A DNA stretch of 64,000 nt from NCBI GenBank assembly GCA_023954475.1, contig JAMLHW010000020.1, positions 1 through 64,000 of the forward strand, read 5' to 3'. Position 1 is the stretch's first letter; each line of letters starts with the position of its first letter. This document shows positions 1-64,000 of the stretch, piece after piece. The DNA comes from Anaerolineae bacterium (lineage in GTDB: Bacteria > Chloroflexota > Anaerolineae > Promineifilales > Promineifilaceae). The position numbers and the translations under genes were made by a program. The notes below the pieces were generated by a model. The model was not told the DNA's origin. It worked only from the letters and a program-made list of their open reading frames with translations, and searched no databases.

Positions 1-138
1 GCATTGAAGCGGTCATCGATTTGCTACAGTGAGCGCTTGCTTACGGTTGTATTTTTCGGCAACCGTTATCGTGATCAAACACTGATGTAAACAATCAAAA
101 TTGCGCCGTTTTGCCAGGCGCGCGTTTTCGGCCGAATA
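1..138. other. Left edge: possible gene end and small hairpin
   Basis: In frame 3 the plus strand reads IEAVIDLLQ and stops at 32, which could be the tail of a gene lying left of the window; this is too short to assign. A short inverted repeat, ACGGTTG ... CAACCGT (about 44-67) with a T-rich loop, follows and could be its terminator. A copy of TCGGCCGA starts at 128. Nothing else is visible. Confidence 0.25.
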
Positions 139-756
139 TCACCCTGCTGACATATGCACAGTCGGTTCATAGCCCAGCCTCAACACCCCAACCGTTGATT
201 GAGGTGTCAAAACAATCACCTCGTCCTCGGCCGAAATCGCAACCCCAGCTACATACCCTACAGGCGTCCAGTGCAAAAGTTGGTCATTCAATTTCAGATA
301 CGGAACACGATCAACTGCAATCATCGCATAATCAGGAACATCGTAGAAGTTGGTTGTGAATGTCTGCTTCCAATCACGACGCTTGTAACGAAATCGACGC
401 TCATTGTGTAGAATTCGATCCATTTCGGCCGATTTCATCTGTGCATTGTGAACCTGTTCAAACTTCTCTTTGAATGCAAGATACTTCGGTCGCTGACATC
501 GCCAACATGGACGATGCCCCGCGGCCAACGCGGTCACTTCATCTAGAAAAAACAGTTCAGTATACTTACCCGGTGTCATCACCGTACGATGGTTATCGTT
601 GTACTCCAGTAGGCAAATGAGCCACGCTTGACTCGCCCAGCGCTTGACAATATTGCGTCTATCGTCGTGCAAGATGCCGCGATTGCCCATCAAGGTTCCG
701 TATTCAGAAGTGACAAACGTTTCACCAAAAGGATTGACACGATTTTCAAGCGGCAT
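139..756 (-). CDS. Conserved hypothetical protein (MPLENRV/CWRC type)
   Basis: This 205-residue protein resembles a widespread uncharacterised bacterial family that opens with MPL(E/Q)NRV-PFG, continues with a GNRG motif, and carries PGKYTELFFLDE followed by ALAAGHRPCWRCQRP. I recognise the pattern from memory of hypothetical proteins, not from a named domain. The CxxC pair near residue 90 could bind metal. There is no signal peptide or membrane segment, so it is probably cytoplasmic. It is the last gene of the minus-strand restriction-modification run, 35 bp beyond the small ORF ending at 792, and may be a passenger. TCGGCCGA occurs twice inside it. Function unknown. Confidence 0.8.
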   Translation of the reverse strand: MPLENRVNPFGETFVTSEYGTLMGNRGILHDDRRNIVKRWASQAWLICLLEYNDNHRTVMTPGKYTELFFLDEVTALAAGHRPCWRCQRPKYLAFKEKFEQVHNAQMKSAEMDRILHNERRFRYKRRDWKQTFTTNFYDVPDYAMIAVDRVPYLKLNDQLLHWTPVGYVAGVAISAEDEVIVLTPQSTVGVLRLGYEPTVHMSAG

Positions 757-791
757 GATGTTTCCCGATCTACTTCTGAATGTGTACGCTC

Positions 792-953
792 TTATCGGTC
801 CCTGTCCAACTGCCAGATCGCCAGATCAACCTCCTGCACCTGCCAGCCAAGCTCAGCAGCCATCGGCCGAATCACATCCAAATACTGCTGATACTGCTTC
901 ACACCAAACTGACACCGATCCTCACCAAACACGCTACTCCCAAACGATTCCAT
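792..953 (-). CDS. Small hypothetical protein (53 aa), overlaps upstream ORF
   Basis: The predicted 53-residue product starts MESFGSSVFGEDRCQF and contains a plausible folded stretch, YLDVIRPMAAELGW, with alternating hydrophobic and charged residues. An in-frame ATG further upstream would lengthen it by 13 residues. I chose the ATG at 953 because it lies 20 nt inside the end of the preceding 74-codon gene, a typical translationally coupled arrangement. It has no signal peptide and no recognised family. Its place directly after hsdS suggests an accessory or passenger role, but nothing in the sequence proves that. Confidence 0.5.
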   Translation of the reverse strand: MESFGSSVFGEDRCQFGVKQYQQYLDVIRPMAAELGWQVQEVDLAIWQLDRDR

Positions 954-1158
954 GCTCTTTGCACCACGCAGCGATACCTGTTTCAAGTGCATCCAACGCC
1001 GCTTCCAAAGTAGAAAACGTCTCCTCCGTCTCCCAGACGACGCCACCCATGTCAACGGCACGGGCAGTCACACCCGTATACTCATCACAGAAGCCGATTT
1101 CAACACAGGCATCTGCGACCCAGTTGGCGATATTGCGATACTTCTCATCGATCTTCAT
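934..1158 (-). CDS. Small conserved-looking hypothetical protein (74 aa)
   Basis: The product starts MKIDEKYRNIANWV and ends KEHGIVWE. Hydrophobic residues recur at helical spacing, and the centre (ARAVDMGGVVWETEETFSTL) looks like strands followed by a helix. I recall small bacterial hypothetical proteins of this type (K-I-D-x-K-Y-R-N-I-A start, GG-x-VWE core) but no function. A longer reading exists upstream but is low-complexity (GGGGVGFGRG) and overlaps hsdS, so the internal ATG at 1158 is preferred. It begins 77 bp after the hsdS stop, overlaps the next 53-codon ORF by 20 nt, and is probably cotranscribed with both. Confidence 0.6.
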   Translation of the reverse strand: MKIDEKYRNIANWVADACVEIGFCDEYTGVTARAVDMGGVVWETEETFSTLEAALDALETGIAAWCKEHGIVWE

Positions 1159-1178
1159 CACAAATCCACCTCGGTGTC

Positions 1179-1195
1179 CGCGGATTCCATCCGCG
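1179..1195. repeat. REP-like 17-bp palindrome
   Basis: CGCGGAT-TCC-ATCCGCG is a perfect 7-bp stem with a TCC loop. It lies between hsdS and the small ORFs and belongs to the same set as the palindromes at 2148, 2971, 4511, 5125 and 5159. Confidence 0.7.
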
Positions 1196-1235
1196 CCAAA
1201 CAGGCAGCCTCGTTGTCGCGCTTGGGAAAGCGCGG

Positions 1236-2963
1236 TTACGATTGTGCCAGCACCGCATCGAGCAATTGTGTGCGGGCAGCCTCGGCCGAAACCAACCCCG
1301 CCGCCACCCGATCGCACAGCGCCAGCAATTCATCCACCTTCGCCACTATCCGCTTCTGCTCTTCTTGCGGAGGGATCGGCAAAACAAAGTTCTTAATATC
1401 ACGTAGAACCAGATTCTTGTTACCGACCCCGCGTGTGTTCTTTGCTGACTTCGCTTTGACTAGAGGAGAGTTGATAAGCGCAACGAGGTATTCTGGATAG
1501 AGCTCTTCCTGATTGAATTTTAGTAGTGCAACACTGACAAAGATGCTGAACTCATCTTGCGTATCCACGATGACAGCGATGCCAGTTGTTCCAACTTTTG
1601 TAAGCAGGATATCTCGAAACTCAGGATAACATCTTTGGATCAGCGTTTCGTGTTGTTCACGTGTAATGAATCTTGTGTTGCTGAAGTCCAAATAGCCAGA
1701 ACTCACGTCCTTAACAGACAGAAAAGGTACTCCTTCATCGACGTACTTGGGCGTATGATGCGCACCGTCAGTAACTACGTGGCACAAATTGCCCATCCGT
1801 TCCCACTGCCACGATTCAGGAATCGTGAAAGGCCTCTCTTCGGCCGAAATCTTGCCCAACTTCTTACCCTTCCGAATCTTCCCCTCCTTCACCAACCGCG
1901 CCTTCTCCGCCGCAATCCGCTCCAGCAGCACACTCGCCGGCTCATCATTCGGGTCCTGCGGCACAAGCCGCCCCATCACCGCCAACTGCAAAATCGTCTG
2001 CTTCAGCGAGTCGATGTGCTCCGGCGTCGTGTGGATGTGGTCAAACATCGCCTCAACCTGCCGCCACGCCGCCTGCGTCTCATCCGGCGACTGCGCCCCA
2101 CTCAAGCGCCCCACCGCCGCCCCCTGCAACCGATCCCGCACCGTACCCGCGGTTTCCAACCGCGCCTTCAACGCCCGCGTCTGCGCAAACAACGCATCCA
2201 CCTTCGCCACAATCCGCTTCTGCTCATCTGCTGGCGGCAATGGGACAAGCATTGTTCTCAAGGCTTTCATGTTGACATGCCGTGCTGCCGTACCCTTGAG
2301 TTTTGAACTCCACTGTTCGACAAACATTGGCGAAACAATTGCGAGTCGGAAATACTCAGGAATTATGGTTTTCGATACACGATACATCATCATGCGTTGA
2401 CCTAGGCAAACCTCCAAGTTCGGAGGGACAATAATAGATTGTCCAATCGTACCTTCGCGAGAAAAGAGAATATCTCCAGCCTCTGGTTTCAATCTCCGAA
2501 TTCGTTCCACGAATGTCTCTGGGGATACACGTCTCAACTTATCGTAGTGAATGACACCCTGGCTGATATTAGTCGTATCAATGCAGTACAGTTCACCAGA
2601 GTCAATAAATTTTGCTGTGCTGTGAGGGCAATCGATTATGTGCGTAGATACCCTTTCTGTTCTTACCCACTGCCACGAATTGGGTAGGTTATATGGATAA
2701 TCTTCGGCCGAAATCTTGCCCAACTTCTTACCCTTCCGAATTTTCCCCTCCTTTACCAACCTCGCCTTCTCCGCCGCAATCCGCTCCAGCAGCACACTCG
2801 CCGGCTCATCATGCGGGTCTTGCGGCACCAGCCGCCCCATTACTGCCCACTGCAAGATCGCCTGCTCCAGCTTCTCCACATCGGCCGGCGTCTCGATCAA
2901 CCCGTCAAACCGCTCCAGCAGCAGCGCCAACTGACTCATCTCACTTCCGTTTCGCTCACTCAT
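1236..2963 (-). CDS. hsdS: Type I restriction-modification specificity subunit HsdS
   Basis: HsdS supplies the two target-recognition domains that choose the bipartite DNA site for the HsdR/HsdM complex. This 575-residue protein shows the usual two-fold layout: conserved region (LEQAILQWAVMGRLVPQDP...), TRD1, a central conserved region with a second near-copy (LKQTILQLAVMGRLVPQDP...), TRD2, and a closing EEQKRIVAKVDELLALCDR helix. Both conserved helices precede an LPNSWQW- or IPESWQW-type entry into a TRD. The start at 2963 overlaps the end of hsdM by 8 nt, indicating coupling; a second ATG lies a few codons in. A REP-like palindrome sits in the coding sequence at 2148-2164 and encodes part of KARLETAG. 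Length is somewhat above average for the family. Confidence 0.93.
   Translation of the reverse strand: MSERNGSEMSQLALLLERFDGLIETPADVEKLEQAILQWAVMGRLVPQDPHDEPASVLLERIAAEKARLVKEGKIRKGKKLGKISAEDYPYNLPNSWQWVRTERVSTHIIDCPHSTAKFIDSGELYCIDTTNISQGVIHYDKLRRVSPETFVERIRRLKPEAGDILFSREGTIGQSIIVPPNLEVCLGQRMMMYRVSKTIIPEYFRLAIVSPMFVEQWSSKLKGTAARHVNMKALRTMLVPLPPADEQKRIVAKVDALFAQTRALKARLETAGTVRDRLQGAAVGRLSGAQSPDETQAAWRQVEAMFDHIHTTPEHIDSLKQTILQLAVMGRLVPQDPNDEPASVLLERIAAEKARLVKEGKIRKGKKLGKISAEERPFTIPESWQWERMGNLCHVVTDGAHHTPKYVDEGVPFLSVKDVSSGYLDFSNTRFITREQHETLIQRCYPEFRDILLTKVGTTGIAVIVDTQDEFSIFVSVALLKFNQEELYPEYLVALINSPLVKAKSAKNTRGVGNKNLVLRDIKNFVLPIPPQEEQKRIVAKVDELLALCDRVAAGLVSAEAARTQLLDAVLAQS
1840..2006 (-). repeat. 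hsdS internal direct repeat, copy A
   Basis: These 167 bp encode the central conserved region of HsdS. They match 2704-2870 at roughly nine of ten positions by eye. Such long direct repeats around a TRD can mediate recombination that swaps or deletes half-sites. Confidence 0.85.
2148..2164. repeat. REP-like 17-bp palindrome inside hsdS
   Basis: CGCGGTT-TCC-AACCGCG is a perfect 7-bp stem with a TCC loop, within the hsdS coding sequence. The same palindrome occurs at 5159 beside the transposase gene. Confidence 0.75.
2704..2870 (-). repeat. hsdS internal direct repeat, copy B
   Basis: This is the N-terminal conserved region of HsdS and the partner of 1840-2006. Both copies begin at a TCGGCCGA octamer. 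Confidence 0.85.
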
Positions 2964-4458
2964 TCGTATCCGCAGTTTCCAACTGCGCCGTCCCGTGACG
3001 CGGATGGGAATCCGCGGATACGGGTTGTGTCAGGGCAGCAGCGAGCGCATCACGCAGCGCCGTCCGCAGCGTCTGCACCGCGTCCATCTCCGCCTCATAG
3101 CGCGCTAGCAGCTTCACCGGGTCGCCGTTCTGCACCTCTTCCTCGTGCGGATTCTTGATGTCCAGGTTGTAGCCGCGCCGCTCGATCTCCTCAATCGGCA
3201 CGCGCCACGCATATTCATTCTCCTCCCGCGTCTCCCACCACGCCTTCTCCAAATCAAACTCATCGATCGTCAGCGGGCGCGTCATCGAATACGCCTTGCG
3301 GTCGCTCGGCATGGGATGCTCAAAATACCAGATCGCCTCCGTCGGCTGCCCCTTCTCAAAAAACAGCAAATTCGTCTTGATGCCCGTGTACGGCGCAAAC
3401 ACCCCATTCGGCAAGCGCACAATCGTGTGCAAATTGCAGTCGCGCAGCAGCTTCTCCTTGATCCGCGTCTTGACGCCCTCGCCAAACAGCGAGCCGTCCG
3501 GCAGCACAATCGCCGCCCTGCCGCCCTTCTTTAGCAGCTTGATAATCAGCACCAAAAACAGGTCGGCCGTTTCCTTCGTCTGAAACGTCTTCGGAAAACC
3601 CGACTCGACACCCGGTTCCTCCTTGCCGCCAAACGGGGGATTGGTCAACACCACATCGACCCGATCCTTCTTTTCATAGCTGCGATACGGCCGACGCGTC
3701 AGCGCATTGTCGCGCACCACATCCGGCACGCTGACCCCGTGCGCAAACAGATTGGTCAGACACAACACGTGCGGTAGCGGCTTCTTCTCTACGCCCATCA
3801 AACTCTGCTCGACCACCGCCAAATCGTCCGCGTCCTTTGCCTGGGCTTTCATGTGTTCCAGCGCACACACCAGAAAACCGCCCGTGCCACACGCTGGGTC
3901 GAGCACTGTCTGCCCCAACTGCGGATCGACCATATCGACCATGAACTGCGTCACCGCACGCGGCGTGTAATACTCACCCGCATTGCCCGCGCTCTGCAAA
4001 TCGCGCAAAATCTTCTCGTAAATATCGTTGAATAGATGGCGCTCTTTCTGGTCGTGAAAATCGATCTCGTCCAGCTTATTGATCACCTGCCGCATCAACG
4101 TGCCTGACTTCATGTAGTTGTATGAGTCGGCAAAAATCTCGCCGACTATTTGCCCGCGCCGGTCGATGCCCTCTCGCGTCGCCAACCCTTTCAACTCCGG
4201 AAACAGGCGCGCATCAACAAATTCCATCAACTCATCGCCCGTCATCCCTTCATCATCGGCTGCCCAGTTACGCCAGCGCAGCGGCTCCGCAATCGGCGAC
4301 ACGTAATCCGGTTCCCACTCAAAGTCATCCTCAGCCGCATCAAACAGCTTGAGGAACATCATCCACACCATCTGCGAAATGCGCTGCGCGTCGCCGTCCA
4401 CGCCCGCGTCTTGCCGCATGATGTCCTGTATCGACTTGACGATTGTTGATATGCTCAT
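2956..4458 (-). CDS. hsdM: Type I restriction-modification DNA methyltransferase HsdM
   Basis: HsdM is an adenine-N6 methyltransferase that with HsdS protects host DNA and with HsdR forms the restriction complex. From the chosen ATG (4458, MSISTIVKSIQDIMR) the protein has 500 residues, normal for the family. An N-terminal helical domain precedes GEYYTPR (161-167), SAM motif I DPACGTGGF (187-195) and catalytic NPPF (273-276). The longer reading frame to 4644 adds residues from REP-like sequence (RSFQPRLSQQETADT) and is rejected. The C-terminus also ends in REP-derived residues, so the tail may have been remodelled by an insertion. No TCGGCCGA occurs in the gene, one of the longer gaps in the window. 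It lies between the transposase gene and hsdS. Confidence 0.95.
   Translation of the reverse strand: MSISTIVKSIQDIMRQDAGVDGDAQRISQMVWMMFLKLFDAAEDDFEWEPDYVSPIAEPLRWRNWAADDEGMTGDELMEFVDARLFPELKGLATREGIDRRGQIVGEIFADSYNYMKSGTLMRQVINKLDEIDFHDQKERHLFNDIYEKILRDLQSAGNAGEYYTPRAVTQFMVDMVDPQLGQTVLDPACGTGGFLVCALEHMKAQAKDADDLAVVEQSLMGVEKKPLPHVLCLTNLFAHGVSVPDVVRDNALTRRPYRSYEKKDRVDVVLTNPPFGGKEEPGVESGFPKTFQTKETADLFLVLIIKLLKKGGRAAIVLPDGSLFGEGVKTRIKEKLLRDCNLHTIVRLPNGVFAPYTGIKTNLLFFEKGQPTEAIWYFEHPMPSDRKAYSMTRPLTIDEFDLEKAWWETREENEYAWRVPIEEIERRGYNLDIKNPHEEEVQNGDPVKLLARYEAEMDAVQTLRTALRDALAAALTQPVSADSHPRHGTAQLETADTNE
2971..2987. repeat. REP-like palindrome at the hsdM/hsdS junction
   Basis: CGCAGTT-TCC-AACTGCG is a perfect 7-bp stem with a TCC loop. 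A second GCGGAT...ATCCGC hairpin follows at about 3000-3015. Together they form the last codons of hsdM (TAQLETADTNE). Confidence 0.7.
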
Positions 4459-4510
4459 AAAAATCCTGTCGTTGCGATTAGCTGTATCCGCGGTTTCCTG
4501 CTGCGAGAGG

Positions 4511-4527
4511 CGCGGTTGGAAACTGCG
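4511..4527. repeat. REP-like palindrome between hsdM and tnpA
   Basis: CGCGGTT-GGA-AACTGCG is a 7-bp stem with one G-T type mismatch. It has the complementary GGA loop, so it is inverted relative to the copy at 2148. A degenerate copy (CCGCGGTTTCCTGCTGCG) precedes it at about 4488. Confidence 0.65.
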
Positions 4528-4528
4528 T

Positions 4529-5074
4529 TTACGGGTCTTGTGTGAGATGGCTCCCGCCCGGCGCATCGAAGGGCTGATCTTGATGACCCCAGCCGATCTC
4601 ATACCATCCACGGCTGACGTATTCCCTGTAACTGCTGTGCGCATACGTTTCTGGGCGTGTTGTCAAACCATGTTTGACGGGATTGTAATGAATGTAGTGC
4701 AAATGGTTGTAGAAGTCGCGCTCGTCGCGAATGACGTGGTCGTGGAAGCTGCGATGCCATAGTTTGGTGGGTTCAATGATGCCTTCCTGGTGCTTTACAT
4801 TGCGAGTGAAGTTGCGTTTGATCGAATGCATCAGCTTGCTGATGTCGGTTTCACCTTTGAGTTGCAGTAGCAGGTGGCAGTGATCGGGCAAAATCACGTA
4901 TCCCTTCATACCAAATGGATGATGTATCTGGGCTTCTCGCATGGTCTCTCTCAGTATCGCGACGCGGTTGTCGTCGGCAAATATCGGCCGACGCTGGTAG
5001 GTCAATGCAGTGATGAAATACACGACTCCCTTAAGGTTGAGCCGGACGACACGCGAACGAATAGGTTTTGTCAT
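4529..5074 (-). CDS. REP-associated tyrosine transposase (RAYT, IS200-like HUH)
   Basis: This is a Y1 transposase of the type that acts on REP palindromes as single-stranded DNA. The 181-residue product has the N-terminal VYFITALTYQRRPIF strand, the HUH metal site as LPDHCHLLLQ, a basic helix (LMHSIKRNFTRN), KLWHRSFHDHVI, and the segment with the candidate catalytic tyrosine YNHLHYIHYNPVKHGL. The ATG at 5074 (MTKPIRSRV) gives a normal length. The frame stays open further upstream only because the 12-bp tandem repeat there is a multiple of three. It sits between hsdR and hsdM, flanked on both sides by REP-like palindromes, so gene and repeats probably form one REP-RAYT unit. It looks intact; whether it is active is unknown. 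Confidence 0.9.
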   Translation of the reverse strand: MTKPIRSRVVRLNLKGVVYFITALTYQRRPIFADDNRVAILRETMREAQIHHPFGMKGYVILPDHCHLLLQLKGETDISKLMHSIKRNFTRNVKHQEGIIEPTKLWHRSFHDHVIRDERDFYNHLHYIHYNPVKHGLTTRPETYAHSSYREYVSRGWYEIGWGHQDQPFDAPGGSHLTQDP

Positions 5075-5088
5075 GGAGTGCTCACAGG

Positions 5089-5133
5089 CGCAGTTGGTAG
5101 CGCAGTTGGTAGCGCAGTTGGTAGCGCAGTTGG
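5089..5133. repeat. 12-bp tandem repeat (CGCAGTTGGTAG, 3.75 copies)
   Basis: Three exact copies of CGCAGTTGGTAG (5089, 5101, 5113) run into a partial fourth that becomes the left arm of the REP-like palindrome at 5125. Each unit contains GTAG, the tetranucleotide found next to REP hairpins in enterobacteria. It lies just upstream of the transposase start. Confidence 0.9.
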
Positions 5134-5141
5134 AAACTGCG
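5125..5141. repeat. REP-like palindrome upstream of tnpA
   Basis: CGCAGTT-GGA-AACTGCG is a perfect 7-bp stem with a GGA loop, adjoining the 12-bp tandem repeat. Confidence 0.75.
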
Positions 5142-5158
5142 GTTACGGATGCCGTACT

Positions 5159-5175
5159 CGCGGTTTCCAACCGCG
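5159..5175. repeat. REP-like palindrome, inverted partner
   Basis: CGCGGTT-TCC-AACCGCG is a perfect 7-bp stem with a TCC loop. It pairs in inverted orientation with 5125-5141, giving the two-hairpin layout typical of BIME-like units. A degraded third copy follows at about 5205-5222. Confidence 0.75.
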
Positions 5176-5229
5176 CCAACCGGCACAGATGCCCGACTCG
5201 TGTGCGCGATTCCCAACCGCGCTAAAAGG

Positions 5230-7548
5230 CTACACTGCATAGAGTTGGTGTTTCACCTGTTCGATAGCTGTGACATACCCGTTGATACCACCAAAGGCAC
5301 GTGCGATTTGCTGTGGCGTGCCCATCCTGCTAAATGGATCAAGCTTGAGCAATTGCTGCGCTTGCCGCCGATCGGCTGCCTGCTCCAGCACGTCAATCCC
5401 ATCATCGGCGTATTTCTCCAATAGTGCATCCAACACACGACGCGCCATAGCGCCGTATTGCGCGTACACGTCGTCTTGCTGCACTCTGCGGGCCCGCTCG
5501 CTGCGCGTCAATGCCGGTTTGTCGTAGGCGATATGACAGATTAGGTCAAAGGCATCGTACCCTTCACCGACCTGGGCTTCCAGCTCGTTGAGCATGACGC
5601 CGTTTTTGATGAACTCGATCAATACTTCGCGCTTGCGTTCGGCCGAATCCCAACGCTCTAAAAACACATCCAACGACCGGTACGTCTTCAACACATTGTC
5701 GCGACTAAACTCGGTGAACGACTTCGTCACCAACTGCCCGCCGGCATCGTAATACTGCACCCGCTCCGCCAAAATCTGCACAGGCACATCATCGACAAAA
5801 TACTTCACTCGCGGCTCAGACGGCGGATCGCCATCTCCGTTGCCCGGCTGTGGTTCTCGTGGTGGTTTGTCGTAAGGGTATTCGATCTCCTGTTCCGGTT
5901 CACCATCGAAATCCGGATCCCGAAAATGGCGCGTCGCATTGCGGAAATCGATGATCGTGAAATGTGTCTTGCCTGCCTCAAAGTTGAGCCGCGTGCCGCG
6001 ACCCACGATCTGCTTAAACTCCGTCATCGAGTTGATCACCGTGTCGAGCACGATTACTTTGCACATCTTGGCATCGACACCCGTCGTCATCAACTTCGAT
6101 GTCGTCGCAATCACCGGATACCGTTCTTCCGTGGCAATGAAATTGTCCAGTTGCGCTTTGCCTTCCGCGTTGTCGCCCGTAATACGCATCACGCAACGCC
6201 GTTCAACCGCCGCCTCGCCGCCAATGGCGTTGACCAACGCCTGCCGCATCCGTTCCGCATGGGCAATATCGACGCAAAATACAATCGTCTTGGCATACGG
6301 TTCCAGCAGCGCCAGATATTCCGCTGTGCGCTCGGCAACCAACTGATTGCGCTGCTCAACCACAATCGTCTTATCCCAATCGCGCAAACCGTATTCTCGA
6401 TCTTCGATCACGTTGCCGAGTTTGTCCGTCTGGCCCGCTGCCGGAACCCAACCATCCACGTCAATATCGACATCGACCCGCACCACCTTATACGGTGCCA
6501 AAAAGCCGTCCTGAATGCCCTGCTTGAGCGAATAGGTATACAGTGGTTCGCCGAAGTAGTCGATATTGGATACGGTCTTGGTCTCCTTCGGCGTCGCCGT
6601 CAGACCCAGATGCACGGCGTCTGAAAAGTAATCGAGAATCTCACGCCATGCTGAATCGGCCGCTGCGCTGCCACGATGACACTCATCGATCACGATCAGG
6701 TCGAAGAAGCCGGGGGAAAACTGCTTGTAGATGTTCTGCGCTTCGTCTGTGCCGCTAACCGCCTGATACAGCGCCAGATAAATTTCGTACGACTTCTCCG
6801 CATTGCGATTGCGCACCTTATACATCACATCGCCAAAATGCTTGAAGTCGCCGGTCATCGTCTGATCGACCAACACATTGCGATCAGCCAAAAACAGCAC
6901 CCGCTTCACTTGCCGTGCCTTCCACAGTCGCCAGATGATTTGAAATGCCGTGTACGTTTTGCCCGTGCCTGTCGCCATCACCAGCAAAATCCGCTTCTGC
7001 CCCTGCGCAATTGCTGTCACGGCACGTTGAATGGCAATGCGTTGAAAATAACGTGGCTTGTGGACATTGCGCCCAGAGAGGAACGGTTGGGAGATGATCG
7101 CTTCCTGTTCGGCCGAAAACTCATTCGCCGTCACATACCGTTCCCATAGCTCATCCGGCGACGGAAACGCATCCAGCGCCAGCGCGCGCTCGATTTGCCC
7201 GTAGCTGTTCAGCTTGTCGTGCTCCAGAAAACCATCCCCATTGGAACTGTACACAAACGGCACGTCGAGCGTGTCAGCATAGCGCAACCCCTGCTGCATC
7301 CCGGCACCAATCGTGTGTTTATTGTCTTTGGCTTCAATCAGGGCGATGGCGACGCTGTTGTGAAACAGCAGATAATCGACGAAGTTGCGTTTGCCGCGTT
7401 TCGGCCGAACGTTGGGCTGCAGCTCGACCTTGCCGTCGGTGAAGTAATATTCTTCCCGAATCTGTTCGATACGCCAGCCGGCATCAACCAATGCGGGCGT
7501 GATAAATCGGGTGCGTATTTCCTGTTCAGATAACTCTCGCTTGTTCAT
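5230..7548 (-). CDS. hsdR: Type I restriction endonuclease subunit HsdR
   Basis: HsdR is the motor and nuclease subunit of the type I complex: it translocates and cuts DNA lacking HsdM methylation. The 772-residue protein has a PD-(D/E)xK nuclease domain (D58 in NFVDYLL, then IEAK at 71-74), Walker A MATGTGKT (191-198), DECH at 288-291, TATP at 317-320, and later helicase motifs including the QIVGRGTRL stretch. All key residues are present. The length is shorter than EcoKI-type HsdR and fits the EcoEI-like group. It is the first gene of the minus-strand operon, and the intergenic stretch to rarA (7549-7737) must hold its promoter. The transposase gene lies between it and hsdM, so translation of hsdM and hsdS may depend on readthrough or a separate promoter. 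Confidence 0.95.
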   Translation of the reverse strand: MNKRELSEQEIRTRFITPALVDAGWRIEQIREEYYFTDGKVELQPNVRPKRGKRNFVDYLLFHNSVAIALIEAKDNKHTIGAGMQQGLRYADTLDVPFVYSSNGDGFLEHDKLNSYGQIERALALDAFPSPDELWERYVTANEFSAEQEAIISQPFLSGRNVHKPRYFQRIAIQRAVTAIAQGQKRILLVMATGTGKTYTAFQIIWRLWKARQVKRVLFLADRNVLVDQTMTGDFKHFGDVMYKVRNRNAEKSYEIYLALYQAVSGTDEAQNIYKQFSPGFFDLIVIDECHRGSAAADSAWREILDYFSDAVHLGLTATPKETKTVSNIDYFGEPLYTYSLKQGIQDGFLAPYKVVRVDVDIDVDGWVPAAGQTDKLGNVIEDREYGLRDWDKTIVVEQRNQLVAERTAEYLALLEPYAKTIVFCVDIAHAERMRQALVNAIGGEAAVERRCVMRITGDNAEGKAQLDNFIATEERYPVIATTSKLMTTGVDAKMCKVIVLDTVINSMTEFKQIVGRGTRLNFEAGKTHFTIIDFRNATRHFRDPDFDGEPEQEIEYPYDKPPREPQPGNGDGDPPSEPRVKYFVDDVPVQILAERVQYYDAGGQLVTKSFTEFSRDNVLKTYRSLDVFLERWDSAERKREVLIEFIKNGVMLNELEAQVGEGYDAFDLICHIAYDKPALTRSERARRVQQDDVYAQYGAMARRVLDALLEKYADDGIDVLEQAADRRQAQQLLKLDPFSRMGTPQQIARAFGGINGYVTAIEQVKHQLYAV

Positions 7549-7718
7549 CGAGCGGCAATGCGAATTCTATACTGCTTTACGGTTGAAACGATGGGTGGCA
7601 AGCCCATTGCTATGGCAACTATTTTACGGTATTTGCCTCGTGGCACAAAAAGCAATTGTCGGAGAAGTAGTTTGCAGTGACTTCTTCGGTGCAAGGGTGT
7701 CTTTCGGCCGAAACATCA

Positions 7719-7727
7719 TGGTATCAT
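7719..7727 (+). promoter_or_regulatory. Extended -10 promoter of rarA
   Basis: TGGTATCAT matches TGn-TATAAT with one change and lies 10 nt before the ATG at 7738, so the leader would be only a few bases. A TCGGCCGA octamer starts 15 bp upstream. Confidence 0.45.
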
Positions 7728-7737
7728 TACAGGTGAG

Positions 7738-9948
7738 ATGACAACCCAAAACCCCGACCTCTTCGCCCACAGCCGCGACGCCCAAATCGAACGCGAATCC
7801 CCGCTCGCTAACCGCATGCGCCCGCGCACCCTCGACGAATTCGCCGGGCAGCGCCACATCATCGGGCCGGGGCGCCTGTTGCGCCGTGCTATCGAGGCTG
7901 ATCAACTGTCCTCGCTGATCTTCTACGGCCCACCGGGAACCGGCAAAACGACATTGGCGATGGTCATCGCCAACACGACTGAGAGCCAGTTCGTCACCCT
8001 CAACGCCGTATTGGACGGTGTCAAACAGTTGCGCGACGTCATCGCTGACGCTGAGGAACGACGCGGCCTCTACGGTCGCCGTACCACGCTGTTCGTCGAC
8101 GAAGTTCACCGCTGGAATAAGGCGCAGCAAGACGCCTTGCTGCCCCATGTCGAACGCGGCACCATCATTTTGATCGGTGCGACAACGGAAAATCCCTATT
8201 TTGAGGTCAACAAAGCGCTCGTCAGTCGCAGTCGCATTTTTCAACTGCGCCCCCTGACCAACGACGACTTGCGTGACGTGGCGCTACGGGCAGTGCGCGA
8301 CAAGGAGCGTGGGTACGGCAATCGGCCGATCACCCTCCACGACGACGCCCTCGACCACCTTGTCGATGTCGCCAACGGCGACGCTCGCAGTGTGCTCAAC
8401 GCCCTCGAATTGGCCGTCGAATCGACCCCGCTGGGTGAAGACGGCGTGATCACGATCGATCTGGGCGTTGCTGAGGAGTCGATTCAACGCCGCGCCGTCC
8501 TCTATGATAAAGACGGCGATGTCCACTACGATACCATTTCGGCGTTTATCAAGAGTCTGCGTGGCTCCGATCCTGACGCGGCACTTTACTGGATGGCGAA
8601 GATGATCTACGCCGGCGAAGACCCGCGCTTCATCTTCCGTCGCATGGCGATTCTAGCCGGCGAAGACATCGGAATGGCTGATCCGCAAGCCGCCGTCGTC
8701 GTCGATGCGTGCTGGTCGCTGTTCGAGCGCATCGGCTTGCCGGAAGGTCAGTTCCCGCTGACGCAGGCGGCGCTCTACCTGGCGACTGCGCCTAAATCGA
8801 ACACAGCCCTGTCCTTTTTTGATGCACTTGCCACTGTGCAGCAAGAGCGTGAGGCGGATGTCCCCAATCATCTCAAGGACGGCAATCGCGACAAGGAAGG
8901 ATTCGGGCACGGTGAAGGGTATCGATATCCACACGCGTACCAGGAGCATTGGGTGGCGCAACAATATTTGCCCGGTGCGTTGCAGGGCAAGGTGTTTTAC
9001 GAGCCGAGCGGCCAGGGGTACGAAAAGCGCATCAAGCTGCAGGTGGAACGTCGCCGTGAAGAGCAACTGGCGGCGCTGGCAGACGTTGAGGATGCGCATT
9101 TGGAAATGTGGACGACGAGTCCGACCGATCGGGCGCGGGATCGCTGGCTGGAGCGGGCCGTTGCCGGAACCGGGCGTCAACTCGGAGCGCTGCGCGACCG
9201 ATTGTTTGCTGCCGCGCAAATGCAGCGCCATCATCTCGTGCTCGATGTCAAGGCAGATGACGGGCTGCTGCTGTGGGAAGCGGTGCGCATTGTGCCGGAG
9301 GGTGGCGTGTGGGCCGTCGTGACGCCGGAAGGTCGCGAGAACATTTCCGGTTTGGCGACGCGGCTGCCTGAGTTGGAACGCCCCCATTTGTTGTCTGATT
9401 TGGATAGTGGCGACGTGCGTTTTGACCGCATTATCGGCCGAAACGCCTTCACGCATCTGCACAACCAGACCGGATTGATCGACCGCTTACACAGCTTGCT
9501 ACTGCCGGACGGCAAATTGTGTCTGCTGCAAATTGTGCCGCGACGTGGTCAACGATTGCATGAATTGATCGATTGGGCTGGGGAGACGGTGCTGCAGCAG
9601 AAGGTAGCCGCGGCCGAAGAACTGCTCTGGTCAGATTCGGCCGATACACTGGTCAACTGGGATATTGCAGATCTGGAAGCGGCGTTGCTCGCACAGTTTA
9701 CCGGCATCCACATTGAGAAGATAGCATTCCAGGAGACGCGGCGCATTACACAAGCGCAACTCGACCGCTGGTTTGGCTCACGTGCAGATACGACAATTGG
9801 CTCGTATGCGCAAAAGTTGGTTGAAGCCGGTTTGAATGGAGAGGAAGTGGCGACTATCGGCCGCATGTACCGACGCGCCTTGCAAGACCAAATGGTCACC
9901 TGGCACAGCCTCTACGTGTTGGCCGTCGCTGACTACCATGTTGCTTGA
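7738..9948 (+). CDS. rarA: Replication-associated recombination protein RarA fused to methyltransferase-like domain
   Basis: RarA (MgsA) is a clamp-loader-like AAA+ ATPase that works at stalled replication forks. Residues 1 to about 440 form a full RarA: Walker A GPPGTGKT (64-71), Walker B LFVDEVH (118-124), sensor-1 GATTENPYFEVN, the SRSRIF arginine-finger region, and the C-terminal DVPNHLKD / YRYPHAYQEHWVAQQYLP signature. A second part of about 290 residues follows; its start (HHLVLDVKADDGLLLWEAV) looks like the nucleotide-binding strand and loop of a Rossmann methyltransferase. Similar RarA/unknown-domain fusions are annotated in cyanobacteria. Motif I is degenerate (DVKADDG), so catalysis is uncertain. 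A short AGGTGAG abuts the ATG. The gene is monocistronic by orientation. Confidence 0.9.
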   Translation: MTTQNPDLFAHSRDAQIERESPLANRMRPRTLDEFAGQRHIIGPGRLLRRAIEADQLSSLIFYGPPGTGKTTLAMVIANTTESQFVTLNAVLDGVKQLRDVIADAEERRGLYGRRTTLFVDEVHRWNKAQQDALLPHVERGTIILIGATTENPYFEVNKALVSRSRIFQLRPLTNDDLRDVALRAVRDKERGYGNRPITLHDDALDHLVDVANGDARSVLNALELAVESTPLGEDGVITIDLGVAEESIQRRAVLYDKDGDVHYDTISAFIKSLRGSDPDAALYWMAKMIYAGEDPRFIFRRMAILAGEDIGMADPQAAVVVDACWSLFERIGLPEGQFPLTQAALYLATAPKSNTALSFFDALATVQQEREADVPNHLKDGNRDKEGFGHGEGYRYPHAYQEHWVAQQYLPGALQGKVFYEPSGQGYEKRIKLQVERRREEQLAALADVEDAHLEMWTTSPTDRARDRWLERAVAGTGRQLGALRDRLFAAAQMQRHHLVLDVKADDGLLLWEAVRIVPEGGVWAVVTPEGRENISGLATRLPELERPHLLSDLDSGDVRFDRIIGRNAFTHLHNQTGLIDRLHSLLLPDGKLCLLQIVPRRGQRLHELIDWAGETVLQQKVAAAEELLWSDSADTLVNWDIADLEAALLAQFTGIHIEKIAFQETRRITQAQLDRWFGSRADTTIGSYAQKLVEAGLNGEEVATIGRMYRRALQDQMVTWHSLYVLAVADYHVA

Positions 9949-10070
9949 TTTTCTTGAGCAGGCGGGTGACGCGGATCGATTTCGGCCGAATTGTGCGAAC
10001 ACATTGATCAATTTACAGGCAGGTGCTACAGTGTGTTCACAATTACTAACCGTTTATCAAGGAGTTACCT

Positions 10071-10316
10071 GTGGAACCGTTTTTGGGACAGATCGTGTTG
10101 TTTTCATATGGCGGCTGGGCGCCGCGCAATTGGGCAAAATGCGAGGGGCAGTTGCTGCCAATTTCTCAAAACTCAGCGTTGTTTTCGTTGTTAGGCACGC
10201 AATTTGGCGGCGACGGCAGAACGACGTTTGCTTTGCCCGATTTGCGTGACAAAGCACCGGCACCGTATACGTACTATTGCATTGCACTGAACGGCATCTT
10301 TCCCTCGCGCAACTGA
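10071..10316 (+). CDS. Short tail-collar domain protein
   Basis: The 81-residue product consists of one phage Tail Collar-type domain: MEPFLGQIVLFSYGGWAPRNWAKCEGQLLPISQNSALFSLLGTQFGGDGRTTFALPDLRD, ending in YYCIALNGIFPSRN. The WA-C-GQLLPI / LFSLLGT-GGDG-TTFALPDL pattern is diagnostic. Longer homologues (microcystin-dependent-protein type) carry extra collar repeats; this is a single-repeat form, apparently complete because the YCIAL-GIFPSRN end occurs in other small family members. An AAGGAG stretch precedes the ATG. Collar proteins form trimeric tips on tail or pilus-like fibres, but no phage structural genes are nearby, so the role here is open. Confidence 0.85.
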   Translation: MEPFLGQIVLFSYGGWAPRNWAKCEGQLLPISQNSALFSLLGTQFGGDGRTTFALPDLRDKAPAPYTYYCIALNGIFPSRN

Positions 10317-10363
10317 CAGCGATCATGTGCAATGGGTCGAACCGTTTTCGGCCGAAATAAATG

Positions 10364-10391
10364 AAAAAGGACGCAGTTTACGCTGCGTCCT
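10364..10391 (-). terminator. Rho-independent terminator of argF
   Basis: GGACGCAG-TTTACG-CTGCGTCC is a perfect 8-bp stem. On the minus strand it is followed by five T. It lies 33 bp beyond the argF stop. Confidence 0.85.
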
Positions 10392-10423
10392 CTGCTTGTT
10401 GGGCTTGTGAGTCTGCAAGTGCC

Positions 10424-11428
10424 TTAATCGCCCAGTGTGGCGACCATCACGGCCTTGATCGTGTGCAACCGGTTTTCCGCCTCGTCAAAGACGATAGAAG
10501 CCGGCGATTCAAACACTTCTTCCGTCACTTCCACCCCATTTTCCAGACCAAACTTCTCTGCCATCTCTTTGCCGACTTTTGTGTCGGCATTGTGGAAAGC
10601 GGGCAAGCAGTGCATAAACTTCACATGCGGATTGCCGGTCATCTCCATTGCTTGTGCATTCACCTGATACGGTTTCAGCACGTTGATCCGTTCCGCCCAA
10701 ACAGCGTCCGGTTCACCCATCGAAACCCAGACATCGGTATAGAGAAAATCTGCCCCCCTGACTCCTTCGGCCACATCGGCCGTCAATGTCAGACGAGCGC
10801 CTGTTTCTGCTGCGATTTCTCGACATTGACCGATTAAATGCGCTTCCGGCCATAGATGTTCCGGCGCACAGAGGCGCACGTCCATCCCCAACTTGCAGCC
10901 GCCAACCATCAGGGAGTTGCCCATGTTGTTGCGGGCATCACCCATATAAGTAAATGCAATTTGTGATAAATCTTTGGTGCTGTGTTCCATCATTGTCAGC
11001 ACATCGGCCAAGATTTGGGTGGGGTGGAATTCATTCGTCAGCCCGTTCCAGACGGGAACACCGGCATATTCGGCAAGGGTTTCCACGGTAGCCTGGGCAA
11101 AGCCGCGATATTCTATGCCGTCATAGGAGCGGCCGAGCACGCGAGCCGTGTCCTTCATGGTCTCTTTGTAGCCGATATGGGAGCCGCTTGGCCCCAGATA
11201 GGTGACATGGGCACCTTGATCAAAGGCGGCAACTTCAAAAGCGGTACGGGTGCGGGTAGAAGCTTTCTCAAAGATGAGCGCTATGTTTTTGCCTTTGAGA
11301 CGTTGGACTTCGTAGCCGCCGTATTTAGCTGCTTTCAAATCGGCCGATAATTTCAACAAAAACTTGATCTCGGCCGGTGTGAAGTCCAATAATTTGACGA
11401 AATTGCGATTGCGCAGATTAAATGCCAT
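10424..11428 (-). CDS. argF: Ornithine carbamoyltransferase
   Basis: It transfers the carbamoyl group of carbamoyl phosphate to ornithine, giving citrulline in arginine synthesis (or the reverse reaction in arginine catabolism). The 334-residue protein is of normal length. The carbamoyl-phosphate loop STRTRT (57-62), HPTQ (135-138), the ornithine-side DVWVSMGE, and HCLPAFH near 275 are all intact, the last being diagnostic for OTCase over aspartate carbamoyltransferase. No other arg gene lies nearby. A hairpin at 11465-11493 sits in its leader and the terminator at 10364 closes it, suggesting a single-gene transcript. The biosynthetic form is presumed, since no arcA or arcC is visible. Confidence 0.95.
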
Positions 11429-11464
11429 GTTTACCTGGTAGTTGTTGTGAATCAGTTTGAAACA

Positions 11465-11493
11465 GGCCTGGCAAGCTCATCACCTGCCAGGCC
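11465..11493. terminator. Hairpin upstream of argF
   Basis: GGCCTGGCA ... TGCCAGGCC is a perfect 9-bp stem with an 11-nt loop between the small membrane gene and argF. On the minus strand it is followed only by TGTTTC, so it is either a weak terminator of the upstream gene or a leader structure of argF. Confidence 0.45.
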
Positions 11494-11637
11494 CAGAATG
11501 GTTTATTTGTACTCGGAGACGCTATCGGCCGATGTCGTTTAACCAACGAACTGAAAGACCGATGCGATTTTCTACGGATAGCTACCTGATTGCCACAACT
11601 GTTGGGAGTCACTATCCATTACAGTCGTGCAAATAGA

Positions 11638-11943
11638 TTAGTACCCTTCGTATCCGGGGATACGCTTGCGACCGGCACCACCACTGTAAGACGCAATATC
11701 TGCGACAAACATGATGCCGAGCCATAGCCAATCCCAACCTTCGACACCACCCGGTGAGACAATAATGAACATAATCGTTGTCCAGGGCAGAAAAACAATG
11801 CCGAGGATTGGCCAAATCCACCAGATATTGTCGGCGGGAAAGTTATTAAAAGCGAGTTGCCAACGAGTGGGCTGGAAAATCCACCAGAATGCACCGAAAA
11901 TGCGGGGGCCTAACAAAACGAGCGCTAGAAATGCACAACACAT
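11638..11943 (-). CDS. Small integral membrane protein, unknown
   Basis: The 101-residue product is very hydrophobic and rich in Trp and Phe. It has about three probable membrane segments: an N-terminal one (MCCAFLALVLLGPRIFGAFW), a central IWPILGIVFLPWTTIMFIIV and WLWLGIMFVADIAS, with a charged, glycine-rich tail (GGAGRKRIPGYEGY). A strong AGGAGA Shine-Dalgarno precedes the ATG. I do not recognise the family; similar small W-rich membrane proteins occur in Chloroflexota and Actinobacteria. It is upstream of argF on the same strand, about 210 bp away. Confidence 0.7.
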   Translation of the reverse strand: MCCAFLALVLLGPRIFGAFWWIFQPTRWQLAFNNFPADNIWWIWPILGIVFLPWTTIMFIIVSPGGVEGWDWLWLGIMFVADIASYSGGAGRKRIPGYEGY

Positions 11944-12081
11944 AGTACCTTCTCCTCTTAATAATTTTTGTGTGAAGATACCAGCCTGTCTTCACTTGAC
12001 AATTGTCGCATCATCAGCAATCTGGAGACTGGTCCAGACCAAGAAGGATCCAACCTATGCAATTGCCTATGATGCTATAAC

Positions 12082-12109
12082 ATTATACAAGTTACCAGTC
12101 ACATTACAA
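12082..12109 (-). promoter_or_regulatory. Candidate promoter for the small membrane gene
   Basis: On the minus strand TTGTAA (12109-12104), a 16-bp spacer and TATAAT (12087-12082) form a good sigma-70-type promoter about 140 bp upstream of the ATG at 11943. Confidence 0.45.
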
Positions 12110-12245
12110 GGTTGGCAGCAACTATCACCCGCACATCAGATACGGTCTGGTTATAACCATTGTATCCTGTACCCGTCGGATATGACGACTGTTTCTTAAC
12201 ATGTTATATGCAAGGGAATAGTGTGGGTTGGTTTCGGCCGAACCG

Positions 12246-12254
12246 TGCTATACT
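12246..12254 (+). promoter_or_regulatory. Extended -10 promoter of the DEAD-box helicase gene
   Basis: TGCTATACT fits the extended -10 consensus and lies 4 bp after a TCGGCCGA octamer. It implies a leader of about 190 nt before the ATG at 12454. Confidence 0.5.
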
Positions 12255-12453
12255 CCACGCCGTTTGACCAAAAAATAGTTTTGAGTAGTCCAAATGGGTC
12301 TGCCTGCCGCAAGTGGTAGGCGTTTTGTTGCAACAGAGTGACTCCGCATGGTTCTGATACGGTTCGAGTCCACTGTTGACCGATGACTAAATGTGCAATC
12401 TGCAAAGAACGTACATCGCGGTGGATATTTCAGAACGTAAAACGGAGTTTCAC
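12255..12453 (+). promoter_or_regulatory. Long 5' leader of the helicase mRNA with hairpin
   Basis: The roughly 190-nt untranslated stretch contains GCCTGCC-GCAAGT-GGTAGGC (12302-12321) followed by GTTTTGTT, which could act as an attenuator or cold-responsive structure. A GGAG ribosome-binding site lies 6-10 nt before the ATG. Long structured leaders are usual for cold-shock helicase genes; regulation here is inferred. The rest of the intergenic stretch (11944-12245) is AT-rich and shows only the two opposing promoters. Confidence 0.45.
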
Positions 12454-14121
12454 ATGACAACTGAATTTGACTATTTGGGCTTGCACCCGCAAATCGTGCA
12501 GGCAGTAGCCGAGCGCGGCTACACCGACCCCACACCAATCCAATCTGAAGTCATTCCGCTGCTGCTTGCCGGTACGGATGTGATCGGACAGGCGCAAACC
12601 GGCACGGGAAAGACGGCGGCATTTGCGCTGCCGATTATCGACAGCTTGCCGGAAGATCGCGACCATATCCACAGTCTTGTCGTCGCACCGACGCGCGAAT
12701 TGGCGATGCAGGTGGCACGTGCGTTTCACGAATACGGACACTATAGCCAAATTAGTGTGCTGGCCATCTATGGCGGTCAGGCTTACGGCAAACAAATCGG
12801 CCGATTGCGGCGCGGTGTCGATGTGGTTGTAGGGACCCCCGGTCGTCTGCTCGACCTGATCAACCGCAACGAAGTCGATCTCAGCCGCGTGCACACGGTC
12901 GTTCTCGACGAAGCCGATGAAATGCTCAGTATGGGTTTCATCGAAGATGTCGAAGCAATTTTAAGTGCAACGCCTGAGACGCGTCAGACAGCGCTCTTTT
13001 CGGCCACCTTGCCCCAGCCGATTCGTCGATTGGCCGACCAATACATGCGTAGTCCGGTTTCTGTGACGATTGAGCGCGAACAAGTCGCCGTAGATACGAT
13101 CGAGCAGCGCTATTATTTGCTCAATGAACAGGACAAGGTTGCCGGGTTGACCCGCCTGTTTGAGAGCGAGACGATTACCCGTGCCATTGTGTTTGCCCGC
13201 ACCCGCGTTGCGACCGGAGAACTGGCGAACGAGTTGGCACAGCGCGGCTATTCGGCCGAAACGCTCAATGGCGATCTCAGTCAGGATGCCCGTAATCGGG
13301 TGCTCGACCGCTTCCGCAACGACCAGGTGACCGTTCTCGTCGCCACAGACGTGGCCGCACGGGGACTGGATATCGACGACGTCTCCCATGTCATCAATTT
13401 TGACCTGCCGAACGACCCGGAAGTGTACGTCCATCGTATCGGCCGAACAGGGCGCGCCGGCAAAACGGGTATCGCCATCTCCTTGATTACGACCAAAGAA
13501 CAGTGGCGTCTACGCCGCATTGAGAAATACATTCGCAGCCAGATCACCCGCACAGAGATGCCGACGGTCGAAGACATCATGGCGCAGCGTGAAGCGCAGT
13601 TGGTCGAAAACATGCTGATCTGGCTGCGCCGTGGACGCTGCCGCCGCGAACGAGAAATCGTCGATTCGCTCATTGTGGACGGACATGATCCGTTGGAAAT
13701 CGCCGCTGCGGCGCTCAAGCTGGCGCGTGTCGAAGAAAAACAACGGCCCATCGAACGGCTGAGTCCGGTGGAAGAGCAGCGCCAATCCCGTGATCGGCAC
13801 GGCAGCCGACGCAATGAACGCCGTGACAGACGCAGTCATGGCCGCCGCAGTGATGCCCGACACAATACGTCAAAATCGCATGAGCAGGGCATGGTACGCA
13901 TGACGCTCAGCGCCGGGCGCGAACAAGGTGTCCGTCCCGCCGATGTTGTCGGTACCATTGCTTATCACGCCGATATTCCGGGCCGTGCACTGGGTGCGAT
14001 TCGCATTCAGGATCAGTACACGCTGGTGGATGTGCCGGAACAATATGTCGCTCAGGTGTTGGATAAAGATGGCAATTACCGTATCGGCCGACAAAAGGTG
14101 GCGGTAGAAGTCGCATCGTAA
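12454..14121 (+). CDS. deaD: DEAD-box ATP-dependent RNA helicase (DeaD/CshA type)
   Basis: It unwinds RNA duplexes in ribosome assembly and mRNA turnover. The 555-residue product starts at ATG 12454 (MTTEFDYLGLHPQIV) behind GGAG; a longer frame to 12391 lacks a ribosome-binding site. Motifs in order: GYTDPTPIQ (Q motif), AQTGTGKT, PTRELA, TPGRLLD, DEAD, SAT, ARTRV, RGLDI and HRIGRTGR. After the helicase core comes a basic linker (RHGSRRNERRDRRSHGRRSD) and a C-terminal DbpA/CsdA RNA-binding domain (RMTLSAGREQGVRPADVVGTI ... GRALGAIRI). This domain set fits DeaD/CsdA. A strong terminator follows at 14131. Confidence 0.95.
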   Translation: MTTEFDYLGLHPQIVQAVAERGYTDPTPIQSEVIPLLLAGTDVIGQAQTGTGKTAAFALPIIDSLPEDRDHIHSLVVAPTRELAMQVARAFHEYGHYSQISVLAIYGGQAYGKQIGRLRRGVDVVVGTPGRLLDLINRNEVDLSRVHTVVLDEADEMLSMGFIEDVEAILSATPETRQTALFSATLPQPIRRLADQYMRSPVSVTIEREQVAVDTIEQRYYLLNEQDKVAGLTRLFESETITRAIVFARTRVATGELANELAQRGYSAETLNGDLSQDARNRVLDRFRNDQVTVLVATDVAARGLDIDDVSHVINFDLPNDPEVYVHRIGRTGRAGKTGIAISLITTKEQWRLRRIEKYIRSQITRTEMPTVEDIMAQREAQLVENMLIWLRRGRCRREREIVDSLIVDGHDPLEIAAAALKLARVEEKQRPIERLSPVEEQRQSRDRHGSRRNERRDRRSHGRRSDARHNTSKSHEQGMVRMTLSAGREQGVRPADVVGTIAYHADIPGRALGAIRIQDQYTLVDVPEQYVAQVLDKDGNYRIGRQKVAVEVAS

Positions 14122-14130
14122 CCACTTTGA

Positions 14131-14163
14131 AAACCGAGATTCTGCCGGAATCTCGGTTTTTTT
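14131..14163 (+). terminator. Rho-independent terminator after deaD
   Basis: AAACCGAGATTC-TGCCG-GAATCTCGGTTT is a perfect 12-bp stem with a T tract, 9 bp beyond the stop. Confidence 0.95.
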
Positions 14164-14170
14164 GTTCCGT

Positions 14171-14235
14171 TTGTGGATAAGTGGCGGATAACCCACAAAA
14201 TTTGTGGGATAAATGTGGGATAAGTTGGGTAAATC
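14171..14235. repeat. TGTGG(G)ATAA cluster resembling DnaA boxes
   Basis: One exact TGTGGATAA (reverse complement of the DnaA box TTATCCACA) begins at 14172. It is followed by GGCGGATAA, TGTGGGATAA twice, and TTGGGTAA within 65 bp. Only the first matches the consensus exactly, and neither dnaA nor dnaN is near. It may be a minor DnaA-binding or titration site, or the 3' leader of the flanking genes. Confidence 0.3.
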
Positions 14236-14244
14236 GCGTACCGA

Positions 14245-15591
14245 CTACTTCAAAATGTAGTGCGTGCCTTTCTTGGAACCGATTTTGAGTAAGATGCCCC
14301 GGCTGACGAGATCGGCGAGGTCACGACGCAACGTTTCTGCCGAAACGGATGGGCAGAGGTATTGGTAATCCCGGTTGGTGATGCTGCCGTTTTCACGGAC
14401 GAAAGTCAGCGCCCGCACTTGTCGCTCATTCATGCTGTGCGCCCACTTCGGTGACGCCGGCCGTTCGCGTTCGCTGCGCAGCGTTACAGTAAACGAATAC
14501 GGAGTCGCGTCAAAACTCGGTGGCGGATGACCCGCTTCGGCCATCTCTTCGATCATGCGGTCAATTCCCAGCCCTAGCTCCTCGATATATCCCCATTGAT
14601 ACAGGCCGCCGACAATGCGCGGGTTGCGCGAAAAATGTTCTTCGACCAGGTTGTCGAGTGTCATGTAGCCGGGCAGACCGCCGGGACTGATGATTTCCAT
14701 GCGGTCATCGTACATGCGTACTTCGATGCGGCGGCCTTTAATGTGATAATCGCGATGGCAAATCGCGTTGACGATTGCTTCGCGTACGGCAAAGCGCGGG
14801 TATTCGGGTACTTCTTCGCGCTGCAAGCCGCGCACATGTGCACCGACGCGCATTTCTTCCCAGATAATGTTCCATGTGCGTTCGACGATGTGGTGCAATG
14901 GCCCCTGGATTTCATCACGGCGACCGTAGCCGATGCCGCCGTCAGCACCACGCGGATCTGTTCCGGAGAACTTGACGAAAACGACGCCGCTCTGCGGAAG
15001 AAAGATATGCGGTTTTGCAGAAAAGAGCAGGGTGCCGGCAACGGTAGGGTTGTTGTCGCGGTCGGTGGCACCGATTTCAAAGAGCAGTTGATCGAGTGAG
15101 CCGATGTTGGAGAGGCCACGCGCCTCGCGTTTGGCGAGGTATTCGGCGATGATCTCGGCCGATAAGTCGTCGCGGTCCGCACCGGGAACGGTTTCGGCTT
15201 CGTATTCGGCAACGGTCCGATTCCCGGCAAGCTGGCGCAATGCCTGGCCGGTGATCGGCCGATTTTCGCGCCCCTCACGCACGAGCACCCGACCATCGGC
15301 TAGCGTGTGCAAATCGGCACTGCGCGGTATCTGAATGCCGATCAGATCACCGTGAGGCGCTTCAATGCGCTGCCAACGTGTCACAACCGGTGGGCGGCAC
15401 TGCATAACAGCAGCGCGTAAGGCACCTTCCGCTTCCTCGTCCCAGATTTCGTCTGCTGGTTTGCCGTTGTCGTCCAGGCCAAGCACGATTAAGCCACCAT
15501 CGGCGTTGGCAAGGGCGACGAGACATTCAGCCAACGCATCGGCATCGGCCGACGGTAGATAGATTAACTGCTGATGTGGCTTTTCACGCAT
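14245..15591 (-). CDS. AlbA_2 (Schlafen-like) ATP-binding putative regulator
   Basis: The 448-residue protein has the layout of the divergent 'AAA_4' putative transcriptional regulators. An N-terminal AlbA_2/Schlafen-type domain contains ALANADGGLIVLGLDDNG and GIQIPRS. A linker follows, then a GHKL-like ATPase C-domain with FAVREAIVNAICHRDY, YDDRMEIISPGGLPG and FSRNPRI. The C-terminus (MNERQVRALTFVRENGSITNRDYQ ... LRRDLADLVSRGIL) is a winged helix that probably binds DNA. Such proteins are common in genome islands and with defence systems, but no clear partner is seen here; the next minus-strand gene upstream is a small YtxH-like protein 242 bp away. Ligand and target are unknown. Confidence 0.88.
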   Translation of the reverse strand: MREKPHQQLIYLPSADADALAECLVALANADGGLIVLGLDDNGKPADEIWDEEAEGALRAAVMQCRPPVVTRWQRIEAPHGDLIGIQIPRSADLHTLADGRVLVREGRENRPITGQALRQLAGNRTVAEYEAETVPGADRDDLSAEIIAEYLAKREARGLSNIGSLDQLLFEIGATDRDNNPTVAGTLLFSAKPHIFLPQSGVVFVKFSGTDPRGADGGIGYGRRDEIQGPLHHIVERTWNIIWEEMRVGAHVRGLQREEVPEYPRFAVREAIVNAICHRDYHIKGRRIEVRMYDDRMEIISPGGLPGYMTLDNLVEEHFSRNPRIVGGLYQWGYIEELGLGIDRMIEEMAEAGHPPPSFDATPYSFTVTLRSERERPASPKWAHSMNERQVRALTFVRENGSITNRDYQYLCPSVSAETLRRDLADLVSRGILLKIGSKKGTHYILK

Positions 15592-15617
15592 TGCGGACTG
15601 CGATCAGGCGGCGCAGT

Positions 15618-15833
15618 TTAGTCGCGGCCGTAGCGCATGGTTTCGAAACGATTTTCTAACGTGCGACGGGATTCGGCCTGCGCTTGACGCGCTTCGGACA
15701 GGGTGTTTTCCCAATGGTTGACCGCCCGGTTGCGCAATTCATCGCCCGATGCAGGCGTCAGCAACAAAGTGGCTGCTGCTCCGACAACCGCACCACACAT
15801 CGCACCCGCGACAAAACCCAGGATTTTGTACAT
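15618..15833 (-). CDS. YtxH-like small membrane-anchored protein
   Basis: The 71-residue protein has one N-terminal membrane segment with glycine-rich spacing (YKILGFVAGAMCGAVVGAAATLLLTPASGDELR) followed by a charged helix ending at RD. The GAxxGAxxxLLxxPxSGxELR pattern is that of the YtxH/DUF general-stress family. The ATG at 15833 is preferred because AGGAG lies 9-13 nt upstream; the longer frame to 15878 has no such site. The gene stands alone. Function in these small proteins is poorly known; a stress or envelope role is a family-level inference. Confidence 0.75.
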   Translation of the reverse strand: MYKILGFVAGAMCGAVVGAAATLLLTPASGDELRNRAVNHWENTLSEARQAQAESRRTLENRFETMRYGRD

Positions 15834-15889
15834 AGCTGATTTTCTCCTACTTTGCCCATTCAACTTTATTATACACACGATTGCGCGGC

Positions 15890-15898
15890 TGGTATAAT
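15890..15898 (+). promoter_or_regulatory. Extended -10 promoter of the Nfu_N-like gene
   Basis: TGGTATAAT is an exact extended -10. Its final T is the first base of a TCGGCCGA octamer, so transcription would start inside or just after the palindrome. Confidence 0.6.
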
Positions 15899-15965
15899 CG
15901 GCCGAAAGCTAAGGAAGTCAAGATCTGTCCGACTTCCAAAATCGGCCGGGCGGCAGGTGGCGACA

Positions 15966-16244
15966 ATGTCTGAGTACATCGAATTCGAAGTTGAAATCAC
16001 GGATGATCCGTTAGTAGGCGTGATTGAAACCAATGTGACCCTGGTTGTCGATGGGGCAGAGGTCTATGAATCGGCCGAAGCGCTGGAAGAAGGGACGCCA
16101 GTCGCCCAGGCGTTGGCCGTCGTACCTGGCATCCGCCATCTGATCATCGAAACACACACATTAACTGTCACACGCGAAGAAAACGCGGAATGGTTCGCCA
16201 TTGTGGAAGATATTGCGGCTGCCCTGCGTGATTTCTTCTTGTGA
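15966..16244 (+). CDS. Stand-alone Nfu N-terminal-like domain protein
   Basis: The 92-residue product starts MSEYIEFEVEITDDPLVG after an AGGTGG site. Its C-terminal half (PVAQALAVVPGIRHLIIETHTLTVTREENAEWFAIVEDIAAALRDFF) follows the pattern of the Nfu/NifU N-terminal domain: PLA-x-x-L-F-x-I-x-GV, then ITVTK, then DW-x-x-I-x-x-x-I. No CxxC cluster-binding domain follows, so it would be a scaffold-like accessory domain on its own. The match is by pattern only. Neighbours do not include iron-sulfur assembly genes. TCGGCCGA occurs in the coding sequence as ESAEA. Confidence 0.6.
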   Translation: MSEYIEFEVEITDDPLVGVIETNVTLVVDGAEVYESAEALEEGTPVAQALAVVPGIRHLIIETHTLTVTREENAEWFAIVEDIAAALRDFFL

Positions 16245-16280
16245 CCAGCCTCAAAGTCTGCATAAGTACTCTGGAACAAA

Positions 16281-16337
16281 AGAAGCCTAGCTTTTTCGTC
16301 TGGTGCAAACGCTACTCATAGCAAAAGCTAGGCTTCT
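16281..16337. repeat. Perfect 15-bp inverted repeat with 27-nt loop
   Basis: AGAAGCCTAGCTTTT and AAAAGCTAGGCTTCT are exact reverse complements. There is no T run on the plus side; on the minus strand the stem runs into TTTTG. It could be a terminator for the gene ending at 16244, a small structured RNA, or a degenerate mobile repeat. The remaining bases to 16481 show nothing else. Confidence 0.6.
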
Positions 16338-16481
16338 GAAAACTTCCGTTACAGTGTAATAAGCTGTCTGCATGTGAACATTCCTTAACGTGCGCAACAT
16401 ATTTCAACTTGTCACGTATTGGATTTAGATCGAGTGGTAATCGTTGCGCATGGCGTTGAGATGTGCGCGGTAAGGAGAAGG

Positions 16482-17072
16482 ATGATGGATGCAATCATTG
16501 CGCTGGGCGGTATCGGGAGCGCATTTGGCCTGTCGGCAAGCGCCGGCTTAAACGCATATATACCGCTGCTGATTTTTGCGTTGGCGGCCAAATTCCCGCT
16601 GGATAATCCCTTAATCGAATTGTCATCGCCTTATGACATTTTGACGAACTGGTGGGTGATTGGACTCCTCGTCGTCTTGCTCGTCATCGAGATGTTGGTC
16701 GATAAAGTGCCGGCTGTCGATTCGATCAATGATGTGATTCAGACGGTTGTGCGACCGGTAGCCGGCGCGTTTTTATTTGCCGCCAACGCCCAGGTCATCA
16801 CGGATGCATCGCCGTTGTTAGCAGTTATTCCGGGTATTTTGCTGGCAGGCAGTGTCCACACGACGAAGGCTGCTGTGCGTCCGGCGGTGACGGCATCGAC
16901 GCTGGGAACGGGTAATTGGGCGGTAAGTATCCTTGAAGATGTGGTCGCGGTGATCACGTCACTATTGGCGTTAATCGTTCCGATCATCATGATGTTTTTT
17001 ATGATCGTGGTGATGTTTTTTATCGGCCGATTCCTGTGGCGTCGTCGCAAGCGCAAACGTGTTGCGTATTGA
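16482..17072 (+). CDS. DUF4126 family membrane protein
   Basis: The 196-residue product opens MMDAIIALGGIGSAFGLSASAGLNAYIPLL, the signature of DUF4126 proteins (GLSASAGLNAY-P). Several membrane segments follow: LIFALAAKF, WWVIGLLVVLLVIEM, AGAFLFAANAQVI, AVIPGILLAGSVHTTKA, and a long C-terminal one before a basic end (GRFLWRRRKRKR). AAGGAG precedes two adjacent ATG codons (16482, 16485), either of which may be used. Function is unknown. It is followed 86 bp later by a Yip1-type membrane gene on the same strand, which may be cotranscribed. Confidence 0.85.
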   Translation: MMDAIIALGGIGSAFGLSASAGLNAYIPLLIFALAAKFPLDNPLIELSSPYDILTNWWVIGLLVVLLVIEMLVDKVPAVDSINDVIQTVVRPVAGAFLFAANAQVITDASPLLAVIPGILLAGSVHTTKAAVRPAVTASTLGTGNWAVSILEDVVAVITSLLALIVPIIMMFFMIVVMFFIGRFLWRRRKRKRVAY

Positions 17073-17158
17073 CATTCGGCCGATGCACAACTATCTGTTG
17101 CCGCCCGTGTTCTATACTGACGAACAGTTTCATCACAACCAACGAAGAGGAGATCGCC

Positions 17159-17674
17159 ATGCTAGAGCGTGTAATCGGAGTGTTTAAGCTTGAGTCCGCC
17201 ACATTTGAAGAAATCGAACATGATGAAGGGGCTACCGGTCAGGCAGCACTCGTTGTCCTTATCGTCGTCCTCATTTCAGCATTTGGAACTGGTTTCGCCG
17301 GAATCGTCAGCGGACAAGGTTTCTTTGCGAATTTCCTGAGTACCTTGTTAGGTGGCCTGATCGGCTGGGCAGTCATTTCTGCCATTCTCTACTTCGTGGG
17401 AACCACTTTTTTCAAAGGAGAGGCAACCATCGGCGAAATGCTGCGCGTGGTTGGGTTTGCTTATTCGCCGCAGATTTTGGGCGTCATTCCGTGCATCGGC
17501 TGGCTTATTGGTCTCATCTGGACTTTTGTCGCATTGATTGTGGCGACGCGCCAGGGTCTGGATATCACGACCGGAAAGGCGCTTGTCACAATCATCATTG
17601 CTGGCATCGCCTATGTAATTGTCGTTCTGGTTTCTGCACTACTTTTCGGCGGGTCGTTGGCGTTATTTGGATAA
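17159..17674 (+). CDS. Yip1-domain integral membrane protein
   Basis: The 171-residue protein starts MLERVIGVFKLESATFEEIEHDEGATGQA, the soluble N-terminal stretch typical of bacterial Yip1-domain proteins. It continues with about five membrane segments, including AALVVLIVVLISAFGTGF, GGLIGWAVISAILYFVGT, GFAYSPQILGVIPCIGWLIGLIWTFVALIVATRQGL and ALVTIIIAGIAYVIVVLV. The YSPQILGVIPCIGWL-x-W motif supports the assignment. The start at 17159 follows GAAGAGGAGA. The bacterial role is unknown; eukaryotic Yip1 proteins act in vesicle traffic, which cannot be carried over. Confidence 0.85.
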   Translation: MLERVIGVFKLESATFEEIEHDEGATGQAALVVLIVVLISAFGTGFAGIVSGQGFFANFLSTLLGGLIGWAVISAILYFVGTTFFKGEATIGEMLRVVGFAYSPQILGVIPCIGWLIGLIWTFVALIVATRQGLDITTGKALVTIIIAGIAYVIVVLVSALLFGGSLALFG

Positions 17675-17713
17675 CCGCTTCGACCGGTCTGTTTCAAATC
17701 AGTTGATTCTGAG

Positions 17714-17760
17714 GTACGGGTAGCCTTGTCCGCAAGTAGTGAGCGGCAAGCTGCCCGTAC
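17714..17760. terminator. Hairpin between converging genes
   Basis: GTACGGGTAGCCTTG and CAAGCTGCCCGTAC pair with one or two interruptions around an 18-nt loop. It lies between the Yip1 gene and the end of the dynamin-like gene and could terminate transcription from both sides, although no clear T run is present. Confidence 0.4.
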
Positions 17761-17765
17761 TGCCG

Positions 17766-19499
17766 TTACAGCGCTTTGACCTGATTCTCCAGCCCGATTA
17801 AATGCGCTTCCAATTCCTCTAGCGATTCCAGGCGTCTGCCCACTTTCTCCTGTTCTGCACGCACAAACCGGCTATACGGCGCGATGCTGTCCTCAATGCG
17901 CTGCACGCTGCGACGCATCTCGCGATCAAATTGCGTGGTCAGGCTGGTAACCAGTGTGTCGCGCAACTCGGCCAGCTTTTGTGCCAAATCCTGTTTTGCA
18001 CGGCGGCGACGTGCCGGCAAGACGAGCAGACCAAAGGTCAAGGCAGCCGTACCGGCGAGAATGCCGGTCACATCCAGTGCGGTAAATGCCAAAATCGCCA
18101 CACCGGCTGCAGCACCGGCGACGCCCAGCCCGGTTGCTGCGACTGCTTCGCGGGCTGAATCTGCCAGGCGCAGCGCTTCTGCGTGCGGATCGTATGAATC
18201 GACTGCATCGCGTGTCGCCATCCCGATGGAATCGATGAGGCGCTGCCGGTCGTAGGCGAGGGCGTTGTCGCGTGCTCCACTGTGCCCGATGATGCGCTCG
18301 GCGTATTGTGCCCGTCGCGTCTGCAAATGGTCGGCGACGGCGGTCCATTGGCGCAGCTCCTGTTCGACGATCCAGTCGATCAACTCGGAAATGCGCTTGT
18401 TGATCTGGTCGGGTGTGTCGGCGACGACTCTTTGCTCAAATTCGAGCTGGATTTTTTCTTTGCGCACGAGGTCGGTAATTCGGCCGATACGGATCATGTC
18501 GTCAAAGAAATCGTTGCCCCGTTTTTCCATTTGGTAGAGCAGGCTGTCGATTTCGCCAATGCGCGCCTGAAAATTGCGCTGCATGTCGTTGTGGTAGATG
18601 CTCATTTGCCGTTCGATGTCGTCGATCAGTGTGGCGTCCACCTGTAATTCGTCGAGATCGGCCTGCGTGGCGTCGAGCTGCCGCAAGACCAGTCGTTTGC
18701 CGACGCCGAGCGGATTGAGCAGCTTGAGTCGGAATCGGCCGACATCGTCCAGTGTTTCCCGAATATACGTTTCCAATGCTTCAAACCGGCTGACCGGCCA
18801 TAATTCCGGCGCGTCCGCTTTGGCGCGTTTCGCCTGACGCGCCGAGACGCCAAAAATAACCGGTGTTTCGTCCAGCATCCGTATGGCCGCCTTTTGCACA
18901 AATTCGAGCACTTCTTCGATATCTTCAGATTCTAAAATGTCGATTTTGTTGACGACAAGGACAATTTTCTTGCCCCAGGTGCGGATCTCTTTGAGAAAGG
19001 CGCGCTCACTCTCGCTAAACGGGCGATCGGCCGATGTGATAAACAATACGAGGTCGCTGCGTGGAATGAATTCGGCCGTGAGCGTTTCGTGTTCGCGGAC
19101 AATGGCATTGGTTCCCGGCGTATCGACAATGTTGATCGTTTTGAGCAGTTCTACCGGAGCGGCCTGAATCCAGATACCGTGTTCGCCGGGCCGTTGGGCA
19201 GTCGCATCACCGTATGTCAGTAAATGGATCTGGCTCGTCGTCGGTGTTGCGCCTTCTTCTTGTAAGTCAACGCCGATCAGGGCATTGATAAACGTTGACT
19301 TGCCCGAATTGAATTCACCGGCAATGACGAGGAGGAATAGTTCATCCAACTGGCGAATTGAATCAGCCAGTGCTGTGCGTTCGTCATCGGTGGCTCGCGA
19401 TTGAGCCAACGTGTCGCGCAAATGTGACAGAATGTTGCGTGTGTTGCGCAGCACATCCTGCTGCGGTTGGGTCAGGGTAAATTCCATCAGTGTCTTCAA
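17766..19499 (-). CDS. Dynamin-like GTPase
   Basis: This 577-residue protein belongs to the bacterial dynamin-like family, which binds and remodels membranes in a GTP-dependent way. The P-loop is GEFNSGKST near residue 60, a TPTTSQIH switch follows, then DTPGTNA (G3) and NKIDIL (G4). The middle and C-terminal parts are helical and charged. A glycine/alanine-rich hydrophobic hairpin (GLGVAGAAAGVAILAFTALDVTGILAGTAALTFGLLVLP) near residues 455-495 is the likely membrane paddle. The second Met (MEFTLTQPQQ) is an equally possible start. It is a single gene, unlike the paired DLPs of some bacteria. Confidence 0.9.
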   Translation of the reverse strand: MKTLMEFTLTQPQQDVLRNTRNILSHLRDTLAQSRATDDERTALADSIRQLDELFLLVIAGEFNSGKSTFINALIGVDLQEEGATPTTSQIHLLTYGDATAQRPGEHGIWIQAAPVELLKTINIVDTPGTNAIVREHETLTAEFIPRSDLVLFITSADRPFSESERAFLKEIRTWGKKIVLVVNKIDILESEDIEEVLEFVQKAAIRMLDETPVIFGVSARQAKRAKADAPELWPVSRFEALETYIRETLDDVGRFRLKLLNPLGVGKRLVLRQLDATQADLDELQVDATLIDDIERQMSIYHNDMQRNFQARIGEIDSLLYQMEKRGNDFFDDMIRIGRITDLVRKEKIQLEFEQRVVADTPDQINKRISELIDWIVEQELRQWTAVADHLQTRRAQYAERIIGHSGARDNALAYDRQRLIDSIGMATRDAVDSYDPHAEALRLADSAREAVAATGLGVAGAAAGVAILAFTALDVTGILAGTAALTFGLLVLPARRRRAKQDLAQKLAELRDTLVTSLTTQFDREMRRSVQRIEDSIAPYSRFVRAEQEKVGRRLESLEELEAHLIGLENQVKAL

Positions 19500-19620
19500 T
19501 CCTCGTGCTCAGCGATCGCAGGGAAGTGTGCGATTGCATGAGTATATCATGTGCTATCGGCCGAATGAAAGCAAACGCGCCGTTCGTTAGACGTACCGGA
19601 GATTGCGCAGTCACATCTCA

Positions 19621-19649
19621 TTGCCGGGTTGTTGTCCACTTCTTATAAT
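19621..19649 (+). promoter_or_regulatory. Sigma-70 promoter giving a leaderless transcript
   Basis: TTGCCG (19621-19626), a 17-bp spacer and an exact TATAAT (19644-19649) place the transcription start at about 19656, which is the A of the ATG. No ribosome-binding site is visible. Confidence 0.6.
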
Positions 19650-19655
19650 CCGTTT

Positions 19656-20582
19656 ATGGCAACAGGTAAACCGATTCTCGTAACCGGGTCGCATCGTTCC
19701 GGCACGACATGGGTAGGCACGATGTTGGCGCTCGCGCCGGAACTTGTCTACATTCACGAACCGTTCAACGGCGATTATTTCGATCCCGGCATCTGCGGCG
19801 CACGGTTTCCGCATCGCTTTACGTACATTACTGCTGCTACGGAAGCATCGTATTACCGTCCGTTGCGCCGGACGATTAATCTGGATTACGATACATGGGC
19901 AGCGCTACGTGCGGCGCGTTCAGCAAGCGCCGTGCGTGCCGCTTGGGATAAACGGCTTGCTTACCGCCGGTTTCGTCGCGCCGGGCGGCGGGCGCTGATC
20001 AAGGATCCGTTGGCATTGTTATCGGCCGAATGGCTGGCTGAGCGATTTGACATGGACGTAGTCGTCATGATTCGACATCCGGCGGCGTTTGCAGGCAGCC
20101 TCAAGCGCTTTGGCTGGCATTCTCCGCTGGATGAATTGTTGCAGCAGCCGGCGCTGATACGCGACTATCTGGCAGATTATTCGGCCGAGATCGCCGTTTA
20201 TGCCCAACCAGACCGTTCGATCATCGAACAGGCTGCGGTATTCTGGAAAGCCCTTTACGCCGTTGTCGCTGACTATCAGCGCCGCTATCCGCACTGGACG
20301 TTTTTGCGCCATGAGGATGTCGCCCGGGCGCCGCAAACGCGGTTTCGCGAGTTGTTTTCGGCGCTGCAGGTGACGTACACCGACGTTGCCGCTGCCGAGA
20401 TTGCACGCACGAGCAGCCCAGATAATCCCGTCGATCTACCTGCCGGGGAGGTCAGTCTGCATCTGGACAGTCGTGCCAGTGTCTGGAACTGGAAACAGCG
20501 GTTGACGGCCGACGAGATCGCGACGGTGCGCACCTTGTCAGCACCGGTTGCTGATTGGTTTTACGATGCGTCTGATTGGTGA
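19656..20582 (+). CDS. Sulfotransferase family protein
   Basis: This family transfers sulfate from PAPS to sugars or other acceptors. The 308-residue product begins MATGKPILVTGSHRSGTTWVGTML; TGSHRSGTTW is the 5'-phosphosulfate-binding loop. The 3'-phosphate site appears as VVVMIRHPAAFAGSLKRFGW (R-x-P ... S), as in sulfotransferase families. The ATG at 19656 is used because the longer frame begins before the promoter. The acceptor cannot be told from sequence. The downstream zinc-ribbon gene and dinB follow closely (stop at 20582, next start about 40 bp on), so one transcript may carry all three. Confidence 0.85.
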   Translation: MATGKPILVTGSHRSGTTWVGTMLALAPELVYIHEPFNGDYFDPGICGARFPHRFTYITAATEASYYRPLRRTINLDYDTWAALRAARSASAVRAAWDKRLAYRRFRRAGRRALIKDPLALLSAEWLAERFDMDVVVMIRHPAAFAGSLKRFGWHSPLDELLQQPALIRDYLADYSAEIAVYAQPDRSIIEQAAVFWKALYAVVADYQRRYPHWTFLRHEDVARAPQTRFRELFSALQVTYTDVAAAEIARTSSPDNPVDLPAGEVSLHLDSRASVWNWKQRLTADEIATVRTLSAPVADWFYDASDW

Positions 20583-20620
20583 ATTTCGGCCGAACAACGG
20601 CAAACGGTGAATTGAGCATA

Positions 20621-20818
20621 GTGAACAAAACTGGTCAACACAGCATTGAGATACTGCACCATTTCCGCTGCGGTTTCTGCGGCAAATGGTGGTCGATCGG
20701 GGGCGCCGATCCCGCCAAAATTGTTTGGTATTGTCCCTGGTGTGGTCAGAAACAAACCATTGCGCAACAGACAAGCAAAAACACGTCCCATCCATCCCCA
20801 TCTACTCGAGATGAGTGA
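20621..20818 (+). CDS. Small zinc-ribbon protein overlapping dinB
   Basis: The product contains a clear four-cysteine ribbon, RCGFCGKWWSIGG ... WYCPWCGQKQ, with CxxC knuckles 17 residues apart. I use the GTG at 20621 (about 65 residues); TTG and GTG codons at 20576-20579 would add 15. It ends at 20818, eight bases inside dinB (ATGAGTGA), suggesting translational coupling. The frame is very likely real because the ribbon is intact, yet it is too short to name. It may bind nucleic acid or protein; a link with polymerase IV is only inferred from the overlap. Confidence 0.65.
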   Translation: MNKTGQHSIEILHHFRCGFCGKWWSIGGADPAKIVWYCPWCGQKQTIAQQTSKNTSHPSPSTRDE

Positions 20819-21905
20819 AGCAGACACCCCGACTATTCCCGTCGGCTCGCGCTGGGAACGCGCGATCCTGCACCTGGATATGGATGCCTTCTTCGTCAAT
20901 GTCCATTTGCTCGATCATCCTCAGAACCGAGGCAAACCACTCGCTATCGGAGGACGGCCTGATCAGCGCGGCGTTGTCTCGTCAGCCAGTTATGAAGCGC
21001 GACAATTCGGTGTGCGTTCGGCCATGCCGATGAGCCAGGCGCTGCGCCTTTGCCCGGAATTGATCATCGCATCTGTCGATTGGGAGCAGGTTCGTGCCGG
21101 TTCGCGGACAGTGATGTCGATTTTGCATGAATATGGGCCGGTCGAGCCGATGAGCGTGGACGAAGCGTATGTCGATCTCAGCGAGCGGCTCAACCCCAAG
21201 ATCATTGCCGTTCAAATTCGCAACCGTGTCAAGGCGCAGACGGGACTGCCGTGCTCCGTCGGGCTGGCTACCAATAAACTGGTTGCCAAAGTTGCATCCG
21301 ATTTCGATAAGCCGGAAGGATTCACGATTGTCGAACCCGGCTGGGAAGCTGCGTTTTTGGCGCCATTGCCAACGCGTGCCTTGCTGGGGGTGGGGCCACG
21401 CACGGCCGAACGGCTGGCGGAGTTGGGCATTACGACATGCGGCGAGTTGGCTGCATTCAATACGGACGCGTTGCGTCTGACTTTTGGTAAGCACTCAGAA
21501 AGCTTGCAACGGCGGGCACGCGGCATTGATCGGCGTGAAGTGCAGGCTGAACGTGGTCAGGCGAAGAGCATCAGTCAGGAACGGACGTTCAACACGGATA
21601 TCGATGACGCCTCTTTCTTGCATGCCAAGCTGGAGAGCATGGCGCCGAAAGTGGCCCGGTCGCTGCAAAAACGCAATCTTGTGGCGCATACGGTGTCGGT
21701 TAAGTTTCGCTGGGCTGATTTTACGACGTTCACACGGCAAAAGAGTGTCGAGGTTGGCATCGATTCGGCCGAAGCGATTACCCGTCTTGCCCATGGCATC
21801 TTCGACGAAAATTGGCAGGGTGAGAAGTTGCGGTTGCTCGGCGTCGGCGTCAGCAATCTGGAGCCAATGGTGTGGCGGCAGTTGGCGTTTGAGTTTGATG
21901 TGTAG
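20811..21905 (+). CDS. dinB: DNA polymerase IV (Y-family)
   Basis: Pol IV is an error-prone translesion polymerase. From ATG 20811 (MSEADTPTIPVGSRW) it has 364 residues, a typical size. The catalytic acidic residues are D23 (LHLDMDAFF) and D117-E118 (PMSVDEAYVDLS); the YEARQFGVRSAMP fingers motif, SVGLATNKLVAKVASDFDKP, the helix-hairpin-helix of the thumb (LLGVGPRTAERLAELGI) and a little-finger domain ending in WRQLAFEFDV follow. A C-terminal clamp-binding motif is not obvious. The longer frame to 20646 reads through the zinc-ribbon region in another frame and is rejected. No LexA-type operator was recognised. Confidence 0.94.
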   Translation: MSEADTPTIPVGSRWERAILHLDMDAFFVNVHLLDHPQNRGKPLAIGGRPDQRGVVSSASYEARQFGVRSAMPMSQALRLCPELIIASVDWEQVRAGSRTVMSILHEYGPVEPMSVDEAYVDLSERLNPKIIAVQIRNRVKAQTGLPCSVGLATNKLVAKVASDFDKPEGFTIVEPGWEAAFLAPLPTRALLGVGPRTAERLAELGITTCGELAAFNTDALRLTFGKHSESLQRRARGIDRREVQAERGQAKSISQERTFNTDIDDASFLHAKLESMAPKVARSLQKRNLVAHTVSVKFRWADFTTFTRQKSVEVGIDSAEAITRLAHGIFDENWQGEKLRLLGVGVSNLEPMVWRQLAFEFDV

Positions 21906-21984
21906 TGATTGCAGTTGTGGGCGTCAAATTGCTGATTTGAGGCGTGGTGCCCTGAGCATCGGGTTGGTTTCGGCCGAACCGGGG

Positions 21985-22012
21985 TTGACAATCGTCCGGC
22001 AGATGATAAAAT
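21985..22012 (+). promoter_or_regulatory. Promoter of tRNA-Glu
   Basis: An exact TTGACA (21985-21990), a 16-bp spacer and TAAAAT (22007-22012) end 11 bp before the tRNA. A TCGGCCGA octamer starts at 21970, just upstream of the -35 box. Confidence 0.7.
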
Positions 22013-22023
22013 CCTCGTCGCTT

Positions 22024-22096
22024 GCCCTCATCGTCTAGGGGACTAGGACGTAGCCCTTTCAAGGCTAAAACCGGGGTTCGAATCCCCGTGAGGGCA
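22024..22096 (+). tRNA. tRNA-Glu (anticodon TTC)
   Basis: The 73-nt gene folds as a cloverleaf. The acceptor GCCCTCA pairs with TGAGGGC, and the discriminator is A. The anticodon stem TAGCC/GGCTA encloses loop CTTTCAA with anticodon TTC, and the T arm is CGGGG-TTCGAAT-CCCCG. The CCA end is not encoded. Confidence 0.97.
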
Positions 22097-22102
22097 TTTT
22101 CC

Positions 22103-22131
22103 AAAGCCACACCGCTGCGGTGTGGCTTTTT
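22103..22131 (+). terminator. Terminator of tRNA-Glu
   Basis: AAAGCCACACC-GCTGC-GGTGTGGCTTT is a perfect 11-bp stem with a following T run, 6 bp after the tRNA. Confidence 0.93.
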
Positions 22132-22295
22132 GTTTGTAGTCAACACAAACACAGTATGCCGACACTCCAGGCGATCTATGCACTGCCTATGAAACGGCGC
22201 CAAACGGCCTCATTCATCTCGTTGCCAACAATGTGATGCTGTAAACTATGGAGCGGCAGTTTACAAACGTGCCGACCAACTTGTCGAGGTATTAC

Positions 22296-23525
22296 ATGAG
22301 CATCACACTAATTCACAATGGCACAGTGATCGATGGTAACGGCGGCGCACCGCTTACCGACGGCGCTGTACTGGTCGAAGATAACACAATACGCGCTATC
22401 GGCCGAAAATCTACACTCCATCTGCCCAACAAAGACATCACTACCGTCGACGCCAACGGCGGCACCATTCTGCCCGGCTTCATTGACACACACGTCCATG
22501 TCATGCTGGACAACCCCAATCTGTTTTCCGTTGCGGCAGCGCCCTTCTCGCTGCATTACTACAACTCGGTCAACAGCCTGCGCAGAACCATTGACGCCGG
22601 CATTACCAGTGTCCGCGATGCCGGAGGCGCCGATCTGGGCACAAAAATGGCTGTCGAAAAAGGTATCGTCGTCGGCCCGCGCATGCAAATCAGCATTTCT
22701 GTCTTGTCTATCACGGGCGGTCACGTCGATGGCTGGCTGCGCAGCGGCAGCACACTCAGCTTCTTTCCCGAGACACCGGGACGACCCGGCGGCATTTGTG
22801 ATGGCATCGATGGGGTACGCACGAAAGTGCGCCAGGTGCTGCGTGCCGGAGCGGATGTCATCAAGATTTGTGCTACTGGTGGCGTGCTCAGCCCGACCGA
22901 CCACCCTGATTTCACCCAATTCTCGCCGGAAGAACTCGACGTCATTGTGCGCGAGGCCGGCTATCGTGGCGGGATCAAGGTGATGGCGCACGCGCAAGGG
23001 TTGGAAGGCATCAAAAATGCGATTCGGGCCGGCGTCCATTCAATTGAGCATGGTATTTTTCTGGATGACGAAGCGGTCGAGATGATGATCGCACGCGGCA
23101 TTTTTCTCGTTCCGACGCTGCTCGCGCCGGTAGCAGTGGTAGAATCGGCCGATTCCTTACCCGACTACGCCCGCGAACAAGCCATGGAGCTCATGGAAAT
23201 TCACAGTGAAAGCATCGCCAAAGCGTATCACGCCGGTGTCAAGATTGCGATGGGAACAGACGCCGGCGTCATGCCGCACGGCACCAATTTGCGCGAGCTG
23301 GAACTGATGGTCAATGTCGGTGTGACCCCAATGGATGCCATCATCGCCACCACCCGTACCGCCGCTGAATGTCTTGGTTGGCAAGACAAAGTCGGCACGC
23401 TTGAACCGGGTAAACTGGCTGACATCATCGTCACCGACATCGATCCGCTGACCGACATCGGTGCACTGGCCGACAACGACCATATCCGCTTTGTGATGAA
23501 AGACGGCGCAATCGTCAAAAAGTGA
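22296..23525 (+). CDS. Amidohydrolase family metal-dependent hydrolase
   Basis: The 409-residue protein is a member of the amidohydrolase superfamily, close to the imidazolonepropionase/prolidase-like group. The first metal site is GFIDTHVHVML. A lysine-containing strand (ADVIKICATGGVLSP) probably supplies the bridging ligand. VMAHAQG and SIEHGIF carry the next two histidines, and MGTDAGVMPHG holds the catalytic Asp. The C-terminal VGTLEPGKLADIIVTDIDPL is the usual beta-sandwich end. GAGG precedes ATG 22296 (MSITLIHNGTVIDG); the longer frame to 22248 lacks support. The substrate is unknown. It is separated from the tRNA by about 200 bp and from the kinase gene by 37 bp. Confidence 0.9.
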   Translation: MSITLIHNGTVIDGNGGAPLTDGAVLVEDNTIRAIGRKSTLHLPNKDITTVDANGGTILPGFIDTHVHVMLDNPNLFSVAAAPFSLHYYNSVNSLRRTIDAGITSVRDAGGADLGTKMAVEKGIVVGPRMQISISVLSITGGHVDGWLRSGSTLSFFPETPGRPGGICDGIDGVRTKVRQVLRAGADVIKICATGGVLSPTDHPDFTQFSPEELDVIVREAGYRGGIKVMAHAQGLEGIKNAIRAGVHSIEHGIFLDDEAVEMMIARGIFLVPTLLAPVAVVESADSLPDYAREQAMELMEIHSESIAKAYHAGVKIAMGTDAGVMPHGTNLRELELMVNVGVTPMDAIIATTRTAAECLGWQDKVGTLEPGKLADIIVTDIDPLTDIGALADNDHIRFVMKDGAIVKK

Positions 23526-23562
23526 CAGTCATCGTGCTGTTGACTTTCATCAACCGTTTTCC

Positions 23563-24378
23563 ATGGCCATTTTACCCGGACAAACACTTGTCGAACGCTA
23601 TCGTGTGCTGCACCAATTGAGCCGTAGCGCGAATGGCGGTGTCTACCGCGCCGTTGATCTGGAGGTGGGGCGCGATGTAGCGATCAAGGAAGTTCTAGAT
23701 CCGCCGCACGATTTGCAATACCAGTTCCGTGGTGTCGCAACACATTTGCAAGAGATCGAGCATCCGCAGCTACCGGCGGTTTACGACATGTTTTTTCTGG
23801 ATGAAATCGGCCAGTACCTGGTTACAGCCTACATTGACGGCATCGATTTGCAGAGCCTGATCGACCAGTACGGTGCGCTGCCGCTGCATATTGTCCTGGA
23901 CGGAGCACGGGCAGCATGCTTGCCACTGGCGCATTTGCATGAGCATCATCTCTATCACCTCAACGTCAAACCACCGAATATTCGCATTACGCCTGACGGT
24001 GACATTTTCCTGACTGATTTCGGACTGCCCGGGATGGCATTTACGCCGGAATTTCTCGGTTATCTCGCTCCGGAGCAGTTGGCCGGTGAATGTATCGGCG
24101 CTGCCTGTGACATCTACAGTATGGGCGCAACGGTTTATGCAGCGTTGACCGGCACACCGCCACCCATTGCAACAGAAAGAGAGTCAGGAGCCGAACTTCG
24201 GCCGATACAAGCCGACAATCCCGCCGTCTCCGACCACATCAACGAGGTCGTCTTCCGCGCCCTCGCACTCGACCCCAAACAGCGTTACCGGTCAATTGAA
24301 ACCTTTTCCAGAGCTTTGGACAATCACGGTGCAGCCACCGGCATTGAGATCATCGCCAACATCTTTGGCTTGCGATAG
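23563..24378 (+). CDS. Ser/Thr kinase-like protein lacking the catalytic aspartate
   Basis: This 271-residue protein is almost only a Hanks-type kinase fold. The VAIK lysine is K42, DFG is at 152-154 and APE at 169-171. The catalytic loop reads HLNVKPPN (132-139), so the proton-accepting Asp is Asn134, and the glycine loop is SRSANGG. It is therefore probably a pseudokinase or a very weak enzyme. No membrane segment or sensor follows. The next gene (24467) encodes a kinase domain with the same numbering and many identical stretches (DGIDLQSLIDQYGALP versus DGVNLQSLIDQYGPLP), so the pair arose by duplication. A regulatory role toward the neighbour is plausible but not shown. Confidence 0.88.
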   Translation: MAILPGQTLVERYRVLHQLSRSANGGVYRAVDLEVGRDVAIKEVLDPPHDLQYQFRGVATHLQEIEHPQLPAVYDMFFLDEIGQYLVTAYIDGIDLQSLIDQYGALPLHIVLDGARAACLPLAHLHEHHLYHLNVKPPNIRITPDGDIFLTDFGLPGMAFTPEFLGYLAPEQLAGECIGAACDIYSMGATVYAALTGTPPPIATERESGAELRPIQADNPAVSDHINEVVFRALALDPKQRYRSIETFSRALDNHGAATGIEIIANIFGLR

Positions 24379-24445
24379 TCGGCGATTCATAGCTCATTGT
24401 CCAACGTGAGAAACCCGCTCCACGTCTGTACCATCTCCAGTAAGT

Positions 24446-24454
24446 TGTTATAAT
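24446..24454 (+). promoter_or_regulatory. Extended -10 promoter of the kinase-FGE gene
   Basis: TGTTATAAT is an exact TGn-TATAAT. It ends 12 bp before the ATG at 24467, leaving a leader of about six bases. Confidence 0.6.
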
Positions 24455-24466
24455 CCGGCGCTAACT

Positions 24467-26338
24467 ATGCCTGTCTTGCCCGGTGAACTCCTTGTCAAGC
24501 GCTATCGAATTGTCAGTCTGCTCGGCAGCGGGCAATCGGGTGCTGTTTATCGCGCATGGGATTCGGCCGATAAGCGCGATGTGGCGCTCAAAGAACTCCG
24601 CGATGACGATCCGGAGACACAGCAGCTTTTCCGCGAAGAAGCACGCCGTCTTAGCCGTGTTCACCATCCGCAACTGCCGCGCGTATTTGACCATTTTTAC
24701 CTGGACGAAGTTGGCAACTATCTCGTCGCCGAATACATTGACGGCGTCAATTTGCAGAGCTTGATTGACCAGTACGGTCCACTGCCGCCTGAATTTGTCG
24801 TGCCGGTGTTGCAGAAGGTGAGCAAACCACTGACCCATTTGCATACGCACGATCTCCTGCATCTGGACGTGAAGCCGGCCAATGTCCGCATTCGGCCGAA
24901 TGGCGATGTCTTCCTTGTCGATAGTGGGCTGGCCGGTCTCGGCATTCCGGTCGGCAACAGCGGCTACGCTGCGCCCGAACAGCAAACACAGGCTGATGTC
25001 TCACTGCGATCGGACATATACAGCCTCGGTGCGACGCTTTACTCGGCGCTAACGGCGCAGAAACCGGTCGATGCGTTGCGTCATCGCAGTGGTTTGGAAT
25101 ATTTGCGGCCCGCCCGCGAAATCAATCCTGACATCCCACCGTATTTGTCTGCTGTCGCTGCACGGGCAATGTCGTTGCAGCCGGGTGCGCGGTTTGATTC
25201 GGCCGAAAAATTCGCCGACGCCCTGGCCAGCCCCAATGCCGTTCCCGCACAGGCTACCGCCGTGCCGCTGCGTAAAGCAGATACTGCTCCCGGCCCGCCG
25301 CGCCGCCGCGCCGTCAATCGCCGTCGTCAAATCGAACAGCGCACCATCATCGCTTTGCTCGTCATTCTCATCGGCGTCATCGCTATTGGCTCCGCCATTT
25401 CGTTCTTCAACCTGCAATTTGGCGGCGAAGTGACCGAAGCAGAAGCGACCGCGACGCTGCAATCCCAGGTTGCCGCAGCACTCACCGAAATCGCGCCTAC
25501 CGCGACGCCGACACCGGAGCCGACGGTGCCGCCGACGCCGACGCCAGAGCCGTTTGTCCACGAACCGACGGGCGCACGCATGATTTTTATCCCCGCCGAC
25601 GAATTCATCATGGGACGCGATGAGCCGGAAGAAGAAAGTGAACTCGTCATTTCTGTCAACGACGACGAGATGCCGGCCCATCCCATTCGACTGGAAGAGT
25701 TTTTCATCGATGAAACCGAAGTGACCAACGAGCAATACCGCATTTGCGTCGATGAAGGCGGCTGTTCTCCGCCGCAAAGCCCAAATGCATCGTATCATCC
25801 GTCGTATTACGGCGATCCGGCGTTCGATGATTATCCTGTGATCTACGTCACCTGGTATCAGGCGGACGCATTTTGCGAATGGCGCGACGCCCGTCTGCCG
25901 ACAGAGGCGGAATGGGAATATGCAGCCGGCTATGATGCGGCAGCCGGTGAAAAATTGATCTACCCGTGGGGACTGATTTTTGACGGGACATTGCTCAACT
26001 TTTGTGACAGTAATTGTCCGCGCGGCACGGCAGAATGGGATGACGGTCATCGCGACACCGCGCCGGTCACGTCATATCCGGATGGACGTTCGCCGTTTGG
26101 CGCGTACAATATGTCAGGCAATGTCATGGAATGGGTCGGCGATTGGTACAGCACGGAGTATTATGCACAATCGGCCGAGATTAATCCATACGGCCCGACG
26201 ACAGGCGAAGCCAAAGTGATTCGCGGCGGCTCATGGCTGTCGGATGCAGACAATATTGGTGTCACAAGACGCACGCGCTACGTGCCGGAAGTGTCGCGTG
26301 CCACGCTTGGCTTTCGCTGTGCCATGACGCCGCAATAG
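24467..26338 (+). CDS. Membrane Ser/Thr kinase fused to FGE-sulfatase (SUMF1-like) domain
   Basis: The 623-residue protein has four parts. A cytoplasmic kinase domain (1-270) carries LGSGQSGAVY, K42, HLDVKPAN (132-139) and DSG in place of DFG (152-154). One membrane segment lies at about 293-314, and a T/P-rich linker at 341-365. An extracellular FGE/SUMF1-type domain (367-620) contains MIFIPADEFIMG, DETEVTNEQY, RLPTEAEWEYAA, GNVMEWVGDWY, RGGSW and LGFRC. In true formylglycine-generating enzymes two cysteines precede the GFRC end; here that place reads TRRTRYVPE, so the domain is probably a binding or structural module. It sits directly after the degenerate kinase gene with its own promoter. 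Confidence 0.9.
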   Translation: MPVLPGELLVKRYRIVSLLGSGQSGAVYRAWDSADKRDVALKELRDDDPETQQLFREEARRLSRVHHPQLPRVFDHFYLDEVGNYLVAEYIDGVNLQSLIDQYGPLPPEFVVPVLQKVSKPLTHLHTHDLLHLDVKPANVRIRPNGDVFLVDSGLAGLGIPVGNSGYAAPEQQTQADVSLRSDIYSLGATLYSALTAQKPVDALRHRSGLEYLRPAREINPDIPPYLSAVAARAMSLQPGARFDSAEKFADALASPNAVPAQATAVPLRKADTAPGPPRRRAVNRRRQIEQRTIIALLVILIGVIAIGSAISFFNLQFGGEVTEAEATATLQSQVAAALTEIAPTATPTPEPTVPPTPTPEPFVHEPTGARMIFIPADEFIMGRDEPEEESELVISVNDDEMPAHPIRLEEFFIDETEVTNEQYRICVDEGGCSPPQSPNASYHPSYYGDPAFDDYPVIYVTWYQADAFCEWRDARLPTEAEWEYAAGYDAAAGEKLIYPWGLIFDGTLLNFCDSNCPRGTAEWDDGHRDTAPVTSYPDGRSPFGAYNMSGNVMEWVGDWYSTEYYAQSAEINPYGPTTGEAKVIRGGSWLSDADNIGVTRRTRYVPEVSRATLGFRCAMTPQ

Positions 26339-26343
26339 ATTTT

Positions 26344-26377
26344 CAGAAACCGGGTTTCTGTCAGAAACGCCGTTTCT
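26344..26377. repeat. Two tandem AGAAAC/GTTTCT hairpins before rph
   Basis: CAGAAAC-CGG-GTTTCTG (26344-26360) and AGAAAC-GCC-GTTTCT (26363-26377) follow each other directly. A longer relative (AGAAACCGAG ... CCCGGTTTCT) lies at 42222. They may serve as terminator elements or belong to a dispersed repeat family. Confidence 0.6.
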
Positions 26378-26399
26378 TGCGACGGTAAAACAAGGAATC

Positions 26400-27161
26400 A
26401 TGATGACTTCAGAACAAACGCGATCAGATGGCCGCGCAGCAGACCAACTTCGGCCGATTACATTCGAACTCAACTATACCAAATGGGCTGAAGGGTCTGT
26501 TATGGCGAAATTCGGTGACACGCACGTTTTGTGCAATGTCACCGTCGATGAGCGTGTGCCGCGCTGGTTACACCAAAGCGAAAGCAAACATGGTTGGGTA
26601 ACCGCCGAATACGCCATGCTGCCGCGCAGCACCAACGATCGTTTGCAGCGGGAGCAGCGCTGGCCGAAAGGGCGAACGATGGAAATATCGCGGTTAATCG
26701 GCCGAAGTTTGCGCATGGCAGTCGATTTGCGCCGCTTGGGCATGCGCCAGTTGATCGTCGATTGCGATGTGATTCAGGCCGACGGCGGTACGCGTACCGC
26801 AGCGATCAGCGGATCATGGGTAGCGGCGCAACTGGCACTGCAATCGCTGATCGCTGAAGGTAAAGTATCAAAAAGCGTCTTCCGCTACCAAATCGCGGCG
26901 ATCAGCGTCGGCATCATCGATGGCGTGCCGTTGCTCGACCTGGCCTACGATGAAGATGTACGTGCCGATACTGATTTGAATCTGGTGATGACAGCGGACG
27001 GACGCGTGATCGAAGTGCAGGGAACGGCCGAAAAAGCACCATTTAGCTGGTCAGAGCTAAACGATTTGCTTAAGCTGGGTCGCGCAGGTATCCAAAAACT
27101 GACAGAACTCCAAACAGCCGTTTTGCCGGTAGACGCGACGGATGAATCAGATACCGTTTGA
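26400..27161 (+). CDS. rph: Ribonuclease PH
   Basis: RNase PH is a phosphate-dependent 3'-5' exonuclease that trims tRNA precursors. The 253-residue product shows RSDGRAADQLRPI at the start, AKFGDTHVLCNVTV, WVTAEYAMLPRST, the phosphate-binding EISRLIGRSLR stretch, the metal-site region DCDVIQADGGTRTAAI, and VPLLDLAYDEDV, all expected. Two ATG codons are adjacent (26400 and 26403). The end overlaps the longest reading of cofD by 20 nt. It starts a same-strand run of four genes (rph, cofD, cofC, thioesterase) with overlapping ends, very likely one operon. Confidence 0.96.
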   Translation: MMTSEQTRSDGRAADQLRPITFELNYTKWAEGSVMAKFGDTHVLCNVTVDERVPRWLHQSESKHGWVTAEYAMLPRSTNDRLQREQRWPKGRTMEISRLIGRSLRMAVDLRRLGMRQLIVDCDVIQADGGTRTAAISGSWVAAQLALQSLIAEGKVSKSVFRYQIAAISVGIIDGVPLLDLAYDEDVRADTDLNLVMTADGRVIEVQGTAEKAPFSWSELNDLLKLGRAGIQKLTELQTAVLPVDATDESDTV

Positions 27162-28140
27162 CAAATGGCATGACCACATGACGACAGCGCCTGAAACCAC
27201 AATGGGAATCAACTATGTCGTGCTGGCCGGTGGCGGTGGTGGCGCGCGGCTGGTCGATGGTCTGGCACAAATCGTGCCACCTGACGATCTGACCATTATC
27301 GGCAACACCGGCGATGACTTCGTGCATATGGGTCTGCATATCAGCCCGGACATGGATACGTTGCTCTACACGCTGGCAGGCGTCACCAATCAAGAAACGG
27401 GCTGGGGGCGTGCCGGCGAGACGTGGCATGCGCTGGACGCCGTGCGCGCACTCGGTGGGCCGGACTGGTTTAATCTGGGTGACATTGACCTGGGTACGCA
27501 TCTCACGCGGACCCATTTGTTGGCGCAGGGCATGACGCTGACTGCGGTGACGGCACAGTTTTGTGCCAAACTGGGCGTGCAGCCATGCTTGCTGCCCATG
27601 GCCGACAGCACTGTAGCGACGTTGATCGAAACACCAGACGGGATGTTGCCGTTTCAGGAATGGTTTGTCAAAGAACGCTGGCAGCCGGAAGTCGTACGGG
27701 TACATTTGCCGGACACGGCACGGACGACACGACAAGCCGCCACTGCAGTGGAAAAGGCGGATGTGGTGATTATCGCACCGTCGAATCCGTTTTTGAGTAT
27801 TGATCCGATTTTGAATGCGTATCCGCTGCAGCCGATCATTGCTGATAACTGCCCGGTTGTCATCGCCGTTTCGCCGATTATCGGTGGTGACGCGGTCAAG
27901 GGGCCGACTGCCAAAATGCTGCGCGACTGGAACATGGCTGTCTCACCGGCAACCGTTGCAGCGTATTATGACGAGTTGCTCACCGGTTTCATCTACGACA
28001 TACGTGATGCCGGCGCTGTGCCTGCACGGGACGATTTGATGACGGTGACGACTGATACGTGGATGCGTAATCGGGCGGATCGTGTGCGCCTGGCTCGTGA
28101 TGTTGTCGCGTTTGCCACACAGCAATTGGAAATGTCATGA
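27142..28140 (+). CDS. cofD: 2-phospho-L-lactate transferase (F420 biosynthesis)
   Basis: CofD joins the phospholactyl (or phosphoenolpyruvyl) group to the deazaflavin Fo to make the F420 core. Diagnostic stretches are YVVLAGGGGGARLVDGLAQI, IGNTGDDF-HMGLHISPDMDTLLYTLAG, WFNLGDIDLGTHL-RTHLL, IIAPSNPFLSIDPIL and VSPIIGGDAVKGPTAKML. The coordinates use the longest frame (332 residues). ATG codons at 27178 and 27202 are also possible, and the latter matches the usual family start just before the glycine loop. The stop overlaps cofC by 4 nt (ATGA). Deazaflavin synthesis genes (cofG/cofH, fbiC) are not in the window. Confidence 0.94.
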   Translation: MNQIPFDKWHDHMTTAPETTMGINYVVLAGGGGGARLVDGLAQIVPPDDLTIIGNTGDDFVHMGLHISPDMDTLLYTLAGVTNQETGWGRAGETWHALDAVRALGGPDWFNLGDIDLGTHLTRTHLLAQGMTLTAVTAQFCAKLGVQPCLLPMADSTVATLIETPDGMLPFQEWFVKERWQPEVVRVHLPDTARTTRQAATAVEKADVVIIAPSNPFLSIDPILNAYPLQPIIADNCPVVIAVSPIIGGDAVKGPTAKMLRDWNMAVSPATVAAYYDELLTGFIYDIRDAGAVPARDDLMTVTTDTWMRNRADRVRLARDVVAFATQQLEMS

Positions 28141-28763
28141 TGCAAGCCGAAGTTGTGTGGGTGGTTGTGCCGGTCAAACCTTTGGCGCAAAGCAAGAGCC
28201 GGTTGGCCGAACTACTTTCGGCCGAATCCCGTGCCATGTTAACCCGTTCCCTGCTCACCCATCTCCTCGTCACCATCGAACAATCGGCAGCAGTTGCGCA
28301 GACGCTCGTTGTCACCCGCGACCCTGATGTGGCCGAATTGGCGCGCACGTTTGGTGCTCGTGTCTTCAGCGAAGAAGATCCGCTCGATTTGAACGTCGCC
28401 GTCACAAGTGCGGTTGAACTGGCGCAGCAGCGCGGTGCAATGACGACGATGGTCCTGCCGTCTGATTTGCCTTTTATTACGCCACAGGACATTCACAATC
28501 TGCTTGCCGTCGACGCAAACGTCGTATTGTGCCCCGACCGGCACAATTCCGGCACCAATGCGCTCGTGCTGCGCAGTGCTAACGGATTTGTGTTCCAATA
28601 TGGTAAGGACAGTTTCCATCTGCACTTGGCTGAGGCGGCACGGCAGGGCGTTTCGGCCGAAATATGTCGTTCACCGGGCGTGCGTTTCGACCTCGATACG
28701 GAAGAAGATTGGCAGCAATATCAACAACAGATCAAACATGAAAAACAAGCAACCGAACTCTGA
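28137..28763 (+). CDS. cofC: 2-phospho-L-lactate guanylyltransferase (F420 biosynthesis)
   Basis: CofC activates phospholactate (or PEP) with GTP to give the substrate that CofD uses, so the two adjacent genes catalyse consecutive steps. The 208-residue protein has the nucleotidyltransferase start WVVVPVKPLAQSKSRLAELLS, a TLVVTRDPDVAELA strand, VLPSDLPFITPQDI, CPDRHNSGTNALVLR and a FHLHLAEA end, all typical. Its start (ATGATG at 28137) overlaps the cofD stop. The last codons overlap the thioesterase start by 26 nt. TCGGCCGA occurs twice (LSAES and VSAEI). Confidence 0.94.
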   Translation: MMQAEVVWVVVPVKPLAQSKSRLAELLSAESRAMLTRSLLTHLLVTIEQSAAVAQTLVVTRDPDVAELARTFGARVFSEEDPLDLNVAVTSAVELAQQRGAMTTMVLPSDLPFITPQDIHNLLAVDANVVLCPDRHNSGTNALVLRSANGFVFQYGKDSFHLHLAEAARQGVSAEICRSPGVRFDLDTEEDWQQYQQQIKHEKQATEL

Positions 28764-29205
28764 CGATTGTTTCATCTGTGGGCGCAACAATCCGGTTGGC
28801 CTGCACATGACATTTTACGACAACGGCGAAAATGAGGTTGTCTCGGAATACGAGGTTGCCGATTGCTACAACAGTTATCCGGGTATCGTGCATGGCGGCA
28901 TTGTGGCGGCGATGCTGGATGAAGTGGTGGGGCGGGTGGCGATGATTGGTGACCATCACCATTTTATGATGACGGCAAAAATGGAAGTGAAGTATCGCCA
29001 GCCTGTACCAACGGAAACGAAATTGCAGATTATCGGCCGAATTGTGCGTTTACGCGGTCGGATTGGCAAAGCGGTCGGCGAAATACGACTGCCTGACAAC
29101 TCCATCGTCGCTGAAGCAGAGCTGACTATTGTCGACGTGCCGCCTGACATGGTTGCCGGAGTAGATGTGGCGGCTCTGGGTTGGCGCGTCGATCCCGATT
29201 ACTAA
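28738..29205 (+). CDS. Hotdog-fold thioesterase (PaaI type)
   Basis: The 155-residue protein begins MKNKQPNSDDCFICGRNNPVGLHMTFYDNG, with the CFICGxxNPxGL opening common to one branch of PaaI-like acyl-CoA thioesterases. It contains the hotdog catalytic region YPGIVHGGIVAAMLDEVVGRVAM (HGG followed by an acidic residue in the helix), then AKMEVKYRQPVPTETKLQIIGRIV. The ATG at 28738 lies inside the 3' end of cofC; a longer frame starting in cofC is a shadow. The position suggests cotranscription with the F420 genes, but no functional tie is known. The acyl substrate is unknown. Confidence 0.88.
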   Translation: MKNKQPNSDDCFICGRNNPVGLHMTFYDNGENEVVSEYEVADCYNSYPGIVHGGIVAAMLDEVVGRVAMIGDHHHFMMTAKMEVKYRQPVPTETKLQIIGRIVRLRGRIGKAVGEIRLPDNSIVAEAELTIVDVPPDMVAGVDVAALGWRVDPDY

Positions 29206-29282
29206 ACGGTATGATCAGCACCACCTCAGGTTGAACAGCCCTCAAACTTGTCGGTGCCGGCATCGAATGGTGACAGGCCTGA

Positions 29283-29291
29283 TGATATAAT
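29283..29291 (+). promoter_or_regulatory. Extended -10 promoter of the lipoprotein gene
   Basis: TGATATAAT is an exact TGn-TATAAT, 29 bp before the ATG at 29321; AGAGGAGG lies between them. Confidence 0.6.
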
Positions 29292-29320
29292 CATTGTGTA
29301 ACGGCAAAAGAGGAGGCATT

Positions 29321-29758
29321 ATGCACAACAAATTACGGTTTCCGGCTTTTCCATTACTCATAATCATCACTGTGATGTTACTCTCGGGCTGTGGTCTGTT
29401 TGGGGGCGAATTGCAGATGGGCGATAGCGCATCGCCGCTGCCGCCTGGCCCGGCTTATGCAGTATGCAGCGAGGCGTGCTTGAACCAGGGGCAATGTGGA
29501 GAGGCGAAACCAGTTGGTCAGGATGCGTTTGTGGCTGTCCTGGCCAATAGCTCAGGCCCGGCAACACAGACGCACACAAATCTGACGGCAGCTAACAGTG
29601 AAGTCACGATTTTGGAATCACGACCGGAGACGATGCAGTTGGTTGCCGATCCCAATTCCCTGTTCACACTGCAATTCTACAATGTAACGATAACGGCTCG
29701 CGACAACGCGGTTGTGTGGATTCCGGGTTGGTGTATTGCTAATCAAACCATTGAGTGA
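29321..29758 (+). CDS. Small lipoprotein, unknown
   Basis: The 145-residue product has a lipoprotein signal peptide (MHNKLRFPAFPLLIIITVMLLSGCG) with Cys about residue 24 as the lipid site. The mature part has four further cysteines (VCSEACLNQGQCGEA and WCIAN), probably in disulfides, and beta-rich spacing (FVAVLANSS, TLQFYNVTITA). A strong AGAGGAGG site fixes the start. I do not recognise the family. It is closed by a clear bidirectional terminator at 29782 and is transcribed toward the large META lipoprotein gene. Confidence 0.8.
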   Translation: MHNKLRFPAFPLLIIITVMLLSGCGLFGGELQMGDSASPLPPGPAYAVCSEACLNQGQCGEAKPVGQDAFVAVLANSSGPATQTHTNLTAANSEVTILESRPETMQLVADPNSLFTLQFYNVTITARDNAVVWIPGWCIANQTIE

Positions 29759-29781
29759 CCGGAGATACCCGGCGCAAATGA

Positions 29782-29816
29782 AAAAGATCCGTGTTTTTTG
29801 GACACGGATCTTTTTT
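29782..29816. terminator. Bidirectional terminator
   Basis: GATCCGTGT-TTTTTGG-ACACGGATC has a perfect 9-bp stem extended by A/T tracts on both sides. It serves the lipoprotein gene on the plus strand and probably the converging META gene on the minus strand. Confidence 0.9.
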
Positions 29817-29871
29817 GCATTTTAGTGCTTATTGCAAGCACTGAACTGATCTAACTTGTGCCAAATTCGGT

Positions 29872-32631
29872 TTATGCGCCACCCTCAACTGAACTGAAGC
29901 GCATTGTGCCGCTGTCGGCGAACAGATCGATGAACAGATTGCCATCCTGTGTGAAGTAGATGGCGGCTGCATTCAGACTTTGAATGTACAGCGTGTCAAG
30001 TGATTCTTCGCCACAGAACGCCTGTGTTGTGAACAGAATCTCGATGGTGATATTGCTGCCGTCGATGGTGTAGTTGCCGCCGCCGGAGTTACAGTCGGCC
30101 TGGATGCTAACTGTGCCGTCGGGATTGAGCAGCAGCAGGTAGCTTTCAGGTGTCGGAACGACTGTTTCTTCGACAGGCGTTGTCAAGGATTCCCATTTCC
30201 AGACAACATCGATGACTTCGACTACCGCTTCATCCTCTGCGGCTGTGTCATCTTCGGCCGAAACAGCTGTGAAGTGCATTGTGCCGCCGTCAGCCATCAG
30301 ATCGATGTAGAGATCACCGTCTTGCGTGAAGTAGATGGCGGCTGCGCCCAACGCCGCCAGGAACGTCTGATCCAGCGATTCCTCGCCACAGAACGCCAAC
30401 GTGGTTGGGCCGGTCAGATCGAATGTAATGTTGCTGCCGTCAATGGTATAGGTTGCACTGCCGACATTGCAATCGGCCGAATAGTTGAACGTGCCGTCTT
30501 CATTGAGCGTCATGGTGTACGCTTCCGGATTGGGAACCGTTACAGTTTCCACCGGCGTCGTCAAGTCAACCCATTGCCAGGTAACGCCAACGATTGTTTC
30601 TGAGGCTTCTTCGTCGCTGCTATCGGCCGAATCACCGGCTACATAACTCATATTGCCCGCATCCGCCATCAAATTGAGCACGAGACCGCCATTATCATCA
30701 AAAACGTAAGAGACGACATTGCTCAGATTCAGCAGGTATTGATCACTGTAAGAATCATCGCCACAGTACAATGTGATCGATGGGCCAAGCTCCAGTGTGA
30801 GCGAGTTGCCATCTACGGTGTAAGTGCCTTCAGTACCTTTACAGTCGGCCATAGCCGTAAACGTGCCGTCATCATTCAGCAACAGCGTGTACAGATCGCT
30901 GGGTGCAAAATTGATCTCCGAATCATCGCTGCCGGCAAACTGCGTGAATAGCCAGGTCGTATTGGTCAACTGAGGCTCGGCAGGTTGATCGGCACCGGCA
31001 CTTTCTTCTGTGTCTGTTACTTCTTCACTCGACACGAGTACCAGTTCATCGCCTTCGAGTGCATACGTATTGATCACATGTTGTGTTGGGCAGCAAAGCG
31101 GATCATCGGGGCCAGACTGGACCATATCAACCACGATATTGCCGTCCACGATGTCAACTGAATTGACCTGAACCCGGTCGCCCAGCGGCGTTGTCGCCAC
31201 ATTGGTCAACTGCCCATCCTGCGGCACGACAACAGCCAAATCGTAGAATGTGCCGCTGCCACCCGGATCAGTTACCAGCACAACAGCTGCACCCTTTTGC
31301 CCGGTGCTCAATTCACCGTAAGCCACGTCATCCGTGAGCATTACAGTTGTCATGGTCGCCGAATCAGGTGCAGCTTCTTCAGTGTAAACGCCGTCTTGCA
31401 ATGGTGCTTCGCCGGACGCAGTAAATTCGCTTTGGTAAGTCACATTGCCGAGTGCGGCAAGCAGCAAGGCGTTGACAACATCCTGATTGCTGGTGCGATA
31501 CGATGCCATCAATGAACCGTCTGCGTCGCGTAATTCGAGGTCATTGCCTCTGATCGAGTAGACAGCGGCGTTTTGAATCGCAGCCAGATATTGTGACTCC
31601 TGATCCATGATGCCGTCCGGCTCGGCGCAAGCTTTGCGCGTGGTCAGAGCAGGGCCAATGGTAATGGCGTCACCATCGGTTTCGTAGGTGCTGCTGTAGT
31701 TGTTGCAGCCTGCAGAGCCGGAAAGATTGCCCTTCTCATCGAAGTCTGCCGTAACGTTGACGCCTGCCAGTGCAGAGACAGCACCACCCTTCCCGTTATT
31801 GTAAAATGTCATGATCCAGGTCTGGCCGGCCAGCGAGAGCGGCTCGGTCGCCACGTAGGATACGACTGTTTGGCCGTCGGCATTGTTAAAGACGAGTTGA
31901 TTGTCACCTACGGTGTAGATAGCAGCGCTTTCTAGTGCTGCGAAATAAGCAGATTCTTGCGCCATTACTTGTTGCGGTTGGCAGAGCATCATTGTCGAGC
32001 CGATAGGTCCAATGGTGATGGTGTCGCCTTCAACGACATAGGAGCCGAAGTAGTTGTTGCAGCCACCGGCACCGTTGATTTCGCCTTGGGTAAATTCGGC
32101 CGTTACTTCAGTTCCGGGTGTGGCAATGGCGTCTTGTGTTGCTCCCTCACTGTCCATGTAGGAGACCATCTGCCATAATGTGCCTTCGAGAGCCGTGGTT
32201 GTCTCGGCAGCAGCGTCTGTAGTTGTCGTTTCGGTGGTGTCCGTTGTTGCGGTTGTGTCGGTTTCGGCCGAAACAGGCGTTTTGCTCACTTGCTCGACCA
32301 ATGTCCATTGAATGGAACTGGCATCGGCGGGCGGATTTGGATCCACCGTCTCGTTCACCACCAACTCGTACTCGTACCCCGGCTCGAAAGTGAATCCGAC
32401 AATCGGTTGGTACCACAGCGTGTACTCATCCTCTGGATTTTCTTTGACCAGTAGACATTGTTGTGGCGCTACGCCCACGCAGTCAACCATTTCCGGGCCC
32501 ACATAGATAGTCTTTTCAACACCTCCCTCTGATTCAGAATCAGTTGGGGTTAGCCCGAGGCTGTCACAAGCTGCAAGTGCTATAACACCTGCAAACAATA
32601 ACATCAATAATGTAACCAATCGTATTTTCAT
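29872..32631 (-). CDS. Lipoprotein with five META-type domains
   Basis: This 919-residue protein begins with a lipobox signal (MKIRLVTLLMLLFAGVIALAACDS). By eye it holds five META/HslJ-like units. Units 1 and 2 (about 145-255 and 260-385) are close to HslJ, with GCNNYFGSY or GCNNYSSTY and the ESAYFAALESAAIY / ESQYLAAIQNAAVY helix. A stretch of about 150 residues without clear relatives follows. Units 3-5 (about 555-665, 680-790, 805-915) share ADCNxGxxxYTIDGSNI, FCGEESL and AAIYFTQDG-L-IDLMAD. HslJ-type domains are linked with heat and novobiocin tolerance in E. coli, but the role of multi-META lipoproteins is unknown. It is probably displayed outside the membrane. Units 4 and 5 look recently duplicated. 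Confidence 0.88.
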   Translation of the reverse strand: MKIRLVTLLMLLFAGVIALAACDSLGLTPTDSESEGGVEKTIYVGPEMVDCVGVAPQQCLLVKENPEDEYTLWYQPIVGFTFEPGYEYELVVNETVDPNPPADASSIQWTLVEQVSKTPVSAETDTTATTDTTETTTTDAAAETTTALEGTLWQMVSYMDSEGATQDAIATPGTEVTAEFTQGEINGAGGCNNYFGSYVVEGDTITIGPIGSTMMLCQPQQVMAQESAYFAALESAAIYTVGDNQLVFNNADGQTVVSYVATEPLSLAGQTWIMTFYNNGKGGAVSALAGVNVTADFDEKGNLSGSAGCNNYSSTYETDGDAITIGPALTTRKACAEPDGIMDQESQYLAAIQNAAVYSIRGNDLELRDADGSLMASYRTSNQDVVNALLLAALGNVTYQSEFTASGEAPLQDGVYTEEAAPDSATMTTVMLTDDVAYGELSTGQKGAAVVLVTDPGGSGTFYDLAVVVPQDGQLTNVATTPLGDRVQVNSVDIVDGNIVVDMVQSGPDDPLCCPTQHVINTYALEGDELVLVSSEEVTDTEESAGADQPAEPQLTNTTWLFTQFAGSDDSEINFAPSDLYTLLLNDDGTFTAMADCKGTEGTYTVDGNSLTLELGPSITLYCGDDSYSDQYLLNLSNVVSYVFDDNGGLVLNLMADAGNMSYVAGDSADSSDEEASETIVGVTWQWVDLTTPVETVTVPNPEAYTMTLNEDGTFNYSADCNVGSATYTIDGSNITFDLTGPTTLAFCGEESLDQTFLAALGAAAIYFTQDGDLYIDLMADGGTMHFTAVSAEDDTAAEDEAVVEVIDVVWKWESLTTPVEETVVPTPESYLLLLNPDGTVSIQADCNSGGGNYTIDGSNITIEILFTTQAFCGEESLDTLYIQSLNAAAIYFTQDGNLFIDLFADSGTMRFSSVEGGA

Positions 32632-32751
32632 GCTTCTACCTCTTTATCTATTACTTGCACTGTGAAGTGCTTATTGTCTCCAAAAGAACGTTCAACAGAG
32701 TCATTATGTTGCCGTTCTCATCCCGCACTCAGTTAATAAATCTGACCACCG

Positions 32752-34488
32752 TCACTTGTCATAAGAGCTACGGTTGCCGCGTAGTAGTCGAATAACCAGA
32801 TTCAGAACAATAATAGTGGCGATGAACATGGCCAGGAAATAACCACCAAAAGCAACGGTGGCAAGTAGTGAGCCGTATTCACCGCTAACTGAAATAAAAC
32901 TGGCTGCAATTGCCGATCCCACAATCATTCCGACTAGCATAATGCCGATCGTGATCTGCACGGTCATCGCGTTGAGCTTCTTGACCTCTTTAGAAATCTC
33001 CTCCGTGTCCACATGCAGCACGAATTTTCCTTTTTGATATTGGTCGATCCAGCTCATAGTCGCTTCCTGCAATGAAGGTAGTCGCTGGACGACTTCTCGT
33101 AATGTCATCGTCGCCTGTTGTTGCAAGACGTTGGCAACTTTTTCGGCCGTTACGGATTCGACGAGCATGTCGCGCGCGATTTGGAAACCAATGATGCTGA
33201 TGCCGGTTTCGGGGTACAGCAATTTAGTAATGGCTTCGATTTGCATCATGGCTTTGAGCGCTAATGTGAGTTCAGGATCTAGTCGGTAGCCGTGTGTGCG
33301 CAGCAGTTCCAGACCGGCATTGGCTGCATCGGCAAAGGAAGCCGGTGCGCTGCCTTCCGGTGGATTCATGTAACGACTGACAACGCGTTCAAATTCACGG
33401 TAGTATGCTTTTTCATTGGTATTCGGCCGAAACGGTTTGCTCAGACCCAGCAAAACCTGCGCCATTCCCATCGTGTCCCTGTCACGGACAACCATCAGCA
33501 TTTGTGCCAGATTGAGCCGTTTCTGAAAATCCAGCTCGCCCACCATGCCGTTATCCAGGAACGTCACCACACCTGTTTCCAGGTTGACGAACAAATTGCC
33601 CGGATGCGGGTCACCGTGGAAAAAGCCGTCGATCAACAACTGCTTGATCAACGCGGTGACAATCACAGTTGCCAATTCATTGCGATCGAGGCCGGCAGCA
33701 TCGATTGCCTCCACATCGGTTAGCTTAACGCCTTGCACGAGACTCATGGTCAGCACACGGCTGGTTGAGTACAGTGAGTAGATCTTAGGGACTTCAACCC
33801 GCTCAATCGACTCCATATTGCGCCCCAGACGCAAGGCGTTATAGGCTTCGTTGCGATAATCCAGCTCATAAATGACGTTTGTACCAAACTCATTCAATAC
33901 ACTGACGAGGCCATATTCACGTGCCCAATCCTGTCGCCGTTCAACCACTTTGGCTGCACTCGCCATAATTCCGAGATCGGCCTTGACCTGCCGATTGATA
34001 TTGGGGCGTTGAACTTTGACGACTACCTCTTCGCCTGAGTGCAACAGGGCCCTGTGTACCTGAGCGGTGGATGCAGCCGCAAATGGGGTCGGATCGAACT
34101 CAGCAAACACCTCTTCCGGTGGGCCGCCTAATTCAGCTATGATTGTTTCGCATACAATGTCATACTCAAATGGTGGCACATCACTCTGTAGTTTGTTCAT
34201 CTCCACCGCCCACTCTTCAGGTAATACCTGGGACTGGCTGGAGATGATTTGCCCCATTTTGACGTAGGTCGGGCCCAATTCCTGCAACAGGAGACGCACT
34301 TTTACTGGTGTCGTAACCTGGTGTAGCGGGTGAGGCGGATCGTGCAATTTTTCCTGCATATAACGTCGGAACTCGCCGAGCATACCTCTGTCCAACAAAA
34401 TATCCATGCCATATTGCATGAACACATTGTATATCTGCTGGAGGCGCAGACTTTCTCGTACAGAATCTAAACTGCTCCGGCGTCGCAT
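32752..34488 (-). CDS. ABC1/UbiB-family atypical kinase
   Basis: UbiB-like proteins are membrane-associated atypical kinases or ATPases affecting isoprenoid-quinone metabolism. The 578-residue protein has YVKMGQIISSQSQVLP (the KxGQ helix), an alanine-rich loop AAASTAQVHRA in place of the usual AAASIGQVH, VVVKVQRPN, FHGDPHPGNLF (catalytic loop) and DNGMVG in place of DFG. The C-terminus has two membrane helices (VQITIGIMLVGMIVGSAIAASFI and LLATVAFGGYFLAMFIATIIVLNLVI), as in other family members. The ATG overlaps the stop of the upstream holin-like gene by 1 nt (TAATG), so the two are coupled. No quinone-synthesis genes are near. Confidence 0.92.
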   Translation of the reverse strand: MRRRSSLDSVRESLRLQQIYNVFMQYGMDILLDRGMLGEFRRYMQEKLHDPPHPLHQVTTPVKVRLLLQELGPTYVKMGQIISSQSQVLPEEWAVEMNKLQSDVPPFEYDIVCETIIAELGGPPEEVFAEFDPTPFAAASTAQVHRALLHSGEEVVVKVQRPNINRQVKADLGIMASAAKVVERRQDWAREYGLVSVLNEFGTNVIYELDYRNEAYNALRLGRNMESIERVEVPKIYSLYSTSRVLTMSLVQGVKLTDVEAIDAAGLDRNELATVIVTALIKQLLIDGFFHGDPHPGNLFVNLETGVVTFLDNGMVGELDFQKRLNLAQMLMVVRDRDTMGMAQVLLGLSKPFRPNTNEKAYYREFERVVSRYMNPPEGSAPASFADAANAGLELLRTHGYRLDPELTLALKAMMQIEAITKLLYPETGISIIGFQIARDMLVESVTAEKVANVLQQQATMTLREVVQRLPSLQEATMSWIDQYQKGKFVLHVDTEEISKEVKKLNAMTVQITIGIMLVGMIVGSAIAASFISVSGEYGSLLATVAFGGYFLAMFIATIIVLNLVIRLLRGNRSSYDK

Positions 34489-34907
34489 TACGCTTCTCCT
34501 TCTGTCGCTTCTATTCTTGTATCGTCAATAATAGGTGGTGTAATACCGAACAGGTTTTCAAAAAAGAGAACAGCTATACCGAGAATGACCGCGCCCACCA
34601 CCAGTGACCAGAGGTCGTTGATTACAATGAAGTCTGTCAGGCGTTCCAACAACCACAACAACAGCATGTTGATCAAAATCACCACCAGGCCAAATGAAAC
34701 GAAGAGGAATGGCAACGTGATGAATTGGATGATCGGTTTCACGAACGCGTTGAGTAGTCCGAATGCAATGCCGAGGATCGCAAGAGAAATTAGTGGTGAT
34801 GTAGGGTGAACCAAATTGATGCCCGGCACAAGCCAAAGGCAGCCTATAGCTAAAGCGTTTACGAAGACATGCGCAATGATAAGTTTCCAATTCAACTTCC
34901 GTTTCAT
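34488..34907 (-). CDS. Phage-holin-family-4-like membrane protein
   Basis: The 139-residue protein has four membrane segments (IIAHVFVNALAIGCLWLVPGI, LISLAILGIAFGLLNAFVKP, ITLPFLFVSFGLVVILINMLLLWLLERL, LWSLVVGAVILGIAVLFF). The GLLNAFVKPIIQFITLPF and GL--ILINMLLLWL motifs are those of the YvlD/phage_holin_4_2 family. Despite the name these are mostly chromosomal proteins of unknown role, and no phage genes surround it. It is coupled to the UbiB-like gene. A short acidic tail follows the last segment. Confidence 0.85.
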   Translation of the reverse strand: MKRKLNWKLIIAHVFVNALAIGCLWLVPGINLVHPTSPLISLAILGIAFGLLNAFVKPIIQFITLPFLFVSFGLVVILINMLLLWLLERLTDFIVINDLWSLVVGAVILGIAVLFFENLFGITPPIIDDTRIEATEGEA

Positions 34908-35313
34908 GTTACATGTTTCCCTTTTGTGCGCACTGAAAACAATTTACCCGATGCTTTTCCGAGTAAATCCAGATTGTATCTGTATGAGAACAATGCTGGC
35001 AACTATAACACGGATAGAGGAGTTCTGCATGAATGGCGCCTATCAAATATGATGCCAAAAGCTTACAAAAAGCCACCGTAAGTTGAGACAATGAGCAATG
35101 TAGCCAGTCTGGTATTATTTTACAGATGTGTCTCCATGTCGATATTGCTTTCATGATATAATGGCTGCCGGTAACGGGAACTCAATTCTGTAACAATAAT
35201 GCCTGAACGGGCCGCCTTCATAGTGAAGAAATCGCTTCTTTCCCTGGCCAAAACGTAATGATGAGCAGGTTGATGGCCAATGATGATGAAGTACCAGCGA
35301 GGGAGCAGCACGT
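34908..35313. other. Divergent intergenic stretch with extended -10
   Basis: This 406-bp stretch separates the minus-strand holin/UbiB pair from the next plus-strand lipoprotein. TGATATAAT (35154-35162) is an exact extended -10 on the plus strand, giving a leader of about 145 nt. No credible gene was found in it; short readings lack ribosome-binding sites. Confidence 0.5.
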
Positions 35314-37569
35314 ATGAGCAGCAAGCAGTGTATTGGTAAGTGGTGTTTGATTGCGATTGTTATGCTGGCAATGACAGCGTGTGGGGCAGAGGACGCAGCG
35401 CAATCTGCTTTGCCGACTGCAACTCAACAGGTTGTGGTTGGTGATGAACCGGAACCGACCACCTCACCTGTTACTGAAGAGCCTCAAGTCGTTTTGTTTG
35501 AGCCGCCTGATTTGAATTCGGCCGAAGTCATTGCACCGGGCCAATTCGCGATCGATGCTCTGGCAGGCCATTCGGCCGAATCACAGCTTTTTCCCGGCGT
35601 GCCCTATAATCCCGATGATACAGTGCCGCTCAACGGCATGCCCCCCCATCTCCTCGTCACATTTGCAGACCCATTGAGTGCGGAGACGCCGTTCCCAGCA
35701 CCACAACCGCAATTACGTGTTTTTCCAGTTGATGCATATCGCGATATGTACGCACCTAGTGGCAACAATGAGGTAGAAGAACGCATCAACGCCGTTGCCA
35801 GTGCGCTTTATCGACAAATTGACGATATTCCCGGCCCGATTCCCGTTCTGCCGGGCACAGACGGAGCGCAAGCATTGAAAGGACGGATGCACTACGTTGA
35901 CTTTGAAGGTGGTTCCGGCATTGCGTTTGTAGCACATTACACCGATGCGATTGCACCAGTTACCAACGACAAGCTGCATTACATTTTTCAAGGGCTGACT
36001 GACGATGGGACGCAGTACATTTCGGCTGCTATTCCAATTGCAGCAGCGTTTTTACCCGATTCGGCCGAAACGGTTGCTCCCGGCGTTGCGAATGAAGTAT
36101 CGGCCGATTCCAATGCCTATTTCAAGCGCATTGATGCCGAAATATCGGCTGCGGCCGACGATGACTTCACACCGTCACTGGCAACACTCGATGCGCTCAT
36201 GGCCTCCATCCAGATCGATATGAGCACTCCGGCAGCGACGAGCGCCGTTTTAGCGGCACCCACAGCAACCGCTACGCCGATCCCGGAACCGACAGCGACG
36301 CAGCCGACATCACCCCTGGCCGGCGTTGTCTGGCAATGGCAATCTGTGAAATCATCATCCGGTGACCTGCCGATAAGCAAACCGGCAGTCTATACTCTGG
36401 AATTGCTTGATGATGGTGTTGTGCGATTGCAAGCGGACTGCAATTATGCCAACGGAAACTTCTCATTGGACGGAGACACAATCGCCATCAATGTGATTGA
36501 AACGACCAAATCGGTCTGTGCCAGCGGCTCCATGAGTTCACAATTTGTCCAGTTTTTACAGGCTGCGCAGCGCTTTGTGCGCGAAGATGACACAATGCAA
36601 CTCGTGCTGGATGCAGATAATGTGCTGAATTTTGTCGCGTCTGGCCCGGTTGCCGTTGCCGCCGTTAATCCGACAGCGACGCCGGAAGTGACAGCGACTG
36701 CCGTTGTCACATTGACGGCAACTCCGGAACCGACAGCAACGCAATTATCGACGCCGACCCGCAGCGCAACGGCAACACCCCAGGCTACAGCGACTGCAAC
36801 TCCGACGAGGACACCGACGCCGACGCCAACCCCGGCACCGTTGCCGGAAGATGGCGACGCGCTGCCGCAGAATATAGGCGATCTCGCAGTCAGCATGAGT
36901 GTAAGCGGTGTTGCTTCATCTTATGCGTGGACGGTTGCTCCGTGGGTCACGTATGATGATTCGGCCGAACCGGTGACGGCAGGCATACCGGCACATATCG
37001 TCGTCAGCTACAACGGTGACGACGCGGCTGAGGCGCTTGCTGCGGGACAGCGCTTGCTCATCATTCCCCGTGGCGTGTATCAGGCGCAGTGGGATGACAA
37101 CGGTGACAGCACTGTGTCGAATTCGCTGGCTGTGTTGAGCAGCTGGATGGCGTCGCAGGCTGTCACTGTCCCGCAAAGCGGCATTGTGGTTTTGCCTTTA
37201 GTGGCGGGCGAGAATGATTTGGCCGTTCAACCCGCTTTCCTGGAAACGGATCTACTGCGGGGTGTGCGGTTTATCGGCCGATTCAATGATTTCGAAATCC
37301 CGGTAACCAACGGCGAACTGTACTACGTTTTCCAGGGCGTGACGCGGGATGGTCAGTATCTCATTTCGTTCATGTATCCGATTACGACCAACGCCTTACC
37401 CGATTCGCCGGAAGCGATGTCTCCTGCGGACGCTGCACTTTACGAACAGAGTTATGACGACTATCTGCAACAGAAACGCGACGATCTCGATGCACTTGAA
37501 GAAACAAGCTGGGGTCCGACCCTCGCTCAACTCGATGCTTTGATCACGTCGCTGCAGGTTACAGAGTAG
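35314..37569 (+). CDS. Lipoprotein with a duplicated ~200-aa module flanking a META domain
   Basis: The 751-residue protein starts with a lipobox signal (CLIAIVMLAMTACGAED). Module A (about 90-310) and module B (about 522-749) align by eye: PPHLLVTF / PAHIVVSY, LRVFPVDAY / LLIIPRGVY, VTNDKLHYIFQGLTDDGTQYIS / VTNGELYYVFQGVTRDGQYLIS, LPDSAE / LPDSPE and PSLATLDALMASI / PTLAQLDALITSL. Between them lie a META domain (about 333-445; VVWQWQSV, ADCNYANGNFSLDGDTI) and a T/P-rich linker (about 449-510). I do not recognise the module. TCGGCCGA occurs six times, mostly as DSAE or NSAE. Its META domain resembles units 3-5 of the 919-residue protein nearby. Function unknown; surface-anchored. Confidence 0.85.
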   Translation: MSSKQCIGKWCLIAIVMLAMTACGAEDAAQSALPTATQQVVVGDEPEPTTSPVTEEPQVVLFEPPDLNSAEVIAPGQFAIDALAGHSAESQLFPGVPYNPDDTVPLNGMPPHLLVTFADPLSAETPFPAPQPQLRVFPVDAYRDMYAPSGNNEVEERINAVASALYRQIDDIPGPIPVLPGTDGAQALKGRMHYVDFEGGSGIAFVAHYTDAIAPVTNDKLHYIFQGLTDDGTQYISAAIPIAAAFLPDSAETVAPGVANEVSADSNAYFKRIDAEISAAADDDFTPSLATLDALMASIQIDMSTPAATSAVLAAPTATATPIPEPTATQPTSPLAGVVWQWQSVKSSSGDLPISKPAVYTLELLDDGVVRLQADCNYANGNFSLDGDTIAINVIETTKSVCASGSMSSQFVQFLQAAQRFVREDDTMQLVLDADNVLNFVASGPVAVAAVNPTATPEVTATAVVTLTATPEPTATQLSTPTRSATATPQATATATPTRTPTPTPTPAPLPEDGDALPQNIGDLAVSMSVSGVASSYAWTVAPWVTYDDSAEPVTAGIPAHIVVSYNGDDAAEALAAGQRLLIIPRGVYQAQWDDNGDSTVSNSLAVLSSWMASQAVTVPQSGIVVLPLVAGENDLAVQPAFLETDLLRGVRFIGRFNDFEIPVTNGELYYVFQGVTRDGQYLISFMYPITTNALPDSPEAMSPADAALYEQSYDDYLQQKRDDLDALEETSWGPTLAQLDALITSLQVTE

Positions 37570-37716
37570 TTGATCTTAAGGCAGTTGGATGGCAACTATA
37601 CAGCCTGCTTGTTGCTCCAACTGTAAAACCGATACAATAGCACAATGGGAGTCGAGAGCGTGCTGCACCATTTATTCTAAGGCTGCAACTCGACATCTCA
37701 ACGCTGGAGGAACCTC

Positions 37717-40218
37717 ATGAAAAACAGATGGTTATTGTTCGCATTTGTTGCGCTGCTGTTAGCGATGCTCGCAGCTTGTTCGCAACCGGCTGAGCCGACC
37801 CCGGAACCGACGCCGACCGAAACAGACGATTCGGCCGAAACGACGCCCGATCAACTGTGGGCAACCATTGAAGAACGGGGATCGATAATGGTAGGTGTAT
37901 CGGCCGATTATCCTCCCTTTGAATATTACACCGACGAATTTACGCTCGATGGCTTCGATATTGCATTGATGAATGCCATTGCCGACGAACTCGGAATTGA
38001 TGTTGAATATCAGGACATCGTCTTCGACGGTCTCGGCGGTGCACTACAACTCGGTCAGATCGATGTTGCCATCAGTGCCATTTCCAGAACACCGGAACGC
38101 GATGCCGTTATCGACTTTTCTAACACTTACTTCGTCAGTTCTGATGCAATCCTGGCACTGGCATCTTCCGATTTTGATGAGATAACGGAAGTTGAGCAAC
38201 TGGCACCTCTGACAGTGGGCGTTCAGGCCGGTAGCGTGTACGAAAATTGGTTGCAAGATACTCTGGTCGATACCGAACTCATGCCTTCGCAGAACCTTTT
38301 TGTCTACCGCGATCTCAGTAATGCTGAGCGTGATTTGCAGAGTGGGCGGATCGACGCTTTCGTCCTCGACTTGCTACCGGCCGAAACAGCGGTCGCTGCG
38401 TTCGAAGACCTGGCAATCATCGGCCAGGACCTCAATAGTCAGCGCCTCGCAATCGCCTTGCCTGAAGACGAAACCACATTGCAAACGCAATTGAACACGG
38501 CGTTGGCTGAGTTGCAGGCTGATGGAACAGTCAACTCATTGGTTGTCGAATACATCGGTCTGACTCCGGATAATATTCTACCTATTCCGCCGGTCGATCC
38601 GGAGGAACCGGAAACGGGCGGCCCGGAGCCGGCATGTATTGACGGCATGGCCTTTGTCGAGGATCTCAACTACGACGACAACAATATGACCTCACCGCCG
38701 CAGATGCAACCGGGCCAGACATTCCAGAAAGGATGGCGGCTGCGCAATGTCGGCACCTGTACGTGGGACAGCAGTTATACATTTGTCTACGCCGGTGGCA
38801 ATGTGCCGGCAGCGCGGATGGATGGCAGGCCGGTTCCTATTGTCGGTACCGTCGCTCCGGGACAAACCTATGATGTCTATGTCAATCTGGTCGCGCCATT
38901 GACGCCTGGTGTCTACCAGGGATTCTGGTCAATGCGCAATCCGGCAGGTATTTTGTTTGGTTCACGTGTCTGGGTGGGTGTCGAAGTGGTCGGCAGCCCG
39001 ACGCCGACGCCTTTACCGACACAGACGCCGTCGCCAGACATTAATTTCTCAGCTAATCCAACGACTATCAACGCCGGCCAATGCTCGACACTCACCTGGC
39101 AAGTTGAAAATGTGAGCGCTGTTTATCTCTACGCGCAGGGACAGCCGTGGCAAAATTATCCGGTTGCCGGATCGGGAACACGCACGGTATGCCCCACACA
39201 AACAACTGTTTATGAGTTGCGCGTCATCAAGACGGATGGCTCTGTTGAGATTCGTCAGATTCGCATTGAGGTGATCCCGACCACGCAGGCACCGACTATC
39301 AATTTCTTTAATGCAAACCCGGCATCTATCCAGGCGGGACATTGTCTGGACTTGAGCTGGCAAGTGTCTGGACAGGTAGACCGCGTGGATATAAGCAGCA
39401 ATGGCAATGTCATCTGGGGTAGTGCGCCATTGTCTGGTCGTCTCAATAATTGCCCGACAACGACGGGAACGATAGAGTATTCACTGAATGCGACAGGTCC
39501 GGGTGGATCGAGCCGCCAGGTGACGCATGCCACGGTGACCAGCGTGGTCAATACACCGACACCGACGCCGGTTGCAACGTCGACACCGGCACCGCAACCG
39601 CCGATCATCTTCAGTTTCTCTGTCATACCGAATCAGATTGTCGTCAATGAGTGTGTCAATATTAGCTGGAATACAGGCGGCGGTACGACCTACGTGCGTA
39701 TTGTCCGCGATGGGCAGACGTTGATCGATGGTGCGCCGTTAGCGGGTGCAGAACAGAATTGTTTGAGTGCGCCTGGAAATTACATATACGGTGTTGAAGT
39801 GCGCAATGCGGCCGGTAATGTCGATTTTCAGGAGCAGCGAGTGACTGTGAGCGAAGCGGTTCCCGACAATCCGTTGGCGGGTACGAATTGGACATTGACC
39901 GGCGCCAGCAGCCCTGGGACGATTTTCGTGTTGATTCCGGGTACGTCGATCTCGGCTTCGTTTTCGGCCGATTGGCGGATCAGTGGTTCCGGCGGATGCA
40001 ATACCTACAGCGCATCGTATACGATTGACGGATCAGCCATCTCGATCACAATACCGTCAGCCACCAACGTGTCTTGCGAAACGCCGGAAGGCGTGATGCA
40101 GCAGGAAGCATTCTATCTGGCCGCTCTGCCGACAATGACGACCTATCAAATCAGCGGCAGCCAATTGACTCTGAAGGACAGCAGCGGACAAACGACACTG
40201 ACCTTTACAAGTCAGTAA
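37717..40218 (+). CDS. Solute-binding lipoprotein fused to FW, three Ig-like and META domains
   Basis: The 833-residue protein has a lipobox (LLLAMLAACS), then a periplasmic-binding-protein family 3 domain (about 45-290: GVSADYPPFEYY, GFDIALMNAIADELGI, FDGLGGALQLGQIDVAISAIS). A four-tryptophan (FW, NBR1-type) domain follows (about 306-426: KGWRLRNVGTCTWDSSY ... GFWSMRN ... FGSRVWVGVEV), then three Ig-like repeats (about 441-519, 527-608, 628-714) and a C-terminal META domain (718-833). No transporter permease or ATPase is near, so it may act as a surface sensor rather than a transport component. The next gene is a close paralogue lacking the third Ig and the META domain. Confidence 0.9.
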   Translation: MKNRWLLFAFVALLLAMLAACSQPAEPTPEPTPTETDDSAETTPDQLWATIEERGSIMVGVSADYPPFEYYTDEFTLDGFDIALMNAIADELGIDVEYQDIVFDGLGGALQLGQIDVAISAISRTPERDAVIDFSNTYFVSSDAILALASSDFDEITEVEQLAPLTVGVQAGSVYENWLQDTLVDTELMPSQNLFVYRDLSNAERDLQSGRIDAFVLDLLPAETAVAAFEDLAIIGQDLNSQRLAIALPEDETTLQTQLNTALAELQADGTVNSLVVEYIGLTPDNILPIPPVDPEEPETGGPEPACIDGMAFVEDLNYDDNNMTSPPQMQPGQTFQKGWRLRNVGTCTWDSSYTFVYAGGNVPAARMDGRPVPIVGTVAPGQTYDVYVNLVAPLTPGVYQGFWSMRNPAGILFGSRVWVGVEVVGSPTPTPLPTQTPSPDINFSANPTTINAGQCSTLTWQVENVSAVYLYAQGQPWQNYPVAGSGTRTVCPTQTTVYELRVIKTDGSVEIRQIRIEVIPTTQAPTINFFNANPASIQAGHCLDLSWQVSGQVDRVDISSNGNVIWGSAPLSGRLNNCPTTTGTIEYSLNATGPGGSSRQVTHATVTSVVNTPTPTPVATSTPAPQPPIIFSFSVIPNQIVVNECVNISWNTGGGTTYVRIVRDGQTLIDGAPLAGAEQNCLSAPGNYIYGVEVRNAAGNVDFQEQRVTVSEAVPDNPLAGTNWTLTGASSPGTIFVLIPGTSISASFSADWRISGSGGCNTYSASYTIDGSAISITIPSATNVSCETPEGVMQQEAFYLAALPTMTTYQISGSQLTLKDSSGQTTLTFTSQ

Positions 40219-40312
40219 TCGCGCCGGACTATCTGGCGCAGCTCTGAATACAAACCCGGTCGGTCAATTCGAAACGCGATAGTTGGCCGGCCGGGTTTAC
40301 GGTGATGAAACT

Positions 40313-42193
40313 ATGTGGAAATTGAAACTGTTCAAACATCTTGGTATGCTGGCGGCCTTGTTCGCGCTGGTTCTTATACTGGCGGCGTGCGGTGACAGCA
40401 CGGGTGGCTCGCCGGAACCCCCGCCAACGGCAACGCGGGAAATCGTCGCGACGCCTGAGCAGCCGACCGAAGGGCAAACACCGGGTTCAGCCTGGGCACG
40501 GGTGCAGGAAACGGGGCAGTTGGTAGTGGGTCTTTCGGCCGATTATCCTCCGTTCGAGTATTACACCGACGAATTTACGTTGGACGGCTTCGATGTGGCG
40601 TTAATTCAGCAAATAGCGCAGGAAATGGGGTTGCAAGTTGCCGTTCGCGATCTCGCATTTGACGGATTGGGCAGCGCTTTGCAAGTCGGCCAGATTGACG
40701 CAGCGATCAGCGCCATTTCAGTGACGCCTGAGCGCGACGCCGTTGTCGATTTCTCCAACATCTATTACGTCAGCGAAGATGCCATCTTGGCTCAGGCCGA
40801 CAGCCAGTTTGCACCCATCGAGCGCGTCGAACAACTGGCAGGCTATACCGTCGGCGTGCAAACCGGCACCGTCTACCAGCGCTGGTTGCAGGACAATCTG
40901 ATCGATACCGGATTGATGCCGGAAAACAATCTGTTTCTCTACCAGCAGGCCGATCAGGCTGTTTCCGACCTGTCTGAAGGGCGCATCGATCTGGTCGTCC
41001 TTGACCTGGGGCCGGCCCAGGTCGCGGCTGCTACGCCCGATCTGGGAGTGACAATTGCGGCTCAGGGATTAAACCGGGAACGGTATGGCATTGCTGTCGC
41101 TGCAGGCGAAAGTGAGCTGCAAACGGCGATTAACGATGCATTGACAACGTTGCAGAATGCAGGCTACATCAGTCAGTTAGCCATGACGTATCTCGATTTG
41201 GAAAGTTCGGAGACGTTACCCACGCCGGAACCGGAAGCAACGCCGGAACAACCGGCGGCTACGCCGGTGCCGCCTACGGGTTGTTTTGATGCGATGATGT
41301 ATGTTCAGGATTTGACGTACGACGATAACAATATGCAGTCGCCGCCTCAGTTTGCTCCGAATACGGCTTTTGCCAAAGGATGGCGCATCCAAAACGTCGG
41401 TACGTGTACATGGGACAGTTCCGATGCGCTGGTCTATGTCGGGGGCAATACGCCTGCGGCACAAATGAGCGGCCAACCCACGCCGATCAAGGGGACGGTG
41501 CCACCGGGCGCGACTTATGACATTTTTGTCGACCTCGTTTCTCCGGCGCAACCGGGTGTGTATCAGGGATTCTGGACGCTACGCAACGATGCCGGATCGC
41601 TGTTTGGCTCACGTCTCTGGGTCGGCATTGAGGTCGTCGGCGCGGCCACGCCGACACCGATACCGACACAGCCCCCTTCGGCCGATATTCAATTCTGGTC
41701 TGATCGCACCAACATCAAGCAAGGTGAATGCGCGACGCTTTATTGGGACGTAAACAACGTACAAGCCGTCTACCTCTATGAACAGGGCCAAAACTGGCAA
41801 GACAATGGGGTTAACGGCGAAGGATCGCGACGCGTGTGCCCGGCTCAAACGACGACATACGATTTACGCGTTGTCAAGCAGGACGGCTCGGTTGAAGTGC
41901 GCCAGATCACTGTTTACGTCGAACCGGTCAACAACGCACCGCTGATTGAGAATTTCACCGTGACACCGACTCAGATTGCGGTGGGCAACTGTGTACAAGT
42001 ACAGTGGAAGGTGAGCGGCAACGTGACGCGCATTGACGTGCGCCGCGACAGCACGACGATCTGGGACAATGCACCGCTCAACGGCGTGATGCAGGATTGC
42101 CCGCCTGGCCCGGGTTCGGTGAATTACACGATTACGGCGTCCGGTTCGGGTGGGACGGGTTATCGGGAACAGCGCGTCAACGTCGTGCAGTAG
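40313..42193 (+). CDS. Solute-binding lipoprotein fused to FW and two Ig-like domains
   Basis: From ATG 40313 (MWKLKLFKHLGML) the protein has 626 residues with lipobox LILAACGD. The family-3 solute-binding domain (about 60-296) repeats SADYPPFEYYTDEFTLDGFD exactly as in its neighbour. The FW domain (about 323-443) has KGWRIQNVGTCTWDSSD, GFWTLRN and FGSRLWVGIEVVG. Two Ig-like repeats (458-538, 543-626) complete it. Tandem duplication with the gene at 37717 is clear at DNA level. Two terminators follow at 42222 and 42265. The amino-acid-type ligand is inferred from the family only. Confidence 0.9.
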   Translation: MWKLKLFKHLGMLAALFALVLILAACGDSTGGSPEPPPTATREIVATPEQPTEGQTPGSAWARVQETGQLVVGLSADYPPFEYYTDEFTLDGFDVALIQQIAQEMGLQVAVRDLAFDGLGSALQVGQIDAAISAISVTPERDAVVDFSNIYYVSEDAILAQADSQFAPIERVEQLAGYTVGVQTGTVYQRWLQDNLIDTGLMPENNLFLYQQADQAVSDLSEGRIDLVVLDLGPAQVAAATPDLGVTIAAQGLNRERYGIAVAAGESELQTAINDALTTLQNAGYISQLAMTYLDLESSETLPTPEPEATPEQPAATPVPPTGCFDAMMYVQDLTYDDNNMQSPPQFAPNTAFAKGWRIQNVGTCTWDSSDALVYVGGNTPAAQMSGQPTPIKGTVPPGATYDIFVDLVSPAQPGVYQGFWTLRNDAGSLFGSRLWVGIEVVGAATPTPIPTQPPSADIQFWSDRTNIKQGECATLYWDVNNVQAVYLYEQGQNWQDNGVNGEGSRRVCPAQTTTYDLRVVKQDGSVEVRQITVYVEPVNNAPLIENFTVTPTQIAVGNCVQVQWKVSGNVTRIDVRRDSTTIWDNAPLNGVMQDCPPGPGSVNYTITASGSGGTGYREQRVNVVQ

Positions 42194-42221
42194 ACGGTAA
42201 GCGCAACACAGTTGAGCCGTT

Positions 42222-42255
42222 AGAAACCGAGTTTTTCCAAAAAAACCCGGTTTCT
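42222..42255. terminator. Long hairpin after the second solute-binding gene
   Basis: AGAAACCGAGTTTTT-CCAA-AAAAACCCGGTTTCT forms a 15-bp stem with one G-T pair. Its arms resemble the AGAAAC/GTTTCT hairpins at 26344. Confidence 0.75.
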
Positions 42256-42264
42256 TTGGAAATG

Positions 42265-42298
42265 CCCGCACAATCGATGAGGTTGTGCGGGTATTTTT
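42265..42298 (+). terminator. Rho-independent terminator
   Basis: CCCGCACAA ... TTGTGCGGG is a perfect 9-bp stem followed by TATTTTTG. Confidence 0.85.
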
Positions 42299-42724
42299 GT
42301 TTTGTGCTTGTGACTGAGCTGATCTGCATGTGCGCGGTTGCTGATGATTCATGGCCCAACAAAAGTGGCGCTGCGATTTGGTGACTCTGTTGTGCAGCTC
42401 TCGGCCGATGCTGTGGGTTTTTCTCCCGTAAGCTGGGCTGGGGGGCGAAAACGACATGCCGCATTCGTTGTGGGTTCCGTTTACCGCATAGTTTAGGAAG
42501 ATTTCGAACGCCAGTCGCATTTCTGCATGGGCAGCTATGCCAAGCCTGACACCGATACAAGACCGATACAAGCGATATAGAAACCGATACAAAGCTGAAT
42601 TCTGCTTGAAGTCGGTCATTTTGCCGGTACACTGAATCCAGCGAAACATCGCATCCCGTTTGATTGTGGCACTGAAACTGCGTCATTACATGAGTGGCGC
42701 ACAACAAAAATAAGGAGTAGTTCA
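42299..42724. other. Intergenic stretch at the left side of the palindrome-poor block
   Basis: This 426-bp stretch has no credible gene. It contains the last TCGGCCGA (42401) before a 3.9-kb gap and several CGATACAAG-like direct repeats (ACCGATACAAGACCGATACAAGCG near 42550-42590). An AAGGAG site leads into the next gene. Confidence 0.5.
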
Positions 42725-44122
42725 ATGAGAAAGTGGTTACCTCTGTTCATCTTCGGCGTAGTTCTTCTTACGCTTACATCGTTGATTGTGGGTGCGCGAA
42801 TTGTGGGTGCCCAGGATGACAATTCCGCGCTTGTCGATCCTGCATACGAAGGCTCAGTTAGTGGGGCAGGGGCGAGAAGCCCGGAGGCTGGGGTAGGGAC
42901 AGCCTTTAGTTACCAGGGACGCCTTGATCAAGATGGCATGCCGGTCAACGGTTCCTGTGATTTCAAGTTTAGCCTATTTAATGAAGCAACCGGCGGTTCA
43001 CAGCAAGGTAATACCCAATCAAAAACAATTCAGGTTAGTGATGGCTTGTTTTCAGAATCACTGAACTTTGGCTCGGGAGTATTTTCTGGGAGTTCTCGTT
43101 GGTTGGAGATAGAAGTACGGTGCCCAAGTGGTAGCGGCAGCTATGTAAAACTCAGCCCCAGGGAAGAAATACTGGCCATCCCATATGCACTTAGCTTGCG
43201 CCCCGGAGCAGAAGTTGAGGGTGATGCCGGAGGTGGTAGTGTTCTTAAAGCTACAGCTACATCAGGCGACGCGCTTACTGGTCAAACCAATTCGACAAGT
43301 GGCAAAGGAGTTCAGGGTACGGCTAGAACGTATACCGGTGTTAACTACGGAGTTTTTGGTTTCACTGATTCATATCAAGGTTATGGGGGTTACTTTTATA
43401 ACAAAGGTAGTTCCGGAAACGGAGTAGGCTTATATGCACGTGGAAGTCAGGATAATGCCCCGGACATTGTTGTTGGTGGTAATTCAGATGCTGATGACAA
43501 TGGCATCATTTCAACCTCTCCAAATTATTCAAGTAGTGATCTCGTTTTGCGATCCAATGATTCAGTTAGAATCGATTTGGATTACGATGGTGGAGGCGAG
43601 GATGCAGATTTTTATGTTAGTGCCGGAGGAGAGACCATTTTTAAGGTTGATGAATCTGGTTTAACTACGGTTGAAGTCCTAGAGATTACAGGAGGAGCCG
43701 ATCTGTCCGAACAATTCGACGTGCGCACCGATCAGCCACATCTGAAACCTGAACCGGGCATGGTAGTTTCGATTGATGCCGTGAACCCCGGCAAGCTTCT
43801 CGTTTCCAGCAACGCTTATGACCGCACAGTGGCTGGCGTTATCAGTGGTGCAGGCGGCGTGCAAACCGGCATGTTGATGGGTCACGACGGCACAATAGCC
43901 GATGGCGACTACCCCGTTGCCCTCACCGGTCGCGTCTACGTCTGGGCCGACGCCTCCTACGGCGCAATCCAGCCCGGCGACCTGCTCACAACCTCCAACA
44001 CCCCCGGCCACGCTATGGTTGTCACCGACTACCAAAACGCCCAGGGTGCCATCCTCGGCAAAGCCATGACTGGCCTCGAACATGGTGAAGGGTTGATCTT
44101 GGTATTAGTCTCCCTGCAGTAG
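42725..44122 (+). CDS. Mosaic exported surface protein
   Basis: The 465-residue protein has a signal peptide ending near ARIVGAQ. Its N-terminal part (FSYQGRLDQDGMPVNGSCDFKFSLF) is of a type seen in many bacterial surface or tail-fibre-like proteins. A glycine/serine-rich centre follows (about 160-310). The C-terminal 140 residues (PGMVVSIDAVNPGKLLVSSNAYDRTVAGVISGAGG ... GRVYVWADASYGAIQPGDLLTTS) form a conserved-looking, probably trimeric end. Base composition changes near 43,700: the 5' part is AT-richer and the 3' part GC-rich with many CC-ending codons, indicating a recombinant gene. No TCGGCCGA is present. Adhesin-like function is a guess. Confidence 0.75.
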   Translation: MRKWLPLFIFGVVLLTLTSLIVGARIVGAQDDNSALVDPAYEGSVSGAGARSPEAGVGTAFSYQGRLDQDGMPVNGSCDFKFSLFNEATGGSQQGNTQSKTIQVSDGLFSESLNFGSGVFSGSSRWLEIEVRCPSGSGSYVKLSPREEILAIPYALSLRPGAEVEGDAGGGSVLKATATSGDALTGQTNSTSGKGVQGTARTYTGVNYGVFGFTDSYQGYGGYFYNKGSSGNGVGLYARGSQDNAPDIVVGGNSDADDNGIISTSPNYSSSDLVLRSNDSVRIDLDYDGGGEDADFYVSAGGETIFKVDESGLTTVEVLEITGGADLSEQFDVRTDQPHLKPEPGMVVSIDAVNPGKLLVSSNAYDRTVAGVISGAGGVQTGMLMGHDGTIADGDYPVALTGRVYVWADASYGAIQPGDLLTTSNTPGHAMVVTDYQNAQGAILGKAMTGLEHGEGLILVLVSLQ

Positions 44123-44216
44123 TAGCATGTATTAAACCATGTAAGTGATTGGTGCATGTAATCCTGTAGTGGAAAACAGTCAATTGTGACACATTCTGAA
44201 GTAATGGAGTTAAACA

Positions 44217-45239
44217 ATGAGAATAAGCGTCTCAAAGCGATTTACGATTGTCAGTTCGTTCGTTGTTACTTTGTTCTTGCTGTGCTTGGCATCGATTCGA
44301 CTGCATGCTCAAACCGAAAATCCCCCACCAATTGAACTGCAGAATGGGATTCCTCTTGGACATATGGTGATCGAAGGAGACATTATCGTCCCGCTGGACT
44401 TCTTCGAACCATCATCCCGGAGCGGGTTTGGCGACACGGAATTTTGGCCAAACGGTGTTGTACCATTTAGATTCGATGATGAAGTTGAAGCAGATGAGGA
44501 AGCTGCTATGCTGGCAGCAATGGCAGAATTAGAAAGTGTGGCCAATGTGGACTTTGTGCCACGCGCTACACAGACTAATTTCATCACCATTCGCGATTCG
44601 ACAGGAAACAATTCAGAAGTAGGCATGCAAGGAGGTGAACAAGTGATAAACATTTTCAACTGGAACGTTCGCTTCATTATGGTCCATGAACTGATGCATG
44701 CTCTTGGATTTTGGCACGAACAGAGCCGCCCTGATCGCGATGATTATGTCACCATAAACCTAGACAACATCGATCCTGCTAATAGGCACAACTTTAACAG
44801 GCGAGATGCTGCGACTGTATATCCAAAACAAGCTTTTGGTCTTGGCGATGCGGAAACCTACGATTTTGATTCGGTTATGCATTATGGTCAATGCGCTTTT
44901 GCTGTTGGCACGTGTCCCCCAGATACCACTCTTGATGTTAAGCCACCGAACGACAGTTGGCAAAATCAAATTGGACAGCGTGATCATTTAAGTCGTCTGG
45001 ATATTCTTACAGTTTCTCAGCTATATGGCCAACCAGATTGGCGTTTTGTTGACATTACAAACTCAGGCTACTATGATGGTTCATTTTCATATCCGTATCA
45101 CACTTTAGGTATGGGTGTAATGTATGCGCCTGCCGGAGGTACTTTGCTAATTCAACCCGGAAATTACAATGAGACAGGGACTTACTCGACAGCAATGACT
45201 TTTAATGCACCGCTTGGACATGTCATTTGGGGTGAATGA
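44217..45239 (+). CDS. Astacin-family (M12A) zinc metalloprotease
   Basis: The 340-residue protein has a signal peptide (about 1-31, ending HAQ). A propeptide-like start precedes the astacin catalytic core: FIMVHELMHALGFWHEQSRPDRDDYV (HExxHxxGxxH at 157-167) and the Met-turn DFDSVMHYG. All three zinc histidines and the catalytic Glu are intact. About 90 residues follow the core (PDWRFVDITNSGYYDGSF ...), seemingly a short accessory domain. AT-richer composition and absence of TCGGCCGA set it apart from most of the window, suggesting acquisition. The 119-codon reading overlapping its end in another frame contains the next gene. Confidence 0.92.
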   Translation: MRISVSKRFTIVSSFVVTLFLLCLASIRLHAQTENPPPIELQNGIPLGHMVIEGDIIVPLDFFEPSSRSGFGDTEFWPNGVVPFRFDDEVEADEEAAMLAAMAELESVANVDFVPRATQTNFITIRDSTGNNSEVGMQGGEQVINIFNWNVRFIMVHELMHALGFWHEQSRPDRDDYVTINLDNIDPANRHNFNRRDAATVYPKQAFGLGDAETYDFDSVMHYGQCAFAVGTCPPDTTLDVKPPNDSWQNQIGQRDHLSRLDILTVSQLYGQPDWRFVDITNSGYYDGSFSYPYHTLGMGVMYAPAGGTLLIQPGNYNETGTYSTAMTFNAPLGHVIWGE

Positions 45240-45252
45240 GAAAGGTATTCAA

Positions 45253-45564
45253 ATGAAACGAAGAACTATGATAATCCTGCTTATGAAACTGCTCATTCTT
45301 AGTGGAATCGTAATCTTAATAGCATCTGTTCGCCCGGCGCTTACGCAGATATCCGAAGCTTATGAATTGAGTTGGAGTACGATTGACGGTGGTGGCGGAA
45401 CGGTAGGTGGAGGTGAGTACTTGCTCGGCAGTACAGTTGGGCAAGTTGGAAATGAGGCGTTGAGCGGAGGAGATTATGATCTTAGCGGTGGTTTCATGAG
45501 TGGCGTCACATCGCCCGGTGTAGCGCCAATGGAAAGGTTGTTTTTGCCTGTCATTGTCAAGTAA
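45253..45564 (+). CDS. Small exported protein with LPVIVK tail
   Basis: The 103-residue product starts MKRRTMIILLMKLLILSGIV and has a signal peptide. The mature part is a glycine-rich stretch (LSWSTIDGGGGTVGGGEYLLGSTVGQVGNEALSGGDYDLSGGFMSG) of a kind common in exported bacterial proteins, where it appears to be a short beta module. It ends RLFLPVIVK, a tail seen on many Chloroflexota exported proteins and perhaps a sorting or anchoring signal (inferred). It begins 13 bp after the astacin stop, so the two are probably cotranscribed. Confidence 0.75.
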   Translation: MKRRTMIILLMKLLILSGIVILIASVRPALTQISEAYELSWSTIDGGGGTVGGGEYLLGSTVGQVGNEALSGGDYDLSGGFMSGVTSPGVAPMERLFLPVIVK

Positions 45565-45765
45565 TGCCGCATCTGTGATATGCATCGCGATTTACGCTAC
45601 CGCAAGAATCGTCGTAATTGGCGGTTGAAGTAATCACACTTCATCCGCTTTGCGCAGTGAGGTGCTGTAACTATCTGTATCGGATTGGTCGATATGTAAG
45701 CAGATAGCTGGAAATATATCGATCGATCAATAAACATCGTTCACAATGGTATGTTTTCGCTTCGA

Positions 45766-47976
45766 TTAGATGTAAGCGTTTTCCTCACCGGAATCGCGCA
45801 CAAACACACACGATCCTTCCACCAATCCCACCATTTCACCGCAAAACGTGAGATCCGCCGGTTTGGGCAGACCGAAGACATTCAAGTCGGCACGCGGCAC
45901 CTGGCTGACCTGATCACGAAATGCGCCTACACGGACATGTACCTGCGTGGTGCGCGGTAAACGGGCCTGCAAAGCGACTTCTTGCAGATAATCTTCCGCA
46001 TGGGTCGCCTCTTCTGCCGATACCGCCATGCAGAGATTGATGGCACCATCCCAGTTACGTGCCAGTTGGTAGCTGAGCAGCAGTGCCAGATGGTTATTGC
46101 CGGTGCGCGTGGATACATCCCATTCCGGTGCGCGGCCGGAGAGCCAGATGTTGATCAGGTGTTCGCGACCGAGTTCGACGACAGGATGGCGTGCCAGCAG
46201 GGCAACCCCCATCTTGTACGCCGCCGTGGAGTCGACGAGTGATTGCATGCGTGCCAGATCGGTGTCAGAGTGGAGGGTGAGGAAGAGGATATTCGGCCGA
46301 AAGAAAGCATAGCGCATCACTTGTGTCGCCGACCGTACACCATTGACAAAATTATCCTCGTCCAGCATCGTGGTGCGTGCGTAAATGCCGTCTTTGAGAA
46401 ACGCCTCCGTCAACCACGGTAAATCACTCATATCCTCTTTGTTGGTCGGCAAGCGAATACCCAACGCATCGACTGTCCCTTGCGGATAGGTCATCGCCCA
46501 GAGAAAGCGGTAACTTCCCGTCAGTTTGCCGACATTGTCCAACGGCACGAGAACGGCCGGTTTCCAACTGCGCTCAACTGCCGGCGGCATTTCGCTGGCC
46601 TTGATCACCGCCCAACGTGCCAATGTGCCAAACAAACCACTGCGCACATCGTCCTGTTCGGCTTCAATGCCGCCCCGTGCCAGAAAGATATACATGGCCA
46701 GCACGGCGATGATGGCGATGATGCTGAAAACGGCGTTGATCAGGAACATGACAAACAGACAACCGATCAAGCCGATCAGCGGTACAAAACGCGGTATTTT
46801 GAATGTCGGCCGAAAACTGACCATACTCAACGTCTGCTCGATCAACACCACGAGATTCAACATAGCGTACGTGATCAGGAAGAACATCGAGATCGTACCG
46901 GCAACTGCGTCCAGTCCGCCACCGACCAGTGCCACAAGCAAAATAACAAAGGCGATTGCCCCTGTCGCGATCAGGGCTCTTTTGGGATCGCCGCTCTCCG
47001 TCTCTTGAGAAAAATACCCTTTGAACGGCAAAATGCCCTGAATACTCAGTGCCTGCATCACGCGTGGGGCGCCTACCAGAGAACCTAGCGCAGAAGAAAA
47101 TGTCGCACCCAGCAAACCGCCGAGTACGGCCCAGCCCCAAAAGGCTTTGTCCACCATTATCGTAAAGTTGTTGACCAATTCCTCCGGCGTAGCGACCCGT
47201 GACAGCCAATACGCCAGGAGCAGATAAACCACCATGCCCAGGAAAATGGCGCTCATCGTACCTAAAGGCAGACTACGCCGCGGCTTGCGTAAACTGCCGC
47301 TCATGCTGATACCGACCATAATGCCGGTTACAGCAGGGAAGAAAATAGCAAATGTTTCCCAAAACGTGGCAGACTGGAATGTGCCGACCAATTGTGGCGT
47401 ATAAAGCTGTGGTGCGGTGAAATAGCCAATGAAAACAGAAATGAGCGACAACGCGATGATCGCCATGATGACATATTGAATTTTGATCGCGAATTGGGCG
47501 CTGATATAGGCAATGCCGCAGACAACAAAAAATGCAATGATTGCCACCACAACCATAGAATGGGTGGGGAAGATGGCCAGCCAGCCTTCACTAAACGCTA
47601 AAATGTAGAGCGTGACTGATATCGATTGCGCGAAAAACAGGGGAATGCCGACGCTGCCGCCGATTTCGAGGCCGAGCGACTGCGAAATAATGGCAAATGC
47701 GCCGCCGGCACCCACGCGTGTATTGGTAGCGACGGAGGAGACGGCCAGGCCGGTGGCGATGGTGATGGCTTCCGCGAGCAGGATGATGATGATGGCGCCG
47801 ACGAGGCCGGCGTTACCGACCACCCAACCGAGACGCAGGTACATGATCGCGCCGAGAATGGTGAGTATCGTCGGCGTGAAGACGCCGCCGAATGTGCCAA
47901 ATTTGTTGTCAGAGGGGGTTGTTCGGCCGAAACGCAAACGGATTGATGTCAACATTGTAACGAGCTCCGCAAACAC
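45766..47976 (-). CDS. Cation-chloride cotransporter-like amino acid/polyamine/organocation permease
   Basis: This 736-residue protein resembles bacterial members of the SLC12 (Na-K-Cl cotransporter) branch of the APC superfamily. The first helix reads FGGVFTPTILTILGAIMYLRLGWVVGNAGLVGA, matching the V-x-P-x-x-x-x-ILGVILFLRLGWVVG motif of eukaryotic NKCC/KCC. About twelve membrane segments follow to residue 440, with RVGAGGAFAIISQSLGLEIGG, FFPAVTGIMVGISMSG and ALGSLVGAPRVMQAL. A soluble C-terminal part of about 290 residues (from RWAVIKASEMPPA) corresponds to the regulatory tail. Ion specificity cannot be read from sequence. It is monocistronic; the toxin-antitoxin pair lies upstream on the same strand, 16 bp away. 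Confidence 0.88.
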   Translation of the reverse strand: MFAELVTMLTSIRLRFGRTTPSDNKFGTFGGVFTPTILTILGAIMYLRLGWVVGNAGLVGAIIIILLAEAITIATGLAVSSVATNTRVGAGGAFAIISQSLGLEIGGSVGIPLFFAQSISVTLYILAFSEGWLAIFPTHSMVVVAIIAFFVVCGIAYISAQFAIKIQYVIMAIIALSLISVFIGYFTAPQLYTPQLVGTFQSATFWETFAIFFPAVTGIMVGISMSGSLRKPRRSLPLGTMSAIFLGMVVYLLLAYWLSRVATPEELVNNFTIMVDKAFWGWAVLGGLLGATFSSALGSLVGAPRVMQALSIQGILPFKGYFSQETESGDPKRALIATGAIAFVILLVALVGGGLDAVAGTISMFFLITYAMLNLVVLIEQTLSMVSFRPTFKIPRFVPLIGLIGCLFVMFLINAVFSIIAIIAVLAMYIFLARGGIEAEQDDVRSGLFGTLARWAVIKASEMPPAVERSWKPAVLVPLDNVGKLTGSYRFLWAMTYPQGTVDALGIRLPTNKEDMSDLPWLTEAFLKDGIYARTTMLDEDNFVNGVRSATQVMRYAFFRPNILFLTLHSDTDLARMQSLVDSTAAYKMGVALLARHPVVELGREHLINIWLSGRAPEWDVSTRTGNNHLALLLSYQLARNWDGAINLCMAVSAEEATHAEDYLQEVALQARLPRTTQVHVRVGAFRDQVSQVPRADLNVFGLPKPADLTFCGEMVGLVEGSCVFVRDSGEENAYI

Positions 47977-47992
47977 GAAATTATGATATGGT

Positions 47993-48418
47993 CTAAGTCG
48001 TTATCAGATGGACCCATGATTGATTGACAGCTCTTGCCAGCTTACTGTCAGCCGTCCAAAATTCGGCGTTTGTTGTGTCGGCCAACGCAATGTAAAAACT
48101 GTCGTATGCAGCTGTCCGACCCAATTGTAACGTCCAATCCAGGGCTTGTTCCTGCAATGCAGCAGTTGGCTCAATTAACTCTACGCCAAGCGTTTCGAAT
48201 TGTTTGAGCGCTTGCTTTGCTTTATCAAGTGGCAGTTGCCGCAATGCAACGCCTTTAGTGAGGCCAGATGTTACTTCATATGCTAAAAGTGTCGGAGCCA
48301 TCAGTAGATTGCCCGCTTCTATCCATTGCTGTGTAAGCTGTGTACACTGCATTTGAAGCTGTTGAGGCAAGACCAGGTTGAGTACGAAGCTGGCATCAAT
48401 CACGATAGACACGGGCAT
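47993..48418 (-). CDS. vapC: VapC-type PIN-domain toxin
   Basis: PIN-domain toxins are Mg-dependent RNases, usually acting on tRNA or rRNA. The 141-residue product has the four expected acidic positions: IVIDASF (first Asp), LLAYEVTSG (Glu), AAYDSFYIALA (Asp) and TADSKLARA (Asp). The start lies 23 nt inside the 3' end of the antitoxin gene, the usual coupled arrangement. The target is unknown. The gene lies just upstream of the permease gene on the same strand. Confidence 0.9.
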   Translation of the reverse strand: MPVSIVIDASFVLNLVLPQQLQMQCTQLTQQWIEAGNLLMAPTLLAYEVTSGLTKGVALRQLPLDKAKQALKQFETLGVELIEPTAALQEQALDWTLQLGRTAAYDSFYIALADTTNAEFWTADSKLARAVNQSWVHLITT

Positions 48419-48722
48419 CGCGCTCCTCCCGCTCGTTTTGGTCTGTTTCCAGGAGCGCTGCTACATCGACTGGTTGTCCACCGCGATAGGCCAGAATTTG
48501 CTCACTCAAGCGTTGATTTGCAGCCAACCATGCCTCAAATTGGGCTAAACGCTCACCTTGCTGCTCATTTTCCAAAGAAGCCCAATCCTCCAGGCTGATC
48601 AATACCGCCTTCGGTTTGCCGCGTGAAGTTAACACAATACGTTCGCCGCCGTATGCGACGCGATTGACGAGTTGACTGATGTCTCGTTTTACTTGTCCAA
48701 TGCTGACTTCCGTTGTTGTCAT
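48396..48722 (-). CDS. Phd/YefM-type antitoxin of the VapC toxin
   Basis: The 108-residue product starts at ATG 48722 (MTTTEVSIGQVKRDISQLVNRVAYGGERIVLTSRGKPKAVLISLEDW), an exact Phd/YefM dimerisation and DNA-binding domain. The C-terminal half (about 60-108) is charged and probably wraps the toxin. Antitoxins of this fold repress their own operon. The longer frame to 48776 starts in AT-rich promoter-like DNA and is rejected. Phd antitoxin with a PIN toxin is a known pairing. Confidence 0.9.
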   Translation of the reverse strand: MTTTEVSIGQVKRDISQLVNRVAYGGERIVLTSRGKPKAVLISLEDWASLENEQQGERLAQFEAWLAANQRLSEQILAYRGGQPVDVAALLETDQNEREERDARVYRD

Positions 48723-48873
48723 CGAACCCTCGTGTGCAAAATAGATACTATCAGTATATTGCAAATTATTTATCAATTCAAGTGGACTCGGTCTGAGAAA
48801 GAAAACGGTGTGCGCTGAATGGATTTTAGTTTATAGTGGGCATGTAAACTTTCTAACTCATGTTGGGGTTCCC

Positions 48874-51798
48874 ATGATTCCTACAGCTATTTCCGATTTC
48901 CTCGATGAGCTTAGCCGACATGTCAGCGGCGATTTGCGCAGTGACCAATACAGTCGTCTGCTTTACAGCACCGATGCCAGCATTTATCAGGTAATGCCAC
49001 ATGCGGTGTTGTTGCCGCAACATTCGGCCGATGTGCAAGCCGCCGTCGAACTGGCCCACAAATACCGCGTGCCGGTTTTGGCGCGGACAGCCGGTAGTAG
49101 CCTTGCCGGACAGGCCGTCAACGAAGCGGTGATCATCGATTTCACCAAACACCTCAACCAGGTCATCGAACTCAACGTGGAAGAACGCTGGGTGCGCGTG
49201 CAGCCGGGCATTGTGCTTGACGAATTGAACGCCTATTTGCAACCATATGGCCTGCAATTCGGCCCTGACCCGGCCAGCAGCAGCCGCGCCGCGATGGGCG
49301 GCATTGTCTCCAACAATTCCACCGGCGCACATTCCATTCTCTATGGCATGACGGCCGATCACGTGCTCAGCATGAGCGTTCTGCTCAGCGACGGATCATC
49401 GGCCGAATTCGGTCCGGTTACTGTGCGCGAATTGATGCAGTACCAGACCCGTACCGGCCTAGAAGCAGACATCTATCGCCAAATGGCGCTGCTCACCTTC
49501 AATGAAAAGAACCGCGACATCATCCGCGCCGGTACGCCACGCCACTGGCGACGCTGCGGCGGCTACAATCTGGATCGGTTTGTCGAAGGGTTGGGCGTCT
49601 CGTTCCAGGTTCCGCATGACAGACAATTCAATCTGGCCAAACTGGTCTGTGGTGCAGAAGGCACGTTGGCAGTGATGCAGGAAATCAAGCTGAATCTCGT
49701 GCCGCTACCGACCAGCAAGGCGCTGGCAATTGTGCAGTTCAATAGCTTGCAGGACGCACTCAACGCGGTGCCGACGATGCTTGAAGTCGCGCCGACCGCG
49801 ATTGAGTTGGTCGATAATCTCGGTCTGACGTTGTGCAAGCAAGTGCCGGAATACGCGCGTTTGCTGGCGACATTTCTCGATGGCGAGCCGAATTGCATAT
49901 TGATAACGGAGTTTTATGGCGAAAATTCGGCCGAACTCAATGCCAAAATCGAAAAACTACGCACACACATGCAGCGACAAGATGTACCGTTCATCGGTAT
50001 GACCAAAGCGTTGGACAAACAATTGCAGGCCAATGTCTGGAAAGTGCGCAAAGTCGGCCTCGGCCTGCTGATGAGCATCAAAGGCGATCACAAACCCATT
50101 CCGTTCATCGAAGATGCTGCGGTTCCGACTGAACATCTGGCCGAATACATCAACCGCATCGAACGCTTTTGCAACGATCTGGGCACAGAAGTAGCCTACT
50201 ACGCGCACGCCAGCGCCGGTTGTCTGCATGTAAGACCACTGATCAACGCTAAAATCGCCACTGATGTTGCAAAACTACCGCAGATCACGCAATTCTGTGT
50301 CGAGTTGCTCGGTGAATACGGAGGCGCGTTCTCCAGTGAACACGGCGACGGTCGCGCTCGTAGTTGGCTTAATGAGACGTTTTTCGGCCGAGAATTATAC
50401 GGCCTGTTCAAAGAAGTCAAAACAATCTTTGACCCGCACAATCTGCTAAACCCCAACAACATCGTCAATGCCGGGCCAATGACCGCAAACCTGCGCTATG
50501 GAGCCGCTTATCAAACCATCGAACTGACCAACTATCTTGATTTTTCGGCCGATCTCGGCTTCAATCGCGCTGTCGAAATGTGCAACGGAGCCGCTGTGTG
50601 TCGCAAAATTTCGGCCGATACGATGTGCCCCAGTTTTCAGGTGACCCGCGAAGAAGAACACAGCACGCGTGGCCGCGCCAACCTGCTCCGCGCCGTTTTG
50701 TCCGGTCAATTGCCGGAAACAGACCTAACTGGCGACCGACTCTATGCTGCAATGGATTTATGCGTCAGTTGCAAGGCGTGCAAGGCAGAATGCCCGTCAT
50801 CGGTCGATATGGCACGCATCAAAACAGAGTATCTGGCCCACTATTACGCCGCCAACGGCATACCGCGCCGCGCCAAACTGTTCGCCAATATCGCCGCACT
50901 GAGCCGTCTCAGCAGCGGTTGGCGCGCGCCGTTGGCAAACTGGAGCCTCAAACGTCGTCCTGTGAAATGGGGTATGGCACAGGTGGCGGGTATCAGCAGC
51001 GAGCGGGAACTGCCGGAATTTGCGCGTGAAACGTTTACGGCCTGGTTTAACAAGAGGGGAAAGGGAGAAGGAAAAAGGGGAAAAATAGTTCTCTTCAACG
51101 ATACGTTTAACACATACAACGATCCGCATATTGCGATTGCGGCGACTGATGTGTTGGAGGCAATCGGGTACGAGGTTGTGCTGCCGGGACACAATTGTTG
51201 TGGGCGTCCGGCATTGTCGAAAGGGTTGGTGCACGAGGCACGCGAGTTTGCACGGACGACGCTCAACAAATTGTCGCCGCTGGTCGATGAAGGCTTGATG
51301 GTGGTCGGGCTGGAGCCAAGCTGCCTGTCTGCGATTCGCGACGATTATTTTGCGCTGCTGCCGGAAGACCCGCGTGTCGCTGAAGTGGCTGCTGCAACCA
51401 TTTCTTTTGAAGAGTTTATCGCTGATTTAGCCGCAGCGGGAGTGTTGGACGGTGTTTTCAAGCGTGATGCGCAGCAAGTATTGCTGCACGGACATTGCCA
51501 TCAGAAAGCGCTGATCGGCACGGAACCGAGTCATGTGGCATTGACCGCAGCAGGTTGCACCGTGAATGAGGTCGATTCGGGCTGCTGCGGCATGGCCGGA
51601 TCGTTTGGCTACGAAGCGGAGCATGTGGCGGTGTCTTTGGCGATGGCAGAACGGCGCTTGTTGCCTGCGGTGCGTTCGGCCGATTCAGAGACAATTATCG
51701 TGGCAGCGGGTACGAGTTGCCGCGAGCAGATCAGGCAGGGAACGGGGAGAACGGCGCTGCATTCGGCCGAAATACTGCGCAACGCCCTTGTTGATTGA
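48874..51798 (+). CDS. FAD-linked oxidoreductase fused to Fe-S/CCG domains (GlcD-GlpC type)
   Basis: The 974-residue protein is a fused flavoprotein of the glycolate/D-lactate dehydrogenase type. The N-terminal half has the FAD PCMH domain (VPVLARTAGSSLAGQAV, PGIVLDELN, GPDPASSSRAAMGGIVSNNSTGAHS) and the FAD-oxidase C domain (HASAGCLHVRPLIN, SSEHGDGRARS). The second half has a ferredoxin-type cluster site (CVSCKACKAECPSSVDMA) and cysteine-rich CCG motifs (GHNCCGRP, HGHCHQKAL, SGCCGMAGSFGYE). ATG 48874 is used (MIPTAISDFLDEL); the longer frame has no support. A short lysine/glycine run (NKRGKGEGKRGK, near 51,050-51,090) lies between the cluster domain and the CCG part and is encoded by a purine-only tract. 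The substrate is probably a 2-hydroxy acid. Confidence 0.93.
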   Translation: MIPTAISDFLDELSRHVSGDLRSDQYSRLLYSTDASIYQVMPHAVLLPQHSADVQAAVELAHKYRVPVLARTAGSSLAGQAVNEAVIIDFTKHLNQVIELNVEERWVRVQPGIVLDELNAYLQPYGLQFGPDPASSSRAAMGGIVSNNSTGAHSILYGMTADHVLSMSVLLSDGSSAEFGPVTVRELMQYQTRTGLEADIYRQMALLTFNEKNRDIIRAGTPRHWRRCGGYNLDRFVEGLGVSFQVPHDRQFNLAKLVCGAEGTLAVMQEIKLNLVPLPTSKALAIVQFNSLQDALNAVPTMLEVAPTAIELVDNLGLTLCKQVPEYARLLATFLDGEPNCILITEFYGENSAELNAKIEKLRTHMQRQDVPFIGMTKALDKQLQANVWKVRKVGLGLLMSIKGDHKPIPFIEDAAVPTEHLAEYINRIERFCNDLGTEVAYYAHASAGCLHVRPLINAKIATDVAKLPQITQFCVELLGEYGGAFSSEHGDGRARSWLNETFFGRELYGLFKEVKTIFDPHNLLNPNNIVNAGPMTANLRYGAAYQTIELTNYLDFSADLGFNRAVEMCNGAAVCRKISADTMCPSFQVTREEEHSTRGRANLLRAVLSGQLPETDLTGDRLYAAMDLCVSCKACKAECPSSVDMARIKTEYLAHYYAANGIPRRAKLFANIAALSRLSSGWRAPLANWSLKRRPVKWGMAQVAGISSERELPEFARETFTAWFNKRGKGEGKRGKIVLFNDTFNTYNDPHIAIAATDVLEAIGYEVVLPGHNCCGRPALSKGLVHEAREFARTTLNKLSPLVDEGLMVVGLEPSCLSAIRDDYFALLPEDPRVAEVAAATISFEEFIADLAAAGVLDGVFKRDAQQVLLHGHCHQKALIGTEPSHVALTAAGCTVNEVDSGCCGMAGSFGYEAEHVAVSLAMAERRLLPAVRSADSETIIVAAGTSCREQIRQGTGRTALHSAEILRNALVD

Positions 51799-51873
51799 AA
51801 ACTACTTGATCCCATTTGACACACTCAGATTAGTTTGAGCAGACGCGGACGGCAATTGAGTCGGCCGAAAACG

Positions 51874-51882
51874 TGCTATAAT
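51874..51882 (+). promoter_or_regulatory. Extended -10 promoter of the DUF368 gene
   Basis: TGCTATAAT is an exact TGn-TATAAT. TTGAGT at 51856 could be a weak -35, and a TCGGCCGA octamer (51861-51868) lies between them. Confidence 0.6.
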
Positions 51883-51936
51883 TCCCGGCTTGGTGCGCCC
51901 CGATTGCGCCCAAATCTACTATCAATACGGTGAGTC

Positions 51937-52866
51937 ATGCAAGCGACAAAACAAGGCGTATCCGACCGCTCTAGAACCGACTATGCCAAACTCGGCTTCG
52001 GCGGTTTTCTCATGGGTATCTGCGAAATTATCCCCGGTGTGTCCGGCGGCACAATGGCATTCATCCTCGGCTTCTACGAGGAATTTATCAGTTCCCTCAA
52101 AGTACTGGGTGACCGCGATTTCATCCGCGCTACGTTCCGCCTGCGCATTAAAGAGATGTTCAGTATTCTTAACTGGAAGTTTCTGCTCGTACTGGGCGTC
52201 GGTATGCTCATTGCCATTTTTACGCTGGCCGGCGTGCTGGGCTACTTGCTCGACAATTACGCAACCTACGTGTGGAGTTTCTTTTTTGGTCTCGTGTTGG
52301 CATCGGTCTTTATTGTCAGCCGCCGTATTGAAAAATGGCGACCTTCACTGATCGTCGCCTTTATTATCGCCGCGATTGTGTCGTTCCTTCTGGTCGGACT
52401 CGTGCCGGCTCAGACGCCCGATACATGGTGGTTCTATATTCTGGCGGGCGCTATTGCGATATGCGCCATGATTTTGCCCGGTGTGTCCGGCTCGTTTTTG
52501 CTTGTTATTCTCGGCAAATACGAGTCAGTGCTCAACGCTGTACGCACGCTTGATTTCGGCATCGTATTCCTGGTCGGAATAGGCGCGGTGCTGGGTTTGG
52601 TTACCTTTGCCCAGGTTGTTAACTGGCTGTTCAAACATTACCACAATGTGACCATTGCTGTCTTAACTGGCCTGATTCTGGGCAGTTTGCGACGTATTTG
52701 GCCGTGGAAAGAGATCAGTGGCGTGCACCACGAATTCATTGCCAATTATGTGCCTGATTTGACGATCAACGGCAGTATCAACAGCGAAGTGCTAATCGCT
52801 GTCGTATTGGCGCTTACCGGAGTAGCAGTGATCATCATCCTGGAGCGATTCGCAGCCGCGAAGTGA
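51937..52866 (+). CDS. DUF368 (PopT-like) undecaprenyl-phosphate translocase
   Basis: DUF368 proteins were shown to return the lipid carrier undecaprenyl phosphate across the membrane. The 309-residue protein has the duplicated signature GICEIIPGVSGGTMAFILGFYEEFI and AICAMILPGVSGSFLLVILGKYESVL, and about eight membrane segments. The start at 51937 (MQATKQGVSDRSRTDY) leaves a short cytoplasmic end; the ribosome-binding site is weak (GGTGAG). It is followed one base after its stop by the HAD gene, so both are probably cotranscribed. It would support cell-wall polymer synthesis. Confidence 0.9.
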   Translation: MQATKQGVSDRSRTDYAKLGFGGFLMGICEIIPGVSGGTMAFILGFYEEFISSLKVLGDRDFIRATFRLRIKEMFSILNWKFLLVLGVGMLIAIFTLAGVLGYLLDNYATYVWSFFFGLVLASVFIVSRRIEKWRPSLIVAFIIAAIVSFLLVGLVPAQTPDTWWFYILAGAIAICAMILPGVSGSFLLVILGKYESVLNAVRTLDFGIVFLVGIGAVLGLVTFAQVVNWLFKHYHNVTIAVLTGLILGSLRRIWPWKEISGVHHEFIANYVPDLTINGSINSEVLIAVVLALTGVAVIIILERFAAAK

Positions 52867-52867
52867 T

Positions 52868-53614
52868 ATGATGAAGAAACGGCTCAAAGCGATTGTTTTT
52901 GACCTCGATGACACGTTGATTGATTGGTCGCGGCAGGAAATTGGCTGGAATGAATTTCTGCAGCCGGGTTCGCAGTCTATGTGTGATGTGCTGGCTGAAT
53001 TGGGATATGCTGCGCCTGATCCGCAGACGTTTCACACCGTATTCCGCCGCATACTGGAAGCCGCGTGGGATGCAGCACGCACGAGTTGGAATGGCATCTC
53101 GTTTTATCGCACGTTGGCGCAGACGTGCAATGAGTTTGATATCGTCTTATCGGCCGAAGAACTCTGTCAGGTTGCTCATTCATTTGTCTGGAATCCGGTT
53201 CCTGGCGTCGTGCCGTTTGACGACACCATCGACGTATTGATCGAGTTGCAAGCGACTGGTTACAAGTTGGGTTTGATTACCAATTCGTTTCAGCCGATGT
53301 GGATGCGTGATGTTGAACTGAAACAGTTCGGCCTGATCGATTTTTTTCCAAAGCGGATCACATCGGGTGACACCGGCTTTATCAAGCCACACCCAGCCAT
53401 CTATTGGCGTATGCTCGGTATGCTGGACATCATGCCGGATGAAGCGCTATTTGTCGGCGACCATCCGACATTTGACATTCAGGGTGCCAATCTGGTCGGT
53501 ATGACCAGTGTGCTGTTCAAGCCGCCTTATCTCGAACGCCCGATCAACGGCCACGAACCAGATTACACTATTGGCACATTGAGCGATTTGCTGCCAATTT
53601 TGGAACAACTGTAA
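52868..53614 (+). CDS. HAD-family hydrolase
   Basis: The 248-residue protein has HAD motif I as VFDLDDTLIDW (nucleophile and acid DxDxT), motif II as LGLITNSF, motif III lysine near SGDTGFIKPHPAIYWRML, and motif IV as ALFVGDHPTFDIQGANLVGM. The insertion between motifs I and II is a helical cap of about 90 residues (class C1). The DHPTFDIQGAN end resembles phosphoglycolate phosphatase or YjjG-like nucleotidases. Two ATG codons are adjacent at the start. It follows the DUF368 gene by one base and may be coupled to it. The substrate is unknown. Confidence 0.9.
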   Translation: MMKKRLKAIVFDLDDTLIDWSRQEIGWNEFLQPGSQSMCDVLAELGYAAPDPQTFHTVFRRILEAAWDAARTSWNGISFYRTLAQTCNEFDIVLSAEELCQVAHSFVWNPVPGVVPFDDTIDVLIELQATGYKLGLITNSFQPMWMRDVELKQFGLIDFFPKRITSGDTGFIKPHPAIYWRMLGMLDIMPDEALFVGDHPTFDIQGANLVGMTSVLFKPPYLERPINGHEPDYTIGTLSDLLPILEQL

Positions 53615-53717
53615 GTCATCAAGACGATGGTAAACGGCCCGCATGGTCGTTTTGTCGCTATCGCTCGGCTTCGCTACTTCTCTTGACTGTTTCAGCACAA
53701 GAATTGTGTCAAATATC

Positions 53718-53781
53718 CGATTGCTCGTTGCGCGCCCGGAGCAATCGTGGTAGGTTTATAAGGTTGTTATGGCAAACAACG
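53718..53781 (+). promoter_or_regulatory. Structured leader of rpsU
   Basis: Two inverted repeats precede the gene: CGATTGCTC ... GAGCAATCG (53718-53747, perfect 9-bp stem) and GTTGTT-ATGGCA-AACAAC (about 53764-53781). They may form an RNA structure bound by ribosomal protein or an attenuator; this is inference. Confidence 0.4.
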
Positions 53782-53808
53782 CTAATTTCAAAAAAGGATG
53801 TGATTACC

Positions 53809-54006
53809 TTGCCAAAAGTAGTACGTCGTTCTAATGAATCTCCGGAAGCTCTGTTGCGCCGTTTTCGTAAATCGGTCACGCGCAGCAATTTGATGACAGA
53901 GGTTCGTCGTCGCCGTTGGCACGTGTCGCGGAGCGAAGTACGCCGCATTGAACGTAAAAAAGCAATGCGTCGTATGCGCCGCCGTCGGCATAGTACACAG
54001 CGGTAA
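53809..54006 (+). CDS. rpsU: 30S ribosomal protein S21
   Basis: S21 is a small basic protein of the 30S platform that helps mRNA binding. From the TTG at 53809 the product reads (M)PKVVRRSNESPEALLRRFRKSVTRSNLMTEVRRRRWH and ends in a highly basic tail, 65 residues in all. The MPKVVRR-NES start matches the family. A GTG at 53800 in the same frame is the alternative; AAAAAGGATGTGA lies just upstream and suits the TTG. A non-ATG start is unusual for a ribosomal protein gene. A terminator follows directly. Confidence 0.92.
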   Translation: MPKVVRRSNESPEALLRRFRKSVTRSNLMTEVRRRRWHVSRSEVRRIERKKAMRRMRRRRHSTQR

Positions 54007-54026
54007 ATGGAACTAACTCTACACCT

Positions 54027-54054
54027 AAAGGCAGCCGAAAGGCTGTCTTTTTGC
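54027..54054 (+). terminator. Terminator of rpsU
   Basis: AAAGGCAGCC-GAAA-GGCTGTCTTT is a 10-bp stem with one G-T pair, a GNRA tetraloop and a following T run. Confidence 0.9.
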
Positions 54055-54108
54055 TTATATGATCAGATTGATGAGCAGAAAGTGCAGAATTGTGCGCAAC
54101 CAATCAGG

Positions 54109-55446
54109 TCAATCAGGCTCGTTTTCCTGAATTAGATAGAAGACGGAGCTGCCAATCATGCAATAGTCGCCTATGGATTGGGAACAGAGCGCCGGTGGTA
54201 GATCGATGGTGTAGACGTCGTTTTTTGATTGTATGCGTTCTGATTCACCATACATGGTGACTAATTCGGCCGAATTGCCGGTCGCAGCTACTGTAGCTTG
54301 TTGGGGAATAGGCAGGCGCGTAAATAGTATCGTCGTCGTTTTGCCACCTTGATCAAGTCGGATTTGGCCGATTTCGTCCCAGCGCTCCCGTTCGGCCGAA
54401 GTAGTGGCCGCCATTCTGTCCACGGCAATACGATACGTGTCAAAAGCCGGGCGACGACTGCCGTCTTCACGCAGTAGACCAAACGGTTCAGGGTTAGCGT
54501 CGCGATCAGAGTCTATATCCTTTAGTTTGAATACGCCGATACGGTCAACGTCTGCCGCCAATGCCAATGCCATCGCCTGGGGTATATAGGCTGCCTGTTC
54601 CGGCTGCATGACACTGAGTGTGACAGCGGATGCCGGCCATGCCGGATCGTCATGGGGAGGCGCGTTGGTTTCCATCAGCCACCAGTCCCGCTCCAGCCCA
54701 TGTGCGGTCATGATAGCCTGCCACTCGGTGATGATGTCGTAGATTTGCTCGGGTTGGAAGTAGAGATGGGCGGTGGCGACATCGAAATAGTAGTTGTTCT
54801 CGGCAGCTTGCGGGTCTTTCTCCAGTTCGGTGAGCAGACGGTCTAGGTATTGGGTTCGGCCGAAATTGGCGTCCCAGAAATAGGTCATCGCAGCCAGATG
54901 CAGTACCGAATCCGGATTCTCTTCTTTTGCAACTGTGTACGCGACACGCATCAATTGGGCAAAATCAGCCTCATCCCCTTCCCAGGTATGCCCTGGGGTC
55001 TCCAAATCCCAGATATCCGGCTCATTCCAGATCACCCAATGGTTGATGCGCCCGTTGTAGCGGCGAAACACCGTGCGAGCCCACTCAGCAAACAGGTTGT
55101 TCGGATCATTGTGCGGCAGCCATAAGCCTTGCGGTATCCGCTTTTCATCCCGCGCCCAATCGGGAATGCCAATAATCAGCCCGACAACCTCACGCCCGGC
55201 ATCAATTTCGGCATCAATGAGTTTGTCATCAACAGTAGGTTGCCATGGTTGCGTAGGATCGGGCTGTTCGTCGCCCCAATGAAAGCGCACCCGGGTCCAG
55301 CCAATGCCTAGTTTGTCGGCTGCGCTGGGCGCTTCATAGCTTTCGATGACGCCAAAACGCGGGTCAGGCGTGGGCGTGAAGCTGCCACAGGCGCTGAGCA
55401 TGAGCAAGACGAGGCAAGTGAGGATGATAGTGGTTCGCAATTTCAC
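54109..55446 (-). CDS. Lipoprotein with clan GH-A glycoside-hydrolase-like barrel
   Basis: From the GTG at 55446 (VKLRTTIILTCLVLLMLSACGS) the protein is a lipoprotein of about 445 residues. The mature part looks like a TIM-barrel glycoside hydrolase: GWTRVRFHWGDEQ, GLIIGIPDWARDE, NHWVIWNEPDIWDLETPG (NEP acid/base) and DWWLMETNAPP (nucleophile Glu), as in clan GH-A (GH39/GH5-like). The specific family is uncertain. ATG codons further upstream in the frame precede a basic stretch with no signal character. It is probably exposed outside the membrane. TCGGCCGA occurs three times in the coding sequence. Confidence 0.8.
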   Translation of the reverse strand: MKLRTTIILTCLVLLMLSACGSFTPTPDPRFGVIESYEAPSAADKLGIGWTRVRFHWGDEQPDPTQPWQPTVDDKLIDAEIDAGREVVGLIIGIPDWARDEKRIPQGLWLPHNDPNNLFAEWARTVFRRYNGRINHWVIWNEPDIWDLETPGHTWEGDEADFAQLMRVAYTVAKEENPDSVLHLAAMTYFWDANFGRTQYLDRLLTELEKDPQAAENNYYFDVATAHLYFQPEQIYDIITEWQAIMTAHGLERDWWLMETNAPPHDDPAWPASAVTLSVMQPEQAAYIPQAMALALAADVDRIGVFKLKDIDSDRDANPEPFGLLREDGSRRPAFDTYRIAVDRMAATTSAERERWDEIGQIRLDQGGKTTTILFTRLPIPQQATVAATGNSAELVTMYGESERIQSKNDVYTIDLPPALCSQSIGDYCMIGSSVFYLIQENEPD

Positions 55447-55607
55447 AGCGCTAAGTTTAGCTGAAAAGGCGGGTCGATGGCACGCTATTCGAGTATCAAC
55501 GTGATTGGGAGGTAGTTTCGGCCGAAAAAACACTATTGCGTTACACTGGTATTTGGTGCTAACCTGTAGCGATTGGTGTGTTATTGAATTCAGGAGTCAA
55601 TTGCAGC

Positions 55608-56387
55608 ATGGAAGTATCGCCTGACACTGTTGAACATCGCGATTCGGCGCGCTATCGTGCGCTCGGCTTCGATTCGATTAACAAACGCATTGTGACATTA
55701 CACCTGCGCATTCAGGAACGCTTTCCCAATCGCAATCTGACACGCATCTGTAGTGAACTTGTCATCATCGGACGCGAAACCGAAGCACGCATTACAGCGA
55801 TAGCGCGACCCAACTATTTGTTGCGGACGCTGGTTGGTCTGTTGATCGTGATGTTGATTCTGGCACTGTTTGTTGCCGGACGTGGATTGCGTGTACCCAA
55901 CCAAAATCTCGATCTGTTTGAACTGATGCAGATTTTTGATTCCGGTGTCAATGATGTCATTTTCTTTGGGGCAGGAATTATCTTTCTGGTCACTCTGGAA
56001 GGACGCCTCAAGCGACGCAAAATTCTGGCAGCGTTACATGAACTGCGTGCATTGTCACATGTGATCGATATGCATCAATTGACGAAGGATCCGCAGCGGA
56101 TTTTGTCTCGTGGCCCTGATACACGCTCGTCACCAAAAGAACTGATGACGCCGTTTGAGTTGACGCGCTACCTCGATTATTCGAGTGAGATGTTAGCTTT
56201 GATTGGCAAGATTGCGGCATTGTATGCGCAGAATTTTGAGGATACGACGACGTTGGTAACGGTAAATGAAATTGAAGCGCTTACCAGCGCGCTCTCGCGT
56301 AAAATCTGGCAGAAGATCATGATTATTTACAATATGGAAGAGATGAAATCTGTGAATGGAATGCAGGAGATCGACGTATCCGGTTGA
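55608..56387 (+). CDS. Membrane protein with two transmembrane segments, unknown
   Basis: The 259-residue protein begins MEVSPDTVEHRDSARYRALGFDSINKRI behind CAGGAG. It has a soluble helical N-terminal part (about 1-75), two membrane segments (LLRTLVGLLIVMLILALFVAGRG and VNDVIFFGAGIIFLVTLEGRL, about 80-145), and a cytoplasmic helical part with conserved-looking HELRALSHVIDMHQLTKDPQRI and TRYLDYSSEMLALIGKIAALYAQNFEDTTTLVTVNEIEALTSALSRKIWQKI. I recall similar uncharacterised proteins in cyanobacteria and Proteobacteria but no function. It stands alone between two minus-strand genes. Confidence 0.75.
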   Translation: MEVSPDTVEHRDSARYRALGFDSINKRIVTLHLRIQERFPNRNLTRICSELVIIGRETEARITAIARPNYLLRTLVGLLIVMLILALFVAGRGLRVPNQNLDLFELMQIFDSGVNDVIFFGAGIIFLVTLEGRLKRRKILAALHELRALSHVIDMHQLTKDPQRILSRGPDTRSSPKELMTPFELTRYLDYSSEMLALIGKIAALYAQNFEDTTTLVTVNEIEALTSALSRKIWQKIMIIYNMEEMKSVNGMQEIDVSG

Positions 56388-56426
56388 TATGAAGGGATGC
56401 ACTGCGCAATATGGTGTTCGGCCGAA

Positions 56427-57641
56427 TTAATCCTTTTTGATCGATTGATTGCGTTCCTTGTTATCCCCGGCAGCAATCGTTCCCTGCTTATCAGCATCTT
56501 TTAACCGCGCCTCAGGCGTCGGCGAGCCGGCCAGACGTGCCGAAGTCTTGCGCTGCCATTGCCGCAGTTTGGATCGGGCACGTGCAGCCACATAACGCGT
56601 ACGCCGCCATTCAGAGCCGCGCTCTTCCATGTCCGGCGGTGTCACATCCCATTTAACGACAGACGCGCCCCATGTCAAACCACCGCCAAATCCGACAAAA
56701 ACCACGTTGTTATCAGGTTTTAGTTGACGCTCCGCGACTGCATCACATAGCGCCAACGGAATTGAAGCAGCTGACGTGTTGCCAACCTGCGCGATGTTCA
56801 TGTAAAACCGATCTGTTGATATTTTTAGCTTCTTCGCCGCACTCTCGATAATGCGTGAATTGGCTTGATGCGGAATGATGAGATCGATGTCATCCATTGT
56901 CAGGCCGGCCTTGGTAACTGCATCAGCAATCACATTGGCAACTACCTTGGTCGCGAAACGGAATACTTGACGACCGTCCATTTCGATGGTATTGCTCTCA
57001 TGATGCCCGTTGACGTATGAACCTTTCAGTACAGGAATGGCCGTATTGTACACAGTAGGCAGCCTGAGCAAGTCACCGCCCGAACCATCAGATCTCAGAA
57101 TGGAGGACATAACGCCGCCAGGCACACTTGAGCCGCGCAATACAATCGCACCTGCGCCGTCTCCGAACAAAATGCACGTACTCCGATCCTGCCAGTCAAG
57201 TACTCTGGACATGGTTTCTGTGCCGATAACCAGTACACTATTAACCGATTCAGTCGCTATAGCGTTGGCAGCCATACTCAAAGCGTAGACGAAACCAGTG
57301 CAGGCAGCGCTGAGATCAAACGCACCCGCTCGTCTGGCACCCAAGTAATCCTGCACGCGACACGCTGTGGAAGGAAAAACGTATTCCGGCGTCGATGTCG
57401 CCACAATGATGAGACCGATTTCGGACGGGTTGATTTGTGCGACATCAAGGGCGCGTGCTGCTGCTTCGAATGCAATTGTCGCTGTTGTTTCATTCGAGGC
57501 GGCAATGTGGCGTTGATGAATGCCGGTACGTGCGCGAATCCACTCGTCGTTTGTGTCGACGGTCTTTGCCAGTTCCTGATTGGTCAGAATCCTGTCGGGT
57601 AGATAGGAACCCCAACCGATGATATGCGCGTATTTGAGCAT
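56427..57641 (-). CDS. fabH: 3-oxoacyl-ACP synthase III (FabH) with basic C-terminal extension
   Basis: FabH starts fatty-acid synthesis by condensing acetyl-CoA with malonyl-ACP. The first 330 residues are a standard FabH: GSYLPDRILTNQELA, DEWIRARTGI, catalytic C114 in DLSAACTGFVYAL, the His in LIIPHQANSRI, and the Asn in NTSAASIPLAL. A tail of about 70 residues (from TPPDMEERGSEWRRTRYVAARARSKL) rich in Arg and Lys follows the usual end and is not part of the fold. No other fab genes are near. FabH-like enzymes also act in secondary metabolism, but the intact motifs favour a housekeeping role. Confidence 0.92.
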   Translation of the reverse strand: MLKYAHIIGWGSYLPDRILTNQELAKTVDTNDEWIRARTGIHQRHIAASNETTATIAFEAAARALDVAQINPSEIGLIIVATSTPEYVFPSTACRVQDYLGARRAGAFDLSAACTGFVYALSMAANAIATESVNSVLVIGTETMSRVLDWQDRSTCILFGDGAGAIVLRGSSVPGGVMSSILRSDGSGGDLLRLPTVYNTAIPVLKGSYVNGHHESNTIEMDGRQVFRFATKVVANVIADAVTKAGLTMDDIDLIIPHQANSRIIESAAKKLKISTDRFYMNIAQVGNTSAASIPLALCDAVAERQLKPDNNVVFVGFGGGLTWGASVVKWDVTPPDMEERGSEWRRTRYVAARARSKLRQWQRKTSARLAGSPTPEARLKDADKQGTIAAGDNKERNQSIKKD

Positions 57642-57791
57642 AGCTCTTGTCTAAACTGATTCCTGTTTCACTGTCCAGTGTAAAGAAACCCGTGCGTCGC
57701 CAATGCGTTGCGGACTATACGGATTTCTTAGCGGTGTGTGAGTCTTCTGTTGCTGCTGGCGTGCCAAATGCCACTGCCCAATAACGGAAAA

Positions 57792-57819
57792 GGTGAGTAG
57801 AGGTTGAACTCTACTCACC
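57792..57819 (-). terminator. Hairpin after the DNRLRE/FN3 gene
   Basis: GGTGAGTAGAG-GTTGAA-CTCTACTCACC is a perfect 11-bp stem, followed on the minus strand by CTTTTCC. It lies 53 bp beyond the stop at 57873. Confidence 0.7.
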
Positions 57820-57872
57820 TTTCTGAGACAAGACGAATTGCTACAGTCGGCGTTTAAACCGAAAGATCTATC

Positions 57873-59612
57873 TCAGTCATTTGAAAATACAGCCGGCAAA
57901 TGACTTTGAATCTCAATATACGGTGGGTTCATGTTGTAAATAACCCACGCTTCGGTCTGACCGTTGAAGGGGTCTGTCTGATTAGCATTATTTGTAGCTG
58001 TTACTTCAAAGTCGTACTCGGCATTATCCGTAGAGGGAAATACGAAGTCGTAGGATTGGCTGGATGTCTGTGTGAGTTCCACCCAGGCACCATTATTGAC
58101 GCGATAGTACAAGGTGTAGAACACGATGGCTGTGCCGGGTGGAGTCCAGGCTTGCCAGGTAACACGCACCTGGGTGGGGTCTGGATTGCCGGGTTGGATG
58201 AACAGCGGGTCAAACTGATTGACAATGGCGATGGGCTGATTGACAACAGTGGTTTCTGCTTGCGGAACTGAGCTCCACGGTTGTTCATTACCCACGTTGT
58301 CTACACCACGGACACGAAAGCCGTAGGTCGCGCCGTTGGATGCGCCAGTTGCTGTATAAGAAGTGCCGGTATAGTTGCTCAAGAGTGTTGTCCATACAGT
58401 CTCGTTCTCAATGTACTGTACGTCGTAGTAGGCTATGCCGGAACCGCCGGGATTGTCTGAGCCGGTCCAGGACAAATCGATGGTGTTACTGAATGTGTAT
58501 TCAGGCAGTGAATTCATCGTGACATTGGGCGGAACCGTGTCGACTTTTGTCTGGGTGACTGGGGTATTGTCCCATGACTGGACATTACCGGCACGGTCAA
58601 CAGCGCGCACACGGAATTGGTATGTCTCGTTGTTGGCGCCACTACCGAATTCGGCCGATGTGTTTGTCGTCTGGTTAATCCATTCAACCCAGCTTCCACC
58701 ACCGACATTGTACTGCACTTGATAGTAAGCAATGCCGGTCGCATTGGGATCGCTGCCTTCATTGTCGTGACCGGTCCAACTGACTACAAACGGATTTTTC
58801 GAGTAGACCGGCAATCCGTTTACCGATGCATAAGGTGGTGTCGTGTCGTTACTAACGGTGAAATCCACGATCAGGCGGGGATATAGACCATTGCCGGCAT
58901 TTTGCGAATACAATACGCGTTGGCGTTCGCGTTGTGTTTCATCACCTTGCAACATAACGCCGTAATTGGGGTTGGCACCACTGACCCAGTCGCGCACGAG
59001 TCCGGTGATGTCGCCCTGAATCATGCCGATTGTTGAAGGGATGCTGCCCGTTCCGATTTCGCTGCCCCAGTTGGGTTGGGTGCTGTTCCAGGTCAATGTG
59101 GTGGCGCTCCACGGGTCGGCTAAATGGCGACCCAAAACGGCCATGGGAGGATCACCGGCTGGTGTTGCGCCTGAAACCCACATCTGGAAAATAGCGCTGT
59201 TGATGATCGCGTTGCTGGGGATGAACGACGCGACATCCCACTGCAGGAAAGTCCGCATCGCGCCGTAAACGGTAGGCGGATCGGCGTTGTAGCCAATACG
59301 CAGTGATGCGTCCAGTCCAAAGTTGGTGTTGGGCTGGCCCGATGCCGTGAATGTATCTTGCGTTACCGGGATTTCGATTTCCAGTTTACGCTGGTCGCCA
59401 TCCTCGGTGATGCTGAGAATTTTGAATTCGTGTGAGGCGGCGATGATATCATCACCGTTTAGTGGTGTGGGCTGTGCGTCAGGTGTGTTGTTTTCCTGTG
59501 CTGTTGCTGAGGCGCCTACCATGGCAAGCAGCAAAGCAGTTAACAACAGAAACATACCGGCTGTGACCGGTCGAATACTGAAACGTTGGAGGGGATTGGT
59601 AAATTGGGACAT
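57873..59612 (-). CDS. Exported DNRLRE-domain protein with fibronectin type III repeats
   Basis: The 579-residue protein has a signal peptide (about 1-40, ending ATAQ). A DNRLRE-type beta domain follows (VTQDTFTASGQPNTNFGLDASLRIGY ... TFLQWDVASFIPSNAIINSAIFQMWV ... YPRLIVDF). Then come three fibronectin type III-like repeats with FVVSWTGHDNEGSDPNATGIAYYQVQY, IDLSWTGSDNPGGSGIAYYDVQY and VRVTWQAWTPPGTAIVFYTLYY. It ends IEIQSHLPAVFSND, an LPAVF tail like the one at 45564. ATG 59612 is chosen because AAGGTAG precedes it. It is probably a surface adhesin or carbohydrate-contacting protein; no catalytic motif is seen. Confidence 0.85.
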   Translation of the reverse strand: MSQFTNPLQRFSIRPVTAGMFLLLTALLLAMVGASATAQENNTPDAQPTPLNGDDIIAASHEFKILSITEDGDQRKLEIEIPVTQDTFTASGQPNTNFGLDASLRIGYNADPPTVYGAMRTFLQWDVASFIPSNAIINSAIFQMWVSGATPAGDPPMAVLGRHLADPWSATTLTWNSTQPNWGSEIGTGSIPSTIGMIQGDITGLVRDWVSGANPNYGVMLQGDETQRERQRVLYSQNAGNGLYPRLIVDFTVSNDTTPPYASVNGLPVYSKNPFVVSWTGHDNEGSDPNATGIAYYQVQYNVGGGSWVEWINQTTNTSAEFGSGANNETYQFRVRAVDRAGNVQSWDNTPVTQTKVDTVPPNVTMNSLPEYTFSNTIDLSWTGSDNPGGSGIAYYDVQYIENETVWTTLLSNYTGTSYTATGASNGATYGFRVRGVDNVGNEQPWSSVPQAETTVVNQPIAIVNQFDPLFIQPGNPDPTQVRVTWQAWTPPGTAIVFYTLYYRVNNGAWVELTQTSSQSYDFVFPSTDNAEYDFEVTATNNANQTDPFNGQTEAWVIYNMNPPYIEIQSHLPAVFSND

Positions 59613-59982
59613 AGTTACTACCTTTTTCTGATTTGTCTGGACTAACAGGTGTTTTGTTGACAACGTGATGCAGATAATCCACACTGACAACGATTGGTTG
59701 TTTCGGCCGATAGCGACCATTGGGGATGCTGTGAAATAACCGGTACAATCACGGGCATATGCATGGTAGGCACGGACTCATACGACAAGCGAATCATACT
59801 GCATTACACCCGATCTAGAAGCAAATGAATGACTTACGCTGCTATTTTGTCACACAGCATGCACGACGAAAAGTACAGACGGTCAATCATCGGCAAAACG
59901 TTAGCCAATAGATTTTTATGTAACGTTTCGGCCGAACACAACGTACCTATTGTATCATTAACGAGTTGAAATAGGAATTTCG
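59613..59982. other. Divergent intergenic stretch
   Basis: This 370-bp stretch holds the opposing promoters of the FN3 protein and the metalloprotease operon. TGTATCAT (59951-59958) is a possible -10 for the latter. Two TCGGCCGA copies (59703 and 59928) flank it. No gene is evident. Confidence 0.45.
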
Positions 59983-61890
59983 ATGAGCAGACGGTTTGAA
60001 TTATGTATAGCGTTATTATTGTTGCTGTTGTTGTTGCTGGCTGGGTGTCAGCAAGCAGACCCGCCGGTTTTGATTATTGAACCACCCACACTGGCCGCTT
60101 ACGATACCGCACAGGCATTGCAGGAGACCGATCCACCGGAGCGCGATCTGGTGGCATTGGCAGCACGTCTGCAAGGCGTAACAGTAGGCGATTCGGCCGA
60201 ACAAACCTTCCAGATTGGTGATAGCGACCGCTTTTTCTATGTGGACGAAGACAATAACAGCAACGTCGAGACCACCGCCACGCTGCGTTATCAGTCAGAC
60301 ATACTCAATATGTGGATAGAGGATACCGCCAACGTGTCGGAACGCGCAGTGAACGAAGCCGCTGAAGTGCTGGAATCCCAGATCATACCGCAAACACGTG
60401 CCGCGTTTGGCGTTGAACGGCAACCAGGCCTCGATGGTGATGCCCGCGTCACCATTTTGCATCTCGATGATGCCGGTGGTACCGTTGCCGGCTACTTCTC
60501 GGCTGCCGACGCCTTTCCACAGGCCGCCAACCCGTTTTCCAATGAACGTGAAATGTTATACATCAGTTTTGCGCATGCGCCGCTGGGAAGCGAAATGTAC
60601 TATAAAGTGATTGCGCACGAAATGCAGCACATGGTGCACTGGAGTACTGACAGCAACGAGACCACCTGGCTGGATGAAGGTCTGGCCGAACTATCGGCCC
60701 ACATCAGCGGATATACAGACGAACCGTTCATCTCCGGTTTTGCTGCGACACCAGACACGCCTTTGACTAATTTCAGCTATGAAGAAGGTCAGTTTCCACA
60801 ACAGTATGGCGCGTCGTTTTTGTTTGCCGCTTATTTGCTCGATCGTTTTGGTAGGGATACGGTGCGGGCGATTGTTGAGCATCCGGCCAACGGCACGAAT
60901 GGCATCAATGCTGTTTTGGCCACTGTAGAAAAGCCAACGACATTTGACGAGGTATTTGCCGATTGGGTCGTTGCCAATTATCTGGCTGGACGGGAGTTGG
61001 GACGCGATCCGTATCGCTACACATCGGTTACTGTACCGTCTATAGACGTGGCAGCGCAGCATCGGCGTTTGCCGGTGAGTAACGCGGCCACTGTTAACCA
61101 GTTTGGCGTTGACTACGTCGAAATTGCGACGGATATGGCATTGACACTCACCTTCACGGGTTCGCAACAGACGCGGTTGCTGGATGCAGACCCGGTGAAC
61201 GGTGCGTATTATGTTTCTACTGTGCCGGCTGATGATTCCGACCTGACCTTGACGCGTGCTTTTGACTTGAGTACGGTGCCGACGGCGACGCTGGTCTTTC
61301 AGAATTGGTATGAAATTGAGACGGGTTGGGATTACGGCTATGTTTTGGCTTCGGCCGATAACGGAGTTTCATGGGATTTTCTGGAGACGATTTATACGAC
61401 CACAGCTAACCCGTACGGCAATTTGTATGGTCCGGGTCTGACGGGCGAAAGTGGTCGAGGAGGCGATTCGGCCGAATGGGCAGAACAACGCGCCGATCTC
61501 ACACCCTATGCCGGCGGTCCAGTACTGATTCGCTTTGAATACATCACAGACGACGCTGTCTATGAAGATGGATGGGCGCTTGATGAAATTGCCGTCCCGG
61601 AAATCGGTTACGTTGAAGATTTTGAGACTGATTTGGGTGGTTGGGATGCAGATGGCTTTGTCCGCCACACCAATCGACTGCCACAAACCTATGTTGTGCA
61701 AGCTATTCGCATTAGCGATGACGGCAATGTCATTGTCGAGCGTCTGCCGTTGGATGCGACGCAACGCGGCCAATTCGTTCTGCCAATGGGAGACGGAACC
61801 GAAGAGTTGGTGTTGGCAATTTCTGGCAACGCCCCAGTTACGGCAGTGCAGGCGGCGTACCAATATGAGATTGAACCGAGCAATCAATGA
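59983..61890 (+). CDS. Lipoprotein zinc metalloprotease
   Basis: The 635-residue protein begins with a lipobox signal (nine consecutive Leu, then AGCQQ, C22). The catalytic site is AHEMQHMVHW (HExxH at 212-216) with a third ligand Glu in WLDEGLAELSAH (E232), a gluzincin-like arrangement. Residues about 395-560 form a MAM/jelly-roll-type beta domain (FQNWYEIETGWDYGYVLASADNG ... RFEYITDDAVYEDGWALDEI), as in immune-inhibitor-A-like proteases, followed by a small C-terminal beta domain. It overlaps the next gene, a paralogue, by 4 nt (ATGA), so the two are cotranscribed. The substrate is unknown; it acts outside the membrane. Confidence 0.88.
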   Translation: MSRRFELCIALLLLLLLLLAGCQQADPPVLIIEPPTLAAYDTAQALQETDPPERDLVALAARLQGVTVGDSAEQTFQIGDSDRFFYVDEDNNSNVETTATLRYQSDILNMWIEDTANVSERAVNEAAEVLESQIIPQTRAAFGVERQPGLDGDARVTILHLDDAGGTVAGYFSAADAFPQAANPFSNEREMLYISFAHAPLGSEMYYKVIAHEMQHMVHWSTDSNETTWLDEGLAELSAHISGYTDEPFISGFAATPDTPLTNFSYEEGQFPQQYGASFLFAAYLLDRFGRDTVRAIVEHPANGTNGINAVLATVEKPTTFDEVFADWVVANYLAGRELGRDPYRYTSVTVPSIDVAAQHRRLPVSNAATVNQFGVDYVEIATDMALTLTFTGSQQTRLLDADPVNGAYYVSTVPADDSDLTLTRAFDLSTVPTATLVFQNWYEIETGWDYGYVLASADNGVSWDFLETIYTTTANPYGNLYGPGLTGESGRGGDSAEWAEQRADLTPYAGGPVLIRFEYITDDAVYEDGWALDEIAVPEIGYVEDFETDLGGWDADGFVRHTNRLPQTYVVQAIRISDDGNVIVERLPLDATQRGQFVLPMGDGTEELVLAISGNAPVTAVQAAYQYEIEPSNQ

Positions 61891-63986
61891 TGTTTGACGA
61901 TGATCAAGACCCCGTAACATCGAGCCGCAAGTGGGCAATTGTGCTCACATTTGCCGGTTGCGCCGTTTCATTTGCTTGCATGGCGTTGCTGATCATTGTT
62001 GCAGCAGCAGTTATCATGCTGCGCTCCAGTTTTAGTGGAGAAGACGATTCTCCCACCGTCACACCGGCTCTGGAAATGATGGCCACAGTGACCGCGACTG
62101 AACCGACAGCAATGGTTACCGCTATGCCAGTTATCACGGCTACGGAAATGATTGAGGAGACGGGCGAGTCCATATGGTCATCACTCGTTGACGACGGTGA
62201 CGATGATGTGAACCCGGATGTAGCTGTAGAAACAGAAGATGGCGCTGTTGAAAATGAGGCGGCATCGCTGTATTTGCCACCGCGCGATTATTATGAGGTC
62301 GCTCGGCGCATGGGCAGCGTCGATGTGGGAACGCGGACAGTGACCGGAACAATCTATTCGGCCGATGATATTGGCGCAGGTCATACATTCTTTGTCGATG
62401 ACCGCAAAATCAAAACCACGTTGGCCGCTGTCACCGATCGTACATACTTCTGGGTTGATAACCGGCTCAATGTCGATTTTGAGGTCGTTCAGGAAGCGGC
62501 TGATCGCTTTGAAGCCGAGTTTTACCCGGTAATTGTCGCTTTGTTTGGCGAGGAATGGTCGCCGGGCGTTGACGGCGATCCACATTTTTCAGTTGTCCAT
62601 TTGGCTGACAATGAGAGCGGCACTGAATTGGGCTTCTTCGTCTCATCCAATGAGTATCCGCGATCGATTGAACGATACTCGAATGAGCAAGAAGTTGTTT
62701 TTATGAATATGGATCGACTGGACTTTGATGAAGATTTGTATTTCGGTACGCTGGTACACGAAGTGCAGCATCTGATTCACTGGCAGCACGATTCGAATGA
62801 GGAAGCATGGCTGGATGAAGGATTGGGGCAGTTGGCGGAAGTCGTCGTGGGACTTGACACGGCGGGTTCGGCCGATTACATGGTTGCCACCGATACCCAA
62901 TTCAACGCCTGGGATTATGATGACAGTGCCATCTATGCTCATTATGGCGCATCATATCTGTTTTCCGTTTACTTATGGGAACAGTTGGGCGACGCCGCTA
63001 TCCGTGATTTGATCGCCGATCCGGTCAACGGTTTGGCATCAGTGCGCACCGTGTTGGCAAAATATCGTCCGCAGCAATCATTACAGGCGTTCATCAATGA
63101 TTGGATGTTCGCGAATCTGATCAACGATACGCGGCGCGATCCACGCTATGGGTATGAATCGATTCAAATTGGATTGCCACGCATCTATGAGCGGGTGAAA
63201 CAGGTTCCAACGACGGTTGAGGGCACGTTGGCGCCATTTGGCGTGCATTACATTGCTTTACAGCAGGCAGGACCGCTGACAGCAACGTTGACGGTTGACG
63301 ACACGGTAGAGTTGGTGCCGTCGCCGCCATCCGGCAATGACACGATATGGTATGTGCCGCCGACAGATAATTTGAACGCGATGATGACGACGGAACTGGA
63401 TTTAAGTGCTACGCAGTTGGCCGTGTTGTCGTTTGCTGCCTGGTATGAGTTGGAAGAGGGGTATGATTTCGCTTATGTGCTGGTTTCGGCCGATAACGGG
63501 TCAACTTGGGAGATTGTCGAGCCAAGTGATTCGGTGTGGGGTGAGTTTGGGCCGGCACTGGGCGGCAACAGCAATGAGAATGCGTCGGCCGAAAGTGGTT
63601 GGGTACGGCACGATATTGAGCTCGATCGATATGCTGGACAGCCCATTCTGGTGCGCATTGAGTTGTTGACTGATCTAGCGGTGAGTGGAGGTGGCATGGC
63701 TTTGGATGCGTTCACCCTGACCACAGACACCGGAGCGATCACGTTGCCGCCACAAGCATGGACGGGCAACGGTATTGTGCGGTTAGCGCCACAGCTGCCG
63801 CGAAGTTGGTCAGCATTCCTGATTCCCAACGACGAAGCGCAGTTTAGAGAGCCGGTCATACTCGATTTCACCATTCGGCCGACTTTGACGCTATCTGTTC
63901 CACCCGGCGGTGCCACCATGCTGATCACAACCGGTAGCGATTACGGCTCCGTTGCCGCCCCGTATCACTTATCGTTCGAGCGATAA
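61887..63986 (+). CDS. Membrane-anchored zinc metalloprotease, paralogue of the preceding gene
   Basis: The 699-residue protein has an N-terminal membrane segment (about 17-45, ILTFAGCAVSFACMALLIIVAAAVIML-like) and then an acidic, T/P-rich linker to about 125. The catalytic region is LVHEVQHLIHW (HExxH at 291-295) with WLDEGLGQLAEV (E311). The C-terminal part repeats the MAM-like domain (FAAWYELEEGYDFAYVLVSADNG) of its neighbour. It begins at ATG 61887, overlapping the upstream stop. Unlike its partner it is held by a transmembrane helix instead of lipid. It ends 14 bp before the window edge. Confidence 0.88.
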   Translation: MMFDDDQDPVTSSRKWAIVLTFAGCAVSFACMALLIIVAAAVIMLRSSFSGEDDSPTVTPALEMMATVTATEPTAMVTAMPVITATEMIEETGESIWSSLVDDGDDDVNPDVAVETEDGAVENEAASLYLPPRDYYEVARRMGSVDVGTRTVTGTIYSADDIGAGHTFFVDDRKIKTTLAAVTDRTYFWVDNRLNVDFEVVQEAADRFEAEFYPVIVALFGEEWSPGVDGDPHFSVVHLADNESGTELGFFVSSNEYPRSIERYSNEQEVVFMNMDRLDFDEDLYFGTLVHEVQHLIHWQHDSNEEAWLDEGLGQLAEVVVGLDTAGSADYMVATDTQFNAWDYDDSAIYAHYGASYLFSVYLWEQLGDAAIRDLIADPVNGLASVRTVLAKYRPQQSLQAFINDWMFANLINDTRRDPRYGYESIQIGLPRIYERVKQVPTTVEGTLAPFGVHYIALQQAGPLTATLTVDDTVELVPSPPSGNDTIWYVPPTDNLNAMMTTELDLSATQLAVLSFAAWYELEEGYDFAYVLVSADNGSTWEIVEPSDSVWGEFGPALGGNSNENASAESGWVRHDIELDRYAGQPILVRIELLTDLAVSGGGMALDAFTLTTDTGAITLPPQAWTGNGIVRLAPQLPRSWSAFLIPNDEAQFREPVILDFTIRPTLTLSVPPGGATMLITTGSDYGSVAAPYHLSFER

Positions 63987-64000
63987 CGGGTTATAACTGG

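Follow-up and report, generated by a model that had tools for sequence, protein, structure and literature searches.

Introduction

The locus analysed here raises the question of why a transposase gene surrounded by short palindromes resides inside a type I restriction-modification (R-M) operon, and of how far these palindromes belong to the transposase and have altered the genes around it. REP-associated tyrosine transposases (RAYTs) have been described as single-copy and mostly vertically inherited genes, not self-copying and not seen on plasmids (PMC8049555). The original prediction, made from the letters of a 64,000-nucleotide stretch of DNA (hereafter the window), was that a REP-RAYT unit is embedded in the operon, and the results presented below support it.

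Operon layout and identity of the transposase gene

The genes hsdR, hsdM and hsdS lie on one strand and carry the domains of their families. The restriction subunit gene hsdR (5230..7548, minus strand; 772 aa) has Pfam domains ResIII, EcoEI_R_C and HSDR_N, hsdM (2956..4458, minus strand) combines HsdM_N with N6_Mtase, and hsdS (1236..2963, minus strand; 575 aa) contains two Methylase_S stretches. The hsd gene order is the same in loci L059-L061, and the full-length identity of the window HsdR to its counterparts in L059 and L060 is 56-57%. The HUH transposase gene expected between hsdR and hsdM is present there as an intact open reading frame (4529..5074, minus strand) of 181 aa, starting with the ATG at 5074 and ending with a TAA in the head of one of the palindromes, R7.

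Its product scored 40.4 bits with PF01797 (Y1_Tnp HUH; cut-off 23) and 149 bits with NF047646 (cut-off 80), and the IS200 model returned 29.9 bits, below the cut-off of 55. The sole PDB match was E. coli TnpAREP (4ER8, E 2.3e-19), in alignment with which the HxH motif is conserved (LPDHCH opposite LPEHMH) and the catalytic Tyr127 falls on Tyr115. Judged by these sequence features, the gene is a RAYT with intact catalytic residues. An IS200/IS605 insertion sequence moving as a multi-copy unit was rejected, given the single genome copy of this RAYT clade and the IS200 score. The window RAYT has no close relative within its own family; related RAYTs have GTAG hairpins of their own on their flanks, of which four sampled genomes contain 32-133 copies, and the clade of the window RAYT is therefore REP-linked.

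REP hairpins and their confinement to the operon

At least six palindromes of one design had been noticed between 1.18 and 5.18 kb; we found ten REP units with the consensus CGTAYCCGCGGTTTCCAACCGCG between 1172 and 5226. Downstream of hsdS, R1 (1172..1200, plus strand) is the inverted partner of R2 (1212..1241, minus strand), the head of which, GTAA, supplies the hsdS stop codon. R3 (2141..2169, plus) is located in frame in hsdS, while the 3' end of hsdM contains R4 (2964..2992, plus; also at the hsdS start) and R5 (2994..3023, minus), both in frame. R6 (4482..4510, plus) is paired in inverted orientation with R7 (4506..4534, minus) at the RAYT stop codon, and another inverted pair, R8 (5120..5148, minus) and R9 (5152..5180, plus; 41.9 bits, whole-genome E 9.9e-9), is situated upstream of the RAYT gene, which is flanked in this way on both sides. 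A distance of 3 bp separates R10 (CGTGTGCGCGATTCCCAACCGCG; 5198..5226, plus) from the stop codon of hsdR. The short-spaced inverted pairs R1/R2, R4/R5, R6/R7 and R8/R9 correspond to the BIME/REPIN arrangement, and the 61-nt R8/R9 pair folds as one long single-stranded DNA hairpin (z -6.3). The 12-bp tandem repeat GCGCAGTTGGTA (3.8 copies; 5088..5133, minus strand) consists of repeats of one half of the neighbouring R8 (GTAG-CGCAGTT); together with R8/R9 it accounts for the two inverted copies and the GTAG-containing tandem repeat earlier reported at the transposase start.

Seven of the ten REPs have a perfect 7-bp stem closed by a TCC/TCCC (or GGA/GGGA) loop, and the 64 kb contain no further hairpin built in this way. 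The same design appeared on average 0.15 times, and at most once, in 40 Markov simulations, which rules out chance hairpins. Across the stems 91% of cells are paired, with compensatory changes, in agreement with the GC-rich, imperfect palindromes of about 20-40 nt that typify the REP family; three pairs exhibit two-sided changes, and the covariation score was reached by 3 of 500 shuffles. In the heads (GTAC, GTAT, GTAA and GTGT) the GT is invariant and A is found in eight out of ten; GTAG, the REP head of related RAYTs, is absent from all ten.

A 17-mer pattern search of the whole 5.12-Mb genome, allowing up to one mismatch, returned five copies, all at the window operon. The covariance model retrieved exactly ten REPs from the same genome (worst E 5.9e-5, next match E 0.49), all within 4 kb, which excludes dispersed REPs missed by exact patterns. 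The palindromes are hence missing elsewhere, as was originally supposed, and neither type of search revealed their random genome-wide occurrence. By exact pattern, the window REP is in no other of 396 genomes of the class. With about 2.5 REPs per kb at the operon, and several of the ten copies inside or overlapping open reading frames, this set departs from classical REPs, defined as high-copy, genome-wide and extragenic.

Since several of these REPs stand at gene ends and form stable folds, one may consider them as operon terminators or attenuators unrelated to the RAYT. We regard this as highly improbable: the hairpins are devoid of T-tracts and a terminator scan detected none of the ten, the conserved GTA head and inverted pairing are features of REPs, and related RAYTs adjoin hairpins of the same design.

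Changes in HsdM and HsdS

In comparison with homologues without REPs, HsdM has a C-terminal tail of about 21 extra residues encoded by R5 and R4 and terminating in ...AQLETADTNE, with QLETADTNE contributed by R4. In HsdS, R3 encodes residues 265-275 (LKARLETAGTV) and replaces about ten codons of the central coil; as codons were exchanged with the length unchanged relative to homologues, the change differs from a simple insertion. LETASTAS is encoded in the frame that precedes the RAYT ATG, and REP heads provide the stop codons of both hsdS and the RAYT gene. The recurring peptide LETA, which had been noted for copies inside or at the ends of hsdS and hsdM, is thus present in both proteins, and it was not found at the aligned positions of REP-less HsdS and HsdM homologues. 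The suggestion that repeats reshaped the subunits is likewise borne out by the gained HsdM tail, the swapped HsdS codons and the REP-supplied hsdS stop. It should be added that in REP-less homologues, too, local identity between the two HsdS halves amounts to 79-97%, and the half-duplication is therefore not REP-driven.

RAYTs in other R-M operons

A second type I operon in the same genome also contains a RAYT, which differs from that of the window and is located between hsdS and hsdR; the palindrome (28 bp, perfect) is a different one as well, and a genome pattern search gave three copies of it. One of these, inside hsdM, corresponds to an insert of 13 residues that four homologues lack. A third RAYT (C1) is free-standing, and its palindrome, checked by sampling 532 kb of the genome, is found on other contigs too.

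In about a dozen relatives, hsd operons likewise house RAYTs, which belong to several subclasses; REPs inserted in frame often accompany them, and reciprocal empty sites were seen. This recurrence, in the second operon and in other genomes, is beyond what the window alone could show. Confinement of the REPs was also seen in G013 and G137: 215 kb of sequence outside the operon contained no copy of the operon's REP core in the former, and 227 kb a single copy in the latter. In G221 (locus L078) REPs of the operon are present outside it too, so that confinement is not universal.

Type I operons may tolerate passengers, and the RAYT may have been lodged among the hsd genes by chance, having no special tie to restriction. 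Genes for DUF1016/YhcG nuclease (L060), DUF3800 (L061) and, in other loci, Fic, AbiEii and GmrSD-type proteins occupy the same slots, in E. coli DarTG2 separates hsdS from hsdR (PMC12255303), and most RAYTs of these clades are outside R-M operons (those in R-M loci making up about 5-14%), mostly beside ordinary genes. Searches for plasmid RAYTs also gave mostly unrelated neighbourhoods, one type III operon in Monoglobus being the exception. Nevertheless, six of 99 RAYTs had an N6-methylase gene no more than 4 kb away against 0.58 expected (about tenfold, P 2.7e-5; genome of the window excluded), as had four of 29 in the second RAYT subclass (0.18 expected); these statistics include the weak neighbours G074:C32 and G040:C96, which are probably not type I and were left off the operon list. 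Furthermore, the RAYT is co-directional with the hsd genes in 13 of 13 cases apart from the window, and a chance guest would by itself leave the operon-confined REPs unexplained. We therefore consider chance lodging possible, yet rather unlikely.

The co-directional placement could also be read as a sign that RAYT and REPs are working parts of the R-M system, which diversify hsdS or tune hsd expression through mRNA hairpins and REP-head stops. REPs are found at the hsdS 3' end, often supplying the stop codon, in the window, the second operon, L078 and L157, and L157 and L142 contain copies of hsdS 3' ends with palindromes scattered among them. On the other hand, there is no evidence of specificity exchange, the HsdS halves resemble each other equally in REP-less homologues, hsdM, hsdR and the RAYT gene contain REPs too, and stop codons provided by the repeats are nothing unusual among GTAG REPs (PMC3733652), which makes such a role improbable.

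Origin and maintenance of the REPs

The nearest HsdM relatives (67-70%) belong to other families, whereas HsdM proteins of the same family reach only 48-49%. Along with the isolated position of the RAYT within its family and the genome-wide REPs of some of its relatives, this would be compatible with an operon that came from a REP-rich donor with ten copies aboard, none of which has moved since. The REP density at the operon is, however, far above that of genome-wide families (tens to about 130 per genome), the second operon, G013 and G137 show the same confinement of REPs unrelated in sequence, and the exact-pattern search of the class revealed no other genome with the window REP. The host's hyperabundant octamer TCGGCCGA, about zero in relatives, occurs at 1.1 and 0.87 per kb in the two RAYT-bearing operons versus 1.48 in the genome; such near-genomic density argues against very recent transfer and for operons that are long resident. 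The arrival of a ready-made set therefore appears unlikely to us, somewhat more so than chance lodging.

It was also observed that the REPs have not spread through the genome, although both operons are not very recent arrivals.

With moderate confidence, we favour the explanation that the type I R-M operon carries its own REP-RAYT replicator, which copies REPs locally and is inherited together with the restriction operon. The RAYT gene, co-directional among the hsd genes, is probably expressed along with these; the HUH nuclease that it encodes would recognise the GTA-headed hairpin in single-stranded DNA and may copy such hairpins into nearby DNA, as a consequence of which the REP population would remain inside or close to the host operon. 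The copies that survive would be those that left frames usable, namely at stop/start junctions, in linkers and as in-frame inserts. Because RAYT genes do not copy themselves, the restriction operon is a likely vehicle keeping the RAYT and presumably transporting it between genomes. Against this explanation speak the REPs outside the operon in G221 and the location of most RAYTs of these clades outside R-M operons; moreover, the ten copies with several stem variants could represent an old or inherited set.

More broadly, and only tentatively, we propose that several RAYT subclasses are repeatedly resident in type I (and at least one type III) R-M operons, with operon-private REPs rewriting hsd genes in frame; the operons would serve as a vehicle for otherwise non-mobile RAYTs, and the RAYT as a local engine of hsd change. 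Repeated residence in R-M operons, themselves transferred, offers a concrete, testable route for RAYT spread, and operon-confined repeats provide a natural test of local RAYT action. The in-frame inserts and reciprocal empty sites demonstrate the ability of such repeats to alter core defence proteins with frames unbroken. Annotation pipelines will display such genes merely as a transposase beside hsd genes.

Comparison with known systems

Every ingredient of the locus is already known; the recurrent operon-confined combination is described in no paper that we found. The window gene resembles RAYT/TnpAREP (4ER8; NF047646) in sequence, HUH and Tyr residues, C-terminal tail and flanking inverted REP pairs, and differs in its position inside a type I R-M operon, in REP heads GTAY/GTAA/GTGT instead of GTAG, and in cognate REPs that are few and operon-confined. 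Inverted-pair hairpins flanking a RAYT, REP heads giving stop codons and some REPs inside genes are shared with REPs/BIMEs and REPtrons (Nunvar 2010, PMC2817692; Di Nocera 2013, PMC3733652), but classical REP families are genome-wide and mainly extragenic, in contrast with ten copies in 4 kb, several of them coding. REPs concentrated near a RAYT were reported in Thauera, where one was probably acquired by transfer, and in marine gammaproteobacteria (Nunvar 2010, PMC2817692); those clusters extend up to 200 kb, and no link with a restriction operon is described for them. Rickettsia palindromic elements are also short palindromes inserted in protein genes (PMC3733652), spread over many genes, whereas the window REPs share one operon with the RAYT gene. 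Finally, DarTG2 between hsdS and hsdR (PMC12255303) is similarly a foreign module lodged among hsd genes; the guest of the window differs from it in being a transposase, the repeats of which also enter the hsd genes.

Organisation of the operon and its RAYT

The restriction-modification (R-M) operon is located on contig C13 of a 5.12-Mb genome assembled in 26 contigs, and is read on the minus strand as hsdR (5230-7548), the gene of a REP-associated tyrosine transposase (RAYT; 181 aa, ATG at 5074, stop at 4529-4531), hsdM (2956-4458) and hsdS (1236-2963). The original prediction of an HUH transposase between hsdR and hsdM was confirmed: the protein scored 149 bits against the RAYT model (cut-off 80), remained under the cut-off of the IS200 model and had E. 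coli TnpAREP 4ER8 as its sole PDB match (E 2.3e-19), with which its HxH motif and catalytic tyrosine align. Its named relatives belong to Anaerolineae/Chloroflexota MAGs. Many relatives within the class (37-55% identity) have GTAG-headed hairpins, with a design of their own, on their flanks; four such genomes contained 72, 96, 32 and 133 matches to these hairpins (≤2 mismatches), with zero matches to reversed-pattern controls; the clade of this RAYT is therefore REP-linked.

Where at least six palindromes of one design had been noted, the single design was upheld and the count rose to ten (R1-R10), with the consensus CGTAYC-CGCGGTT-TCC-AACCGCG-CC. Eight of them form four inverted pairs (R1/R2, R4/R5, R6/R7, R8/R9), R3 lies singly within hsdS, and R10 adjoins the hsdR stop. 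Their stems vary in step (GTT/AAC, GAT/ATC, CTT/AAG, CAGTT/AACTG), with two-sided changes at three base pairs and a covariation score matched by 3 of 500 shuffles, and, folded as single-stranded DNA, the pairs are far more stable than shuffled sequences (z -2.9 to -6.3). At 5088-5133, half a REP is repeated in tandem with a 12-bp unit. The covariance model built from the ten units retrieved exactly these ten from the whole 5.12 Mb (worst E 5.9e-5) and nothing else below E 0.49. Recovery of the ten was expected of a model made from them; what counts is that no others appeared, and the earlier remark that such palindromes were not noticed elsewhere holds for the whole genome. Unusual here are the smallness and confinement of the repeat set, and a head that departs from strict GTAG. 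A rival explanation is that the ten REPs hitch-hiked from a REP-rich donor.

Effect of the repeats on hsd genes

HsdM homologues (57-70% identity) stop at or just past a helix near residue ~480, whereas the protein studied here extends ~21 residues further (TQPVSADSHPRHGTAQLETADTNE), a tail that the R5/R4 pair encodes. The central coil of HsdS includes LKARLETAGTV, which comes from R3; homologues align there gap-free with other residues (LEAKLRQAQAD in L060, LKESLAGAAAE in L059). R3 is here a length-preserving replacement rather than a plain insertion. The proposed reshaping of the subunits thus holds for the HsdM tail and the HsdS coil, although the latter is not a simple insertion. REP heads also contain the stop codons of hsdS (TCG-TAA) and RAYT (CCG-TAA), as described for GTAG REPs (PMC3733652). 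In the RAYT-free relative L059, a pair of palindromes, nearly identical to each other and of a different family (AGAAGTTCGACTTTT...AAAAGTCGAACTTCT), lies in the hsdR-hsdM gap (6062-6418).

A second RAYT-bearing operon of this genome

Contig C22 encodes a second RAYT, 22% identical to the first in local alignment and, at 59 bits, under the NCBIfam RAYT cut-off of 80. It lies in another type I operon (L159, G000:C22:36000-54000, at 4603-11467), ordered hsdM-hsdS-RAYT-hsdR on one strand, with hsdS split into two ORFs. The perfect 28-bp palindrome GTAGGGGTTTGATGCATCAAACCCCTAC flanks this RAYT and occurs genome-wide (≤3 mismatches) at three sites, the two flanks and one inside hsdM of the same operon; the hsdM copy adds 13 residues (STGTGLMHQTHTDG region) missing in four homologues (~50% identity). 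In contrast to this operon-only palindrome, that of a third RAYT on contig C1 (48% identical to the C22 RAYT), which has no R-M genes nearby, is also present on two other contigs (532 kb of the genome sampled). Palindromes of another family (GTAGGGCGGATAGGTTATCCGCC) are regularly arrayed on contig C1 at ~62-bp spacing (L197:17671-18001); the family is found too at L159:13671 and twice in L258. On a Monoglobus plasmid (Bacillota; L239, NZ_OY725736.1:4983-12776), a type III-like R-M operon holds two DNA-methyltransferase genes with a relative of the C22 RAYT between them.

An octamer palindrome, TCGGCCGA, occurs in great excess in this genome (1.48 per kb in 532 kb sampled; 98 sites in the window vs 1.6 expected), resembling HIP1 of cyanobacteria, and is almost lacking in relatives, those of the same family included. 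Its density is 1.1 per kb in the first operon and 0.87 in the C22 operon (small counts, 7 and 6 sites), with one site in each RAYT gene. If motifs of this kind build up with time in a genome, these near-genomic densities would make both operons long resident, with REPs still not outside them.

Recurrence in other genomes

RAYTs were found in or directly beside type I operons in G221 (L078), G227 (L136), G179 and G148 (L142, L158; one lineage), G117 (L157), G013 (L194), G137 (L195), G022 (L196), G323 (L208), G358 (L199), G101 (L168) and G097 (L162), and a RAYT remnant adjoins hsdR in L043. All 13 operons (G179/G148 counted once, C22 included, window excluded) carry the RAYT on the hsd strand. 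L136 repeats the hsdR-RAYT-hsdM-hsdS slot of the window operon, with HsdM 66% and RAYT only 28% identical; a long tandem array adjoins its RAYT (3009-3423). On the FastTree RAYT tree the R-M association needs 11 changes, at least six forced by well supported branches, so it originated several times.

Window-type RAYTs had an N6-methylase gene within 4 kb in 6 of 99 matches outside the window's own genome, vs 0.58 expected from the methylase density of each genome (P 2.7e-5; 3e-4 with one case fewer, e.g. G179/G148 merged), and C22-type RAYTs in 4 of 29 vs 0.18 (P 2.9e-5; 7.5e-4 without the weak case G040); these tests were devised after the first examples were known, and their P values take no account of defence islands or integration hot spots. 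In both types most RAYTs lie among ordinary genes, although for the C22 type R-M genes rank with the more frequent neighbour classes. The RAYT may alternatively occupy a generic guest slot of type I operons, the same positions being taken by other guests such as DarTG2 in E. coli (PMC12255303).

In-frame REP inserts of 26 residues in L043 HsdR and ~22 in L195 HsdR each meet an empty site in the other protein, and HsdM carries inserts of 10 (L194) and 20 residues (L196), with empty sites in homologues. At one HsdM position, L194 (9768-9795) and L208 (4023-4050) have REPs with compensating stems (CAG/CTG vs CAT/ATG), which suggests one insertion, old and shared, whose hairpin has been maintained. 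In the 18-kb stretches of L194 and L195 all operon-type palindromes fall inside the operon; the L194 REP core had no copy in a further 215 kb of G013, and the L195 core had one in 227 kb of G137 (~4-5% of each genome sampled). Confinement is not a rule: L078 has similar REPs beyond its operon as well.

Downstream of hsdS in L157 (8149-9815) and L142 (3372-5030), copies of the hsdS 3' end are interspersed with palindromes, as if captured and copied by the repeat mechanism. Together with REPs at hsdS 3' ends, this anatomy is suggestive of a further, improbable rival reading, in which the RAYT and its REPs would help to regulate hsd or to alter hsdS.

Proposed mechanism and comparison with known systems

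We favour local copying of REPs by an operon-borne RAYT, the R-M operon being its means of persistence and transfer. The RAYT would make local copies of REP hairpins, those at junctions, in linkers or in frame would survive, and the operon would keep and transfer the RAYT; here we infer that the RAYT is active and co-transcribed, that it prefers to act in cis and that the operon transfers it. The literature covered, subscription papers only thinly, did not describe RAYTs or REPs in combination with restriction operons. Local REP production after RAYT transfer is known from Thauera and marine gammaproteobacteria, in clusters up to 200 kb (PMC2817692). The components are known, and it is their recurrent embedding, with operon-confined, in-frame repeats, that appears to be new.
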